NCBI GenBank assembly: GCA_026003195.1
Contig: BPGU01000002.1
Coordinates: 682,001-746,000, forward strand
Origin: Armatimonadota bacterium
GTDB taxonomy: Bacteria > Armatimonadota > HRBIN16
Direction of reading: 5' to 3'
Length of the DNA stretch: 64,000 nucleotides
Notes under the pieces: model-generated
The model's database searches: none
What the model was told of the DNA's origin: nothing
The model's input: the letters and a program-made list of their open reading frames with translations, nothing else
Shown: positions 1 through 64,000 of the stretch, one piece after another
Position numbering within the stretch: position 1 is the stretch's first letter
How the letters are laid out: every line of letters begins with the position of its first letter
Made by a program: the position numbers and the translations under genes

Positions 1-2
1 CC

Positions 3-386
3 CAGTATCCCCTGGAGGTGTTCGAAGAGGACAGCCGTCTGGTGTTCGGCTGGTGGGCGGAAGACACCGTTGATTTACAGCGCGCATACGAATATGGAGA
101 GGCACATCTGGTGCAGTGTTACCTGCGCCACATCCTGCTGTTCAAGGCGCTGAAACGACGGTTTCCGATGCTGAAGATGAAGATATCTGACCCGACGGGC
201 TACTGGAAGACAGGTTCTCTGGACACTATGCTTCGGCGGCTACGCAAACTGCTCGCTTCTGAAGATTCGGTCGAGAGCCTGTTGCGCCAGGAGGGTTCAG
301 CGCAAGCATTGCCCAAAGCTGGCGCTGAAGCAGTGAGAGTGGCCATCCGACGCGAGGAGTTACACCACATCACCTCGCGCAACTGA
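3..386 (+). CDS. C-terminal part of an unrecognised protein (runs off left edge)
   Basis: The reading frame is open from base 3, so the gene enters from outside the window; the GTG at 18 is best read as an internal codon. About 127 residues are visible, ending at a TGA (384-386). The sequence is soluble-looking, has an aromatic stretch FGWWAEDTVDL near its beginning and a basic, Leu-rich helical second half. I recognise no domain or catalytic motif, and assign no function. A G+C-rich hairpin follows the stop, which fits the end of a transcript before the GH27 gene. Confidence 0.6.
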   Translation, partial: QYPLEVFEEDSRLVFGWWAEDTVDLQRAYEYGEAHLVQCYLRHILLFKALKRRFPMLKMKISDPTGYWKTGSLDTMLRRLRKLLASEDSVESLLRQEGSAQALPKAGAEAVRVAIRREELHHITSRN

Positions 387-390
387 CAAC

Positions 391-411
391 GGGCGGGGCA
401 TCCCCCCGCCC
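391..411 (+). terminator. G+C hairpin after the partial gene
   Basis: GGGCGGGG (391-398) can pair with CCCCGCCC (404-411). There is a C tract but no T tract after it, so intrinsic termination is possible but not certain. Confidence 0.35.
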
Positions 412-487
412 CCCCCCTCGGCAGGTAACCTCCCCCTCTACCTCGAAACGAAAACTGACCCAAATCTTGCTGTGAAGGAGGAAGAGA

Positions 488-1612
488 ATGCTTGCACCAA
501 CACCCCCTATGGGATGGAATAGCTGGAACACGTTTGGCGCGGATATTCATGAAGAGCTCATTCGGCAGGTTGCCGACGTGTTTGTGGAAGCCGGATTGAA
601 AGAAGCCGGTTATACCTACGTGGTCATTGATGACCTGTGGGAAGCGGACGAACGCGACGACAAAGGTCGCCTGGTGCCAGACCCGAAGAAGTTCCCCAGC
701 GGCATGAAGGCGCTGGCAGACTACGTGCATAGCAAGGGGCTGAAGTTCGGCATCTACTCCTGCGCGGGCACGCACACCTGCGCGGGCAAACCCGCCAGCT
801 ACGGCTACGAGGAGATAGACGCCCAGACCTTCGCCGAGTGGGGCGTGGACTACCTCAAGTACGACTTCTGCTACAAACCGGCAGGCGTCGATGGTCCCTC
901 CCTGTACAGGCGCATGGGGCAGGCGTTGCGGGCTACCGGTCGCCCCATCGTCTTCAGCCTGTGCGAGTGGGGAAGCAACGAGCCGTGGAAGTGGGGCGCG
1001 AGTGTGGGCGGACACCTCTGGCGCACTACCGGCGACATCAACGACTCATGGGAGAGTATCGAGAAGATTGGCTTCAGCCAGAACGGGCTGGAGGCATACG
1101 CCGGTCCCGACCACTGGAACGACCCCGATATGCTCGTGGTGGGCATGTACGGCAAGGGCAACGTGGCACGGGGCGGCTGCACGGACAACGAGTACCGCGT
1201 GCATTTCGCGCTGTGGTGCCTGCTGGCTGCGCCGCTGATGATAGGCTGTGACGTGCGCAACATGAACGCCTTCACCCACCAGCTGCTTACCAACAAGGGG
1301 TTGATTGCCATCAATCAGGACCCTCTGGGCAGACAGGGCTTTCGCGTCGGACAGGAATGGGAGCACTTCGAGACGTGGATGAAACCGCTGGCGGATGGCT
1401 CGGTGGCGGTGGGGCTGTTCAACCGTCATCAGAGCTGGCGGCGCGTGATGACCGCCCCGTGGGAGTCGCTGGGTATCCATGACCGCCGTCCCTGCCGCGT
1501 GCAAAACGTGATTACCGGCGAGGACTACGGCGTGTATACCCGCTTCTTCGGTGCGCCCGTAGACCCGCACGACGTGGTGGTGGTGAAGATTACCCCGCTC
1601 CGGGATGCGTGA
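488..1612 (+). CDS. Alpha-galactosidase, glycoside hydrolase family 27
   Basis: A 374-residue (beta/alpha)8 hydrolase that should release terminal alpha-linked galactose by a retaining mechanism. The N-terminus TPPMGWNSWN is the GH27 hallmark. YLKYDFC supplies the nucleophile Asp126, and LWRTTGDINDSW supplies the acid/base Asp183, aligning with Asp170 and Asp231 of human alpha-galactosidase A as I recall them. GPDHWNDPDMLVVG and INQDPLGRQG are further family motifs. No signal peptide is visible, so it is probably cytoplasmic. The ATG lies 8 bases after an AGGAGG-type site (AAGGAGGAAGAG). N-acetylgalactosaminidase activity is a less likely alternative in the same family. The catalytic set is complete. 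Confidence 0.95.
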   Translation: MLAPTPPMGWNSWNTFGADIHEELIRQVADVFVEAGLKEAGYTYVVIDDLWEADERDDKGRLVPDPKKFPSGMKALADYVHSKGLKFGIYSCAGTHTCAGKPASYGYEEIDAQTFAEWGVDYLKYDFCYKPAGVDGPSLYRRMGQALRATGRPIVFSLCEWGSNEPWKWGASVGGHLWRTTGDINDSWESIEKIGFSQNGLEAYAGPDHWNDPDMLVVGMYGKGNVARGGCTDNEYRVHFALWCLLAAPLMIGCDVRNMNAFTHQLLTNKGLIAINQDPLGRQGFRVGQEWEHFETWMKPLADGSVAVGLFNRHQSWRRVMTAPWESLGIHDRRPCRVQNVITGEDYGVYTRFFGAPVDPHDVVVVKITPLRDA

Positions 1613-1737
1613 GGTGATGAGGGCAGACACGGATGTCTGCCTCTGCAACGCTGATGCGTTCCGGTGCAAGCAGGGGCAACACTCTGTGGCTGACCCTAGT
1701 AAGGAAAGCGCCCAAATCACGCCGGAGGCACTACTTT

Positions 1738-1766
1738 CCCCCTCCCGAAGATTCTTCGGGAGGGGG
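1738..1766. terminator. Hairpin between convergent genes
   Basis: A perfect 14-base inverted repeat (1738-1751 with 1753-1766, arms CCCCCTCCCGAAGA and its complement) lies between the converging GH27 and HEAT genes. A smaller hairpin GGCAGAC/GTCTGCC sits at 1622-1641. Neither has a strong T tract; a bidirectional terminator role is inferred from position. Confidence 0.5.
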
Positions 1767-1776
1767 TGTTCCCGAT

Positions 1777-3147
1777 CTAGCGCAGACGTTCTCGAATGTG
1801 CTTGATGGTAAACGCGATACTTCGCTTTATCGTCTCATCCCGCTCCGTACGAAGCCGTTCTTCGAGAGCAGAGACTGTCGTTAAGTCTCCGTGGTTCTGC
1901 AAGTCTTGCAAGGCAGTTATGCGGACGCCAGCTTGAGGGCTGTTGAGAAACAAGTCTAGCAAGGCTGCGACCGCTCGTTTATCTGGAAACTTGCCGAGCG
2001 CATGGATAGCAGCCGTTTGCGAAAAACCGTCGCTTGTTTGTTTTGCCAGCGCGATAAGGTTCTCGATGGTTTCGGGCGCGGCGATGTCCCCCAGAGCCAT
2101 TATCGAGTTGACCCGCACGAAGCGTGATCCAGACGTTTCTGCCAGGTCAAGCAGCCTGGGCACCGCCTCTTTGACGCGCCACTCTCCCAGCAGTCGTGCG
2201 ACCATGCCTTGCGCTACTTCGGACGACTCCCCATGTGGCGGCTCGGAGAGATACTTCAAGAGCTGGGGAATAGCAGCCGTGCCCACGTAGTGCCGAAGCA
2301 CTTCATCTTCTTTCAACTTCGCATAGCTGCCTGCCATTGAGATCACTAACGTGTCCACTGCCTGCTGCAGACTCATCCCCTCCGTGCGCCACAGCCAGTA
2401 TACACAACCCGGGTCGGGTTCACCCGGCTCCAACGGTACTTGCTCAGCAGGATAATTCGGTGTGAACACTGCACGCATTTCGTGCTGAATAGCTTCGAGT
2501 GCTCTTCGGTCACCCAACCGTGCTAAAGGACGGATGAGAAACAGGGACCAGGGACCCTCACGCCACCGAGGACGTTGCCACACTTCCAGCAGCAAGGGCA
2601 CTGCCTCCTTTGCTTGTATAACCGCCAAAGCGCGCGCTCCTTCCGTAACACGGTCGAAGTACTCATAGTCTTTGGATCTTCCTCCCTCTCGCGGCTCGCT
2701 CCATTGCACCCAGCGCATCATTTCCTTCACGTAAGCTTCCCGACCGAGTGCCCTGTAGCGAATCCGCTCTATCGTCAGGAGGAGTACGTCGGCTATCTGC
2801 TCTTCTCCTCTCAAACGGTATCTCTGCGCAATCCGCTCAAGCTCGGGGATCACATCAGTATCCCCAATATCGCCGATGAAGTGGACGGCGTATGTCCGAC
2901 ATCGCCAACGCACCTCTTGTGACGCCTCGTTATCAGCCCTCTCAAACCATTCTGGACCGATATAACGTAAGAGGCTCTTTGGATTGGCGACCCCTAGATG
3001 GTGGATGTCGATCAGCTCCTGCGGTGTTGGCTTTAACAGAAGCGCGGGCATCCGCAAGCCCGGGCGCATACGCAACGGTGAATCTGCATGAACAACCACA
3101 CCGGTGAATACAGCCAGGATTGGCAACCAGAGCAAAAGACGTCTCAT
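1777..3147 (-). CDS. Secreted HEAT-repeat protein
   Basis: A 456-residue protein that starts with a Sec signal peptide (MRRLLLWLPILAVFTGVVVHA) and is then largely alpha-helical repeats. Clear HEAT-type units occur toward the C-terminus, for example VNSIMALGDIAAPETIENLIAL, AAIHALGKFPDKRAVAALLDL and ITALQDLQNHGDLTTVSALEERL, each a pair of helices with the usual conserved Ala, Asp and Leu positions. Such folds are protein-binding scaffolds; no catalytic residues are evident. A GGAGGG ribosome site precedes the ATG. Its target is unknown. It converges on the GH27 gene and follows, 40 bases away, the minus-strand metallopeptidase-like gene, with which it may be cotranscribed. Confidence 0.8.
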   Translation of the reverse strand: MRRLLLWLPILAVFTGVVVHADSPLRMRPGLRMPALLLKPTPQELIDIHHLGVANPKSLLRYIGPEWFERADNEASQEVRWRCRTYAVHFIGDIGDTDVIPELERIAQRYRLRGEEQIADVLLLTIERIRYRALGREAYVKEMMRWVQWSEPREGGRSKDYEYFDRVTEGARALAVIQAKEAVPLLLEVWQRPRWREGPWSLFLIRPLARLGDRRALEAIQHEMRAVFTPNYPAEQVPLEPGEPDPGCVYWLWRTEGMSLQQAVDTLVISMAGSYAKLKEDEVLRHYVGTAAIPQLLKYLSEPPHGESSEVAQGMVARLLGEWRVKEAVPRLLDLAETSGSRFVRVNSIMALGDIAAPETIENLIALAKQTSDGFSQTAAIHALGKFPDKRAVAALLDLFLNSPQAGVRITALQDLQNHGDLTTVSALEERLRTERDETIKRSIAFTIKHIRERLR

Positions 3148-3187
3148 GGATATCCCTCCTTTTTGCGAGAATAGTGTCTTTGCGCCT

Positions 3188-5231
3188 TCAGTAATCCTGC
3201 CGTCCTCCTACCGACCAGTCATTGGCGTCAAGTACGCCAATGACGTAGGGTGGGACACCGCCAGGGGCCCCCCATTCGCCCCAAAGATACGCAATGGCTT
3301 CTCCGTCCTTTATGTTGCCTTTTATTCCTGCTCCAGCCCCAATGAACCATCTCTCGATGGAATAAGGAAGCATGTAGTCGCAATGATAGGATAGCTTATT
3401 GTTGTCGTCCTCCTCGAATTTGTCACCCAGTCCATCTTGGTCAAAGTCCCACAGGACGTTGAAAGGTTTCCAGTTAGGGTAGTCCCCAATGTCGGCGCTG
3501 GTAAATCCACCCCAGTCTTCTATAAACCAATTTCTGTGAGCCATCTCGTGCGTCAAGGCAACGGCTACTAGGTCAATCCCTCCAGCCGTGTGACCGAGTG
3601 AGCTATCCAGAGGATTGTGGTCGTTGTAGTGCTCTACTGTCGGACGCTGAAAGATATAAATTCGCCCCCGGTAAGGCTCACTCCACTGCACTGCTCCGAA
3701 CCTGCCATTGTGGTCGAAAAGCGCGAGAGTATCGGGAGAGAGTCCCTGAAAAGGAGCAGGCGCATAGTAAACAACATACTGTCCCGCTAAGTTAGGGTCG
3801 GTCTCGTTAAACCCATAAGGACTGAGAACCCGTCCCCAGTGTCCGAGGCGATCGTCGAACCAGTTTTGTGGTTCGTAAATGCCTTCAATAGTCGCACCTC
3901 GCGCAGGGTTTATCTCTTCATCATAATGGCAGCGGTGGAAACCGAGAATGCGCGAGGCGCTCCTTGTATCCGTAATCTCCTGTGGCGGCACTGGAGGCGG
4001 CAGCGGTGTTCCCCTAAAGGTTGCGCTGGCGCTGAACACGAAGCGCCGGTGCTCTTCATCTACGCCAATCGGTATAAGAACTTCTCTCCCCGTAAACGTT
4101 CCCCAAGGCGTGTTCCACTGTACATCAGCGTCGGCCAGTTGCCAGTAAATGCCAAGGCGTGCGGAAGCGATAAACCTCACCGCGAACGAGGAATCTGCTG
4201 CGGAAGCTACAGGAGTACCACCTATAGGATATGCTTGTGCCGAGATGTGTAGTGTCGGACGGCTGACTACTTTGAAGTGGATTGGAACCGCTACGGAATC
4301 ATCTACGCGTGAGGGTACAGAGGAGCCATCCGTGGCTGTACACTCTACCACGACGTCTTGTTCCGTCTGCCAGGGATATAGCTCTTCAGGATAATACAAG
4401 GCAACATGGGAAGTTCCTGAGCCTATCACAGGAACAAGAGCTCCCCTTCCTGAAAGCAGGCGCCATTCGCACTGCAAGTTTTCGGGCTCTTCCCTCTCCT
4501 TATTAGGTGGGAACTCGGTTCCGTCCGACGCTACCAATTTAGTAGTATCGTAGTCAACCAACACAACATGCAGTCCTATTGGCGCAGGGTCGAAAGCTGC
4601 ATCCGCAAATGCCTCGCCGTTTTCCGGGTAGACAGCAAGAACCTGCATGGTCTCTCCTGCGCTATATATCTTCTTGGGGAGTCTCAGCGCTGTACTCAAT
4701 CCGTATGCCTCTGCAGCAATGTTCAGCCGCCATAATCCGGAATCCGGGAGGTATCTGACAAAAGGCTGCCCTGCTGTTACTTCTGTCCAGAACACAACAG
4801 GTTCCGACACGTCTTCGCGCACAGCCTCGATGCGCACGCTCAAAGAAGTACCTTGCCACCCCTCGATGTCTATCACTCCTTTCATTGCGTATCCTGTCGC
4901 TGGCATAGGCTGCCTCGACAACGCGGGGTCAAACGGCTCCGCACCCACTGCACCGAAATTGCGCACCACGATGCCGTAGTCAAACAGCGTCACTTCCAGA
5001 TCACCGTCCAGATCGGCTCGGGGGTCCCAGTTGGGGTCATTCGGTGTGCTCCCGAAAGCGTTCACCACAATGCCGAAGTCAAAGAGGGTCACTTCGTTAT
5101 CGCCGTCGCAGTCGCCGTTGAGCAGGGTGATGTGCAGGTCTTGCGCTTGCAGGGGAGACAACAGCACGCACACACTTAAAACTGCCCAGGCGATAAGGGG
5201 GGGGGGTAGAAAAGCGTGCTTTGCAAGACAT
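3188..5231 (-). pseudogene. Secreted HExxH protein with N-terminal dockerin-like loops; signal peptide out of frame
   Basis: The main frame (3188-5173) encodes about 660 residues. It opens with two dockerin-like calcium loops (DCDGDNEVTLFDFGIVV and DLDGDLEVTLFDYGIVV), continues through beta-rich sandwich-like sequence, and carries a zincin motif THEMAHR near residue 540, coded around 3537-3551. Its own GTG at 5173 gives a poor signal peptide. An ATG at 5231, behind AGGGAGG, starts MSCKARFSTPPP but shifts frame at a run of ten G (5197-5206). With nine G the frame continues as LIAWAVLSVCVLLSPLQAQD, a good Sec signal peptide that joins the main frame exactly. The gene is therefore either phase-variable, recently broken, or misread at the homopolymer. 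A metalloprotease role rests only on HExxH. Confidence 0.65.
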
Positions 5232-5279
5232 CTTGAATAACCTCCCTTCGTCCATCGCCTGTTCCACAGGCTTACTTAC

Positions 5280-5309
5280 AGTATATACCTGATGTGCAAT
5301 GTTTGTCAA
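5280..5309 (-). promoter_or_regulatory. Sigma-70-type promoter for the HExxH gene
   Basis: On the minus strand TTGACA (5309-5304) and TATACT (5285-5280) are separated by 18 bases, about 50 bases upstream of the ATG at 5231. This supports 5231, not 5173, as the intended start. Confidence 0.7.
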
Positions 5310-5337
5310 GCGTTTTTAGTAAATGCGCCAGGAGATT

Positions 5338-6508
5338 GTTACCAGGTGCAAAGCGATACATTGCTACTCTACTGGTTGAAAAAAGCTGGCGTCCCTGATA
5401 TACACCAATACTGGAAACAATGTCAGGAGGAACGCCAGCAATGGAACTTTCATACAACCAGGTGTATCACATGAACCCAACAGAAGCAAGAAAACAGATG
5501 GTGCATACCTATCTGCAAACGGGTAGCATCAGTCACACCGCCAAGGTGTGGAACACCTCGCGACAGGTCGTGCGCAAATGGGTAAAACGCTACCAGCAGC
5601 AGGCAGAGGCAGGCTTGCAAGACCGCTCCCGTCGCCCGCATACCTGCCCACGCCAGACGCCTGCGTGTGTAGAGCAGCAGGTGCTGCAAGCCAGAGAGCG
5701 CACGGGCTACGGCAGCAAGCGGTTAGCGTGGTATTTGTGGCGCGAGCAGGGCATCCAATGCTCAGCGCACACTATTCGTCACATCCTGCGTCGTCATGGG
5801 GTCAGTTGCAGGCGCAAGAAGCGCAGGGTGTTGTATCCGGCGCACTGGGCATGGGAGAAGCATAACGACTACTGGCTGGCACAAGTGGACGTGAAAGAGA
5901 TATGGGACAAGCAGGCATTGGGTGGGTGGTTATATGAGCATGCCAAGCGCAAGGGTTTGCCTCGCTACCAGTATACCTTCTGTGAGTGTCGGAAGCGGTG
6001 TCGTTTTCTGGCATACGGGCACGAGTTGCACCAGAGCAACGTGCTGTTTTTTGTGTATTTGGTGATGCGCTGGATACGTGGCTTCGGCATTGGGGAGCAG
6101 GTGGTGTGGCAGACGGACTGGGGCAGTGAGTTTGGTGGGGATGATGTGGAAAAGATAGCGCAGTGACAACAGCGTTACTTTGCGCCGTTGGGGGCACAGT
6201 TGGCTCGTTACCCGAAGGGTCGCAAGGGCTACAATGGTCGTGTAGAGCGTTCGCATCGCACCGATGATGAGGAGTTTTATGTTCCGTTGTTGGGCAAGCT
6301 AGAGGATGTGGGTTCTTTTCTGGTGGTGGCATCGGGTTGGCAGGCGTATTACAACCTGCAGCGAGTGCATAGTGGGAAGGGGATGGAGGGAAAGACGCCG
6401 TATGAGAAGTTGCTGGAGTTAGGGTATACCGTGCCGGAGGAGTTCATGCTGTTTCCGGTGGTGTTGTTGGATGGGGTGAGTGCTTCTTGGCAGCTGGAGA
6501 CTGGTAAC
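5338..6508 (+). mobile_element. IS481-like insertion sequence, approximate limits
   Basis: The element surrounds a broken DDE transposase. GTTACCAG at 5338-5345 and its complement CTGGTAAC at 6501-6508 form a short inverted pair that could mark the ends, with further similarity just outside (AGATTG versus AGATCG). The transposase frame continues past 6508, so these limits are tentative. No target duplication could be identified. Confidence 0.4.
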
Positions 6509-6586
6509 GATCTATTGCCACATTACATTTTCGGAACCAGCTGCAAACTTTTTCTGCTTTCCTCTCGGTTGGATGTTTGCGGCTGA
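5441..6586 (+). pseudogene. IS481-family transposase with an in-frame TGA
   Basis: The protein has an N-terminal helix-turn-helix (TGSISHTAKVWNTSRQVVRKWVKRY) and an integrase-core DDE domain: Asp in LAQVDVKEIWD, Asp in VVWQTDWGSEFGG and Glu in NGRVERSHRTDDEEF. A TGA at 6164-6166 splits it after DVEKIAQ, and the same frame resumes at once with QQRYFAPLGAQLARYPKGRK. The second part carries the catalytic Glu, so neither half should be active alone. I prefer the ATG at 5441, ten bases after AGGAGG (5425-5430), to the ATG at 5420. The frame runs to 6586, but its last 30 residues may be read-through beyond the element. Confidence 0.8.
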
Positions 6587-6624
6587 AGCCGCACCCCTTC
6601 AGACAAAGCCAGCCAAGACTGGCT
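6578..6624. terminator. Two small hairpins downstream of the transposase
   Basis: TGCGGCTGAAGCCGCA (6578-6593) is nearly perfect dyad symmetry, and AGCCAG (6607-6612) pairs with CTGGCT (6619-6624). They lie between the decayed insertion sequence and the GH78 gene. A terminator or REP-like role is inferred from position only. Confidence 0.3.
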
Positions 6625-6633
6625 GAGTGAGTG

Positions 6634-6660
6634 CTGGAGGGCGAGGCTCCCGCCGAGCCG
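6634..6660 (+). repeat. Single arm of a dispersed palindromic repeat
   Basis: CTGGAGGGCGAGGCTCCCGC and the seven bases after it closely match both arms of the palindromic repeat at 32041-32111, suggesting a small dispersed REP or MITE-like family in this genome. Confidence 0.5.
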
Positions 6661-6763
6661 TCCCTTCGGGTCTACGACTTTCGAACACCCTCAGCGTCTT
6701 TGGGAGCCGGTAAGGGATTTTTCGAGGCGGAGGCGTATAATGGATGGAGAAAGGAGGTACATC

Positions 6764-9172
6764 ATGCGCGTTTTGATAGACAGCTATCCTTTTGCCGAAC
6801 AGACGAAAGACCGCCCGTGGGATGAAAGAGGTGTGTGGCGTGCTCGCTGGATAGGTCACCCGGAGCCTCTCCAACCGCCGGTCGTGCTGGCGTTCCGCAA
6901 CCGGTTCACGGTAAAACAGGAGGAAACGGTGCGCGTGCACGTTTCCGCCGATGAACGCTACGAGCTCTATCTGGACGGCAAGCGCATCGGCAGGGGACCG
7001 GAGCGCGGCGACCGCCATCACTGGTTCTTCGAGACCTACGACCTGCCCCTCCCTGCGGGCGAGCATGTGCTGGTAGCACGGGTGTGGGTGCTGGGCGAGC
7101 TGGCACCGATTGCGCAGATGACCCAACCGCCGCAGGGCTTCGTGCTCTGCCCGCAGCAAACGGAATGGGATGCCCTTCTCGCTACCGGTGTGGCGCAGTG
7201 GGAGGTAAAGCAGCTGGACGGCTTCCAGCCCTTCTCCTCGCTGGGCGGATGGTTCACTGGCGCGATGCTGAAGGTGGACGGCAGCCGCGTGCCGTGGGGC
7301 TTCGAGCGCGGCAAGGGCGATGGCTGGCAACCCGCCAGAGCGCTGGCGCACGCCAACTCCATGCACCGGGGCGACCGCCTGCCGGAACATGTGTTGCAGC
7401 CTGCCACCCTTCTGCCGATGATAGAACGCGCATGGCAGGGAGCGAAAGTGCGCTTCGTGGCGAATCTGCAGGCAGAGAGCACCGCGAATATCCCTGTTCG
7501 CCTCGCTGAGCATCTTGCCGAAGAATCGGACGGCTGGCAGGCGTTGCTGGACGGCAAAGCCTCTTTGACCATCCCACCCCATACTGCGCGCCGCGTCATC
7601 GTGGACATGGGCAACTACGTGTGCGCCTACCCCGAGGTGGTGCTGAGCGGGGGCAAAGGGGCTTCGGTGCGCATCCACTGGCAGGAGGCGCTGTATGAGG
7701 ATCCCCGTCACAGCGTGAAGGGCAACCGCGACGAGATTGATGGCAAGACCTTCTGCATGGTGTGGCACCTGAAAGACGGCTTCGGCGATACCTTTATGAC
7801 CGATGGAGGCAAAGGCAGACGGTTCGACACCCACTGGTGGCGCGCGGGGCGATATGTGGAAATCGTCGTCCGCACCGCCGACGAGCCGCTGACCATGGAT
7901 AGCCTGACCTTCCTCGAAACGCGCTACCCGCTGGAGAAGGAAAGCACCTTCACCGCCGACGACCGGCGCATCGAGCCGATTACCCAAATTGCGGTGCGTG
8001 CCTTGCAGATGTGCTCGCACGAGACTTACATGGACTGCCCCTTCTACGAGCAGCTGATGTACGTGGGCGACACCCGCCTGCAGGTGCTGGTCACCTACGC
8101 CATCACCCGCGACGACCGTCTGCCCCGCAAGGCGTTGCTGATGTTCGATTCGTCGCGTACCAACGTCGGCATCACGCAATCACGCTACCCTTCGCGCTGG
8201 GAGCAGATTATCCCGCCCTTCTCGCTGTGGTGGGTGGCGATGGTGCATGACTACGCCATGTGGCGCGATGACCTGCGTTTCGTGCGCGAGCGGATGCCCG
8301 GCGTGCGTAGCGTGATGGAAGCACACCTGGCACATCGAACCGAAGAGGGGTTATTCCGTTGCATCGACGGCTGGAACTACGCCGACTGGGTGCACACCTG
8401 GCGCAACGGCATCCCGCCCGCCACCGAAGGCATCTCCGGCGTGCACAACTGGCATCTGGTCTACACGCTGAACCTGTGGGCGCAGCTGGAGCGCATCGCC
8501 GGCGAACCGGAGCTGGCACAGCGCGCCGAGCGTCTGCGCGACGAACTCGCACGAGTGGCTACCGAACGCTTCTGGAACGAGCAACGGGGCTTGTTCGCGG
8601 ACGACCTGACGCACGAGCACTTCTCCGAGCACACGCAGTGCCTCGCCATCCTGAGCGGTTGCGTGGACGCTGCCAGGCAACAACGCATCGCCAGTGTGCT
8701 CACCCAGCCCAACGAACTCGCGCAGACCACCATCTACTTCTCGCACTACCTGTTCGAGACACTGCGCGTGCTGGGGCGCACCGACCTCATCCTGAAGCGT
8801 CTGGATGACTGGTATGCGCTCACCCAAAACGGTTTGAAAACCACCATCGAATCGCCCGAGCCGACCCGTTCCGACTGCCATGCGTGGGGTGCACATCCGG
8901 TGTTTCACCTCTTTGCCACCATACTGGGCATCCGTCCCGCCGCGCCCGGCTTCCGCGAGGTGGTTATCCATCCCCAGCTGGGCGGGCTGAATCAGGCAGA
9001 AGGCACGCTGGTGCACCCGCAGGGTGAAATCTCGGTGCGTTGTCGGCGCGAAGGGGAAAAGATGCAGGTGGAGGTGCTGTTGCCCACAGGCGTCCGGGGC
9101 ACGCTGGTATCTGGCGACACCCGTCATCCCATCCCGGACGGCCACAGCCGGATGGAAATACCCGGCAGATGA
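6764..9172 (+). CDS. Alpha-L-rhamnosidase-like protein, glycoside hydrolase family 78
   Basis: An 802-residue enzyme expected to cleave terminal alpha-L-rhamnose from glycosides. The N-terminal third is beta-sandwich-like (VRVHVSADERYELYLDGKRIG is a typical carbohydrate-binding-like strand pattern). The central (alpha/alpha)6 barrel contains HETYMDCPFYEQLMYVGDTR, the most characteristic stretch of bacterial GH78 enzymes, with acidic residues in the DCP...E and GD motifs. A short beta domain closes the protein (FREVVIHPQLGGL). I chose the ATG at 6764 because AAAGGAGGT precedes it by six bases; an in-frame ATG lies at 6740. TATAAT at 6736-6741 could be a -10 element giving a very short leader. 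No signal peptide is visible. Confidence 0.85.
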   Translation: MRVLIDSYPFAEQTKDRPWDERGVWRARWIGHPEPLQPPVVLAFRNRFTVKQEETVRVHVSADERYELYLDGKRIGRGPERGDRHHWFFETYDLPLPAGEHVLVARVWVLGELAPIAQMTQPPQGFVLCPQQTEWDALLATGVAQWEVKQLDGFQPFSSLGGWFTGAMLKVDGSRVPWGFERGKGDGWQPARALAHANSMHRGDRLPEHVLQPATLLPMIERAWQGAKVRFVANLQAESTANIPVRLAEHLAEESDGWQALLDGKASLTIPPHTARRVIVDMGNYVCAYPEVVLSGGKGASVRIHWQEALYEDPRHSVKGNRDEIDGKTFCMVWHLKDGFGDTFMTDGGKGRRFDTHWWRAGRYVEIVVRTADEPLTMDSLTFLETRYPLEKESTFTADDRRIEPITQIAVRALQMCSHETYMDCPFYEQLMYVGDTRLQVLVTYAITRDDRLPRKALLMFDSSRTNVGITQSRYPSRWEQIIPPFSLWWVAMVHDYAMWRDDLRFVRERMPGVRSVMEAHLAHRTEEGLFRCIDGWNYADWVHTWRNGIPPATEGISGVHNWHLVYTLNLWAQLERIAGEPELAQRAERLRDELARVATERFWNEQRGLFADDLTHEHFSEHTQCLAILSGCVDAARQQRIASVLTQPNELAQTTIYFSHYLFETLRVLGRTDLILKRLDDWYALTQNGLKTTIESPEPTRSDCHAWGAHPVFHLFATILGIRPAAPGFREVVIHPQLGGLNQAEGTLVHPQGEISVRCRREGEKMQVEVLLPTGVRGTLVSGDTRHPIPDGHSRMEIPGR

Positions 9173-9244
9173 CGCAAGGTTCTTTACAGACAGGGGGGAA
9201 CAGACTACCCCCCTGCCTGTAGAACACACATCAGGAGGTTCGTG

Positions 9245-10447
9245 ATGGTTACTATCCAGCGCGTGGAGAACGGCTACACCCTTCTGCGAGACGGCAAGCC
9301 TTTCTTCATTCAGGGAGCGGTAGGGAACCGCTTCCTGGAGCGGCTTGTCCAGGCAGGCGGGAACTCCATCCGCGCGGGCGTGCAAGACCTGAACCGTGCT
9401 CACCAGCTGGGACTGACTGTGCTGGCGAATCTGCCCTTCGGCAAGCCGCGCTGGGGTTTCGATGCCACCGACCGTAACGCCGTCGCCAAACAGCTGGACG
9501 AGCTGCGCCAGACGGTACAGCAGTTCAAAGACCACCCTGCCCTGCTGATGTGGGCCATCGGCAACGAGTTGGAGATATGGACAACTCCTGAACAGCGCGT
9601 TCCGCTGTGGCAGGCGGTCAACGAAGCGGCGGAGATGATCCATGAGGTGGACGGCAAACATCCGGTAATAACGCCTGTCGGTTGCGACTACCGGCATCTG
9701 CTCTGGGAGATAGACGAGCTATGTCCCGCACTGGACGCCATCGGTATCAACGCCTACCAGGATATGCTGACCTTGCCCGAAGACCTGCGTCAGCTGCGCT
9801 GGTCACGCCCGTACGTGGTCACCGAATTCGGTCCGCGTGGACACTGGCAGGTTATCAAGACGCCCTGGGGAATGCCGATTGAGGACAGCAGTACGCACAA
9901 AGCGGAGTTCTACCGTCGCGCCTATGAGCACGCCGTGCTGAACCGTCCGAACTGCCTGGGTGCGTACGTGTTCCACTGGAGCTTCCACCACGAGAAAACA
10001 CATACCTGGTACGGGATGTTTCTGGAGGACGGCAGTCCTACGGAGCCTGTGGAGGTAATGCACTATTTCTGGAGCGGCTCCTATCCCCCAAACCGTTGCC
10101 CGCGTATCGAGCAGATGTGGATAGAACACGACGGTCAAAGCCAAAGCGTTTACGCCTCTCTTCCTGCAGGAGCACGGGTACAGGCAACCGTCGAGGCAAG
10201 CGACCCGGAGGGCGAGGTGCTGACCATCCGCTGGGAGCTACGCCCCGATGTGGCAGACAACCCCAATGTCGGAGGCGACCGCGAGGAACCGGTACAGCCG
10301 ATAGAAGGCGCGATACTGTCTTCGGAAAGCAAACGGGCATTGGTGCAGATACCAGCTTCAGCAGGCAAGTACCGCCTGTTTGTGTACGTGTACGACCCGG
10401 TGGGCAATGCCGCTACAGCCAACATGCCGATTCTGGCGACAGAATAG
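9245..10447 (+). CDS. TIM-barrel glycoside hydrolase (GH2/GH5-like clan) with C-terminal beta domain
   Basis: A 400-residue protein in the same direction as the rhamnosidase, 72 bases downstream and probably in the same transcript. MWAIGNELEIW provides the Asn-Glu acid/base pair (Glu near residue 108) and YVVTEFGPRG provides the presumed nucleophile Glu (near 194). That is the arrangement of retaining clan A hydrolases such as GH2 and GH5. FVFHWSFHHEKTHTWYGMF fits the last barrel strands. The final 100 residues look like an Ig-type beta domain (VEASDPEGEVLTIRWEL). The ATG at 9245 follows AGGAGG by six bases; a GTG directly before it is possible. The substrate cannot be told; no secretion signal is seen. 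Confidence 0.8.
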   Translation: MVTIQRVENGYTLLRDGKPFFIQGAVGNRFLERLVQAGGNSIRAGVQDLNRAHQLGLTVLANLPFGKPRWGFDATDRNAVAKQLDELRQTVQQFKDHPALLMWAIGNELEIWTTPEQRVPLWQAVNEAAEMIHEVDGKHPVITPVGCDYRHLLWEIDELCPALDAIGINAYQDMLTLPEDLRQLRWSRPYVVTEFGPRGHWQVIKTPWGMPIEDSSTHKAEFYRRAYEHAVLNRPNCLGAYVFHWSFHHEKTHTWYGMFLEDGSPTEPVEVMHYFWSGSYPPNRCPRIEQMWIEHDGQSQSVYASLPAGARVQATVEASDPEGEVLTIRWELRPDVADNPNVGGDREEPVQPIEGAILSSESKRALVQIPASAGKYRLFVYVYDPVGNAATANMPILATE

Positions 10448-10498
10448 TCGCCACATTACGAGTTTGGTAAGATTCTTTGAAAAACATGGGCAAACAGG

Positions 10499-10527
10499 TT
10501 GACTTTCACCGCAAAGTTTGTTACAAT
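10499..10527 (+). promoter_or_regulatory. Sigma-70-type promoter
   Basis: TTGACT (10499-10504) and TACAAT (10522-10527) are 17 bases apart. Transcription would start near 10534 and give a leader of about 155 bases before the small gene at 10691. Confidence 0.7.
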
Positions 10528-10690
10528 AACAGACGATTAGTAACGGTGAGTTGTGCTTGCTGTTTTTGGTTGCTTTCCGGTTCGCGCTGAAAGGAACCAA
10601 CTGCAGACGAAACATGGGAACAGTCATGCAGCGCGTTCCCAGAGGCTGGTCATGCTGCATCGTGAATGTATTCGAGGGGGGACACCAGCA

Positions 10691-10900
10691 ATGTGGCAGC
10701 GACCGGAAAACGACCAATTTGCGGAGGAGCTCTTCCTGGCGGGAGAGCGTGTTGCTCCAGGCGTGTACAGACAGGTAGGCAGTGACAGGGTGATACGGTT
10801 AGAGAAAGAGGACGTTCTGCCTGCGAGCTGTGACGGACATGTCGCTTGCTATGTGCGTATCCAGAACTTATGGTCGCAGATTCAGGCGATGCACATGTAG
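10691..10900 (+). CDS. Small protein of 69 residues, unknown function
   Basis: Read from the ATG at 10691, which follows a G-rich ribosome site (GAGGGGGG), the protein starts MWQRPENDQFAEELFLAGER. It continues through a short basic stretch (YRQVGSDRVIRLEKEDVLP) with two cysteines around CDGHVACYV. The frame stays open upstream to 10553, but the promoter and ribosome site favour the shorter form. It has its own promoter and a strong terminator, so it is a monocistronic unit. The pattern GxYRxVGSxRVI resembles short bacterial proteins of unknown role; I do not recognise the family. Confidence 0.6.
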   Translation: MWQRPENDQFAEELFLAGERVAPGVYRQVGSDRVIRLEKEDVLPASCDGHVACYVRIQNLWSQIQAMHM

Positions 10901-10919
10901 AGAAAATGGACAGAGGATG

Positions 10920-10948
10920 GAGCCGACGGTATTCCCGTCGGCTCTTTT
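10920..10948 (+). terminator. Rho-independent terminator
   Basis: GAGCCGACGG (10920-10929) pairs with CCGTCGGCTC (10935-10944), followed by TTTT. It serves the small gene and, read from the other strand, lies against the 3' end of accA. Confidence 0.85.
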
Positions 10949-10949
10949 G

Positions 10950-11912
10950 CTACTCTGAGGCGGTGCGCCATACGCCCAGGTTACGGTATCGCTCGTAACG
11001 GCTTTCGCGCAGTTTGCTCACCGCCATCTTCTGAAGCGGTGGCAGGTGTCTGAGCAATGCCTCCTTCACTATCTGCGCCGCCGCCAGTGGGTCGCGGTGC
11101 GCTCCTCCCAGAGGTTCCTCAATGACTTCATCCACTATCCCAAAGCGCAGGGCATCATGGGCGGTCAGTTTCAACGCCTCCGCCGCTTCGGGAGCACGCT
11201 TTGGGTCGCGCCATAGAATCGCCGCGCAGCCTTCAGGCGGAATCACCGAGTAGATGGCGTATTCCTGCATCAGCACCCGGTCCGCCACAGCAATGCCCAG
11301 CGCGCCGCCACTTCCCCCCTCCCCGATGACCACGGAAAGGATGGGAACCTTCAGGGTAATCATCTCGCGCAGGTTGCGGGCGATGGCTTCGCTGATGCCG
11401 CGGCTCTCCGATTCCACCCCCGGGTCGGCGGCGGGGGTGTCTACAAAGGTAATCACCGGTCGCCCGAACTTCTCCGCCAGGCGCATCAGCCGCAGCGCTT
11501 TGCGATAGCCTTCGGGCTTCGCCATGCCGAAGTTGCGTCGCTGACGCTCTTTCAGGTCACGCCCCTTTTGCTGTCCAATCACCATCACCGGCTTCTCGTT
11601 GAGCCATGCCATCCCCCCGACGATGGCGCCGTCATCGCCGAACTGTCGGTCTCCGTGTAGCTCGATGAAGTCATCGAAAATCGTACGAATGTAGTCCAGG
11701 GTATAAGGGCGCTGGGGATGTCGCGCCAGCAGGGTGCGGTCCCACGGCGTCAGGTTGCGGAAAATCTCGCGCAACAGCCGTTCGCGGTCCCTCTCCAGCG
11801 CGGCAATCTCCTCGCTTTTGTCGATCCCTTGATCCGCCGTAATGCGCTTCAACGCCTCGATATTGGCGTCCAGTTCCGCAATCGGCTTTTCAAAGTCCAG
11901 AACGGTTCTCAC
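10950..11912 (-). CDS. accA: Acetyl-CoA carboxylase, carboxyltransferase subunit alpha
   Basis: A 320-residue subunit that, with AccD, moves the carboxyl group from carboxybiotin to acetyl-CoA, making malonyl-CoA for fatty-acid synthesis. The order of segments is standard. There is an N-terminal helical region (LDANIEALKRITADQGID), then FDDFIELHGDRQFGDDGAIVGG, the glycine-rich crotonase-fold core VIGEGGSGGALGIAVADRVLM, and YAIYSVIPPEGCAAILWRD. Length is typical of the family. It begins five bases after accD ends, so the two are cotranscribed and likely made in equal amounts. Confidence 0.96.
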   Translation of the reverse strand: MRTVLDFEKPIAELDANIEALKRITADQGIDKSEEIAALERDRERLLREIFRNLTPWDRTLLARHPQRPYTLDYIRTIFDDFIELHGDRQFGDDGAIVGGMAWLNEKPVMVIGQQKGRDLKERQRRNFGMAKPEGYRKALRLMRLAEKFGRPVITFVDTPAADPGVESESRGISEAIARNLREMITLKVPILSVVIGEGGSGGALGIAVADRVLMQEYAIYSVIPPEGCAAILWRDPKRAPEAAEALKLTAHDALRFGIVDEVIEEPLGGAHRDPLAAAQIVKEALLRHLPPLQKMAVSKLRESRYERYRNLGVWRTASE

Positions 11913-11917
11913 CTCGT

Positions 11918-12751
11918 CTATCCCCCCGTGAAAAAACGGAGTACCCGTTGAAGCGTGTGTTTCAGTTCTTTACGTGGCACCACGATGTCTACCATACCGT
12001 GCTCCAGCTGGAACTCGGCGGTCTGGAAATTGGGTGGCGGTTTCACCACCTGAGCCTGCTGCGCCACCCGTTGTCCTGCGAAGCCAATAAGTGCGCCCGG
12101 TTCAGCGATGACCACATCGCCTACCGAAGCGTAGCTCGCCAGCACTCCCGCCATCGTGGGGTCGGTCAGCACACTGATAAAGGGTACACCAGCTTCATGC
12201 AATCTTGCTGCCGCTGCACAGGTCTTCGCCATCTGCATGAGCGAGAGTAAACCCTCCTGCATCCGCGCTCCACCAGAGGTAGAACAGGTCACTATCGGCA
12301 TGCGCTGCTCCAACGCATGCTCCATCGCCCGCGCTATTTTCTCACCCACCGCGCTGCCCATGCTACCCCCCATGAAGGCGAAGTCCGCCACCGCCAGCAC
12401 AATCGGGATACCTGACAGAGTGCAGGTGCCGCTCACCATCGCCTCCGGCAGCCCGGAGTTCGCCCTGCCCTTGCTCAGCTTGTCTGCATACTCGGGGAAG
12501 CCCAGCGGATCGGCGGAAACCACCTCCAAATCTCGCTCCACAAAGGTGTCAGGGTCTGCTAGCAATTCGATGCGCTCGCGCGCGGAAAGCCGATGGTGAT
12601 GTCCACAGCGCGGACACACCTTCAGGTTCCTTTCGAAGTCGCGGGCGAACAGAATCTGCTGGCAGCCATTACATTTGACCCATGCATCGTTCATCTCATC
12701 TATCGCCAACCTTTCAGCCGGGCTTCGCCGGCTAAGCCATCCCCTTTGCAT
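11918..12751 (-). CDS. accD: Acetyl-CoA carboxylase, carboxyltransferase subunit beta
   Basis: A 277-residue subunit partnering AccA. The N-terminal four-cysteine zinc ribbon is clear (CNGCQQIL with KVCPRCGHHH). It is followed by RIELLADPDTFVE, a crotonase-fold core (FAFMGGSMGSAVGEKIARA) and TCSTSGGARMQEGLLSLMQM, a signature of this subunit. I use the ATG at 12749-12751, behind GAGGAGGAG; a GTG immediately upstream is possible. It heads the accD-accA pair and is divergent from pheA, with a short shared upstream region that must hold both promoters. Confidence 0.96.
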   Translation of the reverse strand: MQRGWLSRRSPAERLAIDEMNDAWVKCNGCQQILFARDFERNLKVCPRCGHHHRLSARERIELLADPDTFVERDLEVVSADPLGFPEYADKLSKGRANSGLPEAMVSGTCTLSGIPIVLAVADFAFMGGSMGSAVGEKIARAMEHALEQRMPIVTCSTSGGARMQEGLLSLMQMAKTCAAAARLHEAGVPFISVLTDPTMAGVLASYASVGDVVIAEPGALIGFAGQRVAQQAQVVKPPPNFQTAEFQLEHGMVDIVVPRKELKHTLQRVLRFFTGG

Positions 12752-12837
12752 CACTACTCCTCCTCATGCAGGCAGGATTAAGCCTGTCTCGAGCCGAAAT
12801 CTGCCCCAACAAACATCCGCGCAGGGGTGATGTATCC

Positions 12838-13899
12838 GTGACCTTGCACGACCTCCGTAAAGAGATTGACCAGATAGACGAGCAAATCCTGCAACTGCTG
12901 AACCGGCGGGCGGAACTGGCACAGCAGATTGGCACCATGAAAGCGCGCTCACGCACCCAGTTTTTCACGCCGGAGCGAGAGCAACAGATATACCGTCGCC
13001 TGGCACAGCTAAACAAAGGACCGCTCTCCAACCAGCAGATGCGGGCGATATTCCGCGAGATTATCTCGGCGGCGCGCGCGCTGGAGAAGCCTCTGGTCAT
13101 CGCCTACTGGGGACCTCCGGGCACATTTAGCCATCAGGCGGGAGTGACCAAATTCGGCACCAGCAGCGAATTCGTGCCAGTGGAATCCATTCAGGATGTG
13201 TTTCATGAGGTGGAACGCTCCAGCGCGGATTACGGAGTCGTCCCTGTAGAAAACTCCACCGCCGGTGTTATCCCCGAAACACTAGACCAGTTCATGCACA
13301 CCAACCTGAAAATCTGCTCTGAACTGTACGTGCCGATTACCTACTATCTGGTATCGCAGACCACGCTGGAAAACGTGAAGCGGGTGTATGCGGGCGCACA
13401 GCCCCGAGAGCAATGCAAACAGTGGCTGCGCCAGCACCTGCCGGGCGTAGAGATTGTGGAGGTATCCACTACTGCCCGCGCCGCGGAGATGGCGAAAGAA
13501 GACCCCGAATCCGCCGCCGTGACCAACGCGCTGGCAGCACAGATGTACGACGTGCCCATCCTCTGCGAACATATCGAAGATAACCCCCATAACCGCACCC
13601 GCTTCCTGATCGTGGGCTACAACGAGCCGGAACCCACCGGCAAAGACAAGACCTCGCTGATGTTCTCGGTGCACAACCGACCGGGCGCACTCTTCCGCGC
13701 GATGGCGGCGTTTGAGATGTACAACGTGAACATGACCATGATCGAGAGCCGTCCGACCAAGCTCGTGCCGGGGGAGTATATCTTTTATGTGGACGTGCAG
13801 GGACATATCAAAGACGCTCCTGTCGCCAAAGCGCTGGCGGCGCTGCGGGAGAGAAGCCTCTTCGTGACCGTACTCGGTTCTTACCCGGAGTCGGAGTAA
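12838..13899 (+). CDS. pheA: Bifunctional chorismate mutase / prephenate dehydratase (P-protein)
   Basis: This enzyme converts chorismate to prephenate and then to phenylpyruvate on the way to phenylalanine. An AroQ-type mutase domain comes first (LRKEIDQIDEQILQLLNRRAELAQQIG). The dehydratase follows, with YWGPPGTFSHQA, VPVENSTAGVIPETLD and DNPHNRTRFLIVG, in which the TRF threonine is the known catalytic position. A C-terminal ACT domain (TSLMFSVHNRPGALFRAMAAF and IESRPTK) is the usual phenylalanine sensor. I prefer GTG 12838 because the mutase begins right there. An ATG at 12766 in the same frame would add 24 unconserved residues and overlaps the accD upstream region. Confidence 0.93.
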   Translation: MTLHDLRKEIDQIDEQILQLLNRRAELAQQIGTMKARSRTQFFTPEREQQIYRRLAQLNKGPLSNQQMRAIFREIISAARALEKPLVIAYWGPPGTFSHQAGVTKFGTSSEFVPVESIQDVFHEVERSSADYGVVPVENSTAGVIPETLDQFMHTNLKICSELYVPITYYLVSQTTLENVKRVYAGAQPREQCKQWLRQHLPGVEIVEVSTTARAAEMAKEDPESAAVTNALAAQMYDVPILCEHIEDNPHNRTRFLIVGYNEPEPTGKDKTSLMFSVHNRPGALFRAMAAFEMYNVNMTMIESRPTKLVPGEYIFYVDVQGHIKDAPVAKALAALRERSLFVTVLGSYPESE

Positions 13900-13945
13900 A
13901 ACAAGATACTGTTTTTTTGAGCCGTGTGCTGCGAAAAGCAGGATT

Positions 13946-13962
13946 CTGGCACGATTCTTGCA
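13946..13962 (+). promoter_or_regulatory. Sigma-54-like -24/-12 promoter upstream of the cold-shock gene
   Basis: CTGGCACGATTCTTGCA matches the sigma-54 consensus (TGGCACG, four bases, TTGCA), with GG (13948-13949) and GC (13960-13961) exactly ten bases apart. The start point would leave a leader of about 110 bases before the ATG at 14083. The same twelve-base block ACGATTCTTGCA recurs in the promoter of the TPR-RHS operon (63103-63118). Confidence 0.6.
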
Positions 13963-14082
13963 GTAACTACAAGGTGGAAGGGATGCGGCATACGCCGCAG
14001 GTTTTGCCCGTGTTCGCCGCCCGCGCCGTACAGGTTGGGGAAGCGTAGCACCGGGCGAGGTACGAAACAGGAGGAAGTTGCA

Positions 14083-14286
14083 ATGCAAACCGGCACCGTA
14101 AAATGGTTTAATGACGCCAAGGGCTACGGCTTCATTAAGCCAGATGACAGCGACAAGGACGTGTTCGTGCACTACACGGCGATTCAGATGCGCGGGCACA
14201 AGACCCTCACTGAGGGGCAGCGCGTGCAGTTCGAGATCGTGGAAGGCGCGAAAGGTCCGCAAGCCGCGAACGTCACAGCACTGTAG
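14083..14286 (+). CDS. Cold-shock domain protein (CspA family)
   Basis: A 67-residue single-domain protein that binds single-stranded RNA or DNA and melts RNA structure. [20 protein letters not shown] and [11 protein letters not shown] hold the RNP1 (KGYGFI) and RNP2 (VFVHY) motifs of the OB fold; [21 protein letters not shown] completes the barrel. The ATG at 14083 follows CAGGAGGAAG; an upstream in-frame extension to 13924 lies in the leader and is not family sequence. The long leader before the ATG is typical of cold-shock genes. A strong terminator follows, making this a single-gene transcript. Confidence 0.95.
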
Positions 14287-14308
14287 GCGGCTCTCATTCC
14301 TGAAAACG

Positions 14309-14337
14309 AAGCGCCGGTTCGCCCCAACCGGCGCTTT
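14309..14337 (+). terminator. Rho-independent terminator after the cold-shock gene
   Basis: AAGCGCCGGTT (14309-14319) pairs with AACCGGCGCTT (14326-14336) around a six-base loop, followed by a short T run. Confidence 0.85.
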
Positions 14338-14342
14338 ATCGC

Positions 14343-14843
14343 TTACAGGATAGTCTGTATTGCCTTCTCCAGCTCCTCTGCCCGTTGCGAGCCTATCAAC
14401 AGCGTGCGCCCGTCGGCGAACTGCAGCTCCACCCCCCAATTGCCCGACACGTTGTACGCCTTGCCTCGCGCTCCATAGCGAATGCCCCAGCCGCCATACT
14501 CCAGAACAGGGTTGTAACGGCGCGCCTGCACCGACCGAATCTGCTCCACAGGGATTTTCACCCAACGCCAGTGGAAAGGCACGAAGCGGATGTATACCCC
14601 GTCATGTCGGACCTGAGTCACCAGCCGCATGGAAGCAAACAGCATCGGCAACAGGATGCCAACGCTCAGCCAGACAAGCCAGACCACCCAGTCGGCGACG
14701 ACATCTGCCCCAGACGTACGCCGCACCAGCTGGTGTCTCCACCAGATGTACCACGCGGGAGAGACGCCTACCAGAATGATCAGCCATACCCACCACTGCG
14801 TGAACCGCTGCTCTTCATGAAAGAGTGCGAACTGTTCTTCCAT
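14343..14843 (-). CDS. Two-TM membrane protein with a PH-like domain (DUF6141-like)
   Basis: A 166-residue inner-membrane protein. Two hydrophobic segments lie at about residues 18-36 (WWVWLIILVGVSPAWYIWW) and 50-70 (VVWLVWLSVGILLPMLFAS). A beta-rich cytoplasmic part follows, with HDGVYIRFVPFHWRWVKIPV, EQIRSVQARRYNP, GGWGIRYGARGKAYNVSG and GVELQFADGRTLLIGSQRAEEL. That order (pair of helices, then FHW..I....I, WGIR, GV.L....G....IGSQ) matches bacterial PH-like membrane proteins of the DUF6141 type. Role unknown. It is divergent from the sugar isomerase-like gene at 14934. Confidence 0.75.
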   Translation of the reverse strand: MEEQFALFHEEQRFTQWWVWLIILVGVSPAWYIWWRHQLVRRTSGADVVADWVVWLVWLSVGILLPMLFASMRLVTQVRHDGVYIRFVPFHWRWVKIPVEQIRSVQARRYNPVLEYGGWGIRYGARGKAYNVSGNWGVELQFADGRTLLIGSQRAEELEKAIQTIL

Positions 14844-14933
14844 CTTTTTCCTCGCACAGTGAAATCAGACGCAGGAGGTTCCCTCCCCCTCCGCCAAAAG
14901 AATCATAACACGTACGTATTGCGAGAAACCACC

Positions 14934-15803
14934 ATGAACCGAAGGGAGTTTATTCAGGGGAGCATGATGATGTTCGGAGCCGCCGCGTTCGCTTCCGGTG
15001 CCTCGGCGCAACCCGCATCCCGTCCGCCCGCTTTCAAGCTGGGGCTGGTGACCTACAACCTCGCTCGTGCATGGGATGTGTCCACTCTTATTGCCCGCTG
15101 CAAGCCCACCGGCTTCGCCGCTGTGGAGCTGCGCACCACGCACGCGCACGGTGTGGAACCCGACATCACCCCTGCCAAACGCAAAGAGGTACGACAGCAG
15201 TTCGAGGAATCAGGCATCGTGCTGTGGGGACTGGGTACCGTGTGCGAATTTCACTCGCCAGACCCCGCCGTGGTGCGCGAAAACATCGAGACCTGCAAAC
15301 GCTTCTGCGAGCTGGCAAGAGACATAGGCGCAAAGGGCGTGAAGGTTCGTCCCAACGCTCTGCCCGAGGGCGTTCCTGTGGAGAAAACACTGGAACAAAT
15401 CGGCAAGGCGCTGATAGAGTGCGGCCAGGCGGGAGCGGATAACGGTGTGGAAATCTGGCTGGAGGTGCACGGTCATGGAACGCAGGAACCGCCCCACATC
15501 GCCCGCATCATGCAGCACTGCGGACACCCCAGCGTAGGCATCACGTGGAACTCCAACCCCACCGACGTGAAGGACGGCAGCGTGCGTGAGAGCTTTGACC
15601 TGCTGAAGGCATACATCCGCTCGTGTCACATTAACGAGCTCACCAGCAACTACCCCTGGCGCGAGCTGTTTGGACTGCTGAAGAGCATCGGCTATGACCG
15701 CTACACCCTCGCCGAAATCCAGGGGCTGGAGACCACCAGCGTCGCGGACACCGAGCGGTTCATGCGTTACTACCGTGCACTGTGGCAGGAGCTATGCCGA
15801 TAG
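14934..15803 (+). CDS. Sugar phosphate isomerase/epimerase (xylose-isomerase-like TIM barrel), Tat-exported
   Basis: A 289-residue protein beginning MNRREFIQGSMMMFGAAAF, a twin-arginine-type signal (RRxF) with a hydrophobic run and a cleavage-like ASA site. The mature part is an AP-endonuclease-2 TIM barrel: LGLVTYNLARAWDVSTLI, GFAAVELRTTHAHGVEP, GAKGVKVRPNALP, GVEIWLEVHGHG and YTLAEIQG. The Glu and His positions would bind a divalent metal. The true substrate cannot be inferred. I start at ATG 14934; the frame is open far upstream but that part overlaps the divergent gene. Its stop overlaps the next gene, so both are probably translated together. Confidence 0.85.
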   Translation: MNRREFIQGSMMMFGAAAFASGASAQPASRPPAFKLGLVTYNLARAWDVSTLIARCKPTGFAAVELRTTHAHGVEPDITPAKRKEVRQQFEESGIVLWGLGTVCEFHSPDPAVVRENIETCKRFCELARDIGAKGVKVRPNALPEGVPVEKTLEQIGKALIECGQAGADNGVEIWLEVHGHGTQEPPHIARIMQHCGHPSVGITWNSNPTDVKDGSVRESFDLLKAYIRSCHINELTSNYPWRELFGLLKSIGYDRYTLAEIQGLETTSVADTERFMRYYRALWQELCR

Positions 15804-16681
15804 GCACTTCTGCCTGGATGGTCTCCCTGCACGGCGGGCACAGCAGCGAGTTCTGCGACCACGCACACTCGCCTCTGCGCGAGATGCTGGAAGCGGCGGT
15901 CAGGGCTGGCTACCATACCTTTGGGGTCACAGAGCACGCTCCACGTGTGGAGGCACGCTTTCTGTACCCGAACGAAATCGCGCTGGGATGGGATGTCCCC
16001 AAGATTATCGCCGATTTTGAACGCTATGCGCAGACCCTGCCTGCACTGGTGGAGGAGTTCGCCAGCCGTCTGGTGGTGCTGAGAGGCTTTGAGATCGAAG
16101 TCGTGCCCGCCATCTCTTACGTGCAACTGATGCAAGAGTATCGTCAACGCTATCAGTTCGAGTACATTGTCGGTTCGGTACACTACGTAGATGAAATCTC
16201 CATCGACGGCAGTATGGAGGACTTTCAGCGAGCGATGGAGACAGCGGGCGGCTTGGAATCGCTGGCGGCGCGCTACTACCGTACCGTCGCGCAGATGGTG
16301 GAGGCATTGCGCCCAGAGGTTGTAGCGCATTTAGACCTGATTAAGCTGCATGGGCATCGGTTCGGCTCGCTGGATACGCCCAGGATACGTCGGGCAGTGG
16401 AAGAGGCTTTAGAAGCTGTCCGTGAAGCGGACGGCATTCTGGAAGTGAACACAGCGGGCTACCGCAAAGGTCTTGGAGAGCCTTATCCTGCCTCGTGGCT
16501 GGTGCAGATGGCGCACCGTATGGGCATCGGCTTCTGCTTCGGCGACGACAGCCACCGTGTGGAGCAGGTAGGCTTCGGCATGGAGGCGGCGCGAGAACAC
16601 CTCCTTCGTAACGGGGTACGCTCGGTGACCGTGCTTAGCCGTGCGGGCGGAGATCTGGTACGCCAGGCTGTGCCGCTCTAA
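15794..16681 (+). CDS. PHP-domain phosphatase, histidinol-phosphatase-like
   Basis: A 295-residue metal-dependent phosphoesterase. PHP metal ligands are visible: SLHGGHSSEFCDHAHSP, FGVTEHAPRV, RGFEIEVVP, YIVGSVHYVDEI, VVAHLDLIKLHG and FCFGDDSHRVEQVG. This fits HisK-type histidinol phosphatase, the penultimate step in histidine synthesis, but other PHP phosphatases share the motifs and no other his gene is nearby. The ATG at 15794 overlaps the previous stop by ten bases, implying translational coupling. The protein looks complete. Confidence 0.85.
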   Translation: MPIGTSAWMVSLHGGHSSEFCDHAHSPLREMLEAAVRAGYHTFGVTEHAPRVEARFLYPNEIALGWDVPKIIADFERYAQTLPALVEEFASRLVVLRGFEIEVVPAISYVQLMQEYRQRYQFEYIVGSVHYVDEISIDGSMEDFQRAMETAGGLESLAARYYRTVAQMVEALRPEVVAHLDLIKLHGHRFGSLDTPRIRRAVEEALEAVREADGILEVNTAGYRKGLGEPYPASWLVQMAHRMGIGFCFGDDSHRVEQVGFGMEAAREHLLRNGVRSVTVLSRAGGDLVRQAVPL

Positions 16682-16716
16682 ACATCGAAATTTGCGCAGA
16701 GAGGCAGGACAAACGC

Positions 16717-16746
16717 TTGACAAACGCAGGGCAATAGGTGTATATA
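16717..16746 (+). promoter_or_regulatory. Sigma-70-type promoter of the tRNA-Leu gene
   Basis: TTGACA (16717-16722) and TATATA (16741-16746, with a TG extension just before it) are 18 bases apart. The start point would be only a few bases upstream of the tRNA. In the integrated state this promoter also reads toward the integrase. Confidence 0.7.
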
Positions 16747-16757
16747 TAAGAGTGGAT

Positions 16758-16844
16758 GCCGACGTGGTGAAATTGGTAAACACGCTAGGTTCAGGGTCTA
16801 GTGCCCGAACGGGCTTGGGGGTTCGAGTCCCCCCGTCGGCACCA
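16758..16844 (+). tRNA. tRNA-Leu (anticodon CAG)
   Basis: An 87-base tRNA with a seven-pair acceptor stem (GCCGACG with CGTCGGC), genome-encoded CCA, a long class II variable arm (TGCCCGAACGGGCT) and the T arm GGGGGTTCGAGTCCCCC. The anticodon stem CTAGG/TCTAG closes the loop TTCAGGG, giving anticodon CAG for CUG codons. The 3' half from 16789 onward is repeated at 30043-30101, so this gene is the integration target and its 3' half is supplied by the element's end. Confidence 0.95.
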
Positions 16845-16847
16845 TTT
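16789..16847 (+). repeat. attL, left 59-base direct repeat
   Basis: This copy runs from the anticodon stem of tRNA-Leu through its CCA and three T residues. It is identical over 59 bases to 30043-30101. The flanking bases differ on both sides. Confidence 0.92.
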
Positions 16848-16898
16848 GTGTAAATGACAGTCTGAGCGATGTGAACACGCACAGGCTGACAAGATAAC

Positions 16899-16929
16899 AG
16901 CCCACCTGCACAGTGAAAGCGGGTGGGCT
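16899..16929 (+). terminator. Hairpin between tRNA and integrase
   Basis: AGCCCACC (16899-16906) pairs with GGTGGGCT (16922-16929), directly before the integrase start codon. It could end the tRNA transcript or hide the integrase ribosome site. The T tract is weak. Confidence 0.5.
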
Positions 16930-16931
16930 TT

Positions 16932-17825
16932 ATGATGACAGTCACTAGACCGGCTTCGGATGTCGGCATACTGGAAGCACTGAACGACCGCATCCTGGCA
17001 TTGCAAGCACAGGGGGCTTCTCCATCTACCGCCGGGCACTACCGCCTGGTCATCGGCAGGCTGTTCTACTACAGGTACTGTAGACCGCGCCACCTGCTAC
17101 TGCTACGGGACATCACACCAGCGCACATCACGGAGTGGCTGGCAATCCGCAGACAGCAGGTAAACCACCGAACCATAGATAGCAACTGGCGGGTGCTACG
17201 AGCCTTCATGAACTGGTGCGTCAAGCATGGATACATCGACAGCAATCCCTGCGAACTCGTTGATCCGCCACGACGGCTGCCCGTGTTCAAACCAGATTGC
17301 CGTGAAGATGATGTGAGATGTGTCCTGGAAGCCTGTCCCAACACGCCGGTAGGCATCAGGGATAAGGCGTTCATCCTGTTCCTGCTTGACTCTGGCGTGC
17401 GGCTCCACGAAGCGCTCAAGCTGAAGGTCGCAGACCTGGCTGAGAGCATACCGGTCCAGGGCAAGGGCGGACGATGGCGAGTGGTGTTTGTGGAGCAGTA
17501 TACCCTGGATGTCGTCAGGGAATACGTCCGTGCATGGAAGCTGAAACCGGGCGATGCACTCTGGCAGGGCAGGCGCGGTGCACTCAGCACGGATGGAGCG
17601 AAGCACATCCTTGTGCGTGCAGGTGAGCGGGCAGGGGTGAAGCTGAGCGCACACAAACTGCGTCGTTCCTGCGCAACGTGGATGGCACGCAGTGGAGCAT
17701 CCTTAGAAGCCATCCGGCTGCAGTTAGGACACGCGGACATTCAAACAACACAGGGCTACCTGGCTTATCAGTTGGATGACGTGCAGAGAGAGCACAGGAT
17801 GTTCACACCGGTCAGGAGACTATGA
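16932..17825 (+). CDS. int: Tyrosine recombinase, integrase of the element
   Basis: A 297-residue site-specific recombinase. The N-terminal SAM-like DNA-binding domain (ASPSTAGHYRLVIGRLFYYRY through VLRAFMNWCVKHGYIDSNPC) precedes the catalytic domain. Active-site residues are all present: Arg in LLDSGVRLHEALKLKV, Lys in QGKGGRWRVV, HxxR in AHKLRRSCATWM, and His and the nucleophile Tyr in LGHADIQTTQGYLAY. Its place 90 bases inside attL, beside the tRNA, is the usual arrangement for tRNA-targeting elements. I start at ATG 16932; GTG 16923 is possible but lies in a hairpin. The stop overlaps the next gene. Confidence 0.95.
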   Translation: MMTVTRPASDVGILEALNDRILALQAQGASPSTAGHYRLVIGRLFYYRYCRPRHLLLLRDITPAHITEWLAIRRQQVNHRTIDSNWRVLRAFMNWCVKHGYIDSNPCELVDPPRRLPVFKPDCREDDVRCVLEACPNTPVGIRDKAFILFLLDSGVRLHEALKLKVADLAESIPVQGKGGRWRVVFVEQYTLDVVREYVRAWKLKPGDALWQGRRGALSTDGAKHILVRAGERAGVKLSAHKLRRSCATWMARSGASLEAIRLQLGHADIQTTQGYLAYQLDDVQREHRMFTPVRRL

Positions 17826-18136
17826 TGAGAGACGATGTGGATGAAATGCTTGATGAGTTCGACCGCCATCGTGACAGAATGAAGCGGTCTCTCAGGAACA
17901 TTGCCGCGGCTATCCGGCATGAGATGGATGGGTTAACGCCGGAAGGCAAGGCGTGGCTGCTCTACGACACGATGATGATGTGCGCGGATAGACTGATTGC
18001 CGAATGCAATGAAGATGCTCGTGACTGGGCAGTTCAATGGACCACAGATGTGGTTGCATATCTGCGGCGATGGGAAGCGTGGAACACAGCAAACAACACC
18101 CAAACCCGCCCCGTGACGGAGCAACAAGACGATTAA
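17822..18136 (+). CDS. Small helical protein, unknown function
   Basis: A 104-residue, acidic and strongly helical protein (VDEMLDEFDRHRDRMKRSLR, then WLLYDTMMMCADRLIAECNE). Its ATG overlaps the integrase stop (ATGATGA), so translation is coupled to the integrase. No DNA-binding motif is obvious. Coupling suggests an accessory role in recombination or its control, but that is only inferred from position. Confidence 0.6.
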   Translation: MMRDDVDEMLDEFDRHRDRMKRSLRNIAAAIRHEMDGLTPEGKAWLLYDTMMMCADRLIAECNEDARDWAVQWTTDVVAYLRRWEAWNTANNTQTRPVTEQQDD

Positions 18137-18138
18137 CA

Positions 18139-18378
18139 ATGGATTTGGATGACCTGCTGGTATTCCCGCCACATTATGGAATAACAACTATGGAGTGGAG
18201 CCTAATGGAAGAGAAGGACCAGCAGGAAGAGCAGGGTTGTGCTGAAGGTTGTGTTACCTGCGCCGGTTGCTTCGGCACTCTGGTGCTTGCCATGTCTATC
18301 TCCTATATCTCCCCTATATTGGGCATCATTCTCTTCATCGGTTACGTGATATATGCTGCAGACAAACATAGCAAGTAG
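18139..18378 (+). CDS. Small membrane protein with a cysteine cluster
   Basis: Seventy-nine residues from the ATG at 18139, three bases after the previous stop. A soluble acidic N-terminus is followed by CAEGCVTCAGCFG, four cysteines in a compact cluster. Then comes a hydrophobic segment (LVLAMSISYISPILGIILFI) long enough to span the membrane. The cysteines could bind metal or form disulfides. Family not recognised; the same frame is open upstream to 18037 but the ATG at 18139 fits the gene spacing. It is the last gene of the integrase unit before a new promoter. Confidence 0.6.
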   Translation: MDLDDLLVFPPHYGITTMEWSLMEEKDQQEEQGCAEGCVTCAGCFGTLVLAMSISYISPILGIILFIGYVIYAADKHSK

Positions 18379-18409
18379 CACGCATCTCCAGACACTTGCA
18401 TATAAACTC

Positions 18410-18438
18410 TTGACACGTCTGTCCCAAACATGTATTAT
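18410..18438 (+). promoter_or_regulatory. Consensus sigma-70 promoter for the helicase gene
   Basis: TTGACA (18410-18415) and TATTAT (18433-18438) are exactly 17 bases apart, 39 bases before the helicase start. Confidence 0.85.
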
Positions 18439-18476
18439 GGGAAACACTACATGATAAAAGGGGATGTGATGTTTGG

Positions 18477-20768
18477 ATGGCTATGCGGCTAACAGACGAA
18501 CAGGTCGCTATCATAGAGCACCCCATCGGTTGCCACGCTAGAGTTCTTGCTGTAGCAGGGTCTGGTAAGACTTCCACCATGGTGAAGCGCATCCGTTATT
18601 TGTTTGAACATCATCATGTGACGCCCGATCAGATTCAGGTGTTGATGTTCAACCGGCTTGCTAAAGAGCAGTTTGTATACCGCCTTGCATCGGAAGAAGT
18701 TCCATATCACGAGTCTGTTCCTGTGAATACCTTCCATTCCGCCGCCTATGCAATATACGGTCATCTCGTTAAGAACGGCATCCTGCCAAATCCTGACTAC
18801 TGGATAGCCGATAGGGAAGAGATGTCGATATCGCGTATTCGTCGGGCTGTGGGAATGATCAATGCAAAGTATAACTTGTACGGTAATAACATGTTAGACG
18901 TGGAAGAAGCAAGGGAGTCTATCTCTCTATGGAAAGCGTCTATGATACCGCCGGAGCGGGCTGGGCATAAGTATAATCCATATTACGCTGAAGTGTATGC
19001 AGAGTATGAGAAGCTGAGAACTCAGGCAAACGGAGTAACGTTTGATGACATGCTTCTCACCGTTGTCCGGATATTAGAGAGCAACTCCGAGCTGCGTGAG
19101 AGATATGTGCGCCATGTGCGTTTCCTTATCGTAGACGAATACCAGGATGTGAACTACGTCCAGCAGCGTTTGATTGAGCTGCTCAGCAATGGACAGGCGG
19201 ATATCATGGTGGTCGGAGACGATGACCAGACCATCTACGAGTGGCGCGGAGCGCGTATAGAGTACATACGCAATTTCCCCCAAATCTTCAATGACCGTCC
19301 ATGTAAAGATTACACGCTAACACGCTCCTTCCGTTTTGGTCCCATTATTGCGCAGTGTGCGCATAACGTTATTCATAACAACAAGCAGCGTCATCCAAAG
19401 AAAGTGGTGGCGAATAGCATCTCGGCGGAAGGTAACATCTACGTAACAGCAAGCAATCAGTCACAGGTGTCATCCACTATTGACCAGTTCGTCAGCCTTA
19501 TTGTTGCCAGGGTGGCCGAGTCCGGCGGTCCTGCCCCCAACAATGAAGGCTGTCGGCCCGTCGTAGTTCTCGGAAGGACCTGGGCACAACTGGTAACCAT
19601 CGAGAGTGCGTTTCTCAAGCACAAGATACCGTATTGTCTGATTGGGCAGATGCCATTCATAGAACGCCATGAGACGCAACGAATGATTGAGTATTTAGTG
19701 CTCTCCATCAATTTCAAGTCGCCGGTCAATGACAGGCTGATCAGGATGACGCAGAATGTACTGAACTTCCCCCGTCGCTTCATTTCCAAAGAGTTTAGAG
19801 ATGAAGCGCGTCACATTATGTCTGGGAAACAAACCTTAGCGGACGCTCTCTCCAGTCTGGTACACAGCGCCCCACATCCAAGAGTTCAGCAACGTCTCAA
19901 AGAGATGTATGAAGTAATAGGATACATCAATGACCGTATCAGGGCTGAACAACCCATCTCTGCTAGTAACGCTCTCTCGCTCATCACCGAACGGTTCAAC
20001 TTGAACGAATACTTTAGAGATTTCTACGGACGAAGCGAAGCTTCCGAATCGCGCATGATGACGCTTCAGTCTCTGATATTTCTGGCGCAGAGCACCGGGC
20101 TGGGCGTACCCGAGTTCGTAGAGTATGTCCGACAGTTAGACCCCACGCAGGGCAAGCCGGAAGACGAATGCATCCCTGTCACAACTATCTTCCAGACCAA
20201 GGGGCTCGAGTTTGACTATGTATTCATCCCAAGCGCCATCGACGGATTCATGCCCGTAAGGCGTGACAATGAGAACCCGTGTTACGACACCGCGGGCATC
20301 GTGAAGGAACCGGAGATATCTGCTTGGGACGAGAGTGAACGCAGGCTCTTCTATGTTGGTATCACCAGGGCAAGAAAGGGTGTATACATCATGTCAACAG
20401 ATACTGCGGGAGATGCACAGCACGGGATGGACAACATACGCAAGATTGTCCCGTCACCTTATATCGCCGAGATGTTACACAAGCCCACGGCGGCGATTAT
20501 GAACAGCCTGCAGCGAATAGCAGCAGAACAGACCGCAGACCCTGCGGTGCTGACCACGCATTATGACAAGTATGGAAACCCCGAACCTGTCACTCAGATG
20601 CTGTTGGATTACTACCTGCCTGAGTTAGGATTGCCGGGCATTGCAGAAGCGGTGCGTAAGAAGGCTGAAGAAGTGAAGCAACGGAAGGTGGAAGAGAAAC
20701 CAACACCACCGCCGAAGCGAGAGAAGAAGTGGTGGGAAGAAATGCTTGAAGGAATACTGGGACGGTAA
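18477..20768 (+). CDS. UvrD/Rep-type superfamily 1 DNA helicase
   Basis: A 763-residue ATP-dependent 3'-5' type helicase. Motifs are in order: Q motif (LTDEQVAIIEHP), Walker A AVAGSGKTSTM, Ia (NTFHSAAYAIYG), Walker B LIVDEYQDVN, III GDDDQTIYEWRGA, IV (LTRSFRFG), V TIFQTKGLEFDYVF and VI ERRLFYVGITRARKG. The C-terminal tail is Lys/Glu/Pro-rich. It is complete and 100 residues longer than core Rep. It carries its own promoter. In the element it is a natural partner of the primase-polymerase at the replication fork, though a repair or anti-defence role is also possible. Confidence 0.93.
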   Translation: MAMRLTDEQVAIIEHPIGCHARVLAVAGSGKTSTMVKRIRYLFEHHHVTPDQIQVLMFNRLAKEQFVYRLASEEVPYHESVPVNTFHSAAYAIYGHLVKNGILPNPDYWIADREEMSISRIRRAVGMINAKYNLYGNNMLDVEEARESISLWKASMIPPERAGHKYNPYYAEVYAEYEKLRTQANGVTFDDMLLTVVRILESNSELRERYVRHVRFLIVDEYQDVNYVQQRLIELLSNGQADIMVVGDDDQTIYEWRGARIEYIRNFPQIFNDRPCKDYTLTRSFRFGPIIAQCAHNVIHNNKQRHPKKVVANSISAEGNIYVTASNQSQVSSTIDQFVSLIVARVAESGGPAPNNEGCRPVVVLGRTWAQLVTIESAFLKHKIPYCLIGQMPFIERHETQRMIEYLVLSINFKSPVNDRLIRMTQNVLNFPRRFISKEFRDEARHIMSGKQTLADALSSLVHSAPHPRVQQRLKEMYEVIGYINDRIRAEQPISASNALSLITERFNLNEYFRDFYGRSEASESRMMTLQSLIFLAQSTGLGVPEFVEYVRQLDPTQGKPEDECIPVTTIFQTKGLEFDYVFIPSAIDGFMPVRRDNENPCYDTAGIVKEPEISAWDESERRLFYVGITRARKGVYIMSTDTAGDAQHGMDNIRKIVPSPYIAEMLHKPTAAIMNSLQRIAAEQTADPAVLTTHYDKYGNPEPVTQMLLDYYLPELGLPGIAEAVRKKAEEVKQRKVEEKPTPPPKREKKWWEEMLEGILGR

Positions 20769-20784
20769 TGAAGGGAGATAAACC

Positions 20785-21432
20785 GTGAGATCGCGCATTC
20801 TGTTCGTCCTGCTTCAGGTGTTATGCATTGCTCTTGCTTCGACGGGAGCACCGGAGATTACCGGAACTGTCGTCGGTGTGCACGATGGTGATACGGTAAC
20901 CGTGCTCACCAAAGACCGGCAACAGTTCAAGATACGCCTGTACGGTATAGACGCCCCTGAGACCAGGCAACCGTTTGGTAACAGGGCTAAACGCTACCTG
21001 TCCGACCTGATATTCAACAAGCACGTTCGTGTCTCGGTGAAGGGTAAGGACAGGTATGGAAGGGTGTTGGGCGTTCTGTTCCTTAACGGCAAGGACATCA
21101 ACGCGGTCATAGTGAGAGACGGTTATGCCTGGGCGTATGTCAGATACTCCAGGCAATATGTGCTGCAGGAGAAGCAGGCAAGGTCAGCCAAACGCGGGCT
21201 GTGGTCTCAACATAATCCGGTTCCGCCGTGGGAATGGAGACATGGCGGTTCCGTGAAGCCATCGCAGCAACAAACAACCATAGACCCGTTGGAACGGATC
21301 GTATACATCACACGGACGGGAGAGAGATATCACGTTGCAGGGTGTCGGTATCTGGCGCGTAGCATGATACCGATTAAGCTAAAGGATGCACTGGCGTTAG
21401 GATACACACCATGCAAGATATGTAACCCATAA
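20785..21432 (+). CDS. Secreted thermonuclease-family nuclease with C-terminal Cys/His motif
   Basis: A 215-residue protein. A Sec signal (ILFVLLQVLCIALASTGA) is followed by the SNase OB fold: VVGVHDGDTVTVLTKDRQ, KIRLYGIDAPETRQPFG, VKGKDRYGRVLGVLFL and ARSAKRGLW. The Asp, Arg and Glu residues match the calcium-binding and catalytic positions. The last 45 residues form a separate module (RTGERYHVAGCRYL ending YTPCKICNP) with a His and three Cys suitable for zinc, as in other secreted nucleases and competence proteins. Start codon is GTG behind GGGAG. It lies 16 bases after the helicase and shares its transcript. Confidence 0.9.
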   Translation: MRSRILFVLLQVLCIALASTGAPEITGTVVGVHDGDTVTVLTKDRQQFKIRLYGIDAPETRQPFGNRAKRYLSDLIFNKHVRVSVKGKDRYGRVLGVLFLNGKDINAVIVRDGYAWAYVRYSRQYVLQEKQARSAKRGLWSQHNPVPPWEWRHGGSVKPSQQQTTIDPLERIVYITRTGERYHVAGCRYLARSMIPIKLKDALALGYTPCKICNP

Positions 21433-21434
21433 AC

Positions 21435-21463
21435 TTGACAATTTGCGAACAATGCGCTATTGT
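21435..21463 (+). promoter_or_regulatory. Sigma-70-type promoter for the HAF/dockerin-like gene
   Basis: TTGACA (21435-21440) and TATTGT (21458-21463) are 17 bases apart. The cargo gene downstream is therefore transcribed separately from the replication genes. Confidence 0.8.
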
Positions 21464-21490
21464 ACTGCTAAAGTTTGGGGAAAGGAGTGG

Positions 21491-22960
21491 ATGTTCGGGA
21501 TGCGTTCGTTAGCTCTACACATTACCGTCATGACAGCCCTGCTAGTCACATGTACACAAGCGGAGCGTTTGATATGGCTGGGTACGCTAGCTTCGGCACC
21601 AAGTAGCGCTACAGGTGTTTCTGCAGACGGTACACGAGTGTCTGGTTGGTACACTGTGTCAGGAGATTTCACCCGTGCGTTTCTGTGGCAGGACGGAGTC
21701 TTTCAAGAGCTGGGTACTTTGGGTGGGAACAACAGTGTCGCGACGGGCATTTCAGCAGACGGTAGTACTGTAATAGGGTATGCTGAGACTGTTGAAGGGT
21801 ATAAACGCGCCTTTCGCTGGAAGAGTGGTGCGATGCGCGACCTTGGCGTGCTGCCACTCGATACCAATTCCTACGCTTCTGATGTATCAGACGACGGACG
21901 AGTAATAGTCGGTTACTCCTACGGGACGGCTAGTAGACCACGCGCTGTTTGGTGGACACCAGCGTCAGGAATACAGCCCCTTTCTCTACCGGCAGACACT
22001 ACAGAAAGTTACGCTACGAGCGTCTCTGCAGATGGACGATTCATAACGGGGATACGACGCACAGGGAACACGGAGCCGTTTAGGGCGTTTCAATATGATA
22101 CCTTGACAGCAACCTACACCGAGCTACCGCCACTACTACCAGGTGCGTTATCCTTCGTAAACAGTATCGGCAGAGACGGCGTTATCAAGGTTGGGTTCAC
22201 AGTAACACCAGATGGAGATATCCCGACCAAGTGGTTTGAGACAACCCCTGTGCGTCTGGGGGGATTGGGTATCTTACGTGATGTCTCGGCTGATGGTAAG
22301 ATTGCGATAGGTCAGAGCCGTGGACTTGCGGCTCGATGGTCAGAGTATGGTGTTCCCGACTTCTTAGGGATAACATATAGCTTTCTATTGAACCGGGGTG
22401 ATGAGCTGCGGATTGCCGAGAGCATATCCCCTGACGGGCGATTCATCGTAGGACAGGGCTATGTTGGTAACTTGAACTGCAACATGGCTTACCTGCTCGA
22501 TACCGATGGTACGTACTCCATCAAGGGCAACATGGAACTTCGCGACTTCGTAGGAGACATCACCCGTGTACCTATCACCGTTCAGATGCGGCGATATGGG
22601 GTGATTGTGCGTTCCGAGACGGTCTATCTGGACGCTAACGGTAACTATGAAATAAGCAACGTGCCTTCTATGGAGTACGACATCACCTTCTACGCAAGAC
22701 CGTGGTTACGGGTCAACGTTAACGGCGTCCGTGTAGCTGGAGCCGACGTGACAGGACTAAACGTTGCCCTGATAAGCGGAGACATTGACGGCGATAACGA
22801 AGTGACACTATTCGACTTCGGAGAGCTGGTAGCTGCTTTTGGTAGTACACCAGGTGACACCAACTGGAACCGTTACGCAGATTTGGATGGTGATGAAGAA
22901 GTTACCCTGTTCGACTTCGGCATTCTGGTGCGCAACTTCGGCGCGATGGGGGATTGGTAG
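21491..22960 (+). CDS. Secreted HAF-repeat protein with C-terminal dockerin-like loops (element cargo)
   Basis: A 489-residue exported protein. A signal peptide (LALHITVMTALLVTCTQA) leads to a propeller-like run of HAF-type repeats, such as VSADGTRVSGW, ISADGSTVIGYAE, VSDDGRVIVGYSYG, VSADGRFITGI and ISPDGRFIVGQGY. A beta-sandwich segment then precedes two dockerin-like calcium loops (DIDGDNEVTLFDFGELV and DLDGDEEVTLFDFGILV) at the C-terminus. The loops are almost identical to those of the host proteins at 42958 and 3188. Start ATG 21491 follows AAAGGAG and lies downstream of the promoter; earlier in-frame ATGs do not. Function unknown; surface attachment or assembly is suggested by the loops. 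It has no evident role in mobility. Confidence 0.85.
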   Translation: MFGMRSLALHITVMTALLVTCTQAERLIWLGTLASAPSSATGVSADGTRVSGWYTVSGDFTRAFLWQDGVFQELGTLGGNNSVATGISADGSTVIGYAETVEGYKRAFRWKSGAMRDLGVLPLDTNSYASDVSDDGRVIVGYSYGTASRPRAVWWTPASGIQPLSLPADTTESYATSVSADGRFITGIRRTGNTEPFRAFQYDTLTATYTELPPLLPGALSFVNSIGRDGVIKVGFTVTPDGDIPTKWFETTPVRLGGLGILRDVSADGKIAIGQSRGLAARWSEYGVPDFLGITYSFLLNRGDELRIAESISPDGRFIVGQGYVGNLNCNMAYLLDTDGTYSIKGNMELRDFVGDITRVPITVQMRRYGVIVRSETVYLDANGNYEISNVPSMEYDITFYARPWLRVNVNGVRVAGADVTGLNVALISGDIDGDNEVTLFDFGELVAAFGSTPGDTNWNRYADLDGDEEVTLFDFGILVRNFGAMGDW

Positions 22961-23017
22961 AATGTGGCTTGACACTCCGGCGATAATTCGCTAGCAATCA
23001 AATGCTAAATCCAGGAC

Positions 23018-23044
23018 GAGTCGGTAGGCTTCATCTACCGACTC
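23018..23044 (+). terminator. Hairpin after the HAF/dockerin-like gene
   Basis: GAGTCGGTAG (23018-23027) pairs perfectly with CTACCGACTC (23035-23044) around a seven-base loop. No T tract follows; a terminator or replication structure is possible. Confidence 0.45.
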
Positions 23045-23436
23045 CGACCTTCAACAGGGCACGTGATTAACTGACCTTCAAGGAACAAACAGGATATCCC
23101 CGCTCAGGTATAGATACGAACCTTCTACGACCTTGACTATGGAGTAAACGCGCCTACCACCAGATTAGGGGCAAGAAACTCCCCCAGCTGACATCCACAT
23201 CACACGCACGATTGAAGATACTGCTCTCACGCGGTACTAAATTATGATGGAAATGCCCACCCGATATTCGTCAAACCGGTACTTTTTGAAGTCAACAAAC
23301 TATCTTATTCAAGTGGTAAAGGGGACTATGTAAATTATGGGCGGAGAACGTCGATAAAGCGCGTTCATCTACAGACAGAGAGTGGTGTGGTTACGATGAA
23401 ATCTCATGTTTCATTACCAAAATGTTGTCTATGGAC

Positions 23437-23466
23437 TAGACAAATCGTGCACAAAATTGATATTAT
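23437..23466 (+). promoter_or_regulatory. Candidate promoter of the regulator-polymerase operon
   Basis: TAGACA (23437-23442) and TATTAT (23461-23466) are 18 bases apart, in an A+T-rich stretch. A hairpin with CCCCC (23485-23489) and GGGGG (23509-23513), enclosing GATGC/GCATC, lies in the predicted leader and may attenuate transcription. Confidence 0.5.
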
Positions 23467-23624
23467 ATATATGGGGAACAAAATCCCCCGCGATGCTGGC
23501 AGGCATCCGGGGGCGTGGCGTCCAGCAGTGTGGGTGCTGAACGCAGGAATAGTATACATTCACTTCACTGCTTCTGTCAACCACCTTCTGGACCACCACA
23601 ACAACTATCCACGGGGGAACAGAG

Positions 23625-23834
23625 ATGAAGAATAACGCCCTGTTCATCACTCAGCGTGAAGCATCAGAGCGTCTTGGTGTATCCACACAAACAGTGAATC
23701 AGTGGGTTCGCCAGGGCAGACTGCCTTCTGTCCGGTGGGGGAGAGTGAGACGCATCCCCGCCGCGGCGATTGAAGCATTCCAGCAGGAACTGCTGGAAAT
23801 TGCTCTGTCTCAACCGCGTCAAAACGTGAAATAA
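23625..23834 (+). CDS. Excisionase-like helix-turn-helix protein
   Basis: A 69-residue DNA-binding protein. The sequence FITQREASERLGVSTQTVNQWVRQGRLPSVRWGRVRRIP is the classic MerR/excisionase winged helix: a two-helix reader (ASERLGVSTQTVNQWV) followed by the wing (RLPSVRWGRVRRIP). The rest is a short helix. Such proteins act as recombination directionality factors or as repressors. It lies 84 bases upstream of the replication protein and probably heads that operon, so it may link excision to replication. Confidence 0.8.
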   Translation: MKNNALFITQREASERLGVSTQTVNQWVRQGRLPSVRWGRVRRIPAAAIEAFQQELLEIALSQPRQNVK

Positions 23835-23918
23835 CGTATTAGGAATCTTTAAAGCGATGACGGGGTGCGGCTACACCCCGTCCAGACCAAAAGAAACCTT
23901 AAAGGAGCTGAAGTCCAA

Positions 23919-26900
23919 ATGAACAACAGCACGTCTATTGTATCGGATAACAGGCACAAGAGTCAACAGGTAGACAACAGTATCCACGACGCATTCCTTC
24001 AACTGCTTCAGGAAGAGACCGACAGGCTGTTGGTCTCCTGCCCCTGCGCGGGTCACAACAACAACGACGCGAACCCTTCCCTACAGATAGGCATATACGA
24101 GAAGGAGACAAGGGCAGGGAAGGTTGTTAAGAGCATCACATTCAAGTGCTGGTCGCAGGGGCATACCGCGAAGGACGTCCTGCAGGTGGTAGGTGAAGAG
24201 ACCTTCATCCGCGCGTTCTGCGAATGGAAGGGCTTGGATGCCGAGTTTGTGTTGAGCACAGGGATGGTGCACGCGGAAGCGGATGAGTATCAGGTCTACT
24301 TTACATTTACCTGCAAGGACGCTTCATTCAAGAAGACGATAGACCAGAAGCGCTATCGCCATTTGCCTAAATTCTTCCGTTCTGAGAAGGGTTTCCCATC
24401 ATCGGAAGCCTTGTTCTATCCACTGCCCGCCGAGTCCGACTACATCCTTCTCTGCGAAGGAGAGACGGATGCGCTTGCGCTGGCTTCGGCGGGCTTTCAT
24501 GTAGCCGGTGCTGCGGGCAAGTCTAACTATCTCTCATCAAACAGCAAGATACTGCACGCGATGAAACGCTTCCAGCGCGTCTACCTGCTGGTGGAAGCGG
24601 ATGTGCAGGACGCGGAAGTGGACGCAGTGAAGAAGCATCCCCTGCTGGAGAAGACGGCAGTGTTCGTTATCCGAATGCAGGGGACGGGCTTCAAGGACGC
24701 CTGTGAGATGATGCAGGCAATGGGCAACCGTGCGCGGTTCAGGGATGTGTTCCAGCAGTTGATGGATGACGCCGAACGGCTGCTTCCCGAACCGCGCGTG
24801 GACTATCGCAAGCAGGCGCTGGAGAGTCAACACCATCAGGACGTGCAGGACAGCATCTGCATCAACGATGCAAACCTTGCTGCTATCACGAAACAGGCGT
24901 GGGAGATACTGGCGAAGCGCAATCATCCACCCCGGCTGTTCAAGCGCGGACACACTATCCTGCGCCTGTCCGTGGAAGACCAGGGCGGGCGGCAGGTGAA
25001 GGTGCTGCAGGAAGTAGATAAGAACATCCTTATCAACGAACTGTCAAACAACATCTTCTTCTACGAGACGCGCCTGTATAAGGGCAAGTCCTTCAACATT
25101 CCGTCCACGCCGAGCGAACGGCTTGCGCTGAACATGCTCTCCGAGCCTGCAGAGCGCATACCGCTTCCAGCACTCTATAGACTTGTGCACGCGCCCACAT
25201 TTGACCGTGATGGTAACCTGCTTGCGGTGGACGGCTATCACGCGGGGGTGCTGGTGGACATGGGCGGGCTGAAGGTACCCACTGTGAGCATGAAGCCTAC
25301 CAGAGAAGAAGTGCAACAGGCGGTAGGGCTACTGCGTGAGATGATGATTGACTTCCCGTTCGTGAGCGAAGCCGACCGCGCCCATGCTATCGCGCTGATA
25401 CTGAACCCCTTCATCCGAGAGATGATAGACGGACCGACCCCACTCTTCTTAATAGACGCGCCTGCGCCCGGTACAGGCAAGAGCAAGCTGGTGCAGTGCT
25501 GTCTCTGCCCCGCCGTGGGAGCGAACTATACCATAATGCAATACACCCCGGACGCCACGGAGATGGACAAGCGTATCCTCTCCTTCCTGCGTTCAGGAAA
25601 GCCCGTGGCATTCTTTGACAATGTGAAGGTAACCATCTCTTCTGCACCACTGGAAGTAGTATTGACAAGCTACCCGTCCTACTCTGGTAGATTGCTGGGC
25701 AAGAGCGAGACGGTCACGGCGCTGAACAACGTCACGTGGGTGTTGACCGCGAACAACCCGCAGGCGGGCACAGAGATAGCACGGCGTTCCGTTTCCATCA
25801 TGATGGACGCCGGAATGGAGAACCCGTATGAGAGAACAGGCTTCAAACATCACCTCCCTGCATGGGCATTTGAACATCGCGGCGAGCTGGTATGGGCTGC
25901 CTTAACCATCATCCAGAACTGGATAGCGCAGGGGAAGCCGCGCTGGCAGGGCAGAACACTCGGTTCGTTTGAAATCTGGTCGGAAGTCATGGGTGGAGTG
26001 CTGGAATGTGCAGGCATACCAGGCTTCCTGGACAACCTGCATGTAGCAATGGAGAAACACGATAGCGAGCGGATGGCATGGACATACTTCATTCGCGCGT
26101 GGTGGGATACCTGCAGAGACCAGCGCGTCACCATACGCGACCTTGTGAAGATAGCAGAAGACATCACAGAACTCAACATGCCAGATGGAAGCGAACGGGC
26201 TAAATCCACATGGCTTGGTAAACATATACAGCGTAATCTCAATAGACCACGCGCAGGCTTCGTCATCATAGAGAAGGGCGCGGACAGGGATAAGGCGCGT
26301 TCGTTCTCTCTTAAACCCGCCGAGAATTGTAAGATAACTAATGAAAGCGCGGAACGTGCGGAACATGCGGAACTTCTAAGCCAATGCTCGGCGGTACATA
26401 TAGAAGGGTCGAACAGTGGGAAACAGGTTCCGCATGTTCCGCATGTTCCGCACCAGCCTGAAGTTGATGAAGACCCCTTCGCGGATGGAGAGCCTGCTGC
26501 GGTGGATGCGGGTGATGCGGGGGATCGAACCGAACGATCGCGTGTACATATAGAAGGGTCGAACAATGGGAATCATCACCCGCATCCCCCGCATCACCCG
26601 CAAACCTGCACCGATGAAGACCCGTTCGCGGATGGAGAGCCTGCTAAGGATGCGCCCGGTGGTGATGTTCATCTCTTCATGAAGCTGCTGGACGCGGCGC
26701 AACAGAATGAGAAGCTGGCGTTTGCGCTGGGCAGGATACTGGTATCGCTGCGTGACATACTTCTATCCCTTCGCGAGTGGGAAGCGCGTCGTGTAGAGTA
26801 TAGCCCAGACGCGCAGGAGCTTCTCTCCTGTTTCGTGGACGACGTGGTTCGTTTCTGTGTGCGAGATGTGCAACACTCCACCATCCGCGTCCTGCTGCAC

Positions 26901-28976
26901 GCCCTGTTCACCCTGCGCGGGCTGGAAGTGGTGCAGGTCGGCAACGATGCCGTGGTGCACGGTGCACGGCTGAAGCACGAGCCACCACAACCGCAGTTAC
27001 CGCTGGATGTGAGCCCTGATGAACCGAAGAAGGACAGGCAGCAGGCACGGATAGAGCGTGCTATAGCGCGTGCAGAAGAGACGCTGGATTCGCTGGACTA
27101 CAACATTCCAGAACATCAAGAACATAAGGAGATGGTTACCATGACCGACAAACACTACATGATACTGAACAAGACCCGCGTACCTGTGATAGACGATCCT
27201 GAAGGCGTGGATATTCCTGAAGTTGAACTGCCCGACGCCCCTGCGTGGAGCACGGTGAAGTGTGCGGTGATAGACATAGAGACCAGTGGGCTTGACCCTT
27301 ACGCAGAAGACGCGCGTATCCTTGCAATAGGCTGGAAGGATACCGTACGGGAGCATGTGTGGTCGGGCGAGAACGAGTATGAGATACTGCGCCGTTTCCT
27401 GCTTGCACTGAAGAGAGAACAGCCCGACATCGTGGCGGGGCATAACATCATGGAGTTTGACCTGCCATACATCATTGCCCGATGTCGCGCGTATGGTCTT
27501 CATGCACCGTTCCGCATAGCAAATTACACCATGAAGGTCGGGCATACAAGCGGGACGCTTCGTTCTGAAGAGATAACCTTCCACCCTGTCTGGTATGTGG
27601 GGCAGGATACACTGTTTGTAGACACCCTGCATCTTGTCTGTAGATATGACTACTTCATGAGAACTATGAGTGGTTACGACCTGAAGACTGCTGCACGCGA
27701 ACTCTGCGGTCGTGAACGGCAGGTAACGCTGGATCACGATAACATCCATCGCGCGTTTGAGAGTGATCCCGAAACCTTCCGGCAGTACCTGATAGATGAC
27801 CTGCGCGATGCATGGGCGCTGCTGGAAACGCTTGCACCGGCTCATCACTATATAGCCTGTATGCTGGACTATCCCTACCATCGGGTATGGACGGCAGGGT
27901 TCGGTTCAGTATGGGAGAACCTGCTGGAGCGTTACTACAACATCAGTCGTGATGCTGCGTATCAGATGGCTGAACCTAAGCGAACATATCGTGGTGGAAT
28001 GGTGATAGGCAGGAGTGGCTTCTTCAAGGGCTGTTCTAAGATAGACGTTTCCAGCTTGTATCCTACTGTGATGTTACAGTATGGTGTGCACAGCAAGAAG
28101 GACACAGAGCGCATAAGCCTTGCCTATCTCAAGCGTATGACAGAGATGCGACTGGAGTTGAAGGCGCGGGCGAAGGCAGGGGATAAGGAAGCCGATTTCA
28201 TACAGGAAGGGCTGAAGCGGGTTATCAACAGCAAGTATGGATTCCTTGGGTCTGAAATGGGCTTCAACGATATGGACGCTGCAGAGCGCGTGACCACCAT
28301 CGGCAGGTCTATATTGCTGCGGATGGTAACTGCGCTGGAGCAAGCGGGCTGCGTGGTAGTGGAAGCGGACACGGACGGCATCATCGTGCAGCACCCGGAA
28401 GAGATAGACGTGTTGTCTTTAGCACAGAGCGTGCTACCAGCCGGCTTCAAACTTGAACTGGACTGGAGCGGGAAGACAGTGTTCGTGATGGCGCGGAAGA
28501 ACTACATCGTGTTCAACGCCGACGGTTCTATACACGAGCGGAAGGGCATAGCATACAGGTCGCGCGACAGGAACGCGCTGAGCAAGGAGTGCATGATAGA
28601 GTTTCTGCGCAAACTGATAGTTGAATGTGAAGACGCAGCACGTCAATACGCGCGTGAGATACTGCATCGCGTTTCCGCCGGTGAAGCGTGGGAGCTGGTG
28701 GTGGAGCGGAAGCGCGTATCGGACAAGAACATGCACAAGGGCTATGCATTTGAAGTGCAGGCGGTAGAAGCCGGTTATGCTGTAGGGGATAAGGTGGAGT
28801 GCGCCTATCTGGATGAAGCAAAGAAGCGATACTCCTTCCGTCCTGAAGACGGCTATGACCGCGCCCATTACGCCCGCGAATGGGTGAAATCCATCCGTGA
28901 GACACTGAACCTGATACACAACCCCAAATCCGAATGCACAACGAAGGAAGGTGAAGATGATGTTGACGCTGGATAA
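23919..28976 (+). CDS. Primase (TOPRIM) - AAA+-like ATPase - family B DNA polymerase fusion
   Basis: A 1685-residue replication protein. N-terminus: primase zinc-like site (C41PCAGH46, C77WSQGH82) and TOPRIM (CEGETDAL, E180-D184, then LLVEAD). Middle: ATPase with Walker A APGTGKSK (K521), a FFDN Walker B-like motif and sensor TWVLTANNP. A low-complexity linker near residues 810-910 holds two palindromic modules. C-terminus: exonuclease motifs DIETSG (D1119, E1121), GHNIMEFDLPY and YDLKTAARELCG, then polymerase motif A DVSSLYP (D1376), B KRVINSKYG (K1433) and C DTD (D1484, D1486). A-B and B-C gaps of about 57 and 51 residues leave no room for the TPR1/TPR2 insertions of protein-primed polymerases. 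Start ATG 23919 follows AAAGGAG; GTG 23865 would add 18 residues overlapping a hairpin (23861-23880). All motifs look intact. Confidence 0.92.
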   Translation: MNNSTSIVSDNRHKSQQVDNSIHDAFLQLLQEETDRLLVSCPCAGHNNNDANPSLQIGIYEKETRAGKVVKSITFKCWSQGHTAKDVLQVVGEETFIRAFCEWKGLDAEFVLSTGMVHAEADEYQVYFTFTCKDASFKKTIDQKRYRHLPKFFRSEKGFPSSEALFYPLPAESDYILLCEGETDALALASAGFHVAGAAGKSNYLSSNSKILHAMKRFQRVYLLVEADVQDAEVDAVKKHPLLEKTAVFVIRMQGTGFKDACEMMQAMGNRARFRDVFQQLMDDAERLLPEPRVDYRKQALESQHHQDVQDSICINDANLAAITKQAWEILAKRNHPPRLFKRGHTILRLSVEDQGGRQVKVLQEVDKNILINELSNNIFFYETRLYKGKSFNIPSTPSERLALNMLSEPAERIPLPALYRLVHAPTFDRDGNLLAVDGYHAGVLVDMGGLKVPTVSMKPTREEVQQAVGLLREMMIDFPFVSEADRAHAIALILNPFIREMIDGPTPLFLIDAPAPGTGKSKLVQCCLCPAVGANYTIMQYTPDATEMDKRILSFLRSGKPVAFFDNVKVTISSAPLEVVLTSYPSYSGRLLGKSETVTALNNVTWVLTANNPQAGTEIARRSVSIMMDAGMENPYERTGFKHHLPAWAFEHRGELVWAALTIIQNWIAQGKPRWQGRTLGSFEIWSEVMGGVLECAGIPGFLDNLHVAMEKHDSERMAWTYFIRAWWDTCRDQRVTIRDLVKIAEDITELNMPDGSERAKSTWLGKHIQRNLNRPRAGFVIIEKGADRDKARSFSLKPAENCKITNESAERAEHAELLSQCSAVHIEGSNSGKQVPHVPHVPHQPEVDEDPFADGEPAAVDAGDAGDRTERSRVHIEGSNNGNHHPHPPHHPQTCTDEDPFADGEPAKDAPGGDVHLFMKLLDAAQQNEKLAFALGRILVSLRDILLSLREWEARRVEYSPDAQELLSCFVDDVVRFCVRDVQHSTIRVLLHALFTLRGLEVVQVGNDAVVHGARLKHEPPQPQLPLDVSPDEPKKDRQQARIERAIARAEETLDSLDYNIPEHQEHKEMVTMTDKHYMILNKTRVPVIDDPEGVDIPEVELPDAPAWSTVKCAVIDIETSGLDPYAEDARILAIGWKDTVREHVWSGENEYEILRRFLLALKREQPDIVAGHNIMEFDLPYIIARCRAYGLHAPFRIANYTMKVGHTSGTLRSEEITFHPVWYVGQDTLFVDTLHLVCRYDYFMRTMSGYDLKTAARELCGRERQVTLDHDNIHRAFESDPETFRQYLIDDLRDAWALLETLAPAHHYIACMLDYPYHRVWTAGFGSVWENLLERYYNISRDAAYQMAEPKRTYRGGMVIGRSGFFKGCSKIDVSSLYPTVMLQYGVHSKKDTERISLAYLKRMTEMRLELKARAKAGDKEADFIQEGLKRVINSKYGFLGSEMGFNDMDAAERVTTIGRSILLRMVTALEQAGCVVVEADTDGIIVQHPEEIDVLSLAQSVLPAGFKLELDWSGKTVFVMARKNYIVFNADGSIHERKGIAYRSRDRNALSKECMIEFLRKLIVECEDAARQYAREILHRVSAGEAWELVVERKRVSDKNMHKGYAFEVQAVEAGYAVGDKVECAYLDEAKKRYSFRPEDGYDRAHYAREWVKSIRETLNLIHNPKSECTTKEGEDDVDAG
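26349..26451 (+). repeat. Palindromic module 1 inside the polymerase gene
   Basis: The left arm 26349-26373 is built of GCGGAACRT units and pairs over 25 bases with the right arm 26427-26451, with a single G-U wobble. The 53-base loop contains a conserved core (26394-26422). In protein the arms read ERAEHAE and PHVPHVPH, in frame with the gene. Confidence 0.9.
26505..26600 (+). repeat. Palindromic module 2 inside the polymerase gene
   Basis: CGGGTGATGCGGGGGAT (26509-26525) is the perfect complement of 26584-26600. The loop has the same core as module 1 (26544-26572, 28 of 29 bases identical), but the arms use a different nine-base unit (GATGCGGGT/G). A shared 33-base block follows each module (26466-26498 and 26613-26645). 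Confidence 0.9.
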
Positions 28977-29316
28977 GGAGCTGCGGCTGGGCTTCGTGCC
29001 CGCCGCTGGCTGGTATGACGCTGAAGTGGTCAACATAGAGACCGTGCTGGTGAACGGAACGGAGACGAAGCTGCGCTTCGCCTTCCGGCTGGACACCGGG
29101 CATCTTGCATACATGTCCTGCAATCTCTCCCATGACCCGAAGTCCAACCTTGCCCGCTTGTGGACTACCTTGACAGGGAAGGACAGCGCAACGATACGTT
29201 TAGCAGAACTGCTGGGCAAGCGCTGCAGGGTGTATGTAGAGCGTTACGAGACTATCAACAGAGTATTCCGCGTGGAAGGTGGTGAGACAGATGGTATATG
29301 TCGCCGAACTGCTTGA
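28957..29316 (+). CDS. Small replication-operon protein, possible single-strand-binding-like fold
   Basis: A 119-residue protein whose start overlaps the polymerase stop; ATG 28957 follows GAAGGAAGG. GWYDAEVVNIETVLVNGTETKLRFAFRLD and SCNLSHDPKSNLARLWTTLTG recall phage DUF669-type or OB-fold proteins that coat single-stranded DNA. I base that only on the pattern of strands and on its place behind a polymerase. The C-terminus (KRCRVYVERYETINRVFRVEG) is also beta-rich. Alternative: an unrelated accessory factor. Confidence 0.55.
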   Translation: MMLTLDKELRLGFVPAAGWYDAEVVNIETVLVNGTETKLRFAFRLDTGHLAYMSCNLSHDPKSNLARLWTTLTGKDSATIRLAELLGKRCRVYVERYETINRVFRVEGGETDGICRRTA

Positions 29317-29554
29317 CGGGAAGCGAGCACGCTTCGATCCCGATACCGCCACCCTGCTGGGGAGCGGCGAAGGCTGGACTCTCTACCGAACACGTCATCA
29401 GCGTTACATCATCGTTGAAGAAGACGAAGGCGAGCTGGACGTGTATGAGATAGCCTACCACGCCGCGGTCGGGATGCTGGAAGACGCCGACCAGTTGAGC
29501 GATGAAGGTCGGCGCGTACTGGACGACCACATCCAGTCGCTGCCCGAAGCGTAG
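29291..29554 (+). CDS. Small acidic protein, unknown function
   Basis: Eighty-seven residues from ATG 29291, overlapping the previous gene by 26 bases. A beta-rich first half (VYVAELLDGKRARFDPDTATLLG, then GWTLYRTRHQRYIIVEEDEGE) is followed by a helix (ADQLSDEGRRVLDDHIQSL). Similar short proteins of plasmids and phages, with a phrase like TLYRTRRGRYV, are uncharacterised. It lies in the replication operon. Confidence 0.55.
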   Translation: MVYVAELLDGKRARFDPDTATLLGSGEGWTLYRTRHQRYIIVEEDEGELDVYEIAYHAAVGMLEDADQLSDEGRRVLDDHIQSLPEA

Positions 29555-29592
29555 TTTGTTTATGAATACAACAATAACAAGGAGTGATGAGC

Positions 29593-29955
29593 ATGGCAGG
29601 ACGCCATACGAAACTCACGCCCGACCTGATCCAGGAAGCGGTGGAACTCTTCAAGCGCGGATACCAGCACCAGGAGATATACATGGCGCTGGGCATCCCG
29701 CAAACCACGTGGTTCAGCTGGTTGAACCGCGGGCGGGACGGCAAGCAGCCCTACGCGCAGCTGGTGCAGGCGCTGGAGCAGGCGAAGGTGGAGCGTCGGT
29801 GCTACCTGCGCAGCCTGATACAGGCGAAGGCAGAACAGAACTGGGTCTGCGCTGCGTGGCTATTAGAGAGAGAGTTTCCGCATCTCTACGCGAACCCCGC
29901 CGTACGATTCAAACACGCCATGGATGAAGAAGAGATAGACATCATCGACAGCTAG
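29593..29955 (+). CDS. Helix-turn-helix protein, terminase-small-subunit-like
   Basis: A 120-residue protein that begins AGRHTKLTPDLIQEAVELFKRG. A homeodomain-like reader follows (YQHQEIYMALGIPQTTWFSWLNRG), then a helical C-terminus with an acidic tail. The pattern matches phage terminase small subunits and related DNA-binding proteins. No large terminase, portal or capsid gene is present, so DNA packaging is unlikely unless a helper supplies it; a regulatory role or a role at the element end is as plausible. AAGGAG lies eight bases before ATG 29593. Confidence 0.65.
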   Translation: MAGRHTKLTPDLIQEAVELFKRGYQHQEIYMALGIPQTTWFSWLNRGRDGKQPYAQLVQALEQAKVERRCYLRSLIQAKAEQNWVCAAWLLEREFPHLYANPAVRFKHAMDEEEIDIIDS

Positions 29956-29958
29956 TTG

Positions 29959-29988
29959 TTGACATCCACCCGCTTCATGAGTTATACT
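29959..29988 (+). promoter_or_regulatory. Outward promoter at the right end of the element
   Basis: TTGACA (29959-29964) and TATACT (29983-29988) are 18 bases apart and point across attR. In the integrated state they face the convergent gene at 30102. In an excised circle they would lie just upstream of attP and the integrase. Confidence 0.7.
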
Positions 29989-30042
29989 GTTGGTGTAGAT
30001 AATGAAATGCAGGTGGGTTGTCAAGAACTGGTGCAGAACAGC

Positions 30043-30101
30043 GTTCAGGGTCTAGTGCCCGAACGGGCTTGGGGGTTCGAGTCCCCCCGTCGGCACCATT
30101 T
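30043..30101 (+). repeat. attR, right 59-base direct repeat
   Basis: An identical copy of 16789-16847 containing only the 3' half of the tRNA sequence. The stop codon of the next minus-strand gene begins one base beyond it (30102-30104). Confidence 0.92.
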
Positions 30102-30824
30102 TTATTGTACTGCCCCAAAATGCACCTTCACCGGATGTAGCCACCCCACAACGACTGCCACCGGCGCAGCAAACAGGAATGGCAGCAGCACCGCCATCAC
30201 GTAGTGTTTGCGGCGAGTTTGCCGAACGCCGGCATGCTCCCGTACCGCATACGCGGGCAGATAGACCATCAGACCGTAGACCAGCAGCCAGAACCCCCAC
30301 CCCAGCAAATTGTGCCAGCCAAAGGAGCCTGCCTCCGCTAGCGTGCCCGTCCAGCCAAATAACACCATCACCTGCCTCGGTGCAAATGCCCAGCGCGATA
30401 ACATCCACGCCCAGCACACAAACATCGGCACGAACACCACCACACTGTGCCCCAGCACCACATCCAGATAGTTGGTAGAAGCGGTGATATAGGCTTCACC
30501 GATACGCACACCAAACAGCGGCGCGAGATTGGTCATGCTGGTGGTCACCGCTTCCTCAGCAAGCGCAAACAGGGTGCACAGCAGCACGAATTTCACCTGC
30601 CACCGCCATCGCCATCGCCGGACGAGAACAGTGAACGGGTCGCGATACCGCCACATCAGCCATCCACCCAACACACACCACACCAGGAACAAACCGCCCG
30701 CCATCATCGACACCGCATGTTCTCGGGGAGAACGCCACGTGAGCACAAAGAAGAGACTCACCTGTGCTGCTGCCCATACCGCTGCAATACGAACGGTCTG
30801 ATGCCAGAGGTCATGCCTTCGCAT
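30102..30824 (-). CDS. Multi-pass membrane protein, unknown function
   Basis: A 240-residue host protein with about seven hydrophobic segments, including WAAAQVSLFFVLTW, MMAGGLFLVWCVLGGWLMW, FVLLCTLFALAEEAVTTSM, VVLGHSVVVFVPMFVCWAWM and YVMAVLLPFLFAAPVAVVVG. Polar residues inside the membrane (AEEAVTTSMTNLAP) could form a transport path or active site, but I recognise no family. The ATG at 30824 starts MRRHDLWHQTVR; the same frame is open much further upstream, where it is antisense to the phosphoesterase. It ends directly at attR, so integration did not disrupt it. Confidence 0.7.
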   Translation of the reverse strand: MRRHDLWHQTVRIAAVWAAAQVSLFFVLTWRSPREHAVSMMAGGLFLVWCVLGGWLMWRYRDPFTVLVRRWRWRWQVKFVLLCTLFALAEEAVTTSMTNLAPLFGVRIGEAYITASTNYLDVVLGHSVVVFVPMFVCWAWMLSRWAFAPRQVMVLFGWTGTLAEAGSFGWHNLLGWGFWLLVYGLMVYLPAYAVREHAGVRQTRRKHYVMAVLLPFLFAAPVAVVVGWLHPVKVHFGAVQ

Positions 30825-31019
30825 GGAATTCCCTTCACAAACAATTTGTCCGATTCCTGCAGGAAAAGTGCAAGCAAGCACGTATAGGGAAGGCAAGGCT
30901 CTGCCGAGCAGGTTTCGTCCCCTGTTGCCTGCGATTTTCCATCGCTGGGACAATACCAATATCTTAAGAAACAGGTCTGACAGACTACTACAACGGACGG
31001 AGGATAAGGTAGGAAGAAC

Positions 31020-31967
31020 ATGTCCAGGCATCTGCGATTCCGAGCGGAAACCTTCAAAATCGTGCAGTTCACCGATACTCACTGGACGAACTTTGACGAG
31101 CGCGACCGCCTCACGCGCAGGGTGATCGAAACGGTGCTGGAGCACGAAAAACCCGACTTGGTCTTTCTGACGGGTGACATGCTGGGTGGAGCCGATTGCA
31201 AAGACGCTAACAGAGGAATGCGACAATTGGTAGAGCCCATCGAGGAACGAGGAATACTCTGGACAGCCGTCATGGGCAACCACGACGACGAAGGTACGTT
31301 GCGCCGCGATGAACTGTGGCGGGTCATGGAGAGTTGCACTCACTTCGTGGGCAAGCGCGGTCCGCGCCGTGTTACCGGCGTGGGCAACTACGTGTTGCCG
31401 ATACTGAACCGCAAAGGCGAACGCCCTGCTGCTTTCCTCTGGGGCATCGATTCCAACAGCTACGCCACCACCGACATCGGGGGATGGGGCTGGATTACCC
31501 GCGACCAGATAGCATGGTACGAGCGCACCGCCCGACAGGTTCGCCAGCGATGGGGTATTACCGACGAGGAGCGTTCGCACATCCCCGCCCTGGCTTTCTT
31601 CCACATCCCTCTGCCGGAATACGATGAAGTGTGGCGCACGCAAGTCTGCTACGGCGAAAAGCATGAGGACGTTTGCGCTCCTCAAATCAACACGGGCTTC
31701 TTCGCTGCACTGCATGAGGTGGGCGAAGTCATCGGCACGTTCGTCGGGCATGAGCACATCAACGACTTTTGGGGCAACCTGTACGGTATTCGGCTGTGCT
31801 ATGGCAGAGGCAGCGGATACGGCGGCTACGGCAAAGAGGGGTTTCTCTGCGGGGCAAGGGTAATCGAACTTCAGGAAGGCGTGCGCGACTTCCGTACCTG
31901 GTTGAGACTGGAAGATGGCACTGCCATCCTGCATCAACCAGAACATGCCCCAGCCGCTTCAGAATAA
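31020..31967 (+). CDS. Calcineurin-like metallophosphoesterase
   Basis: A 315-residue enzyme with the full two-metal motif set: FTDTHWTN (usual DxH), VFLTGDML (GD), MGNHDDE (GNHD/E), FFHIPLPEY (H) and VGHEHIND (GHxH). The insertion pattern resembles the DCR2/purple-acid phosphodiesterase group, and the last 60 residues form a beta-rich cap. No signal peptide is seen, so it is probably cytoplasmic. Substrate unknown. AAGGTAGGAAG precedes the ATG. It is divergent from the membrane protein. Confidence 0.9.
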   Translation: MSRHLRFRAETFKIVQFTDTHWTNFDERDRLTRRVIETVLEHEKPDLVFLTGDMLGGADCKDANRGMRQLVEPIEERGILWTAVMGNHDDEGTLRRDELWRVMESCTHFVGKRGPRRVTGVGNYVLPILNRKGERPAAFLWGIDSNSYATTDIGGWGWITRDQIAWYERTARQVRQRWGITDEERSHIPALAFFHIPLPEYDEVWRTQVCYGEKHEDVCAPQINTGFFAALHEVGEVIGTFVGHEHINDFWGNLYGIRLCYGRGSGYGGYGKEGFLCGARVIELQEGVRDFRTWLRLEDGTAILHQPEHAPAASE

Positions 31968-32040
31968 GAGTGCTGCCCCATCGAGTGGTCTGCCCAGGCT
32001 GACTACTGCTCTGTCAAACGTGAATCTTCGCTTTGCTACT

Positions 32041-32111
32041 CTGGAGGGCGAACCTCCCGGTGAGTCGAAACCTGTGCGCTGCAACGGCTCGACAGGAGCC
32101 TCGCCCTCCAG
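32041..32111. repeat. Palindromic REP/MITE-like repeat
   Basis: The arms CTGGAGGGCGAACCTCCCGG (32041-32060 and onward) and 32086-32111 are imperfect inverted copies. One arm recurs at 6634-6660. No gene is inside. It lies in the gap between the phosphoesterase and the broken secreted gene. Confidence 0.6.
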
Positions 32112-32193
32112 AAAATCGAGTCTTGGCAGAGTACTACAAGCATGTTCGCGGAAAGCTTTCGCCAGCTTCTCCTCCCGAGCAGAGCGAAGGATC

Positions 32194-34504
32194 TCATTTT
32201 GGCAAGGCAAAGGGAGGCTCGACTGACGCTCGGCGAGGCGCGGAGACACGGAGCGCACGCAGTTCGCACGCATCCAGCGAGAGGGTGAGCACCATTCTGC
32301 TACCCTCCGCTCGCGCAGGCTTTATCTCCTTCCCTGTGACCGCGTCTACCACCTTACCTGTGAATGGCAGGGTGATTCGGACACCCCGCTTGGGTCGCCA
32401 GCCGATGTGCGCCACCGCCACGTACGTGCCGTAGCGATTGCCCGGCGTAGGTATCACTCGTACGACTACCTCCGGGTCGGGGCAGGCATCGCTGAGCCGA
32501 CGACTGGGCAGTGCAGGCAACGCCAGAAACGCCGCGTTAAAGCGACGCACATACTCGGGGAAGCCGCGGTAATGCGTGTTGCCTGCCAGATAGCCGAGGT
32601 AGAACGGGTCGCCGAATGCGACGGCGCGTACCTCCGCCGCCATGCAATAAGGTCCTGCTCGCTCCACGTCCGACAAAAAATCGCCCAGAATGCCTCCGTC
32701 GCGGTGCTCATTCAGCGAGTACATGCGCACCATCGCCAGCCCGGATTGGATTCGGAAAGCGTCCATATCCTCCGGGCGAGATACCGAGTAAATACGGTGG
32801 AACGGGTAGGTCCAAAGCACCCCTTCGGTATCGCGATAGTTTTCGACGTCGGCACGGGGTTCCCCATGCTGCCACTCGTCGGTACCCCCATGTGTCCGGA
32901 TAGCGGGTGATGCTGCGCAGATAGCGGTCGGTGCGCAAAAGCTCATCCAGAGATACCGCCTCCCACCACTGAGGCAACAGCGGCTTCCACAGCTCTATAT
33001 CATCGGTCACTACCGTCTTGCCGTGATCCAGAGGCGGTCCCGGCTCACCCGTCCAGTTCGTCCAGAAAAGCAGACAATCCGGGGATACCTTCTCACGCAG
33101 ATAGTCCCTCAAGGCGAGGAAAAAGGCTTTGCGTTTACCCAGCCACCAGTTACGGTAGCGCTCCAGTAGCTGGGCGTCCGCCTGTAACATCTGCCGGCTG
33201 ACCGGCTGTCCGTCATGTGCTTCCTTGCTGAATCGCGCCAGCGCATCATCCGAGAAGCTGATGGGAATATGGCTCACGCGGTTACGCAACCACGCACCGA
33301 GAAACTTCACCGTACCCTTGAAGCGCACGATGGTCGCATCCAGCAATCGCCTGGCGTCTTCCAGCGTGCGCGGGTCGGTCACATCCGCGTGGTACAGTTC
33401 GCCCCACCAGATGCCGGTATACGCCTGCCCGGGTCCCTTGAGCGGCACACACTTCACCTCTCTGTTCAGCCCCATACTGCCTGCATACTCATAGTAAGGC
33501 AATACCGCTAGCCCATGACGTGCAGCAATGTGCAAAATACGCTCCCAGCGACCGGGATCATGCGAGGGCACGTACCAGTTGTCGTCCTGCGCATCCCAGC
33601 CCTGATTGTGCCCAAACTCCAGCAGGTCCTTGCAGAAAGTGTTCATTCCCAGGAAGCGCATCGTTTGCGCCTTGAACTCAAAGAAGCGGGTCATCTCCAC
33701 ACCCGGTTGTGCCTGTCGTGGGTTTGCCGATTCCGCGTAACCGTCTGCCATTTCCTCGCGAACGAAAAGGGCACGTCTGGGCAATGGGTCTGGCGGGAGA
33801 CGCAGTGTCAGATACAGCTTGCTCACATCCGGCACGCGGAAGAGGCGGATGCGATGCACAGCGGGACCGGCGGACAGCGGGTCGTCACCGGGGTCGGGAC
33901 GCAGGATGATCACCCAAAAGCCGTCTTCCGGTCGATCGGGGCGGTTCAGTTCTTCGCGCGTGCGCCTGAGACCATAGAAACGCTCAAACAGGAAGAACAT
34001 CTGCCGCCACGTTCGGTACTTACCGGATAGCGGAAACTTCAACGATTCGGGATTGCTTGCCACGTAACCGTGCATGCTGTCGCCCAGCGTATTGCCGGTG
34101 TGGAAGCCCTGAAAGACCTCACATCCCCTGTTGACCACATGGAAGGTGCGCGGTTTGTCTTCGGGATAGTCTATCGCGAGCACATACGCCTCACCCGGCT
34201 TCAGCCCCTTCCCCTTGCCCAGCCGATAGGCGAAGTAAGCCGCGCCCTTCTGCTCGGGCGTAGATGGCAGTACCCGACAGGGCTTGCCCAGAATGGTCTC
34301 GATGCGCGAGACGCCAGGGGCGGACTCCCCAAACTCATGTGAGTCACTGGCGTTCCCGCACCATACCTCGTCCACCAGAGGCAACCTGCCAAAGGGGTCA
34401 CCAAGGTCTACCAGAGGTTGCGCTCCTGCAGCGAAGGTGTAGAATAAAACACCAGATATGACGGCGAGAAGACGTATGCGCATCGGTGTCATTGTTCGGC
34501 ACAT
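32194..34504 (-). pseudogene. Secreted hydrolase-like protein with a frameshift
   Basis: The first frame (34504 to about 32890) has a signal peptide (IRLLAVISGVLFYTFAAGAQ), then a beta-rich domain, then a TIM-barrel-like part (ARHGLAVLPYYEYAGSMGLN, YHADVTDPRTLEDARRLLDA, ISFSDDALARFSKEAH). It loses sense after RSITRYPDTWG. The second frame takes up at GTDEWQHGEPRADVENYRDTEG and ends in a beta domain (GVRITLPFTGKVVDAVTGKEI). The shift falls at five C on the plus strand (32885-32889); one base fewer reads through as DTWGTDEW. The full product would be about 770 residues. It looks like a polysaccharide-active enzyme, but I cannot assign a family. Confidence 0.7.
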
Positions 34505-34581
34505 CCTTGCCGAAACCCTTGCAGGCTTGGCATTGCTAGCTGTCGAATGGGTTACTGAAACATGTGCGCAAGGAGTATCGG

Positions 34582-35385
34582 ATGCAAATAGGTATCGACA
34601 GGGAAACGCTCCTGCAAGAACTGCGTCGTCTGGGTATCGCCAGGGGTATGGATGTGCTCGTGCATTCCTCGCTGAGCAGTATCGGATGGGTGGAAGGCGG
34701 CGCGGACACCGTTATTGACGCTCTGCTCTCGGCGGTATCGCCTGCGGGCACGATCCTGATGCCTGCGCTCAACGGCTCGCCAGAAGATTCACCGCAGAAC
34801 CCGCCGCGCATGGATGTGCGCAGTACTCCCTGCCCCAAATGGATCGGTATCATTCCCGAAACTTTCCGCCGCCATCCCGGCGTCAGACGCAGCCTGCACC
34901 CCACCCACTCGGTAACGGCGCTGGGTGCACGCGCCGATTTTTACACCGAAGGACACGAACACTGCCAGACCCCCTGCGGCAAGGGCAGCCCCTACGTGAA
35001 GCTGATGGACAGTGGCGGATACATCCTGATGCTGGGCTGCAACCAGCAAAGCAACACCAGCCTGCACGCACTGGAAGAGCTGGCAGAGGTGCCCTATCAC
35101 CTGCAGGACGAATGGACAGACGGCATCGTGGTAGACGCCGACGGGCGCGAAATCGTGGTGCGCAACCGCCTGCACCTGTGGCGCTGGGAGCGAGATTTCA
35201 CCAAAGTGGATGAGCCGCTCCGCGAGGCTGGAGCAATGCGCGAGGAGATGGTGGGCAACGCTTACTGTCGCCTCATCGACGCGGGCGCAATGCGGCAGGT
35301 GCTTCTACCCATCCTGCAACAAGACCCCCTCTGGCTGCTTTCGGACAGGGCGCGGGAACAGTTCTTGAGGAGCCAGCAGAGATGA
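34582..35385 (+). CDS. AAC(3)-family N-acetyltransferase-like protein
   Basis: A 267-residue protein of the aminoglycoside 3-N-acetyltransferase / YokD fold: VLVHSSLSSIGWVEGGADTV, SPAGTILMPALNG, RRSLHPTHSVTALG (the catalytic-site His region) and ILMLGCNQQSNTSLHALEELA. Members acetylate an amine using acetyl-CoA, and many chromosomal ones do not act on antibiotics. ATG 34582 follows GCAAGGAG; a GTG at 34564 is in frame. It heads an overlapping operon with the SpoIID-like, peptidase, PqqD and precursor genes. It could therefore modify a peptide, which is inference. Confidence 0.85.
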   Translation: MQIGIDRETLLQELRRLGIARGMDVLVHSSLSSIGWVEGGADTVIDALLSAVSPAGTILMPALNGSPEDSPQNPPRMDVRSTPCPKWIGIIPETFRRHPGVRRSLHPTHSVTALGARADFYTEGHEHCQTPCGKGSPYVKLMDSGGYILMLGCNQQSNTSLHALEELAEVPYHLQDEWTDGIVVDADGREIVVRNRLHLWRWERDFTKVDEPLREAGAMREEMVGNAYCRLIDAGAMRQVLLPILQQDPLWLLSDRAREQFLRSQQR

Positions 35386-36569
35386 GGCATCTGCTCTGGT
35401 GCATGGTGCTCTTGCTGTTTTGCTTGCCTATGAGGGCGCAGGAGCTGTTCAACCCCGAAGTGCGTGTGTGGCTCACACGCTGGCAAAATGCCCCCCTGCG
35501 CATTACCAGCGATTCCCCCTGGCGGGCAACCGGTGCAGGGAAAACATACTCCATCCCTGCCAGCGAAACCGTAACGGTGGAACGGAACGATACGCAGATA
35601 ACCCTCCACGTTGGAGACAAAAGTCTGCACGCAGAGGAGTGGACGCTGGGAGGAAGCGCACCGCTGAGTCTCTCCAGCGCGCAGGGCAACAACGGGCGCA
35701 GTTACCGGGGTAAACTGCTGTTGCGTGTTCGAAAAGGCAAATTGCAGGTGGTGAACGTGCTGCCTCTGGAAGACTATCTGCTGGGCGTGGTTCCTCTGGA
35801 GATGCCCCATGGCTTTCCCCCAGAAGCCCTGAAGGCGCAGGCGATTGCTGCACGCAGCTGGACGGTACGCAACCACTACAAACACGAAGCGGATAACGCA
35901 GATGTCTGCGATGGCACACATTGCCAGGTGTACGGGGGCGTCACCGCCGAGAAGGAAAGCACCACGCTGGCGGTGCAGAGTACAGCCGGTCTGATTCTGG
36001 TGCGTGACGACGCTCCGGTAGACGGCGTTTACACTGCCGACTGTGGTGGACAACCGGCTCCCGGAAATGGTGAGAACGCTCCTCCTCCTGATCGGGACAG
36101 TTCGGGTAGAGATTACTGTATCGCGAACCCCGCACACTACTGGTCTTTGGGCTTTACCTTCCTGGAAGTGTGGCGAGCAGCGGGAGAGAAGGATTCCATG
36201 CAGGAGATGCCGAAAGGTGAACTGGACGTGCAAATCGTGCAAAACGATGCCAGCGGACGGGTGGTCACGCTGTGTGTTCGCTGCGGGGAACAAACGCGCG
36301 AGGTCAGCGGCACACAACTGCGCAGTCGGCTGTCGTTGCCGTCCACCCTGTTCAGGGTCCGGCTGGACCAGGGTAACACGATCGTTTTCGAGGGCAGTGG
36401 TTCGGGGCACGGAAACGGGTTGTGCCAGTGGGGAGCTGCGGGCAGAGCGCGAGCGGGACAAAAGGCGGAAGAGATTCTGCAAGCATACTACCCCGGCGCA
36501 CAGGTTGCGCCGCTCAGTGAGGCGATGTGGCAATGGCGAAAGGCTCGGAAACCGAATTCCGCCCGTTGA
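35382..36569 (+). CDS. SpoIID/LytB-domain protein, secreted
   Basis: A 395-residue protein with a Sec signal (LLWCMVLLLFCLPMRAQ). The SpoIID core is clear: YRGKLLLRVRKGKLQVVNVL, LEDYLLGVVPLEMPHGFPPEALKAQAIAARSW, HCQVYGGVTAEKES, VYTADCGG and SGHGNGLCQWGAAG. SpoIID-type proteins are lytic transglycosylases acting on peptidoglycan after amide removal. The ELP...E element within LGVVPLEMP holds the catalytic Glu position. Its ATG overlaps the previous stop by four bases and its end overlaps the next start, so it belongs to the five-gene operon. Confidence 0.88.
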   Translation: MRHLLWCMVLLLFCLPMRAQELFNPEVRVWLTRWQNAPLRITSDSPWRATGAGKTYSIPASETVTVERNDTQITLHVGDKSLHAEEWTLGGSAPLSLSSAQGNNGRSYRGKLLLRVRKGKLQVVNVLPLEDYLLGVVPLEMPHGFPPEALKAQAIAARSWTVRNHYKHEADNADVCDGTHCQVYGGVTAEKESTTLAVQSTAGLILVRDDAPVDGVYTADCGGQPAPGNGENAPPPDRDSSGRDYCIANPAHYWSLGFTFLEVWRAAGEKDSMQEMPKGELDVQIVQNDASGRVVTLCVRCGEQTREVSGTQLRSRLSLPSTLFRVRLDQGNTIVFEGSGSGHGNGLCQWGAAGRARAGQKAEEILQAYYPGAQVAPLSEAMWQWRKARKPNSAR

Positions 36570-36997
36570 GCGAGGAGACCGTTCAGCTGTTGGCACGCCT
36601 GCAGGCAGGCGAGGCTGTGTGGCTGAAGGCAAAGGGGGGAAGCATGTCGCCTCTGATTCGTGGAGGAGACGTGCTGGAGATTACCCCCTCGCTGCGTATC
36701 CAGCCGGGGATGATTGTGCTGGTGAACACTCCGTGGGGAGTACGTTGTCACCGGGTGGTGTCCGTAGAGAACGGTCAGATAACCCTGCGCGGCGACAGTC
36801 TGGAATCGGAAGAGAAGGTTTTGCGCGAGCAGGTGCTGGGCACGGTGCGCACGGTATGGCGAGGGAAAAAACGCTTCTCTCCCTACAGCGGGAAATGGTG
36901 GTTGTACGGTCTGTTGCACACACGGATGCCCCAGGTCATGCACGGACTGCGTAAGGTGTGGAGATGGAGCCGCAGGCAGAGAAGACATCGGATGTAA
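36533..36997 (+). CDS. S24/S26-type serine peptidase, soluble and SipW-like
   Basis: A 154-residue protein. AKGGSMSPLIRGGDVLEI is the catalytic-serine segment of signal-peptidase and LexA-like enzymes. GVRCHRVVSVENGQITLRGDS corresponds to the second box; the His of CHRVV suggests the Ser-His form seen in Sec11/SipW rather than Ser-Lys. No membrane anchor is obvious. Small S26-like peptidases of this kind sit in peptide biosynthesis loci, where they may remove leaders. It overlaps both neighbours (GTG 36527 or ATG 36533 as start), immediately before the PqqD-like gene. Confidence 0.8.
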   Translation: MAKGSETEFRPLSEETVQLLARLQAGEAVWLKAKGGSMSPLIRGGDVLEITPSLRIQPGMIVLVNTPWGVRCHRVVSVENGQITLRGDSLESEEKVLREQVLGTVRTVWRGKKRFSPYSGKWWLYGLLHTRMPQVMHGLRKVWRWSRRQRRHRM

Positions 36998-37311
36998 CGC
37001 CAGAGCACTACCTGGTGCGGTCGCCGTTTGTGGCATGGCGCATTATCGAGGGTGAGGCAGTGATTATCTCGCCGCAGGAGCGCGAACTACACAGCCTGAA
37101 CGAGGTTGGCACCGACATCTGGCGCATGGCGGACGGTAGTCGTAGTCTGCAGCAGATAGCGCTGGAACTCAGCCGAACCTACGAAATCGCGCCTGAAGAG
37201 GTGTTACCCGACGTGCTGGCTTTTGCGCGGGAAATGGTAGAGAAAGGGATCGCTCTCCTGTACGATCGTCCGACCTCCGAGAACGAGATAGAACAGATGG
37301 GGGTGAACTGA
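36964..37311 (+). CDS. PqqD-family peptide-binding protein
   Basis: A 115-residue winged-helix RiPP recognition element. VAWRIIEGEAVIISPQERELHSLNEVGTDIW is the PqqD signature: a three-strand wing followed by LNEVGTxIW. SLQQIALELSRTYEIAPEEVLPDVLAFAREMVEKGI completes the helices. Such proteins hold the leader of a ribosomal peptide for modifying enzymes. It overlaps the peptidase gene and ends one base before the precursor gene. No radical SAM, YcaO or lanthipeptide synthetase gene is in the window. Confidence 0.88.
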   Translation: MEPQAEKTSDVTPEHYLVRSPFVAWRIIEGEAVIISPQERELHSLNEVGTDIWRMADGSRSLQQIALELSRTYEIAPEEVLPDVLAFAREMVEKGIALLYDRPTSENEIEQMGVN

Positions 37312-37312
37312 A

Positions 37313-37486
37313 ATGGAACAGCATCATCAGCAAACAGCGCAGCCTTCGCCGAAAAAGCGGAAGGCATATCACAAACCGCAGATAACGACCGAAACCATTT
37401 TCGAAACCACAGCGCTCGCCTGCGGCAAGTGCACGTCGGGACCGTTCTCGCAGTTCGCGTGCAGCACGATAGAGCGCAATTCGTAA
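37313..37486 (+). CDS. Putative RiPP precursor peptide, 57 residues
   Basis: A short gene that begins one base after the pqqD-like stop, with GGGGGTGA as ribosome site. The basic leader (MEQHHQQTAQPSPKKRKAYH) is followed by KPQITTETIFETTALACG, typical of short precursors in which KPxI..E.I.E lies before the core. The core has three cysteines (C37, C40, C50) within ACGKCTSGPFSQFACSTIER. Position beside a PqqD protein and a small S26-like peptidase supports the call. The mature product and the modifying enzymes are not known. Confidence 0.75.
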   Translation: MEQHHQQTAQPSPKKRKAYHKPQITTETIFETTALACGKCTSGPFSQFACSTIERNS

Positions 37487-37789
37487 CAGAAGCGCGAACC
37501 CGCCGTCCCTCTCAGAATCTGCACTCTGTATCACGGGTCTTGTGCGGGGGGGGGGGCAGGGTTTCCTTCGAGCTATCGGTGTCTATGCCCTCCAACCTGA
37601 TTGCCTTCCCCCTTCCCGACGCGGGAAGAGGGAACCTCGATCATCCTTCTCCCTGCAGGAGGTCGGAGGAAGGCGAGGTGGAACTGTCGAGCCATCTTCC
37701 TTTGTGTGTATCGGTAGATGCTCCCCTTCATCTCGCCCCGCCGTGTTGCCGATAATCCTCTATGGGAACCCCCTCAGGAGGAAAAGCCT
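37487..37789. other. Non-coding gap with an 11-G tract
   Basis: Between the precursor gene and cheB are 303 bases with no supported gene. They contain eleven consecutive G (37546-37556) and a hairpin CTTCCCGACGCGGGAAG near 37612. The cheB ribosome site lies at 37775-37781. Promoters for cheB probably lie here but none is convincing by eye. Confidence 0.4.
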
Positions 37790-38839
37790 ATGGACGAGCA
37801 TCGCCCGGTGCGGGTGTTGATTATCGACGACTCGGTGGTGATTCGACAGTTATTAAAGGACATCTTCGCGCGGGACGGCGGAATAGAGGTTGTTGGCACC
37901 GCCAGCGACCCCATCGAAGGCTATGATAAAATCGTGCAGCTGAAACCCGACGTGCTGACGCTGGACGTAGAAATGCCGCGTATGGACGGCATCACCTTTC
38001 TGCAGAAGCTGATGCGGGCACATCCTATGCCCGTCGTGATGATTTCCACCCTCACTCGCGAGGGCAGCGAGGTCACCTTAAGGGCATTAGAGCTGGGCGC
38101 AGTGGACTTCATCGCCAAGCCCACACAGAGCATCTTTACCGGCATGGCGGCGTTGTCCCACGAGATCACCTCCAAGGTGAAGGCGGCAGCGCGTGCCCGC
38201 GTTCGTCCTCCGGCAGCCCACGTCACCCCCGTGCCCTCTACCGGTCTGCCCACCAAACGGGGCATCACCGCCAACCGATTGATCGCCATCGGCGCATCCA
38301 CGGGAGGTCCCGAGGCGATCCGACAGGTGCTGCAGGGTTTGCCCGCTGAAGTGCCTCCGATTGTGATCGTGCAGCACATGCCGCCTGTGTTCACCCGCTC
38401 CTTCGCCGAAAGGCTGGATAAACTGTGCACCGTGCGCGTCAAAGAGGCTGAGCATGGCGACACGTTGCAGCCCGGGCACGCCTACATTGCCCCCGGCGAC
38501 TACCATCTACAAGTAGTCCGCAACGGCTCCTCCTATCGTGCCAGAGTGGTGCACACGGAGCCAGTGAACCGCCACCGTCCTTCGGTGGATGCCCTGTTCG
38601 ACTCGGTGGCGGAGAGCAGCGGTGCGTCTACGGTGGCGGTGCTACTGACGGGCATGGGAGCAGATGGGGCAAGAGGGCTGAAAAAGCTGCGCGACGTGGG
38701 GGCGCACACTATCGCCCAAGACGAGGAGACCTGTGTGGTGTTCGGGATGCCGCGCGAAGCGATCTCACTGGGAGGGGCAGAGTTCGTGCTTCCCCTGCCC
38801 CAGATCGCGCACAAGGTGGTGGAGCTGCTGGCAGCGTAA
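37790..38839 (+). CDS. cheB: Chemotaxis protein-glutamate methylesterase CheB
   Basis: A 349-residue two-domain protein that demethylates chemoreceptors and deamidates glutamines when phosphorylated by CheA. The receiver domain (VLIIDDSVVIRQLL, LTLDVEMPRMDGITFLQ with phosphoacceptor Asp, VVMISTLTREGSE, DFIAKP) comes first. A linker of about 40 residues leads to the methylesterase: IGASTGGPEAI (catalytic Ser), VQHMPPVFTRSFAERLD (His) and LLTGMGADGARGL (Asp). ATG 37790 follows CAGGAGG. No other chemotaxis gene is in the window. It converges on the next gene with one base between. Confidence 0.96.
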   Translation: MDEHRPVRVLIIDDSVVIRQLLKDIFARDGGIEVVGTASDPIEGYDKIVQLKPDVLTLDVEMPRMDGITFLQKLMRAHPMPVVMISTLTREGSEVTLRALELGAVDFIAKPTQSIFTGMAALSHEITSKVKAAARARVRPPAAHVTPVPSTGLPTKRGITANRLIAIGASTGGPEAIRQVLQGLPAEVPPIVIVQHMPPVFTRSFAERLDKLCTVRVKEAEHGDTLQPGHAYIAPGDYHLQVVRNGSSYRARVVHTEPVNRHRPSVDALFDSVAESSGASTVAVLLTGMGADGARGLKKLRDVGAHTIAQDEETCVVFGMPREAISLGGAEFVLPLPQIAHKVVELLAA

Positions 38840-38840
38840 G

Positions 38841-39959
38841 CTATTCTATCCGCCCGTACTCCTCCACCAGGTCGCTCACCATCCTGACGCGCTCGATAAT
38901 GCCGTCGGGCGGTACCTGATCGCACACGCACAGCATGAAGCGCGGGTCGTTCTTGTACAGCCGAATGGCTTTGAGCACCATCTCCTTCAGCGTCTCTTCA
39001 CTATATAGTGGACTGAAATAGGCGCCGGGCACACCGCCCCACAGAATCAGGTCGGGACCCGCCAGCGTGCGAAAATCCTCCAGCGGCACATCGCCCACCG
39101 GCGCAGGAGTCAACGACTGCGCACAGTCCACCCCCGTTGGTCCTACGTACGGCAGCAAGTTCTTAAACGTGCCGTCGATATGCACGAAGATGTATTTGCC
39201 TGCCCGATGCAGTTGCTGTGCCCGCTTGCGGTAGTAGGGCGCATAGTACTTCTGGAAGATGCGCGGACTGACCACCTCACCCGTGATGTTATCAGGGAAG
39301 TACACCAGCGGCGCAGGCGCGTTGCAGATAATCTCGTACATCGGGTCCTCGGCAGCGGACATCACCTCAATGGTCTCTTCTATCTCCTCCGGCGCATCCG
39401 CAAGCGCGTAAACCGCGTTGGTGACCCCCATCCATATCACAAACAGGTTCGCCATCGGCGTGCGGTTCGGCATGGACGCAGCCACGCCCCAACCGTCGAA
39501 CAGTTCGATGATGCGGTGCTGTTCGGTGTAGTCGGGCGTCAGATGTTGATGCTGGAAGATAAACCGCAACACCTTCAGGTCTTCGGGGGTCTTGACAGCA
39601 TATTCCCGATACGCCCAGCAATAGGAGTTGGGTTCAAACTCCTGCACCTGTGAGATAGTTCCTACCGGCGTCACCCAGCTGGTACGGGTACGCAGCGGTC
39701 TCCCGCTGGCGTCGCGCTCCTCCTCCACACGGATCTGCACGTCCTCATACTCGGTGCGCCACGGACAGTTCAGCAGGTGTTCATGCGCACCGGTGTTCAG
39801 GTCTTTGTACAGCTGCACTACGCCATCGCCGCGGTACCTCTCCGGCAACGTGCCTTTCAGGAGTTCGGCGCCGTACCAGTAGGTCAAATCGGCGAACCAG
39901 GGCATCACGTCGGGTCGCTTGCCCTGAAACACCGCGAGAAGTCGCTCTTGATGGGTCAT
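38841..39959 (-). CDS. Uroporphyrinogen-decarboxylase-like protein
   Basis: A 372-residue protein of the UROD/MtaA TIM-barrel superfamily: TMTHQERLLAVFQGKRPDVMP at the start, WVTPVGTISQV, MANLFVIWMGV, APLVYFPDNITGEVVSPRIFQKYYAP, IFVHIDGTFKNLLP and LWGGVPGAYF. Members outside haem synthesis are often cobalamin-dependent methyltransferase partners or demethylases, and the divergent sequence fits that group better than true HemE. ATG 39959 follows GAGGTGG. There is no corrinoid protein nearby, so the substrate is open. Confidence 0.82.
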   Translation of the reverse strand: MTHQERLLAVFQGKRPDVMPWFADLTYWYGAELLKGTLPERYRGDGVVQLYKDLNTGAHEHLLNCPWRTEYEDVQIRVEEERDASGRPLRTRTSWVTPVGTISQVQEFEPNSYCWAYREYAVKTPEDLKVLRFIFQHQHLTPDYTEQHRIIELFDGWGVAASMPNRTPMANLFVIWMGVTNAVYALADAPEEIEETIEVMSAAEDPMYEIICNAPAPLVYFPDNITGEVVSPRIFQKYYAPYYRKRAQQLHRAGKYIFVHIDGTFKNLLPYVGPTGVDCAQSLTPAPVGDVPLEDFRTLAGPDLILWGGVPGAYFSPLYSEETLKEMVLKAIRLYKNDPRFMLCVCDQVPPDGIIERVRMVSDLVEEYGRIE

Positions 39960-40046
39960 TGTCCACCTCGCACACACGGTTTGCAGAGGTAGCTTCTGCG
40001 CCACAAGAGGCTTTCCCTTGTGAGCAGCAACAGGCAGGAGGTGAGA

Positions 40047-40076
40047 TTGCCCCCTGACAGCAGATTATGCTATCAT
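40047..40076 (+). promoter_or_regulatory. Candidate sigma-70 promoter
   Basis: TTGCCC (40047-40052) and TATCAT (40071-40076) are 18 bases apart and lie 72 bases before the gene at 40148. Confidence 0.45.
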
Positions 40077-40147
40077 TCTTTCAAACCCACTGCCCGACAG
40101 AGGGCAGAGAGCGGCACGTTCCAGAAACAGAGCCAGGGAGATGAACA

Positions 40148-41200
40148 ATGAACACTCTTTCGCTATGGCGCGAACGTTTTGACCGCAACGATTCCGCGCT
40201 GCGCGAGGGCAAGGGCTACTCGGAATCCACCAACGAGAACGGTGACCTGGCGTGGGCGGAGGCGTACTTCTTGCTGGCTTATGTGGAGATGTATCGCGCC
40301 ACCAGAGACCGCCATTACCTGCGCAAGCTGGTAGAGCACTTCGACAGGGTACTGGCAAACAGAGATGACGTCAGGGGCATTGCGGACACATACGCCGGCA
40401 AGCCACTGGCAGGATGGGGGGCGACCAAGTATTCTCGGGGGAAATGGCACGTGTGGATTGTGCACACCGGCATGATCACGCTGGGTCCGGCAGAGTTCGT
40501 TCGCCTGGTCACCAGCGATCGCTGGTTGCAGCGCGAATTTGGCGCCGCGGCGCATACCTACCTTCAGCGCATCGAAGAGTGCATCCGTGACACCGAACCC
40601 TACTGGCGCAACGGACCCGGCGCAGGCGAAGGCTACTACTATAGTCCTTTCCTGAACGACGCACTTCCGCTCAACCAGCAGAACGTGATGGGCAGCGTAC
40701 TGATCGAGATGGCACGGGTAACGGGCAATCCGCGTTACCGGGAACGGGTACAGCGACTGGCAAGGTTCTTCCGTAATCGTCTGCGCACCGCCGATGCTCG
40801 TCTGTATGACTGGGCGTACTGGTATCGCTTGAACGGGGAAGCACGTGGTAGCGAGGACATCTCGCATGCAGCGTTGAACGTGGACTTTGCAGTGCGCTGT
40901 GTCACCGAAGGCATCGTGTTCACTCGCCGCGACGCAGAGCGTTTCGCGAACACGTGGCTGCTGAAGGTCAAGCGCCCCGATGGCACCTGGGCGGGCGAGG
41001 TCGGAGGAAACGAAGACGGAAGCGAGTATATGCCTCATGCGGGAGGCATGTGGCTGGCGTTATGCCGAGTGCTGCCGAAGCCACTGGCACAGGCTCTGTA
41101 TCGGGACGTGTCGCAGGCTTTCCTGCAAAAGACGGTATACACCGCCAGTGAGATGTTCGGGGTCGCTCACTTGTGTCGGTACCACGCGCTGCAGGCGTAA
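40148..41200 (+). CDS. (alpha/alpha)-barrel protein, glycosidase- or epimerase-like
   Basis: A 350-residue protein made of paired helices: DLAWAEAYFLLAYVEMYRAT, YLRKLVEHFDRVLANRDD, HTGMITLGPAEFVRLVTSD, NVMGSVLIEMARVTGNPRYR and HAALNVDFAVRCVTEG. This matches six-hairpin glycosidase or lyase-type toroids, with an Asn/Asp/His-rich centre (SHAALNVDF, GGNEDGSEYMPHAGGMW). I cannot pick a family; polysaccharide lyase, unsaturated-glycoside hydrolase and C5-epimerase are options. No signal peptide is seen. It has its own promoter. Confidence 0.65.
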   Translation: MNTLSLWRERFDRNDSALREGKGYSESTNENGDLAWAEAYFLLAYVEMYRATRDRHYLRKLVEHFDRVLANRDDVRGIADTYAGKPLAGWGATKYSRGKWHVWIVHTGMITLGPAEFVRLVTSDRWLQREFGAAAHTYLQRIEECIRDTEPYWRNGPGAGEGYYYSPFLNDALPLNQQNVMGSVLIEMARVTGNPRYRERVQRLARFFRNRLRTADARLYDWAYWYRLNGEARGSEDISHAALNVDFAVRCVTEGIVFTRRDAERFANTWLLKVKRPDGTWAGEVGGNEDGSEYMPHAGGMWLALCRVLPKPLAQALYRDVSQAFLQKTVYTASEMFGVAHLCRYHALQA

Positions 41201-41217
41201 TCACCGGACAGCAGAGC

Positions 41218-41247
41218 TTGCAATCCTTCCTGCTGAGCGTGTACACT
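41218..41247 (+). promoter_or_regulatory. Candidate sigma-70 promoter
   Basis: TTGCAA (41218-41223) and TACACT (41242-41247, with a TG extension) are 18 bases apart, 29 bases before the gene at 41277. Confidence 0.5.
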
Positions 41248-41276
41248 GAAGAAAAAGGTGGAGGAGGAAAACCGAA

Positions 41277-42488
41277 GTGGCGCAGACACCCCTCACACTG
41301 CAAGCGGTGCTCTCCCGTACTGCGCGACGCGCCCGCCAGGGCTACCTGTTGCGTGGGGTCTGCGCGGGATGGCTATTGGGCGCGCTCCTCAGCAGCCTGT
41401 TGCTCGTGCTCGCCTGGGCGTTCCGCTGGGATGTTCTTCCCGAATATCCTGCAGGCATCCTTCTTCTTGGCGCTGCCACAGGTCTGGTATACGGCGCGAC
41501 GCGAAAAGTGCGGGAGGAGCAGGTCGCCCGGTGGCTGGACCGCCAGGCACACACGCAGGAGCGACTGAGCACTGCGCAATGGCTCTTGCAGCGTGGTGTG
41601 CGTGATGAGATGGAGCAAATGCAACTGCAGGACGCCGAAAGCCACGCCGAAAATCTGCACCTGCACCGGCTCGCCCGTGTTCCCGTCCCCCGTTCCCTCT
41701 GGGGTGCGATGGCTCTGACCGCCCTCGCTGTGTTCCTCTGGTTCGCTCCCGACATGGCATGGTTCCAGTCGGCGCAGACCCGTCAAGAGAAGCAAGCGAT
41801 GCGCTCGGCGGGCGAGCGAGCCGAACAGCTGGCAAAGCAATGGCGCCAGCAGGCAACCGGACAGGATCGGGAGAAGATGCGCCGGCTGGCTGCGCAGCTG
41901 GAGGCACTGGCGAAGCAGATGAAACGCGCTCGCCTCAGCAAGCGCGAGGCAATGGTGAAGATGTCCCGCCTGCAGCGCGAGGCGGAAGAACAACAGCGCC
42001 GGCTGGCGGAGGCGAACTCGGGCAAGCCTCTGCAACGCGCCCGCGATGAGTTCCTGAACGCACGCACGGTACAGCAACAGCTTCAGCAGGCGAAGCTGGA
42101 GCGCGAACTGGGCGTACGCCTGCAGAACGCTACCTTCCCCCCAAAAGGTGGGCAAAACAACCCTGCTCCCACACGCAACGCTGCGATGCACAAGCCTGTC
42201 TCCTCCACCCCCTTTGCCAGCGAGATGGCGATGCAGATGGCTCTCGCGCTCTCACAGCAAGATGCGCAGAAGCTGGGCGAACTGCTCCAGCGAATCGCAC
42301 AGCAGTGGAACAGCCTCTCTCCCGAAGAGCGCAAGAAACTGCAGGAGCTGCTGCGCGAGCTGGCGAAGGCGTTGAAAGATACGAACCTGGACGCCGCCTC
42401 CAAAGAGCTGATGGAAGCGTTGAAAAACATGCAGATAGGCGACCTGCAGAAAGCCATCGAGTGGATTCGGAAAGCGGGAGGCACTTGA
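41277..42488 (+). CDS. Membrane protein with long coiled coil
   Basis: A 403-residue protein with two hydrophobic spans near the start (GWLLGALLSSLLLVLAWAFR and YPAGILLLGAATGLVYGA) and a third near residue 145 (ALTALAVFLWFAP). A long charged coiled coil follows (EKMRRLAAQLEALAKQMKRA, then QRARDEFLNARTVQQQLQQA), and a helical C-terminus (ELLQRIAQQWNSLSPEERKK). It resembles the DUF4175-like group of large membrane proteins that accompany MoxR/BatA-type systems, but those genes are not here. The same frame continues after the TGA at 42486, so the protein may be split. Confidence 0.65.
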   Translation: MAQTPLTLQAVLSRTARRARQGYLLRGVCAGWLLGALLSSLLLVLAWAFRWDVLPEYPAGILLLGAATGLVYGATRKVREEQVARWLDRQAHTQERLSTAQWLLQRGVRDEMEQMQLQDAESHAENLHLHRLARVPVPRSLWGAMALTALAVFLWFAPDMAWFQSAQTRQEKQAMRSAGERAEQLAKQWRQQATGQDREKMRRLAAQLEALAKQMKRARLSKREAMVKMSRLQREAEEQQRRLAEANSGKPLQRARDEFLNARTVQQQLQQAKLERELGVRLQNATFPPKGGQNNPAPTRNAAMHKPVSSTPFASEMAMQMALALSQQDAQKLGELLQRIAQQWNSLSPEERKKLQELLRELAKALKDTNLDAASKELMEALKNMQIGDLQKAIEWIRKAGGT

Positions 42489-42533
42489 CTGTCCGCAGGA
42501 GCGTGCGCGCTGGACGCGCGCCAGTGGGCAGAG

Positions 42534-42926
42534 ATGGCGGCGTTGTTTGCCGCGCTGAAGTCGGAGTTCGGTGGGCTTCCGATGGCAACCAACTCCTCTG
42601 AGAAGCGGTTCGGCGGAGGACCGGGCATGCCGGCGACCGGTCCCCGAAACCAGAAGCTGGAGTATCGCGCTCAGCAAGATGGGGACACGGCGCGCCTGAA
42701 CGTGAAAGGCGGCAAACCCACGCACGTGCCCGGCGTCGTCAGCGCACCGGGTGAGATGCCCGCCTTCGTGACGCGCGGTGCGCCCGATGTGGTGCCCAGC
42801 AGCGCCCCCAGTGCAGAGGTGTATCTGCAATACCGACGGGTAGCGGAAAGCGCGCTGCAGCGCGAAACGGTCCCGCCGGAGTACAAGCAGCCAGTAAAGA
42901 GGTATTTCGATTCGATTAAGCCGTGA
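42534..42926 (+). CDS. In-frame continuation of the coiled-coil protein, or separate small protein
   Basis: A 130-residue frame in phase with the gene before it; the 45 bases between the TGA (42486-42488) and this ATG are open and read LSAGACALDARQWAEMA. The content (ALRETVPPEYKQPVKRYFDSIKP-like ending, with PEYKQPVKRYFDSIKP at the end) is typical of the C-terminus of membrane proteins that end PxEYxxxVxxYFxSI. The ribosome site is weak. I think it is the original C-terminus of the preceding protein, cut off by a nonsense change. Confidence 0.55.
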   Translation: MAALFAALKSEFGGLPMATNSSEKRFGGGPGMPATGPRNQKLEYRAQQDGDTARLNVKGGKPTHVPGVVSAPGEMPAFVTRGAPDVVPSSAPSAEVYLQYRRVAESALQRETVPPEYKQPVKRYFDSIKP

Positions 42927-42957
42927 AGGCTACCTACCGAGAAAGGAGGAAGGAAGG

Positions 42958-44001
42958 ATGAAAAGGTTTGCACTCGCTCTGATCGGTATGCTGGTGTTCG
43001 GCGCTCCGGCTCTTCGAGCCGACATCCTGTGGGACCAGCCCTGGGACGGCGTCAGCCGTGGAAGCCCTGCGCAGGACTTTACGGACACTGACAACCGGAC
43101 ATACTCGGTATGGCTGTTTGACGAGTTCACCGTGTCCGAACCGGGCTGGTGGATTGACCGTGTCACGGTATACGGCAGCGAACAGGGCACACCGTCCTAT
43201 AACCTCGGCGTCTACTTGTCCATCTCGACCGCGCCTCATGTGGATGTGATAGACGTGGTTTCCATGGGCACAGAAGTGGTGCTGGAGCCGGGTGAAGCTC
43301 CCCTGCGTCGTCGGGCGAACCTAGAGTTCGAACTGAATGGCTTCTACCTGCCGCCCGGAACATACTACCTGAGCGCGTGGGTGCGACGCCCCTTTGACCC
43401 CGGCGGACAGTGGTTCTGGTTGCGCACCAGTCCGACGCTCGGCGAACCCTTCTATCTGCACAACCCCGGTGGTGCCTGGGGATTTGGCGGGAATCCCGTA
43501 GGCGGTGGCTGGCTCACCGAACAGGACCTCTCCTTCACCATCGAAGGCAGGTCTACCATCACTATCGCCGGGACGGTGGAACTACAGGAATACGACGGCG
43601 ATACCACTCTGGTGCCTGTCACTATTCAGGTGCGCGAGCCTGGCTCCACCAGCGCAATAGAAACGCATGTGGTCCACCTGGACAGCGACGGCAGGTACTC
43701 CTTCCAGACCTTGTTGCGGGGCACGTACGACCTGTCCGCAAAAGCATCGCACTGGCTGCGCCAGACGGTTCGCGCGACGCTGGAAGCGGGTACAATGGTG
43801 GATTTTTCCCTGACCAATGGCGATATCGATGGGGATAACGAGGTCACGCTGTTCGACTTTGGTACGCTGGTAGGGGCGTTCGGCAGTCAGCCGGGCGACA
43901 GCGGATGGAACCCCGATGCGGATCTGGACGGTGACGAGGAGGTTACCCTGTTCGATTTCGGCATTCTGGTGCGCCGCTTTGGCGCTCTGGGGGATGAGTA
44001 A
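42958..44001 (+). CDS. Secreted beta-sandwich protein with C-terminal dockerin-like loops
   Basis: A 347-residue protein. The signal peptide (RFALALIGMLVFGAPALRA) leads to a lectin-like jelly-roll part (FDEFTVSEPGWWIDRVTVYG, GFYLPPGTYYLSAWVRR). A carboxypeptidase-regulatory-like beta domain follows (VTIQVREPGSTSAIETHVV, GRYSFQTLLRGTYDLSAKA). Two calcium-loop repeats (DIDGDNEVTLFDFGTLVGAF and DLDGDEEVTLFDFGILVRRF) close the protein. The same pair occurs in the element-borne protein at 21491 and, at the N-terminus, in the 3188 gene. AAAGGAGG lies upstream of the ATG. Likely cell-surface or extracellular; function unknown. Confidence 0.85.
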   Translation: MKRFALALIGMLVFGAPALRADILWDQPWDGVSRGSPAQDFTDTDNRTYSVWLFDEFTVSEPGWWIDRVTVYGSEQGTPSYNLGVYLSISTAPHVDVIDVVSMGTEVVLEPGEAPLRRRANLEFELNGFYLPPGTYYLSAWVRRPFDPGGQWFWLRTSPTLGEPFYLHNPGGAWGFGGNPVGGGWLTEQDLSFTIEGRSTITIAGTVELQEYDGDTTLVPVTIQVREPGSTSAIETHVVHLDSDGRYSFQTLLRGTYDLSAKASHWLRQTVRATLEAGTMVDFSLTNGDIDGDNEVTLFDFGTLVGAFGSQPGDSGWNPDADLDGDEEVTLFDFGILVRRFGALGDE

Positions 44002-44025
44002 GGGGCAACCACAAGGGTTGCCCCT
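44001..44025. terminator. Bidirectional hairpin between convergent genes
   Basis: AGGGGCAACC (44001-44010) pairs with GGTTGCCCCT (44016-44025). It separates the dockerin-like gene from tldD. Confidence 0.65.
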
Positions 44026-44061
44026 GCATCTGCGGGAAGATACGGTTCATCGCAAAGGTTT

Positions 44062-45504
44062 CTACCTGGCTCGACGCACCTGCACCTGCCGGAAACGGGC
44101 GGTCGCTGCACCGTGTGTCATTTGCGCAATCTGCATCGGGTCGCCCTTGCCGCAGTTCAGCACGCCGTTGGGCACCCAGAACCGCTCGTCGCAGATGGCG
44201 TCGCACGAGTTCCAGAACTTCTCGGTGATGCTGTGGTAGGTCACGTTTTTCAGCATGTGCACCCGCTTGCCGTTCTTGATGCGCCAGAAGGCGTCGCCGC
44301 CAAACTGGAAGTTCTGACGCATCTGGTCAATGGAGAAGCTGCCCATGCCCTCGATGTAGATACCGTCCTGCGTGTCCGCAATCAGCTCCTCGGGGCTGAG
44401 AGGCTCTTTGCCCGGCATCAGGCTGAGGTTCGGCTGGCGCACGATGGGGATACTGCCCCAGCTATCCGCGCGGGTGGAGCCGGTGCTGCGAGGCATCCCG
44501 ATTTCCGCCGCCACCTCGCGGCTGGTGCTGTAGCCGCAGAAGATGCCGTCCTTCACGATATACCACCGCTGGCACTCCACTCCATCGTCGTCGAAGCCCT
44601 GCGTGGCTAAGCCGCCGGGCAGGGTGTTGTCCGCCACAAAGTTCACCATAGGCGAGCCATATTGCAGCTTATGCAGTTTGTCGGGCGTGGCGAAACTGCG
44701 CCCTGCCAGCGACTCCTCGTAGCCTAACGCACGGTCCAGCTCCGTCGGGTGTCCCACCGACTCGTGCATCGTCAGCGCGAGGTTCAGCGGGTCCAGCACC
44801 AGGTCGGTGACCATATCATCCACTTCAGGCGCCTTGAGGTGTTCTAACGCCTGTTGCGCCACGCGCTCGGTATTGTCGAGCAGGTCGTCGGCGTGGATGT
44901 TCTCGTAGCCCATCGTCTTCGGCGGTGGAGCGTAGGTACGGCTGCGCGCATCACCCTCGCCGACGGCAGTGGCGGTGTAACCGGTGGCGGAGGTGTAAAT
45001 GATGCTGTCCATGAGCGAGCCTTCGGTGTTCGCAAAGATGCGCTCCTCGCGTTTGAACAGCATGTAACTGTTCGCCTTCTTAATGCCCGCGTGCTTCAGC
45101 AGAGCCTGATTGATCTGCAGTAACAGTCCCACTTTCGCATCCACGGGCACGCCAAAGGGGTCTATCTCGCACGCCGAGCGGAAGCTCATCTGGTGCACGG
45201 GTTCTGGAGCCAGCTGCACAGGCTTGTTGCGCGCAGAGGCACTGGCTCTGGCGATGGCGACCGCCTCCGCCGCCACGCGCTGTACCTCCTCGGGGGTCAA
45301 CAGGGCACTGCCCGCGAAGCCCCAAGCGCCGTCGGCAATCACTCTCACGCCGATTCCCCAGTCTTCACTGTCCACCAGCTGGCTCACGCGCTGGTCCTCA
45401 CAGGCGATATACTGCCTCCGGTAGCGCACGATACGTGCATCCGCGTAACTGGCTCCCTTCTGTCTGGCGGTGTCTATGGCTAAGAGTACCAGGTCTTTCA
45501 TCAT
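44062..45504 (-). CDS. tldD: TldD-type zinc metalloprotease
   Basis: A 480-residue protease of the TldD/PmbA family, which degrades unfolded or modified peptides, including antibiotic and antitoxin peptides. The zinc motif HESVGHPTELDRALGYEESLAG is intact, and the N-terminal GASYADARIV domain and C-terminal SLMPGKEPLSPEELIADTQDGIYIEG are typical. TldD normally works with TldE/PmbA; no partner is in the window. It is near the RiPP-like operon (7 kb away) but not in it. It is complete and begins MKDLVLLAIDTARQKG. Confidence 0.92.
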   Translation of the reverse strand: MMKDLVLLAIDTARQKGASYADARIVRYRRQYIACEDQRVSQLVDSEDWGIGVRVIADGAWGFAGSALLTPEEVQRVAAEAVAIARASASARNKPVQLAPEPVHQMSFRSACEIDPFGVPVDAKVGLLLQINQALLKHAGIKKANSYMLFKREERIFANTEGSLMDSIIYTSATGYTATAVGEGDARSRTYAPPPKTMGYENIHADDLLDNTERVAQQALEHLKAPEVDDMVTDLVLDPLNLALTMHESVGHPTELDRALGYEESLAGRSFATPDKLHKLQYGSPMVNFVADNTLPGGLATQGFDDDGVECQRWYIVKDGIFCGYSTSREVAAEIGMPRSTGSTRADSWGSIPIVRQPNLSLMPGKEPLSPEELIADTQDGIYIEGMGSFSIDQMRQNFQFGGDAFWRIKNGKRVHMLKNVTYHSITEKFWNSCDAICDERFWVPNGVLNCGKGDPMQIAQMTHGAATARFRQVQVRRAR

Positions 45505-45519
45505 CCCAGACCCTCCATG

Positions 45520-46338
45520 TTAAATCTCACTCAACCATCTCTGCAAATCCTGCACTGCCTGTCGGATGTCGCGAATCTGTTGCTCGCCGCTGATTTCGCG
45601 CTCGATAATGAGCTCGCCGTCGAAGCCTATCTCCTTCAGCCGCTTCAGGAACTCCGGGAAGCGCACCTTACCCTGCCCCACTGGCACCTCATGACCTAAA
45701 TGGTCACCGTCGGTGGGGTATAGCCCGTCCTTCACATGCACATTGCGCACCCACTTGCCGATGACATCCAGGGCGTCTATCGGGTTGCCCTTGCCGTACA
45801 GAATCAGGTTTGCCGGGTCCAGGTTGATGCCTAAATTGTCCGTACCCACACGCTGGATGGTACGCAGCAACACCACTGGCGTCTCCTGTCCGGTCTCAAA
45901 CCAGAATCCGATACCCAGCTGCTGGCAGTATTGCGCCACCTCGCGGATCGCCTCCACTACCGGCGGATACTCGGGGTCGGTCATGTTTTCCGGGATGAAA
46001 CCACAGTGGGTGATAATCGCCGGCACGCCCATCCACGAGGCAAACTCCGCCCATCGTTTCAACTCCTCCACCCGCTGCGCGCGGTACTCACGCGGAACCA
46101 GTCCCAACGTCACCGGTCCGCGCGTGAAGTTCCACTCGGCGGGACCGCTCCAGCCTGCCCACACCGCGCACACCCGAACGCCCGTCTTCGCCGATTCCTC
46201 CACCACCGTCTGCGCTACCTCGCGCGTGGCGAGCGAAGGGTCCCAGCAGGCGAGCTGACACACTTTCAGCCCAAACTGAGCCACATGCTCCAGGCACCTG
46301 CCACCGTTGCTGAGGCTGTTGATGACACCAATCTCCAT
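45520..46338 (-). CDS. Sugar phosphate isomerase/epimerase (TIM barrel)
   Basis: A 272-residue AP-endonuclease-2 family barrel: MEIGVINSLSNGG, FGLKVCQLACWDP, MGVPAIITHCGF, GIGFWFETGQETPVVLLRTI, LGINLDPANLILYG, RNVHVKDGLYP and FDGELIIEREISGE. Glu, Asp, His and Glu residues match metal ligands of xylose-isomerase-like enzymes. The ATG at 46338 lies behind AGGAGG; an upstream in-frame extension has no family sequence. It directly precedes tldD on the minus strand. Substrate unknown. It is unrelated in detail to the Tat-exported one at 14934. Confidence 0.85.
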   Translation of the reverse strand: MEIGVINSLSNGGRCLEHVAQFGLKVCQLACWDPSLATREVAQTVVEESAKTGVRVCAVWAGWSGPAEWNFTRGPVTLGLVPREYRAQRVEELKRWAEFASWMGVPAIITHCGFIPENMTDPEYPPVVEAIREVAQYCQQLGIGFWFETGQETPVVLLRTIQRVGTDNLGINLDPANLILYGKGNPIDALDVIGKWVRNVHVKDGLYPTDGDHLGHEVPVGQGKVRFPEFLKRLKEIGFDGELIIEREISGEQQIRDIRQAVQDLQRWLSEI

Positions 46339-46431
46339 TTTGGTTTGTCCTCCTGTCAGCAACACACTGTCCCCTTCGCGCCGATGGGCAAGATTTCCTG
46401 CCGTACGGGTATAATGCGCACGGTGAGGCAG

Positions 46432-47622
46432 ATGCACACTATCTATTTAGACCATGCGGCGACCACGCCCATCGCTCCCGAGGTGCGCGAGACAGTCGCG
46501 CAGGCGATGGAGGAGTGCTGGGGCAACCCGTCCAGCCTGCACCTGTTCGGCAGGAAGGCACGAGACCTGCTGGACGAGGCGCGGGTGACCGTCGCCGGTG
46601 CGCTGGGCTGCCTCGATGCGGAGATATTCTTCACCTCCAGCGGCACCGAGTCGGACAACATGGCGATATTCGGCGCGGCGCGAGTGGCTCCTCTCCACAG
46701 GAGGCATCTCGTCACTACGGCAATAGAACATCACGCGGTGCTACACGCCTGCCAGCGTCTGCAGCAGGAGGGGTGGGATGTCACGTATTTGCCCGTAGAC
46801 CACTACGGCATGGTAGACCCCGACAACGTGCGCCGTGCTATCCGCGAGGATACGTGGCTGGTGAGCGTCATGCACGCTAACAACGAAGTCGGCACGGTGC
46901 AACCTGTGCGCGAGATCGCCGCCATCTGCCGCGAGCGAGGGATATGGCTTCACTGTGATGCGGTGCAGACCTTCGGGTTAATAGACCTCAAGGTGGACGA
47001 CCTGGGCGTGGATATGCTCTCGGTGTCGGCGCACAAGATATATGGACCGAAAGGCGCGGGTGCGCTGTATCTGCGCGGCGGGGTGAAGATTGCGCCGTTG
47101 CTGGTGGGCGGAGCGCAGGAACGCGAGATGCGAGCAGGCACCGAAAACGTCCCTGCCATCGCCGGTTTCGCGAAGGCGGTGGAGCTGAGTCAGACCCGTT
47201 ATCTCTCCGCTAGCGAGCGGATATGGCAACTGCGCGAGCGGCTCCGCACGCTCCTGCAGGAGCGGATCCCCGACATGCAGGTCAACGGACACCCTCAGCA
47301 CCACCATCCGGGCATCCTCAGCGTCACTTTGGAGGGCGTCTCGGCGGAGAGTCTGCTGATTGCATTAGACCGGCGGGGGATCGCCGCTTCGGCAGGAGCA
47401 GCGTGCAGCGCAGGTTCTATCGAACCCTCGCATGTGCTGCTGGCGCTAGGCATGAGTGAAGAGCGGGCGATGAGCACCATCCGCCTGAGCGTGGGCAGGG
47501 GCAACACGCCAGAGGAGATAGACCTCGCGGCGGAGGTGATTGCGCAGGAAGTGAGAAGACTACGTTGCACACAGGATAATCCGCCATCTCTCGAACCCCA
47601 CCCCGTCGTGGGGTCCAGGTAA
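46432..47622 (+). CDS. Cysteine desulfurase (NifS/IscS family)
   Basis: A 396-residue PLP enzyme that draws sulfur from cysteine for Fe-S clusters or tRNA thiolation. It has IYLDHAATTP, FTSSGTESDNMAIFG, the PLP-Lys in SVSAHKIYGPKGAGALYLR, EHHAVLHAC and the active Cys in ASAGAACSAGSIEPSHVLLALG. It begins at ATG 46432; the frame upstream to 45931 is antisense to the isomerase gene. TATAAT at 46410-46415 could be its -10 box. Its last residues (PHPVVGSR) are coded by DNA of the RHS tail that starts near 47598, so the original 3' end has been replaced. Confidence 0.93.
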   Translation: MHTIYLDHAATTPIAPEVRETVAQAMEECWGNPSSLHLFGRKARDLLDEARVTVAGALGCLDAEIFFTSSGTESDNMAIFGAARVAPLHRRHLVTTAIEHHAVLHACQRLQQEGWDVTYLPVDHYGMVDPDNVRRAIREDTWLVSVMHANNEVGTVQPVREIAAICRERGIWLHCDAVQTFGLIDLKVDDLGVDMLSVSAHKIYGPKGAGALYLRGGVKIAPLLVGGAQEREMRAGTENVPAIAGFAKAVELSQTRYLSASERIWQLRERLRTLLQERIPDMQVNGHPQHHHPGILSVTLEGVSAESLLIALDRRGIAASAGAACSAGSIEPSHVLLALGMSEERAMSTIRLSVGRGNTPEEIDLAAEVIAQEVRRLRCTQDNPPSLEPHPVVGSR

Positions 47623-47690
47623 CGGTGCGTCAGTAAGAGTATACCTGTTTCTACATCCGTGGTGTAGCCCTGTTGGGCTTTGTAAACTGA
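47598..47690 (-). pseudogene. RHS tail remnant G
   Basis: On the minus strand this stretch reads YKAQQGYTTDVETGILLLTH and RYLDPTTGWGSRD, the end of an RHS core. Nothing toxin-like follows, because it runs into the cysteine desulfurase gene on the other strand. It is the distal end of the RHS array. Confidence 0.8.
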
Positions 47691-47707
47691 GAGGGATGGC
47701 ATCCCAC

Positions 47708-48889
47708 TTAGCCTGCATGGTGCAGCACTCGCGCTGTGCGTAAAGTAGCACGCAGCCTGCGTGCACCAGACACACTCACCTTCGTGCCCCATAGATTGAT
47801 ACGTTGTAGGAGACTCATTTGGGATATGAAAGTCACACTGTCATCGGAAATATCTGTATTACGCAAACCCAGTTCCACTAAGGGTAGTTCATACAGCGCC
47901 CCGATAGCCTGGTCCGTTATGTGAGTGTCGTCTAACTCCAACTTTCGCAACATGCTCATCTGAAGCAAACTGTCGACGCAACCATCGTCTATAGCAGTGC
48001 CTCTTATTGACAGTCGCTCAATCGGCAAATGAATCAGCATTCGGACACCCGCATTGGTCACCCGTGTATAGTCCAGGATCAATTCGCGCAAATGAGGCAG
48101 CTGCGCAATATAGTACACACCAGTATCGGTTATCCGTGTTCCTGTCAGATCTAGCTCTAGTAGTCCAAAGCAACGGGGAATGTGTTCCAGACCTGCATCC
48201 GTAATGGTGTTCTCTGAAAGAGAAAGAACTCGCAATCCACCCAATCTCGTAATAGTCGGCATAGATTTGTCTGTTATAAGTGTTTGGGAGATATCAAGAT
48301 GACGCAGGTTACCCAGGTGAGCTAATGGTTCTGTGCCCCTGTCACCAACAGAAGTTTGGGCAAGGCTGAGAGTATGCAGGTTGTCTAGCCTAGAAAGGTA
48401 TTGGATGCCTGCGTCGCCTATGGAGGTGCTCCGCATGTCCAAGATTCGGAGAGCTTTCAGAGAGGATATAGCAACCAATCCCTCCGAATCGATGAACGTT
48501 TCGGAGAGCATCAGCTCGCGCAAGTTGGTTAATGTGGACAAATGGGACAAACCACTGCTTGTGATGCGGGTTTTATGCAGGTTCAACCAACCGTCTATCC
48601 CAGCGAGGTGCTGGACGTGTGCCAATTGGCTATCTTCAACCCCCGTTTCAGCCAAATGGAGATTATTCAGATCGTCCGGGGCGAGGGATGCTAGAGGAGA
48701 AAGATCGTGTACTGCTTCGTCGGCAACCAACAAAGTCGTTCTCTCGTCATTGCGAACAAGGATCTCTCCCCTTGCCATCACAACTTGTGGCATCGCTCTG
48801 GTGTCAGGTTGCACGTCCGAGGCTTCGATGAGTAGATCACCCATAGAGCGATCGCTAGGAAATCTGATCTTTTTGTATATAAACCCCAT
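47708..48889 (-). CDS. Leucine-rich-repeat protein in the RHS array
   Basis: A 393-residue protein with about eleven LRR units of 23-24 residues, for example LTNLRELMLSETFIDSEGL, LKALRILDMRSTSIGDAGI, LDNLHTLSLAQTSVGDRG and LPHLRELILDYTRVTNAGV. The consensus LxxLxxLxLxxTxITDxG is the GALA/RI-like kind. No signal peptide is seen. It follows orphan F with ten bases between and is thus in the immunity position of that cassette; LRR proteins can bind a toxin, but this is inference from place. An alternative is an unrelated cargo gene. Confidence 0.8.
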   Translation of the reverse strand: MGFIYKKIRFPSDRSMGDLLIEASDVQPDTRAMPQVVMARGEILVRNDERTTLLVADEAVHDLSPLASLAPDDLNNLHLAETGVEDSQLAHVQHLAGIDGWLNLHKTRITSSGLSHLSTLTNLRELMLSETFIDSEGLVAISSLKALRILDMRSTSIGDAGIQYLSRLDNLHTLSLAQTSVGDRGTEPLAHLGNLRHLDISQTLITDKSMPTITRLGGLRVLSLSENTITDAGLEHIPRCFGLLELDLTGTRITDTGVYYIAQLPHLRELILDYTRVTNAGVRMLIHLPIERLSIRGTAIDDGCVDSLLQMSMLRKLELDDTHITDQAIGALYELPLVELGLRNTDISDDSVTFISQMSLLQRINLWGTKVSVSGARRLRATLRTARVLHHAG

Positions 48890-48898
48890 ATTAGCCCC

Positions 48899-49490
48899 TT
48901 ACCTCCTGGGTAACTTTGACTCTGCTTCCTCCACGCACTCCCATAGGTCACCTATGTGCCCCCAGTTGATAGGATTGTATACGTTACCATCGGGAGTAAC
49001 ACATACATTCTTGAGTTTTCCCTTCATCTTTGCCAAGCAGTCGTGAAACGTCTTTCGCGCTTGATTATCTTTCTCAACTTTAGGGGCGTTCTTCCTGAGC
49101 CACTTTCTGATAGCTTCCTCAGAGCAATCTGCACCCGGCGGCCTCGGGTGTATTTCGTCACTTTCTGGTGGAGCGGTCGGCTTAGCACACAATAGTAATC
49201 CTAAAATGCATATACAGCGAGCCAAAAACGGCGGGCTCACCCTAGAAGGTGATGGTCTTTCGGGGGGGCATCAGCCTCAATCCATCTTTGGGTTCGTCGC
49301 CTGGTATCACTTTTGGTGGGTTTATAACTTTGTTCCCATCAAGGGAGTACAGGTTAATCCCGCCTTCTAGTCCTATGGTTCCTCTCGTCAAAAACCTCCC
49401 CATCGCGGGGTCCAGGTAACGGTGCGTCAGTAAGAGTATACCTGTTTCCAAGTCCGTGTAGTAACCCCATTGCGCTTTGTAGCCGTACGA
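48899..49490 (-). pseudogene. Orphan RHS tail F with frameshifted C-terminal domain
   Basis: The tail begins SYGYKAQWGYYTDLETGILL and runs through RYLDPAMGRFLTRG to INLYSLDGNKVI. At seven G on the plus strand (49262-49268) the frame is lost. With six it continues MPPERPSPSRVSPPFLARCI, matching orphan D (MPPPRVPRPPFIIRCICVLG). A hydrophobic LLLCAKPTAPP segment follows. The variable end is SEEAIRKWLRKNAPKVEKDN then DCLAKMKGKLKNVC and WGHIGDLWECVEEAESKLPR, basic and Cys-containing, with no family recognised. It has no start of its own. The LRR gene follows. Confidence 0.75.
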
Positions 49491-49492
49491 GA

Positions 49493-49702
49493 TTATTCCC
49501 GCCTTTTGTTCGTCTGTTGCAGAAAAATTGCCAGTTGTACCAAACCTTCTGATTTAGCAAGGTTTGCTGCCGTCTTTCCTTCTTTATTTTTCCGTGCAGG
49601 GTCTGCTCCCGAATTGATGAGAATACGCGCTACCTCGATGCGCCACTGCTCTGTTCTCAAAGGTAATAGATGGCTTCTCCCCCTTTCTGCTTTATGCGGA
49701 GG
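49493..49702 (-). pseudogene. Ankyrin-repeat gene remnant
   Basis: A start-less minus-strand frame reads EQWRIEVARILINSGADPAR, then KNKEGKTAANLAKSEGLVQL and AIFLQQTNKRRE before a TAA. That is one and a half ankyrin repeats (G+D.....G.TA..LA...G). It ends directly where RHS tail F begins, so it is the 3' end of an older immunity-position gene whose beginning was lost. Confidence 0.65.
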
Positions 49703-49729
49703 CTATGGCAATCCTTAACATCTGCAGTT

Positions 49730-50758
49730 TTATTGCGCACCTGTTTCCCTCTCTCGCAAGGCGGTTTCCACTAACTTCGTCACTGTTGGACTAGAGGCGA
49801 GGGCATCTAATACCGTGATTCGGGGAACAATATACGCTCCCGAAACCCCTCTAACCTGCCCCTGCCATCTCCCCTCGTAATCATAGGCGTTCATTATTAC
49901 TGTGTGTGTTATGAGGAAAGTATTCCCTGTTACTAGCACCAATCCATGCTTCTCACATACGTTGATGTGATGGGGACTAAACAGTGCCGTCAGTCTAAAC
50001 GTACGCTGTGTCGTTGGACTACAGCGAACCACCGCGTTGAAGGGGTGTCTTATTAGTAGAAAACACTCATTGCGCGCAAAGTCTACATCCCAATCAATAA
50101 TCCGTTCTACGATATCCCCTATCATTATCTTAGCATGAATCCGCCCAGATGCGTCGTGTATGGCGATAAAACCCCTTCGGTCGAGAGTTGCGAAACGGCT
50201 TTCTCCAGGATGAGCGCGCACGGATAACACATTCTGCCCCATCCGTTCCCACCTATCTGGCGCAGACAGAGGAGACGTAAAAATCAAGTACCGTAACCGC
50301 CCTGCTGCATCGTAAACACCACCTGTAAGAAACACCGTTTGAGTAGAATTCTGGAGCAATAACAACCCACCCTGAAAAGGCTTGGGGATCGATATCCACC
50401 GTACCGCTGTCATGAGAGGGGTGTGCTTTCGCTCCAACAACAGAGACAATCGGCTCATCTGCTCAGACGGTAACATCCCCATCTGTTTGTCCGCACTATA
50501 ATAAAACAGCAACTCACGGGGCGTGATGCAAAAGGAGACACCATAATATGTTGTGCGTTGCTGTGTGTAAAGCGGCAGTTCGAACCTCTGCCCATCAAAT
50601 ATCAGGTAGAGAGAGCTATAATCATTATATGCCAAAAGACACGGTAGCGTGACCTTCGGGGTAAATATGCCCATCTGCCAGCAGGTAAGTAATACGACCA
50701 ATACCACGAAGGTCAAGCAAATGAACACAATTTTTCCCAAGCACGAAGAGCGATGCAC
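49730..50758 (-). CDS. Single-TM, propeller-like protein paired with orphan E (family P, copy 1)
   Basis: A 342-residue protein with an N-terminal membrane anchor (IVFICLTFVVLVVLLTCWQM) and a long beta-rich outer part with repeat-like strands (LSVRAHPGESRFATLDRRGF, FIAIHDASGRIHAKIMIGD, CFLLIRHPFNAVVRCSPTT). NAYDYEGRWQGQVRG near the C-terminus matches YDYEGKFNG of the protein at 55103. Each copy follows an RHS end of the same type, so the pair has stayed together. Propeller assignment is by strand pattern only. Immunity is the likely role. Confidence 0.7.
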   Translation of the reverse strand: MHRSSCLGKIVFICLTFVVLVVLLTCWQMGIFTPKVTLPCLLAYNDYSSLYLIFDGQRFELPLYTQQRTTYYGVSFCITPRELLFYYSADKQMGMLPSEQMSRLSLLLERKHTPLMTAVRWISIPKPFQGGLLLLQNSTQTVFLTGGVYDAAGRLRYLIFTSPLSAPDRWERMGQNVLSVRAHPGESRFATLDRRGFIAIHDASGRIHAKIMIGDIVERIIDWDVDFARNECFLLIRHPFNAVVRCSPTTQRTFRLTALFSPHHINVCEKHGLVLVTGNTFLITHTVIMNAYDYEGRWQGQVRGVSGAYIVPRITVLDALASSPTVTKLVETALRERETGAQ

Positions 50759-50768
50759 TTCGGTCTCC

Positions 50769-51374
50769 TTATCCGCAAATTATCCGTCCATTTGGCAGTC
50801 GTATACACTGACCAGGTAATATCACATCAGGAGGAAAGACGGGACTGGGTCTAGGCGGCACAGGGAACACTCGTGCTTTTGCGCAGTTCCACATGTCTTT
50901 CACCCCTGTGCCACAAGCGTAACACGGGAACTGATATGTACGTCCTCTCCTTTTGCTTTCTTTGATACAGTCGCATAAAGCCTTCTCAAAGTGTATATCG
51001 GGTATCTGCTTTACCGGCTTACAATATCTCGCATCAGGATCAGGGCCTTCCCAACGCCCGGGCGCGGGAAACAGTGGGCAGGATTTACCTTTACCTGGCC
51101 AGAATCCCCACGTAGTAGCGCCATCACACTGAACCAGGTCAAACCGGATGAACGCGTGATCATAGACGATACCGAGACGTGGATTGACCTCACACCACGT
51201 GGCAAAGCCCAGTGGATCCGCTCGCATCACCACCCCATTGCCTACATACGCATACAGGTTCACGCCTCCCTCTATTCCTATCGGGTCTCTCGTTAGAAAC
51301 CTGCCCGTCGCGGGGTCCAGGTAACGGTGCGTCAGTAACAGTATACCTGTTTCTACATCCGTGTCGTAGCCCAT
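50769..51374 (-). CDS. Orphan RHS tail E with HAFIRFDL-type C-terminal domain
   Basis: About 201 residues from an ATG at 51374: MGYDTDVETGILLLTHRYLD, GRFLTRDPIGIEGGVNLYAY, then the variable domain. That domain contains YDHAFIRFDLVQCDGATTWG, FWPGKGK, PDPDARYCKPVKQIPD, FEKALCDCIKES and CYACGTGVKDMWNCAK. It is homologous to that of orphan B. The extreme C-terminus, PGQCIRLPNGRIICG, is shared with orphans A and C. His and Cys placed like a papain-fold active site are tempting, but no family is recognised. No leader or full RHS core; it would need fusion with the complete gene to be exported. Confidence 0.75.
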   Translation of the reverse strand: MGYDTDVETGILLLTHRYLDPATGRFLTRDPIGIEGGVNLYAYVGNGVVMRADPLGFATWCEVNPRLGIVYDHAFIRFDLVQCDGATTWGFWPGKGKSCPLFPAPGRWEGPDPDARYCKPVKQIPDIHFEKALCDCIKESKRRGRTYQFPCYACGTGVKDMWNCAKARVFPVPPRPSPVFPPDVILPGQCIRLPNGRIICG

Positions 51375-51444
51375 CTGTATTCTTGACTCTTGTTGAACGT
51401 ACGCAACACCACTGGAGCTTCCTGCAAAACTGCGGAAAATAGCC

Positions 51445-52227
51445 TTATCTGCCTCGCTGCAGATTCCACAAATCCTCTCTCCACAAGTACCTCTCTCGAC
51501 GGCTTGGGCAATCCGCCAATGGGTCAATCCGTTCTATTTTCCAGAGGTGATGAACAATTTTGTGCCATTCACGTCTTGCCACAGCACACGACGCTACATT
51601 GTCTGGAGCACCCCGATCGCACCACAAGTCAAGCAAATCCTCCCATTCCCCCCTCATCGGGTCATTGCTGTCCTTTGGATGAAACTGCGCATCTACTTCC
51701 TGCCATTTCCGAAAGGCGTTGTACGCTTCTGGATCGTCCGCACGCCAAACATCCTCCATCCGTTGCTCGACGCACGCCCAGACAATCTCGGCGGTTGCTG
51801 CAGCGGAACCCAATTTGGAGTCCCTCCATAGCAAAATCAAGTCCCTCAAATTGCCTATGCCGCCTACCAGAAAGCGGACGTATTCCCGCGGTTCGCGTAG
51901 GTCCTGCAAATCACAACGGCGCAGTAACTGCTCGCCTGTGTCCCTGTCCTTCAGCCAAGCTTCTACTGCTTCCACTACTCGACGTGCACGTGTATCTGAT
52001 GGATTGAAGGCTTCGAAGTTTGGTAGATACATCTTAACAATATGTAAAGCAAACTCTGTCTGCACTTCTGCTGGTAGACCGTACAGGAACAAGAAAAGGT
52101 AATCCCTTACTTGCATTCTGTACGCCCACCAACGTGAAGGGTTACGCAACAATCCACATCTCATCCGTACGAATCGCTCTATTCTGCATATGTAGACACT
52201 ACGTGCCCGCGCTACTCGCATTGTCAT
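51445..52227 (-). CDS. Helical partner protein of orphan D, unknown family
   Basis: A 260-residue soluble protein from ATG 52227 (MTMRVARARSVYICRIERFV), 14 bases after orphan D. It is alpha-helical and Trp/Arg/Asp-rich (RWWAYRMQVRDYLFLFLYGL, VVEAVEAWLKDRDTGEQLLR, ILLWRDSKLGSAAATAEIVW, WEDLLDLWCDRGAPDN). No membrane segment or known motif was found. Position makes it a candidate immunity protein. The frame is open upstream to 52380 but overlaps orphan D. Confidence 0.6.
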   Translation of the reverse strand: MTMRVARARSVYICRIERFVRMRCGLLRNPSRWWAYRMQVRDYLFLFLYGLPAEVQTEFALHIVKMYLPNFEAFNPSDTRARRVVEAVEAWLKDRDTGEQLLRRCDLQDLREPREYVRFLVGGIGNLRDLILLWRDSKLGSAAATAEIVWACVEQRMEDVWRADDPEAYNAFRKWQEVDAQFHPKDSNDPMRGEWEDLLDLWCDRGAPDNVASCAVARREWHKIVHHLWKIERIDPLADCPSRRERYLWREDLWNLQRGR

Positions 52228-52241
52228 TTCCTTCTCGCACG

Positions 52242-52928
52242 CTACCACTTCGGCTTGCGATTGCAATCGCAACGCTTTACAGTAACACCTGCTTCGTTTC
52301 GGCAAGGACAACAAGTTATAGTAACAACCCACCTGCCAATGTGATATACGGAGTGCTCCCCTAACTGCCCTCCCTTGCACCTGTGGGATTCCGTCCTATT
52401 CTTGCGCGTCCTTTTACCAGCGGGAGCACACCTCCTATCCTCAAGGGCTGCCCCTGGGTTTCGGTATATGAACCCCTCGCGCTCATACTCATTGCACTGT
52501 GGCTCGGGCCCAGGGTACAACTCATCCGTTTGTGGCGGTGCAGTCGGCTTTGCACACAGCAGCAAACCCAATACGCAAATGCAACGAATAATGAATGGTG
52601 GACGAGGCACTCGTGGTGGAGGCATAGGTTTATACCCGTTTCCTCCACCAATACCCTGTCCTGGTTTCTGTCCGGGAGGAGCAACAACTTGATTTCCCTC
52701 GTAAGCATAGAGGCTAACCTCACCTTCAAATCCATCGGGATCCCTTGTTAAAAACCTCCCCGTCGCTGAGTCCAGGTAGCGACCAAGCAGATGTAACCTC
52801 GTTTCACTGTCTGTGTAATAACCTCCCTGCGCTTTGTAGCCGTAGGGGGTGGGGTTACTTCCAGAGATAAGCTGACCCCAGGCGTCATACGCAAGGTTCA
52901 CCCGTACGCAATGGTTCGAAAACATACC
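52242..52928 (-). CDS. Orphan RHS tail D with Cys-rich C-terminal domain
   Basis: From an ATG at 52928 it overlaps the end of the membrane protein before it, allowing coupled translation. The tail reads VNLAYDAWGQLISGSNPTPY, YYTDSETRLHLLGRYLDSAT and FLTRDPDGFEGEVSLYAYEG. The variable part has MPPPRVPRPPFIIRCICVLG and LLLCAKPTAPPQTDE, shared with orphan F. It then has a basic Cys-rich end (YRNPGAALEDRRCAPAGKRT, HRCKGGQLGEHSVYHIGRWV, CCPCRNEAGVTVKRCDCNRK). The pairs of cysteines look zinc-binding or disulfide-forming. GEHSVYHI could hold catalytic His residues, which is speculation. Family unknown. Confidence 0.7.
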   Translation of the reverse strand, partial: GMFSNHCVRVNLAYDAWGQLISGSNPTPYGYKAQGGYYTDSETRLHLLGRYLDSATGRFLTRDPDGFEGEVSLYAYEGNQVVAPPGQKPGQGIGGGNGYKPMPPPRVPRPPFIIRCICVLGLLLCAKPTAPPQTDELYPGPEPQCNEYEREGFIYRNPGAALEDRRCAPAGKRTRKNRTESHRCKGGQLGEHSVYHIGRWVVTITCCPCRNEAGVTVKRCDCNRKPKW

Positions 52929-53743
52929 CAGGCGAATCTGAAAGCAATGGCTGCTGCTACCCAGGCAAGGGATGCTATCAGAGCAGAGGCAAACGAATGA
53001 ATGCGTCCACCCCTGTTTGTCAACCGTTTTAATAGATAGTTGCATAGTGGAGCAGACACAATAAACCATGTGAATATCGCGAAGACATACTCTAATCCAC
53101 TGGGAGGGTACGGGACCGCTATGATGGATACCGAAAATGTAAGCATTACCTTCAGAGCCGTGGACCAGTCATCATCAGCCTCCACGCTCATCGAAAGGTC
53201 TTCCCGCTGGGCTTTGTGCCGAAAGAGCAGACCCCAAAGGAGTAGGGTTATACTCCATAAAAAGAATGTTACCACGAAGTCGTAACTGGTATGCAGGAAG
53301 GCTCCTCTACTCATCCACAAACTACCCTCCCATTGGGCAAACGGATACACTCGCCCGGCAAAGGTCTGTTCGGATCTCCCGGCTCGGGTCCTACTCCAGG
53401 AGGTGGAACAGGCGGATAGGGAGGAAAGTACGGACGCTCCTCAGCCGAGAACAGGTCTGCCAGCATTCCGCAGATGGAGGCGCAGAGCGCTTTTACTGCG
53501 CCCTGACCATACCGCTTTTTGTAAAGGTCCCAGAAACCCAAAGCTGTGCAGCACCCCATACAGGTCGCCTTCCAAGTGGGAGATCTCCACTCTCTATAAT
53601 AAAAACACTCCGATATCCACCCCCACGCCGCTCCAGCTAAACAAGCGGCGATCTGCGCCCGAATGTCACGAGGCAATTGTATTAAGGGCAACATCAGTGC
53701 TCGCAGACCTATTGGGTCTTTCTCTACCACCACCCCATTGCCC
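52890..53743 (-). repeat. Duplicated toxin/partner cassette, copy 1
   Basis: Nearly identical to 56767-57620 (offset 3877 bases) with only a few substitutions seen, such as GCTTTTTG against GCTTTCTG. It covers the C-terminal domain of orphan C and the whole 150-residue membrane protein. Confidence 0.9.
52898..53350 (-). CDS. Four-TM membrane protein, putative immunity (copy 1)
   Basis: A 150-residue protein with four hydrophobic spans: FVVTFFLWSITLLLWGLLF, ALKVMLTFSVSIIAVPYP, YVFAIFTWFIVSAPLCNYLL and ALIASLAWVAAAIAFRFAW. A charged loop (RHKAQREDLSMSVEADDD) separates the first two. It overlaps the end of orphan C, so the two are translated together. It differs from its copy at 56775 by one visible residue (Tyr for Cys). 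A membrane immunity protein fits a membrane-active toxin, by position. Confidence 0.75.
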   Translation of the reverse strand: MYPFAQWEGSLWMSRGAFLHTSYDFVVTFFLWSITLLLWGLLFRHKAQREDLSMSVEADDDWSTALKVMLTFSVSIIAVPYPPSGLEYVFAIFTWFIVSAPLCNYLLKRLTNRGGRIHSFASALIASLAWVAAAIAFRFAWVCFRTIAYG

Positions 53744-53985
53744 ACATACGCATACAGATTAATCCCACCCTCCAGCCCTATCGGGTCCCTCGTTAGAAAC
53801 CTGCCCGTCGCGGGGTCAAGGTAACGGTGTGTCAGGAAGAGTATACCACTTTCCACGTCCGTGTAGTAGCCCCATTGCGCTTTGTAGCCGTAGGGGGTGG
53901 GGTTGGAGCCAGACATCAACTGACCCCACGCATCATACGCAAGGTTCGCCAGCACCGTGCGACCGTCGTCGTCCAGCAGATGCAC
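53311..53985 (-). CDS. Orphan RHS tail C with hydrophobic, Cys-rich C-terminal domain
   Basis: The longest orphan tail. Homology to the full RHS protein begins at YQFDPQGNAVHLLDDDG (to about 54010) and runs through LANLAYDAWGQLMSGSNPTP to NLYAYVGNGVVVEKDPIG. The variable domain, about 130 residues, is helical: IQLPRDIRAQIAACLAGAAW, SPTWKATCMGCCTALGFWDL, GAVKALCASICGMLADLFSA. A proline-rich linker and the end PGECIRLPNGRVVCG follow. Small-residue and Cys-rich amphipathic helices suggest a membrane-active toxin, without proof. Its 5' side is cut by the insertion sequence at 54012. Nearly identical to orphan A. Confidence 0.75.
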   Translation of the reverse strand: MHLLDDDGRTVLANLAYDAWGQLMSGSNPTPYGYKAQWGYYTDVESGILFLTHRYLDPATGRFLTRDPIGLEGGINLYAYVGNGVVVEKDPIGLRALMLPLIQLPRDIRAQIAACLAGAAWGWISECFYYREWRSPTWKATCMGCCTALGFWDLYKKRYGQGAVKALCASICGMLADLFSAEERPYFPPYPPVPPPGVGPEPGDPNRPLPGECIRLPNGRVVCG

Positions 53986-54011
53986 CGCGTTGCCCTGCGG
54001 GTCAAACTGGT

Positions 54012-55070
54012 AGGAGTTACGCAGTTGACGTCAACTCCTTTTTCTGAGTATCAGACTAACACAACCATGCCAATCCTGTCAACAGGAGTGAACCAGCGTG
54101 AACCCACCCAAATGTGATGACACGGACTACATCCACTGCCTCATCGCCAGCCAAAGGGTGTTCACCTGCACCCAAGCCGCCCGATGCCAACCCGATACAC
54201 AGGGCACAGCCGCGCACGATGCCTTCACCCGCCTGCTGGCACCGATACGGAGGCGTTGTGGCAGCAAGCACAGCAGTGGATACACAAGCAGAAGGGGATA
54301 CGACGACACCATCTTAGACCAGCCCTATGCGCAGCAGATGGAGTGGGTCTGTGACCACTGGAGTGGCAAATACCGTCGCGTGGTCCAAGGCATTTGCCTG
54401 TTGAGGTTGCTGTGCACACAAGGGGAGGCGCTCGTTCCCTGTGACTATCGGGTGTATACCAAGAGAGAGACGAAGAACGAGTTCTTTCGGGCGATGCTTG
54501 GGGTAGCGCACGCTCGCGGTTTCACACCGAAGTATGTTCAGATGGACAGTGGTATTCTGGGGTAGAGAACCTGAAGGCGATACGCGCTTTGGGCTGGCAC
54601 TTTCTGACGAGGCTCAAGAGCAACCGCTTGGTGAACCCCGATGGGAAAGGGAACGTGCCTCTGGGCACGGTAGAGATAGGTGCGGAGGGGCGGATAGTTC
54701 CTCTGAAGGCGTTCGGTTTGGTCCAAGTATTTCGGACAGTTTCCTGCAACGGAGACGTGGCATACTGGGCGACGGACGACTGAGAGATGACGGAGGCACA
54801 GCGTGCGCAGTGGGAACAGCTGGGTTGGGGTATAGAGGAATACCATCGTGCTGTGAAGCAGTGTTGCGGGGTGGAGCGCGCGCAGGTTCGGCAGGCGGTG
54901 TGTTGGTTGGGGCACTTGCAGTGTGCGTTACGTGCCTTTTTACGGTTGGGGTCGTATCGTTTACGCAGCGGGGTGAGTTGGTATGAGGCGAAGCAGCGCA
55001 TCATTCGGGATGCGATACGTGCCTATTGGAGGCATCCCCTCTATGTCGTGCAGCCAACTGCGTAACTCCT
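54012..55070 (+). mobile_element. Decayed IS4/IS701-like insertion sequence
   Basis: Perfect 16-base terminal inverted repeats, AGGAGTTACGCAGTTG (54012-54027) and its complement (55055-55070), enclose 1059 bases with a broken transposase. The left end falls exactly where tail C loses homology to the full RHS gene. No target duplication was evident. Confidence 0.9.
54098..55065 (+). pseudogene. Transposase remnant (IS4/IS701-like), frameshifted
   Basis: Recognisable stretches lie in several frames. AHDAFTRLL (frame of 54098) jumps to TEALWQQAQQWIHKQKG and back to YDDTILDQPYAQQMEWVCDH. Then FTPKYVQMDSG shifts to NLKAIRALGWHFLTRLKSNR. An in-frame TGA (54781-54783) precedes EMTEAQRAQWEQLGWGIEEY and HRAVKQCCGVERA, the conserved C-terminal Glu region. 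At least three frame changes and one stop mean it cannot make active enzyme. The intact ends could still be moved by a related transposase elsewhere. Confidence 0.85.
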
Positions 55071-55102
55071 GACATCTTGTTACGGACATACTTGTTAGCT
55101 AT

Positions 55103-56068
55103 TCACTGCTCGACAAACGGCTTAGCATCTCCTAATCGCAAAAGGGCACGCATCCTAACAACATCTCTATCCCCTACGACGAATGGAGTATTTATAGGGC
55201 GTGAATGTTCTAATCGCTTTCCGTTAAACTTGCCTTCATAGTCATATGACAGGACTATAAAGCCGGATGTAAACGGTAGAGCAATGGAGCACCAGAGTTC
55301 CTTTCGCTCAGGTATCCACTGCAGTCCATCAATAGGTCCGACCAAGAGAAAAGCAGTAGCCCAACGCAATCGCACTTGGTCACCCCCTATGTCGTAGCAC
55401 GCAATTCTGTGGGAGCGCTTATAGGGATATACGTAAATGTATTTGCCGTCCGAATCGATATCCAACACCAAGCCAGGTTCATCTATGGGCAGGAGTAAAT
55501 TCGTCTTACGCACAATGCCTGCCGCCTCAATCGTGACTTCGCCACTACGCTGTACCAGAACCATCGTATTGTTACGACCCACAGCGAACACAACGTCAGC
55601 TAGCCGACGAGCACGCCTTGTCTTGCTGTCAAATACAATACAACCCGCAGGTAATGTGCCTCTGGAATAGCTCTTAAGCAGGTTGATCAGGACAATATCC
55701 CCACAACATGACAAACCGCTTACCCATTCTCCCCTTCGAACGAGGCGCCCCATGTCGAACCACTGCACAGCGGCGTCTTGGGACACTGTGCACAGGCTAG
55801 CGTCCTTTTCTGACCAATACACGAAGGAGCTTGGGCAAAGACAAAAGCGTATTCGTGCATCATCGATGAATGATCCCTTCCTCGAACGAAGCCGCCAAAA
55901 GGTCAGTTCGCGACCATTCATCTCACATATCGCTTGGTAACCAGACCAAGCCACAACATGTGGAGGAGATGACCTGTAAAACCAAATGATGACTATAATT
56001 GCCACCAAGAGGGTAAAGGTTGTGGCTACCAGACAGTACCCCAAGATTTTGAAAGCAACTCGCCTCAT
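55103..56068 (-). CDS. Single-TM, propeller-like protein paired with orphan B (family P, copy 2)
   Basis: A 321-residue protein: N-terminal anchor (YCLVATTFTLLVAIIVIIWF) then beta-rich sequence with repeat-like strands (VQWFDMGRLVRRGEWVSGLS, LVLDIDSDGKYIYVYPYK, LWCSIALPFTSGFIVLSYDY). It ends with YDYEGKFNGKRLEHSRPINT, matching the protein at 49730. Its ATG overlaps the stop of orphan B by four bases, so translation is coupled. Similar length, layout and partner in both loci argue for a functional pair. Confidence 0.72.
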   Translation of the reverse strand: MRRVAFKILGYCLVATTFTLLVAIIVIIWFYRSSPPHVVAWSGYQAICEMNGRELTFWRLRSRKGSFIDDARIRFCLCPSSFVYWSEKDASLCTVSQDAAVQWFDMGRLVRRGEWVSGLSCCGDIVLINLLKSYSRGTLPAGCIVFDSKTRRARRLADVVFAVGRNNTMVLVQRSGEVTIEAAGIVRKTNLLLPIDEPGLVLDIDSDGKYIYVYPYKRSHRIACYDIGGDQVRLRWATAFLLVGPIDGLQWIPERKELWCSIALPFTSGFIVLSYDYEGKFNGKRLEHSRPINTPFVVGDRDVVRMRALLRLGDAKPFVEQ

Positions 56069-56805
56069 TTTGTCTGTGTCCCCACCGGGTAACGAAATCT
56101 ATTTTGCGAACGACGAGCGCACTCCCACATGTCTGCCACCCAGCTGCCACACACGTATGAACCGAACTTGTATTCTGGAGGGTTCTGTTTCGATCTCCGG
56201 ATACATGCGCAAAGCGCAAGTTCGAAAGCGAGGTCGTTTATTTGGGCAATGCTGGAGCCATAACCTGCGTCAGGATCAGGCATGTTAATGGTTCCGCGTC
56301 CACTTCTGGGCTTGCCCTTGCAAGGTTTGCAGGACGTCCAAGAGCTTGTCCCCGTACAGGAGTCACTACTGCTTTTACTCGAACCAGAACCTGTGCCGCC
56401 GCAAGCCACCCTGCTACCAGGTGGCCAAAAGCCTGCACTCGTGTCTCCATCACACTTGATGAGGTCAAACCGAATATAGGCGTGGCTGTATCCAACACCG
56501 GGTATAATCCAGGGTACTTCCATCCAAGAGGCTGTGCCACCTTCATCAGTTTTCACTACCACCCCATTGCCTACATACGCATACAGGTTCACGCCTCCCT
56601 CTATTCCTATCGGGTCTCTCGTCAGAAACCTCCCCGTCGCGGGGTCCAGGTAACGGTGCGTCAGTAACAGTATACCTGTTTCTACATCCGTGGTGTAGCC
56701 CCATTGCGCTTTGTAACCGTAGGGCGTGGGGTTGGAGCCGGACATCAGCTGACCCCACGCATCATACGCAAGGTTCACCCGTACGCAATGGTTCGAAAAC
56801 ATACC
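56065..56805 (-). CDS. Orphan RHS tail B with HAYIRFDL-type C-terminal domain
   Basis: From an ATG at 56805 (MFSNHCVRVNLAYDAWGQ) it overlaps the end of the membrane protein before it. The tail is VETGILLLTHRYLDPATGRF, TRDPIGIEGGVNLYAYVGNG. The variable domain has VGYSHAYIRFDLIKCDGDTS, AGFWPPG, a Ser/Gly/Cys-rich insert, PDPDAGYGSSIAQINDLAFE, LALCACIRRSKQ and SYVCGSWVADMWECAR. It is homologous to orphan E but lacks the CIRLPNGR end. The conserved H, C, D and W residues suggest an enzyme; family unknown. Confidence 0.75.
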   Translation of the reverse strand, partial: GMFSNHCVRVNLAYDAWGQLMSGSNPTPYGYKAQWGYTTDVETGILLLTHRYLDPATGRFLTRDPIGIEGGVNLYAYVGNGVVVKTDEGGTASWMEVPWIIPGVGYSHAYIRFDLIKCDGDTSAGFWPPGSRVACGGTGSGSSKSSSDSCTGTSSWTSCKPCKGKPRSGRGTINMPDPDAGYGSSIAQINDLAFELALCACIRRSKQNPPEYKFGSYVCGSWVADMWECARRSQNRFRYPVGTQTK

Positions 56806-57620
56806 CAGGCGAATCTGAAAGCAATGGCTGCTGCTACCCAGGCAAGGGATGCTATAAGAGCAGAGGCAAACGAATGAATGCGTCCACCCCTGTTTGTCAA
56901 CCGTTTTAATAGACAGTTGCATAGTGGAGCAGACACAATAAACCATGTGAATATCGCGAAGACATACTCTAATCCACTGGGAGGGTACGGGACCGCTATG
57001 ATGGATACCGAAAATGTAAGCATTACCTTCAGAGCCGTGGACCAGTCATCATCAGCCTCCACGCTCATCGAAAGGTCTTCCCGCTGGGCTTTGTGCCGAA
57101 AGAGCAGACCCCAAAGGAGTAGGGTTATACTCCATAAAAAGAATGTTACCACGAAGTCGTAACTGGTATGCAGGAAGGCTCCTCTACTCATCCACAAACT
57201 ACCCTCCCATTGGGCAAACGGATACACTCGCCCGGCAAAGGTCTGTTCGGATCTCCCGGCTCGGGTCCTACTCCAGGAGGTGGAACAGGCGGATAGGGAG
57301 GAAAGTACGGACGCTCCTCAGCCGAGAACAGGTCTGCCAGCATTCCGCAGATGGAGGCGCAGAGCGCTTTTACTGCGCCCTGACCATACCGCTTTCTGTA
57401 AAGGTCCCAGAAACCCAAAGCTGTGCAGCACCCCATACAGGTCGCCTTCCAAGTGGGAGATCTCCACTCTCTATAATAAAAACACTCCGATATCCACCCC
57501 CACGCCGCTCCAGCTAAACAAGCGGCGATCTGCGCCCGAATGTCACGAGGCAATTGTATTAAGGGCAACATCAGTGCTCGCAGACCTATTGGGTCTTTCT
57601 CTACCACCACCCCATTGCCC
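56767..57620 (-). repeat. Duplicated toxin/partner cassette, copy 2
   Basis: Nearly identical partner of 52890-53743. It spans the C-terminal domain of orphan A and the downstream membrane protein, ending within the next RHS tail. Confidence 0.9.
56775..57227 (-). CDS. Four-TM membrane protein, putative immunity (copy 2)
   Basis: Virtually the same 150 residues as the protein at 52898, with CNCLLKRL in place of CNYLLKRL. Four membrane spans, short loops, and overlap of its start with the end of orphan A. The two copies sit behind matching toxin domains, so each cassette was copied as a unit. Confidence 0.75.
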   Translation of the reverse strand: MYPFAQWEGSLWMSRGAFLHTSYDFVVTFFLWSITLLLWGLLFRHKAQREDLSMSVEADDDWSTALKVMLTFSVSIIAVPYPPSGLEYVFAIFTWFIVSAPLCNCLLKRLTNRGGRIHSFASALIASLAWVAAAIAFRFAWVCFRTIAYG

Positions 57621-57733
57621 ACATAAGCATACAGATTCACGCCACCCTCAAACCCTATCGGGTCCCTCGTCAGAAACCTCCCCGTCGCGGGGTCAAGGTA
57701 ACGGTGCGTCAGTAAGAGTATACCAGTTTCCAC
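57188..57733 (-). CDS. Orphan RHS tail A with hydrophobic, Cys-rich C-terminal domain
   Basis: The tail begins near 57780 (YGYKAQWGYYTDVETG), just after the stop of the 88-residue gene; GTG 57733 is the first start codon. After RFLTRDPIGFEGGVNLYAYV comes the same variable domain as orphan C (QIAACLAGAAWGWISECFYY, KRYGQGAVKALCASICGMLA) and the end ECIRLPNGRVVCG, with Arg for Lys in DLYRKRYG. The domain resembles in layout the end of the full RHS protein (CLEGAAGSALGNLAEWLTCM), suggesting related membrane-active domains. Not exported unless fused to the full gene. Confidence 0.75.
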   Translation of the reverse strand: METGILLLTHRYLDPATGRFLTRDPIGFEGGVNLYAYVGNGVVVEKDPIGLRALMLPLIQLPRDIRAQIAACLAGAAWGWISECFYYREWRSPTWKATCMGCCTALGFWDLYRKRYGQGAVKALCASICGMLADLFSAEERPYFPPYPPVPPPGVGPEPGDPNRPLPGECIRLPNGRVVCG

Positions 57734-57800
57734 GTCGGTGTAGTAGCCCCATTGCGCTTTGTAGCCGTAAGGCGTGGGGTCGGTCCAACAAGGCTCTGCT

Positions 57801-58067
57801 CTACGGCTTTGGAACCACCCACAATCCTCTTGTTAAGCCAATAACTGCTGCTGCTAATATGGCAACCACTAAAATCGCAAGCCAATCTCTATACCGCTCC
57901 TGATGAAATGATAACAAGCGTGTTATGGAAGCGAAAGCTGCCACTACAAGTGCCCCTACTAGCCAAATCGCCAAGGTGCGTGCCCATCCTATATGCTTGG
58001 GGTACCACCAGGTTTGGCTCAGTATCATGGCTAAACCTATAGTCGTATACAACAGGAACTCCCTCAT
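57801..58067 (-). CDS. Small three-TM protein, putative immunity to the RHS C-terminus
   Basis: An 88-residue membrane protein: FLLYTTIGLAMILSQTWWYP, TLAIWLVGALVVAAFASITR and WLAILVVAILAAAVIGLTRG, separated by short basic loops. It starts 30 bases after the full-length rhs gene behind AAGGAGGTATAGC, the normal place for an immunity gene. Function is inferred from that place. About 20 bases after its stop the orphan array begins. Confidence 0.7.
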   Translation of the reverse strand: MREFLLYTTIGLAMILSQTWWYPKHIGWARTLAIWLVGALVVAAFASITRLLSFHQERYRDWLAILVVAILAAAVIGLTRGLWVVPKP

Positions 58068-58097
58068 GCTATACCTCCTTCCTCGACTGCACCGTTT

Positions 58098-61000
58098 TTA
58101 TGGATAACGCGGAGGTGGTTGGTAACCACATTGCTTTGGGTCATCAGGAGGACGAGGCATAGGCACCGGCTTCGGACGTGGACGCTTAGGAGGTGGAGGG
58201 AGTGTAATACCCCGGCAGAAACCAGACGTAAGCCAACCCACAATCTCCTCTGATAGATCTTGCAGCTTCTTCTGCAGCCATGGCGGTAATCTCTTTGCGA
58301 AAGGTCCCCCAAGTATTCCGCCAATGCAGCCAGCCAGGATCTCACACTGGTTCACCGGAAGCCCTCCACATGCTGACGCTGCTTCTTTAATACCGTAGCC
58401 ACGAATCAGCGCACCGAGCATGCACGTGAGCCACTCAGCCAAGTTACCCAAAGCTGAACCCGCTGCCCCCTCCAAGCACTGCTTTACCAACAGACCGACA
58501 ATAGGGGGTATAAGCCCAGTAGGGTCTTTAAGCACCACCACCCCATTGCCCACATAAGCATACAGATTAATCCCGCCCTCAATCCCCATCGGGTCCCTCG
58601 TTAAAAACCTCCCCATCGCGGGGTCAAGGTAACGGTGCGTCAGTAACAGTATACCTGTTTCCACGTCGGTGGTGTAGCCCCATTGCCCCTTGTAGCCGTA
58701 GGGGGTGGGGTTGGAACCGGACATTAACTGACCCCACGCATCATACGCAAGGTTCGCCAGCACGTTACGACTGTTATCTATGATGTGAACGGCGTTCCCC
58801 TGTGGGTCAAACTGGTAGATGAAACTGCCATAGGCTATCAGCCCGTTTGCACCGAACACCACCGGAGCTACCACGTTGCCCGATGCGTCCAGCTCGCACA
58901 CCAGCTCCTCCCCATCATACAGGTAATACCGCCTGCCAGACGCCGTCTGCTTCCACGCCCGCAAGCCGTCCCCGTTGTAGCCGGCGGTCAATATGCTGCC
59001 ATATGCCGTCATCCGGTTCTCGGGGTCAAACGCCAGGTTCACCCCCTTATACAACACCGGGTTGCCGTTGCCGTCATACGCAAAGCCGGTGCCGATGAGC
59101 TGGTTGTTGGCGTTGTAGGTGCGCGGTTGCCCCTTGAAGGTGGTGGGGTTCTGCGCCGGGTCATAGCCAAAACTGAAGGTGTATCCACCAGCCCGCGTGG
59201 ACTGCTCGGAGAGCAACTGGTTCTTGAGGTCGTAGGCGTAGTTGGTCACACCCGCCAGGTTGGGCTGGGCAGGGAAACTGACTGTCATCGCGGTGCGGTT
59301 GCCCACGCCGTCATACTGCAAGTTCTGGAAGTCCGACAGCACATTGCCACCCGCATCGCGGTTGGTCAAGCGGGTCAAGAAGCCCCGCGCGTTGTATTCG
59401 TAACTCGTCGTTGCTCCGTTCACCGTCTGTGTCAGCAGCCAACCGTTGGGCGCGTATGTCCAACTGGCGACGAAGCCCACCGCGCTCAGTCCCACCAGCC
59501 TGCCTGCTGCATCGTAGGTGTAACTGTATGTGCCAGCGGGAGTGCCCATGCTCGCCCGGCTGCCATCCGGATAATAGCTGTAGGTAATGGTGCGCGTGGG
59601 CAAGCCCGTGTAGGTCACGCTCACGGTCAGCGGGTTGCCCATGTGGTCGTAACTGTAAGTGGTTACCCCCGTGCCGTCCGTCATGCTTGCCCGACGACCG
59701 TCTGAATCATACGTGAAACTCACCGTGCCGATGACCTGACCGTTCTGCACATACTGGATGTCCGTTAACAACCCCTCCGGGTCGTTGTAGGTGTAGTTGG
59801 TGATGATGTTGCGCCCATCTATACGTTGCAACAGCCTGCCTGCGCTGTCATAGGCATCGAATTGCAAGGTATCGCCGCCCGGATAGGTAATCCGCGTCAG
59901 GTCACCGCGTGTGTTGTAAGTGAACGAGGTGAGGTTGCCCTTGCCGTCGCGCACTCCAACCACCCGATACGCCGCGTCGTAGATGTATTGCACTGCCTCC
60001 GTGCTGCCCGTGCGCGACAACAACTCTCCCTCCGCACCATACGCATATGTCACCCCACGTATCTGCGTGCCGCTCTCGTCATACTCTACTACCTGGCTCA
60101 ACGCTCCGCCCGGATACTGATACACGCTCACCGTACGCGCCCGCCCGCTTCCCTGCTGACCCGTTGCCGGATACTGCACCTCCACCAGCTGGTCGGCGAT
60201 GTTGTAGGCAAAGTCCGTACGGTTGCCGTTGGCGTCTATCACCACCGTGCGATTACCCCGCGCATCATACCGATAGCGCGTCACGTTGCCCATGTTGTCC
60301 GTCACCGTCAAGGGCTGACCTACCTTCGCCGGCTGTGTATAACTGCCATCCTGAGTGTAGTTATACACTGTCACCATCTGCTGCGTGGCGTTGTTGCCCG
60401 GCGAGGTGACTGTCAGCACGTTGCCCAGACTGTCATACGTGTAGGTGGTGGTCACCGTCTCCCCGCTTAAAGAGCCCGGCTTGGGAGAGGTGACGCTCTG
60501 CACCAGCCCGGAAGGCTCATAGTAGGTATACGTGGTGGGCGGTTTGGTTCCCTCCTGCACGCTCACCAGCCTGCCCAGCGGGAAGGCAGAGTAGTCATAG
60601 GTGTAGGTGGTGGTGATACCCCGCGGGTTGGTCACCGTCAACACGTTGCCAAACTCATCGTAAGTGTAGGTGGTTGCCTTGCCGTCCCTGTCCACGATGC
60701 GCGTGGGACGGTACGGGTTCACCAGGTCGTTATACTCTATCGTCACCTGGTTGCCCTGCGCGTCAATCGTGCCCGTGTTGGCGCGGGAATCGTTATACTT
60801 CTGTGTCCATGTGTATACCACATTGCCTTGCGGGTTCTTCACCGTCACCGCGGTCAGGTGATTTGCCACGTAACTGTATTCGGTGCGGTTGCCGTTGGCG
60901 TCTATCCGCGCTACCACCCGTCCGTTGCTGTATTGCAGGGTAGAGGTGGCGACCCCTGAACCGGTGGGACTGGGCACGCTGATACTGGAGAGCAACGGTT

Positions 61001-61985
61001 TGTTTGAGCCGAACGAGATGTAGTTATAGGCATAGCGCATCGGCGGGTTGGGCGTGCCCGCTGGCACTATCTGCGATACCCACGTTAAACACAGCACCGA
61101 CAGATTGGCAGGTTGCGAGTAGCCGTAGAACACCTGACGCCCATACGCATCGGTCACCGAGGAGAGCAAACCGTTGGCACCATACGCCAGACTCAGCAAC
61201 ACCAGACCGGTGCCCGTCTCGGTGATCTGCACCAGCCGCTGACTACTATCCCATGTCAAGCCAATGGAGCGACCTACCCGGTTGGTTATCCGACTGAGCA
61301 CATACCTACTACTGTCAAAGGGCACAAAAGTCCACTGTGTCTGGTCACGCCAGGTCACAGTTACCGATTGCCACACGTATGGTGTGCCGGAGGGAACACC
61401 GCGCACAATGTAGGGTGCACCGCTTGGCTGGTTGTCAGGCGGCTTCAGCACCCCTGTTGGTCGTCCCTGAGCATCTAATTCCGCTACCAACCGCTCCGAT
61501 GCTCCGTAGGGATACCTCAACGTAACGTCCCACGTGTTGATAACTCTCTGCAGGATAACATCGTACGAGTGTACCCACCCAATGGATAAGCCACCAGAGG
61601 ATTGTTCCTGAATAGCCAACCCCCCGTAGTAATGCCGTCGCCAGACCACACGCGGACCATACGGGTTATATACCACCAGGTCGTCTGCAGGGCGATACGC
61701 CTCCACGCCCGCAGCCAGGTTCACCGGATCGCCTGCACTGGCGGCATACAGCGGATACGCTCCCGCCGGTCCGCACGAACCGCCTCCCCCCGGTGGCTCG
61801 CCACCCTCGCCAGGATCAGGAACCGGACAACCCGGCGGGTCGAAGGGACAAGTACCTGACCACGGAGGAGGTGGAGGCTCCGTGCTCGGAGGCGGGTCGC
61901 CCGCCTTATTAGACTTGCTCCAGCTCACAGAGGTCGTCAGTAACACCAGTGCTGTGACAAAGAGTGCCAATGTGAAACGACGCAT
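58098..61985 (-). CDS. Full-length secreted RHS/YD-repeat protein with variable C-terminal domain
   Basis: A 1295-residue polymorphic toxin-like protein. A Sec signal (TLALFVTALVLLTTSVSWS) and a proline/glycine-rich stretch lead to a DUF6531-like entry (GDPVNLAAGVEAYRPADDLV). About thirty YD repeats follow (TTYTYDEFGNVLTVTNPRG, TRYRYDARGNRTVVIDANG and others). These form the shell of an RHS cage. The core ends with QFDPQGNAVHIIDNSRN, LANLAYDAWGQLMSGSNPTP and RFLTRDPMGIEGGINLYAYV. The last 150 residues are the variable domain: hydrophobic, Cys-rich helices (VKQCLEGAAGSALGNLAEWL, QCEILAGCIGGILGGPF), then a proline-rich tail. No VgrG or PAAR domain is seen. It forms an operon with the TPR gene 16 bases upstream. 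Confidence 0.92.
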   Translation of the reverse strand: MRRFTLALFVTALVLLTTSVSWSKSNKAGDPPPSTEPPPPPWSGTCPFDPPGCPVPDPGEGGEPPGGGGSCGPAGAYPLYAASAGDPVNLAAGVEAYRPADDLVVYNPYGPRVVWRRHYYGGLAIQEQSSGGLSIGWVHSYDVILQRVINTWDVTLRYPYGASERLVAELDAQGRPTGVLKPPDNQPSGAPYIVRGVPSGTPYVWQSVTVTWRDQTQWTFVPFDSSRYVLSRITNRVGRSIGLTWDSSQRLVQITETGTGLVLLSLAYGANGLLSSVTDAYGRQVFYGYSQPANLSVLCLTWVSQIVPAGTPNPPMRYAYNYISFGSNKPLLSSISVPSPTGSGVATSTLQYSNGRVVARIDANGNRTEYSYVANHLTAVTVKNPQGNVVYTWTQKYNDSRANTGTIDAQGNQVTIEYNDLVNPYRPTRIVDRDGKATTYTYDEFGNVLTVTNPRGITTTYTYDYSAFPLGRLVSVQEGTKPPTTYTYYEPSGLVQSVTSPKPGSLSGETVTTTYTYDSLGNVLTVTSPGNNATQQMVTVYNYTQDGSYTQPAKVGQPLTVTDNMGNVTRYRYDARGNRTVVIDANGNRTDFAYNIADQLVEVQYPATGQQGSGRARTVSVYQYPGGALSQVVEYDESGTQIRGVTYAYGAEGELLSRTGSTEAVQYIYDAAYRVVGVRDGKGNLTSFTYNTRGDLTRITYPGGDTLQFDAYDSAGRLLQRIDGRNIITNYTYNDPEGLLTDIQYVQNGQVIGTVSFTYDSDGRRASMTDGTGVTTYSYDHMGNPLTVSVTYTGLPTRTITYSYYPDGSRASMGTPAGTYSYTYDAAGRLVGLSAVGFVASWTYAPNGWLLTQTVNGATTSYEYNARGFLTRLTNRDAGGNVLSDFQNLQYDGVGNRTAMTVSFPAQPNLAGVTNYAYDLKNQLLSEQSTRAGGYTFSFGYDPAQNPTTFKGQPRTYNANNQLIGTGFAYDGNGNPVLYKGVNLAFDPENRMTAYGSILTAGYNGDGLRAWKQTASGRRYYLYDGEELVCELDASGNVVAPVVFGANGLIAYGSFIYQFDPQGNAVHIIDNSRNVLANLAYDAWGQLMSGSNPTPYGYKGQWGYTTDVETGILLLTHRYLDPAMGRFLTRDPMGIEGGINLYAYVGNGVVVLKDPTGLIPPIVGLLVKQCLEGAAGSALGNLAEWLTCMLGALIRGYGIKEAASACGGLPVNQCEILAGCIGGILGGPFAKRLPPWLQKKLQDLSEEIVGWLTSGFCRGITLPPPPKRPRPKPVPMPRPPDDPKQCGYQPPPRYP

Positions 61986-62001
61986 CCCTCTACACCCTCC
62001 T

Positions 62002-63063
62002 TTAATGACCTGTCTGAGAGACCGGTAACACGGTGGACGATGTATTCTGCTCTAACTGCTGTGCCAATCGTTTCACTTCTGCCAGACGCTTCTCACGCTC
62101 TTGCTGCCTCTCTACCACCCGGCGCATCCCTTCCAGAGACTTCTGAGCTTGTGCCAGAAGGGCGGCGTTTTTTGCCCCTGCCAAACGCTCAGGACGGCGC
62201 AGTCCTTCCTCCAGCGCAGCCACCGAACGCTCTGCGTAGCCTAACTGCGCCCAGATGGTTGCCTGCCACAACCACGCTCGCTCCGGCAGAGCGTTGCCTA
62301 ACGCCAGTGAACGCAATACGATGCCTTCACCTGCTTCGCCTATCTGCTTCACCGCGTCGAATGCCTCCAACGCCTCCGCGTATCTGCGCTGCCGATACAG
62401 GCTCACCCCAAGACAATACCATGCCTGAGCTAATACCACAGGATGGACGCCTTCTTTCATCGCCAGTATCGCCCGGTAGTGGGGTTCCGCTTGCTCAGCC
62501 ATACCCTGATACAACCATGCTTCGCCCACTCCCAACAACGCATACGCCGCAGCAGTGCGACCCATGTCGTCACTGCGATTGGAAAGGCTTCGCGCTATCT
62601 GTGACAGGCGCGTCTTTGCCTGCTCCAGTAGTTTGTATCTCTGCTCGCCCGGCGCATCTCCCTCCGCCCAGTAGCGGGAGAGATACACGAACCCCGTCTG
62701 CAGCAACGCCTCCGCTGCGATGTCGGGCTTGGCACGGGCATCGTCTGCCACCTGCTGAAACAGCCGCTGTGCCTCGTCAAATTGCTTCCCATTGAGCAGG
62801 TAATAGGCAACCATCCAGCGGGCTTCTACTCCAGCGGAGGTATTGGGGTAATCTCGCATCAGTTTCTCAAAGAGGGTACGGGCTTCGTCGCGCTTGCCTT
62901 GCGCCTTGAGGTCGTATGCCTGTTTGAGCAGGCTGTCTGCGTCAAGAGAGGTGTCTTGCTGAAGGACTACATGAACCAGCAGAGGAGGTGCTGTACCCCC
63001 CCCCGTGACGGGTACACCGCCAGCGCACACCAGGAGCATTGTGCTGATCAGTAAAGCTCTCAT
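62002..63063 (-). CDS. Secreted TPR protein, first gene of the RHS operon
   Basis: A 353-residue protein. A short signal (LLISTMLLVCAGGVPVTGGG, with a Cys that could be a lipobox) is followed by TPR units: LLKQAYDLKAQGKRDEARTL, WMVAYYLLNGKQFDEAQRLF, AQAWYCLGVSLYRQRRYAEA and a final coiled coil (MRRVVERQQEREKRLAEVKR). TPR proteins assemble other proteins; here it may help export or fold the RHS protein, by position. GGAGGAACGGCG precedes the ATG. Its promoter appears to be the sigma-54-like site at 63103. Confidence 0.85.
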   Translation of the reverse strand: MRALLISTMLLVCAGGVPVTGGGTAPPLLVHVVLQQDTSLDADSLLKQAYDLKAQGKRDEARTLFEKLMRDYPNTSAGVEARWMVAYYLLNGKQFDEAQRLFQQVADDARAKPDIAAEALLQTGFVYLSRYWAEGDAPGEQRYKLLEQAKTRLSQIARSLSNRSDDMGRTAAAYALLGVGEAWLYQGMAEQAEPHYRAILAMKEGVHPVVLAQAWYCLGVSLYRQRRYAEALEAFDAVKQIGEAGEGIVLRSLALGNALPERAWLWQATIWAQLGYAERSVAALEEGLRRPERLAGAKNAALLAQAQKSLEGMRRVVERQQEREKRLAEVKRLAQQLEQNTSSTVLPVSQTGH

Positions 63064-63102
63064 CGCCGTTCCTCCAGACGAAAGCTTTCCACCCCATATA
63101 TA

Positions 63103-63118
63103 TGCAAGAATCGTACCA
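63103..63118 (-). promoter_or_regulatory. Sigma-54-like -24/-12 promoter of the TPR-RHS operon
   Basis: On the minus strand TGGTACGATTCTTGCA has GG (63117-63116) and GC (63105-63104) exactly ten bases apart, one base off the consensus. The start point would be near 63092, about 30 bases before the ATG, leaving room for the ribosome site. It shares ACGATTCTTGCA with the site at 13946. Confidence 0.6.
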
Positions 63119-63430
63119 CAAACGGGGTTTCTGGGGGTTTCACGGGAAAAATTTTATAAAATTTTTGCCATTATTGCTGCACAATATGGTTGTCTTGCAA
63201 ATAAGGCAGTATTCTCTTCATCCTTTTTACTCGTCGCAAGCCCCATTGCGCTTTGTAGCGATAGGTCATGGGGTGAGCGCATTCTGGTATCGGTTGACAC
63301 CCCCGCTCGCAGGGGGGCAGCGTCACGTCACCTTTCTCATCAAGCCATGCGGTTGCATCTGCCCCCGTGTAAAGCATATAATTAAGGTGAACATGGTAAC
63401 GTCATGAAGCACGAAGGAGGGAGCATACGC
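63119..63430. other. Intergenic region upstream of the RHS operon and the response regulator
   Basis: About 310 bases without a supported gene. An A+T-rich palindromic stretch (AAAATTTTATAAAATTTT, near 63148-63165) lies behind the sigma-54-like site and may bind a regulator. An RHS micro-remnant is at 63240-63274. The promoter of the response regulator must lie in the right part but is not obvious. Confidence 0.4.
63240..63274 (-). repeat. RHS core micro-remnant upstream of the operon
   Basis: The plus strand CCCCATTGCGCTTTGTAG (63241-63258) is identical to the RHS tails, and the minus-strand translation HPMTYRYKAQWG parallels NPTPYGYKAQWG. It lies outside the array, on the far side of the TPR gene. 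Confidence 0.65.
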
Positions 63431-64000
63431 ATGGGCAACGGCACACTTCGTGTCCTGATTGCCGACGACGAACCCATTATCCGGCTGGACCTCAAGAACA
63501 TGCTCGAATCGCTGGGTTACGAGGTTGTCGCCGAGGCGGGTGATGGGGTCTCGGCAGTGGAAGCGGCCCGCACCCTGAAGCCAGATGTGGCCATTCTAGA
63601 CATCAAGATGCCGGGCATGGACGGCATCGACGCGGCGAACGTGCTGAACAGCGAAAAGATTGCGCCGGTAGTACTGCTGACCGCCTTCAGCGATATGGAC
63701 CTGATCAACCGCGCGAAGGAGGCAGGGGTTTTTGCCTATCTGGTGAAACCGTTCCGCGAGAGCGACCTGCGCCCCGCCATTGAGATCGCTATCTCGCGCT
63801 ACAAAGAGTTCCTCGCGCTGGAGGAAGAGGTCAACGAGCTGGAAGACAAGCTGGAGACGCGCAAGCTGATCGAGCGCGCCAAGGGCATCCTGATGGACCA
63901 GTACGGTCTGAAGGAGCAAGAGGCGTTCCGCCGTATTCAGGTACAGAGCATGAACACGCGCAAGTCGATGAAGGAAATCGCCGAAGCCATCATCATTGCG
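63431..64000 (+). CDS. Response regulator with ANTAR RNA-binding domain (runs off right edge)
   Basis: One hundred and ninety residues are visible; the frame is open at base 64000. The receiver domain has the acidic pair and phosphoacceptor (VLIADDEPIIRLDLKNMLES, DVAILDIKMPGMDG) and the Thr and Lys positions (VVLLTAFSD, AYLVKPF). A coiled linker (LALEEEVNELEDKLETRK) leads to an ANTAR domain (LIERAKGILMDQYGLKEQEA, FRRIQVQSMNTRKSMKEIAE), which binds paired hairpins in leaders to prevent termination. ATG 63431 follows GAAGGAGG; ATG 63404 is in frame but less likely. A partner histidine kinase is not in the window. Confidence 0.92.
   Translation, partial: MGNGTLRVLIADDEPIIRLDLKNMLESLGYEVVAEAGDGVSAVEAARTLKPDVAILDIKMPGMDGIDAANVLNSEKIAPVVLLTAFSDMDLINRAKEAGVFAYLVKPFRESDLRPAIEIAISRYKEFLALEEEVNELEDKLETRKLIERAKGILMDQYGLKEQEAFRRIQVQSMNTRKSMKEIAEAIIIA

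Follow-up and report, generated by a model that had tools for sequence, protein, structure and literature searches.

Can one gene supply an integrative element with primase, helicase and DNA polymerase in a single protein, and does that protein work as one enzyme? The question is raised by positions 23919–28976 of the window, by which we mean the whole stretch of 64,000 nucleotides analysed here (Armatimonadota bacterium, assembly GCA_026003195.1, contig BPGU01000002.1, positions 682,001 to 746,000). We consider it probable that this gene encodes a replicase dedicated to copying the 13.25-kb element integrated in a tRNA-Leu gene. As read from sequence and models, its one chain begins with a DnaG-like zinc/TOPRIM module, continues with an AAA+ helicase of the D5/SF3 type and ends in a family B polymerase (PolB) that proofreads and depends on a primer. 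Positions below are those of the window, and all features placed on it lie on the + strand.

The open frame and its helicase and polymerase modules

In the ORF analysis of the window, 23919–28976 is a single open frame of 1685 codons (1685 aa) without any stop. The start is the ATG at 23919, which is favoured by the Shine-Dalgarno sequence AAAGGAG upstream over an alternative GTG 54 nt further upstream. The zinc/TOPRIM part occupies residues ~41–290, the ATPase 318–803, a linker ~804–1074, and exonuclease plus polymerase 1109–1660; on motif inspection the catalytic motifs of ATPase, exonuclease and polymerase are all complete. Pfam gave a clear match only for the C-terminal PolB exonuclease and polymerase (DNA_pol_B_exo1, 4e-11; DNA_pol_B, 8e-10), PHROG matched the ATPase (phrog_10537, an ATPase family, 2e-83), and the TOPRIM part was weak (E 0.05, below the Pfam cut-off). 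An AlphaFold2 model of residues 1–1094, built from an alignment of 39 viral relatives, yielded an SF3-helicase ATPase fold and a TOPRIM part of moderate confidence. An earlier note, made from the letters of the window, had claimed that primase-like, ATPase/helicase and PolB modules are fused in a single 1685-residue frame; open frame, motifs, Pfam and PHROG profiles, AlphaFold and Foldseek agree on this.

The ATPase module (residues 318–803, 24870–26327; phrog_10537, model and Foldseek) was modelled with high confidence over residues 310–800, with ATPase pLDDT mostly 85–98. Walker A lies at residues 514–522 (APAPGTGKS), followed by Walker B D567, sensor N612 and R622/R623; the set that defines D5/SF3 helicases, an AAA+ fold with Walker A/B, sensor and Arg finger, is therefore complete. 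The nearest solved folds in Foldseek are ASFV PrimPol, monkeypox E5, vaccinia D5 and the SaPI5 primase-helicase, and the top match among viral predicted structures is Pas55 of phage phiAsp2. By its predicted fold this ATPase belongs with the replicative helicases of the D5/SF3 type, which upholds the earlier, broader label "ATPase/helicase-like" and sharpens it. At the N-terminus its relatives bear an AEP/PrimPol in some cases and a TOPRIM in others, so the primase appears exchangeable.

The PolB module consists of a 3'-5' exonuclease (residues 1117–1300, 27267–27818; PF03104 and motifs) with D1119/E1121, D1181 and D1294, and a family B polymerase (residues 1358–1660, 27990–28898; PF00136 and PDB matches) with D1376, K1433 and D1484/D1486. 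The spacing is 57 from motif A to B and 51 from B to C, the same values that had earlier been judged too short for the TPR1 and TPR2 insertions; twelve PolB relatives gave 56–65 and 51–52, and phi29 polymerase, measured alike, 134 and 73, which bears that judgement out. A protein-primed or primer-independent PolB (phi29, pipolins) was rejected because this spacing leaves no TPR1/TPR2 insertions. Without them a primer is expected, and established knowledge of PolBs points to a primer-dependent enzyme.

In the tree the PolB clusters with cyanobacterial plasmid and phage PolBs (support 100/100) on a long branch (1.87), separate from the phylum's cellular PolBs, among them that of the host (L050). 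Capture of the host PolB was rejected, as L050 lies in another clade, with the caveat of long branches. The closest relatives, cyanobacterial plasmid and phage PolBs of 601–630 aa, are free-standing, whereas the PolB described here is fused; of the three plasmid PolBs examined, each has a clamp motif at its end, and two are encoded next to dnaN and dnaX. A clamp-motif-like tail of the QxSLF type (e.g. QQPSLF) is also carried by 20 of 20 cellular PolBs from the phylum; it is absent at the C-terminus of the fused enzyme and of the cyanophage enzyme. An internal QPQLPLD (residues 1024–1030) is a weak candidate clamp motif.

The integrative element and its tRNA-Leu site

The replicase gene belongs to an element of 13,254 bp between perfect 59-bp direct repeats. 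Its target is a tRNA-Leu (CAG) gene (16758–16844; ARAGORN, Rfam); attL (16789–16847) lies within the tRNA gene and matches attR (30043–30101) exactly. The main genes are all on the + strand and comprise a tyrosine integrase (16923–17825; PF00589 9e-27, phrog_1); a UvrD/Rep-like SF1 helicase (18477–20768; PF00580 3e-49, phrog_1967); a staphylococcal-nuclease-like protein (20785–21432; PF00565 1.7e-26) and a secreted dockerin-bearing protein (21443–22960; PF00404 5e-6), both probably cargo; an excisionase/AlpA-like HTH protein whose gene immediately precedes that of the replicase (23625–23834; TIGR01764 2.7e-13, above cut-off, and phrog_66); an SSB-like protein with an OB fold, whose gene overlaps the end of the replicase gene (28957–29316; AF2 model and fold match); a small protein without family match in profile searches (29291–29554); and a terminase-small-subunit-like (TerS-like) protein (29584–29955; phrog_4102 1.1e-23). 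The att repeats and the two profiles PF00589 and PF00580 support the description, in the earlier note, of a tRNA-targeted element with an integrase and a second helicase. For the OB protein, the single-sequence AF2 model had a pLDDT of 61 and its best fold match was PrgE of pCF10 (E 1.9e-3); homologs sought in phages gave none. A second copy of the element was sought in the genome (G000); the search met only its nuclease and a small gene again, both on contig C5 and with no replicase. There (L161, 9674–10332) a nuclease gene copy, 80% identical, and a piece of the element's small membrane gene stand beside unrelated genes.

In two genomes of the same genus (G184 and G185) this tRNA-Leu gene harbours islands of ~7 kb whose integrases are 38–39% identical to that of the element. 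The G184 island (L186, 1190–8192) carries a PrimPol-SF3 protein (884 aa) and a TerS-like gene (phrog_4044 6.7e-21), the G185 island (L187, 1411–8363) a Prim-Pol-AAA_25 protein (697 aa) and an RNase H-SSB protein. As these replication proteins differ from ours, the site takes small replicons with differing replication modules, and the fused replicase is one of the modules entering it.

TerS-like genes occur in two of the three elements at this site, and the element could be a phage satellite (PICI-like) with its own polymerase, packaged via TerS by a helper phage. Set against the PICI features given in PMC6092414, it has an att site, an integrase, a regulator/excisionase (the AlpA-like HTH protein), a replication gene and, by profile only, TerS, and no structural genes were matched in it; its size, the tRNA site and the TerS-like gene of the G184 island agree with such a life-style. 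On contig C7 (L179, 7142–11830) the genome that carries the element also has TerL and portal genes; they are likely those of a prophage, a candidate helper. The SaPI/PICI primase-helicases (SaPI5, PriRep1) share the helicase fold with the replicase, and the life-style of their elements may match; unlike it, they are without a polymerase domain in the structures matched. TerS-like HTH proteins, however, can also be found where no recognisable phage genes are near (L180), and UvrD, nuclease and dockerin genes are atypical for PICIs. We regard a satellite as a serious possibility, if not the expected outcome; it is compatible with a dedicated replicase.

The linker and the N-terminal module

The main doubts over the mechanism of the replicase concern possible separate expression of PolB and the variant TOPRIM motif. 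The linker is mostly disordered, with low model confidence for residues 805–919 and helices predicted at 916–999, and searching it as a known domain found no homologs. A possible internal start at 27141, with AAGGAG 9 nt before the ATG, would give a free PolB of 611 aa (27141–28976) and could make the fusion partly cosmetic: the parts would mostly act apart, free PolB being made beside the long product, and the linker would be a former intergenic or origin region minus its stop. Such a history would suit a disordered linker, and 611 aa is near the 601–603 aa of the free plasmid relatives. The Shine-Dalgarno of 27141 equals that of the real start in strength, is the third-best among 118 in-frame start codons and lies at a domain boundary; the two in-frame sites that beat it by Shine-Dalgarno energy, however, are both away from domain boundaries, so 27141 may be due to chance. 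The linker also stays open over ~270 codons and includes the predicted helices. On balance we find it rather doubtful that the parts mostly act apart.

The zinc-binding-like module (residues 41–82, 24039–24164; motif and alignment to L053) has the site C41-x-C43-x2-H46 ... C77-x4-H82. The TOPRIM module (residues 172–290, 24432–24788; alignment, AlphaFold model and motifs) has the acidic residues E180 and then E226-A-D228, where relatives show D-x-D. The N-terminus aligns (E 2e-14) to L053, a TOPRIM protein with a zinc module whose TOPRIM is backed by PF13155, and the primase/helicase profile phrog_239 covers residues 143–291 (1e-7); AlphaFold2 modelled the TOPRIM part with moderate and the zinc part with low confidence. 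Among DnaG-type features the zinc module and E180 are present, and DxD is replaced by E-A-D. As E226 replaces the first Asp of DxD and the small-residue/Gly pattern after it is lost, the TOPRIM might be degenerate, and the replicase might have to draw its primers from host DnaG or elsewhere. Yet the change from Asp to Glu is conservative, another TOPRIM protein of the same genus (L052) likewise has E-x-D, and neither the zinc module nor E180 has been lost; a replicase that lacks its own primase seems to us somewhat unlikely.

Two hairpins lie in the linker, in frame and 150 bp apart. Hairpin 1 (26349–26451; folding z-score -8.4) has 9-bp repeats in its arms, and hairpin 2 (26507–26602; folding z-score -4.5) is a diverged tandem copy of it. 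Both share an identical 21-nt core that is absent elsewhere in the genome. The iteron-like 9-bp repeats that form the arms differ between the copies and are still self-complementary, 7 pairs of the first register being altered on both sides; arms that have diverged yet stayed complementary suggest selection on the structure. A dispersed genomic repeat was rejected (two copies only in the genome), as was an Rfam family (no Rfam match). The simplest idea is that the hairpins are candidate origin sequences inside the replicase gene, much as the phage lambda origin is situated within gene O; alternatively, they may form a structured RNA or be left over from an earlier intergenic region. A TerS-bearing, satellite-like element with its whole replicase in one chain and its origin, the two iteron-like hairpins, in the helicase-polymerase linker would be a further step along this line, and we deem that full combination unlikely.

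Related fusions and the proposed mode of replication

Throughout 291 genomes of the phylum, separate genes encode ATPase and PolB in every case except this element, which alone has them fused. A second TOPRIM + SF3 + PolB fusion was not found among the matches listed in these genomes, in phage/plasmid records, in close-relative contigs and in viral contigs; these searches were pattern-based, with ORF-level checks of viral contig matches, and absence from them is no proof. PolB was also sought in the ORFs of 160 ATPase-bearing locus records (two overlapping viral scans) and found in none. The combination is new within everything searched; single-chain primase-helicase-polymerase replicases are already known, and the earlier note, which knew of no named family with this order, went too far.

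HelPrimPolB is a named group of helicase-primase-PolB fusions (PMC7544198). GP55 of lactococcal phage 1706, which we infer from its domain content to be a member, resembles the replicase in having helicase (of the SF3/DUF5906 kind), primase and proofreading PolB in one chain; it acts in vitro as helicase, primase, polymerase and exonuclease, and it replicates DNA de novo from one chain (PMC12205980). The replicase shares with HelPrimPolB an SF3 helicase N-terminal to PolB in the same chain. It differs in that the order in GP55 and HelPrimPolB is helicase-AEP-PolB; an AEP/PrimPol domain is absent from the replicase chain, which has the TOPRIM/zinc module instead, and its PolB falls outside the divergent HelPrimPolB clade, judged by the lack of a significant match to GP55 and by its joining the cyanobacterial plasmid/phage PolBs in a tree without GP55. 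GP55 is also a phage protein, whereas the replicase is from a small integrative element, and the two have no significant similarity (best BLAST E 0.07; GP55 PolB is divergent).

Pas55 (Actinoplanes phage phiAsp2) has a TOPRIM-like part, a homologous ATPase (27% identical across 656 columns, E 5e-49) and a polymerase in the same order as the replicase, but that polymerase is of family A (PF00476). The viral fusion protein L210 (IMG/VR contig 3300032058_000001; L210:2451-6743, 1430 aa in one frame) has the order primase-like, ATPase, PolB, with a PolB 31% identical; its ATPase, unlike ours, is RecA/RepA-like AAA_25, and its N-terminal part is AEP-like by motif only. Two further viral PolBs were noted: at L260:4041-7255 PolB comes first, then primase-like and DEAD-helicase-like matches in the same frame, and at L165:825-3728 a ~350-residue interruption, possibly an intein, stands before the motif C part.

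For a dedicated replicase speak the complete ATPase, exonuclease and polymerase motifs and an ATPase fold that matches SF3 helicases, including SaPI5 and Pas55; the exact att repeats with integrase and excisionase, and the other self-replication proteins at the same tRNA site; the grouping of the PolB with plasmid and phage PolBs, without the clamp-like tail of cellular PolBs; and GP55, which proves that a primase-helicase-PolB chain can replicate de novo (PMC12205980). Against it stand the E-x-D TOPRIM below the Pfam cut-off, the low-confidence zinc region and the single known copy of the architecture. Integrase and excisionase would excise the element as a circle, on which a helicase hexamer would assemble and unwind the DNA; the TOPRIM module would lay RNA primers, the tethered PolB would extend them, and the OB protein would coat the single strands. 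Processivity would come from the tether in place of the beta-clamp.

The earlier note had held that homologs which are always separate genes would imply an assembly join; this separation is the rule within the phylum but fails more widely, in the same-order fusions Pas55 and L210. That an assembly or binning artefact fused two genes, as the single known copy and the separate genes of the phylum might suggest, is judged very unlikely, the replicase lying with unbroken frame inside a 1.197-Mb contig and a complete att-bounded element, and similar fusions being found in other phages.

In biotechnology the replicase might serve as a replication enzyme made of a single protein. With TOPRIM/SF3/PolB here, beside AEP/SF3/PolB and TOPRIM/SF3/PolA, phages and mobile elements have at least three distinct ways of joining primase, helicase and DNA polymerase in one chain; L210 would be the fourth. 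This variety of fusions makes it testable whether a tether may stand in place of a clamp, and which module orders and primase types such a fusion tolerates.
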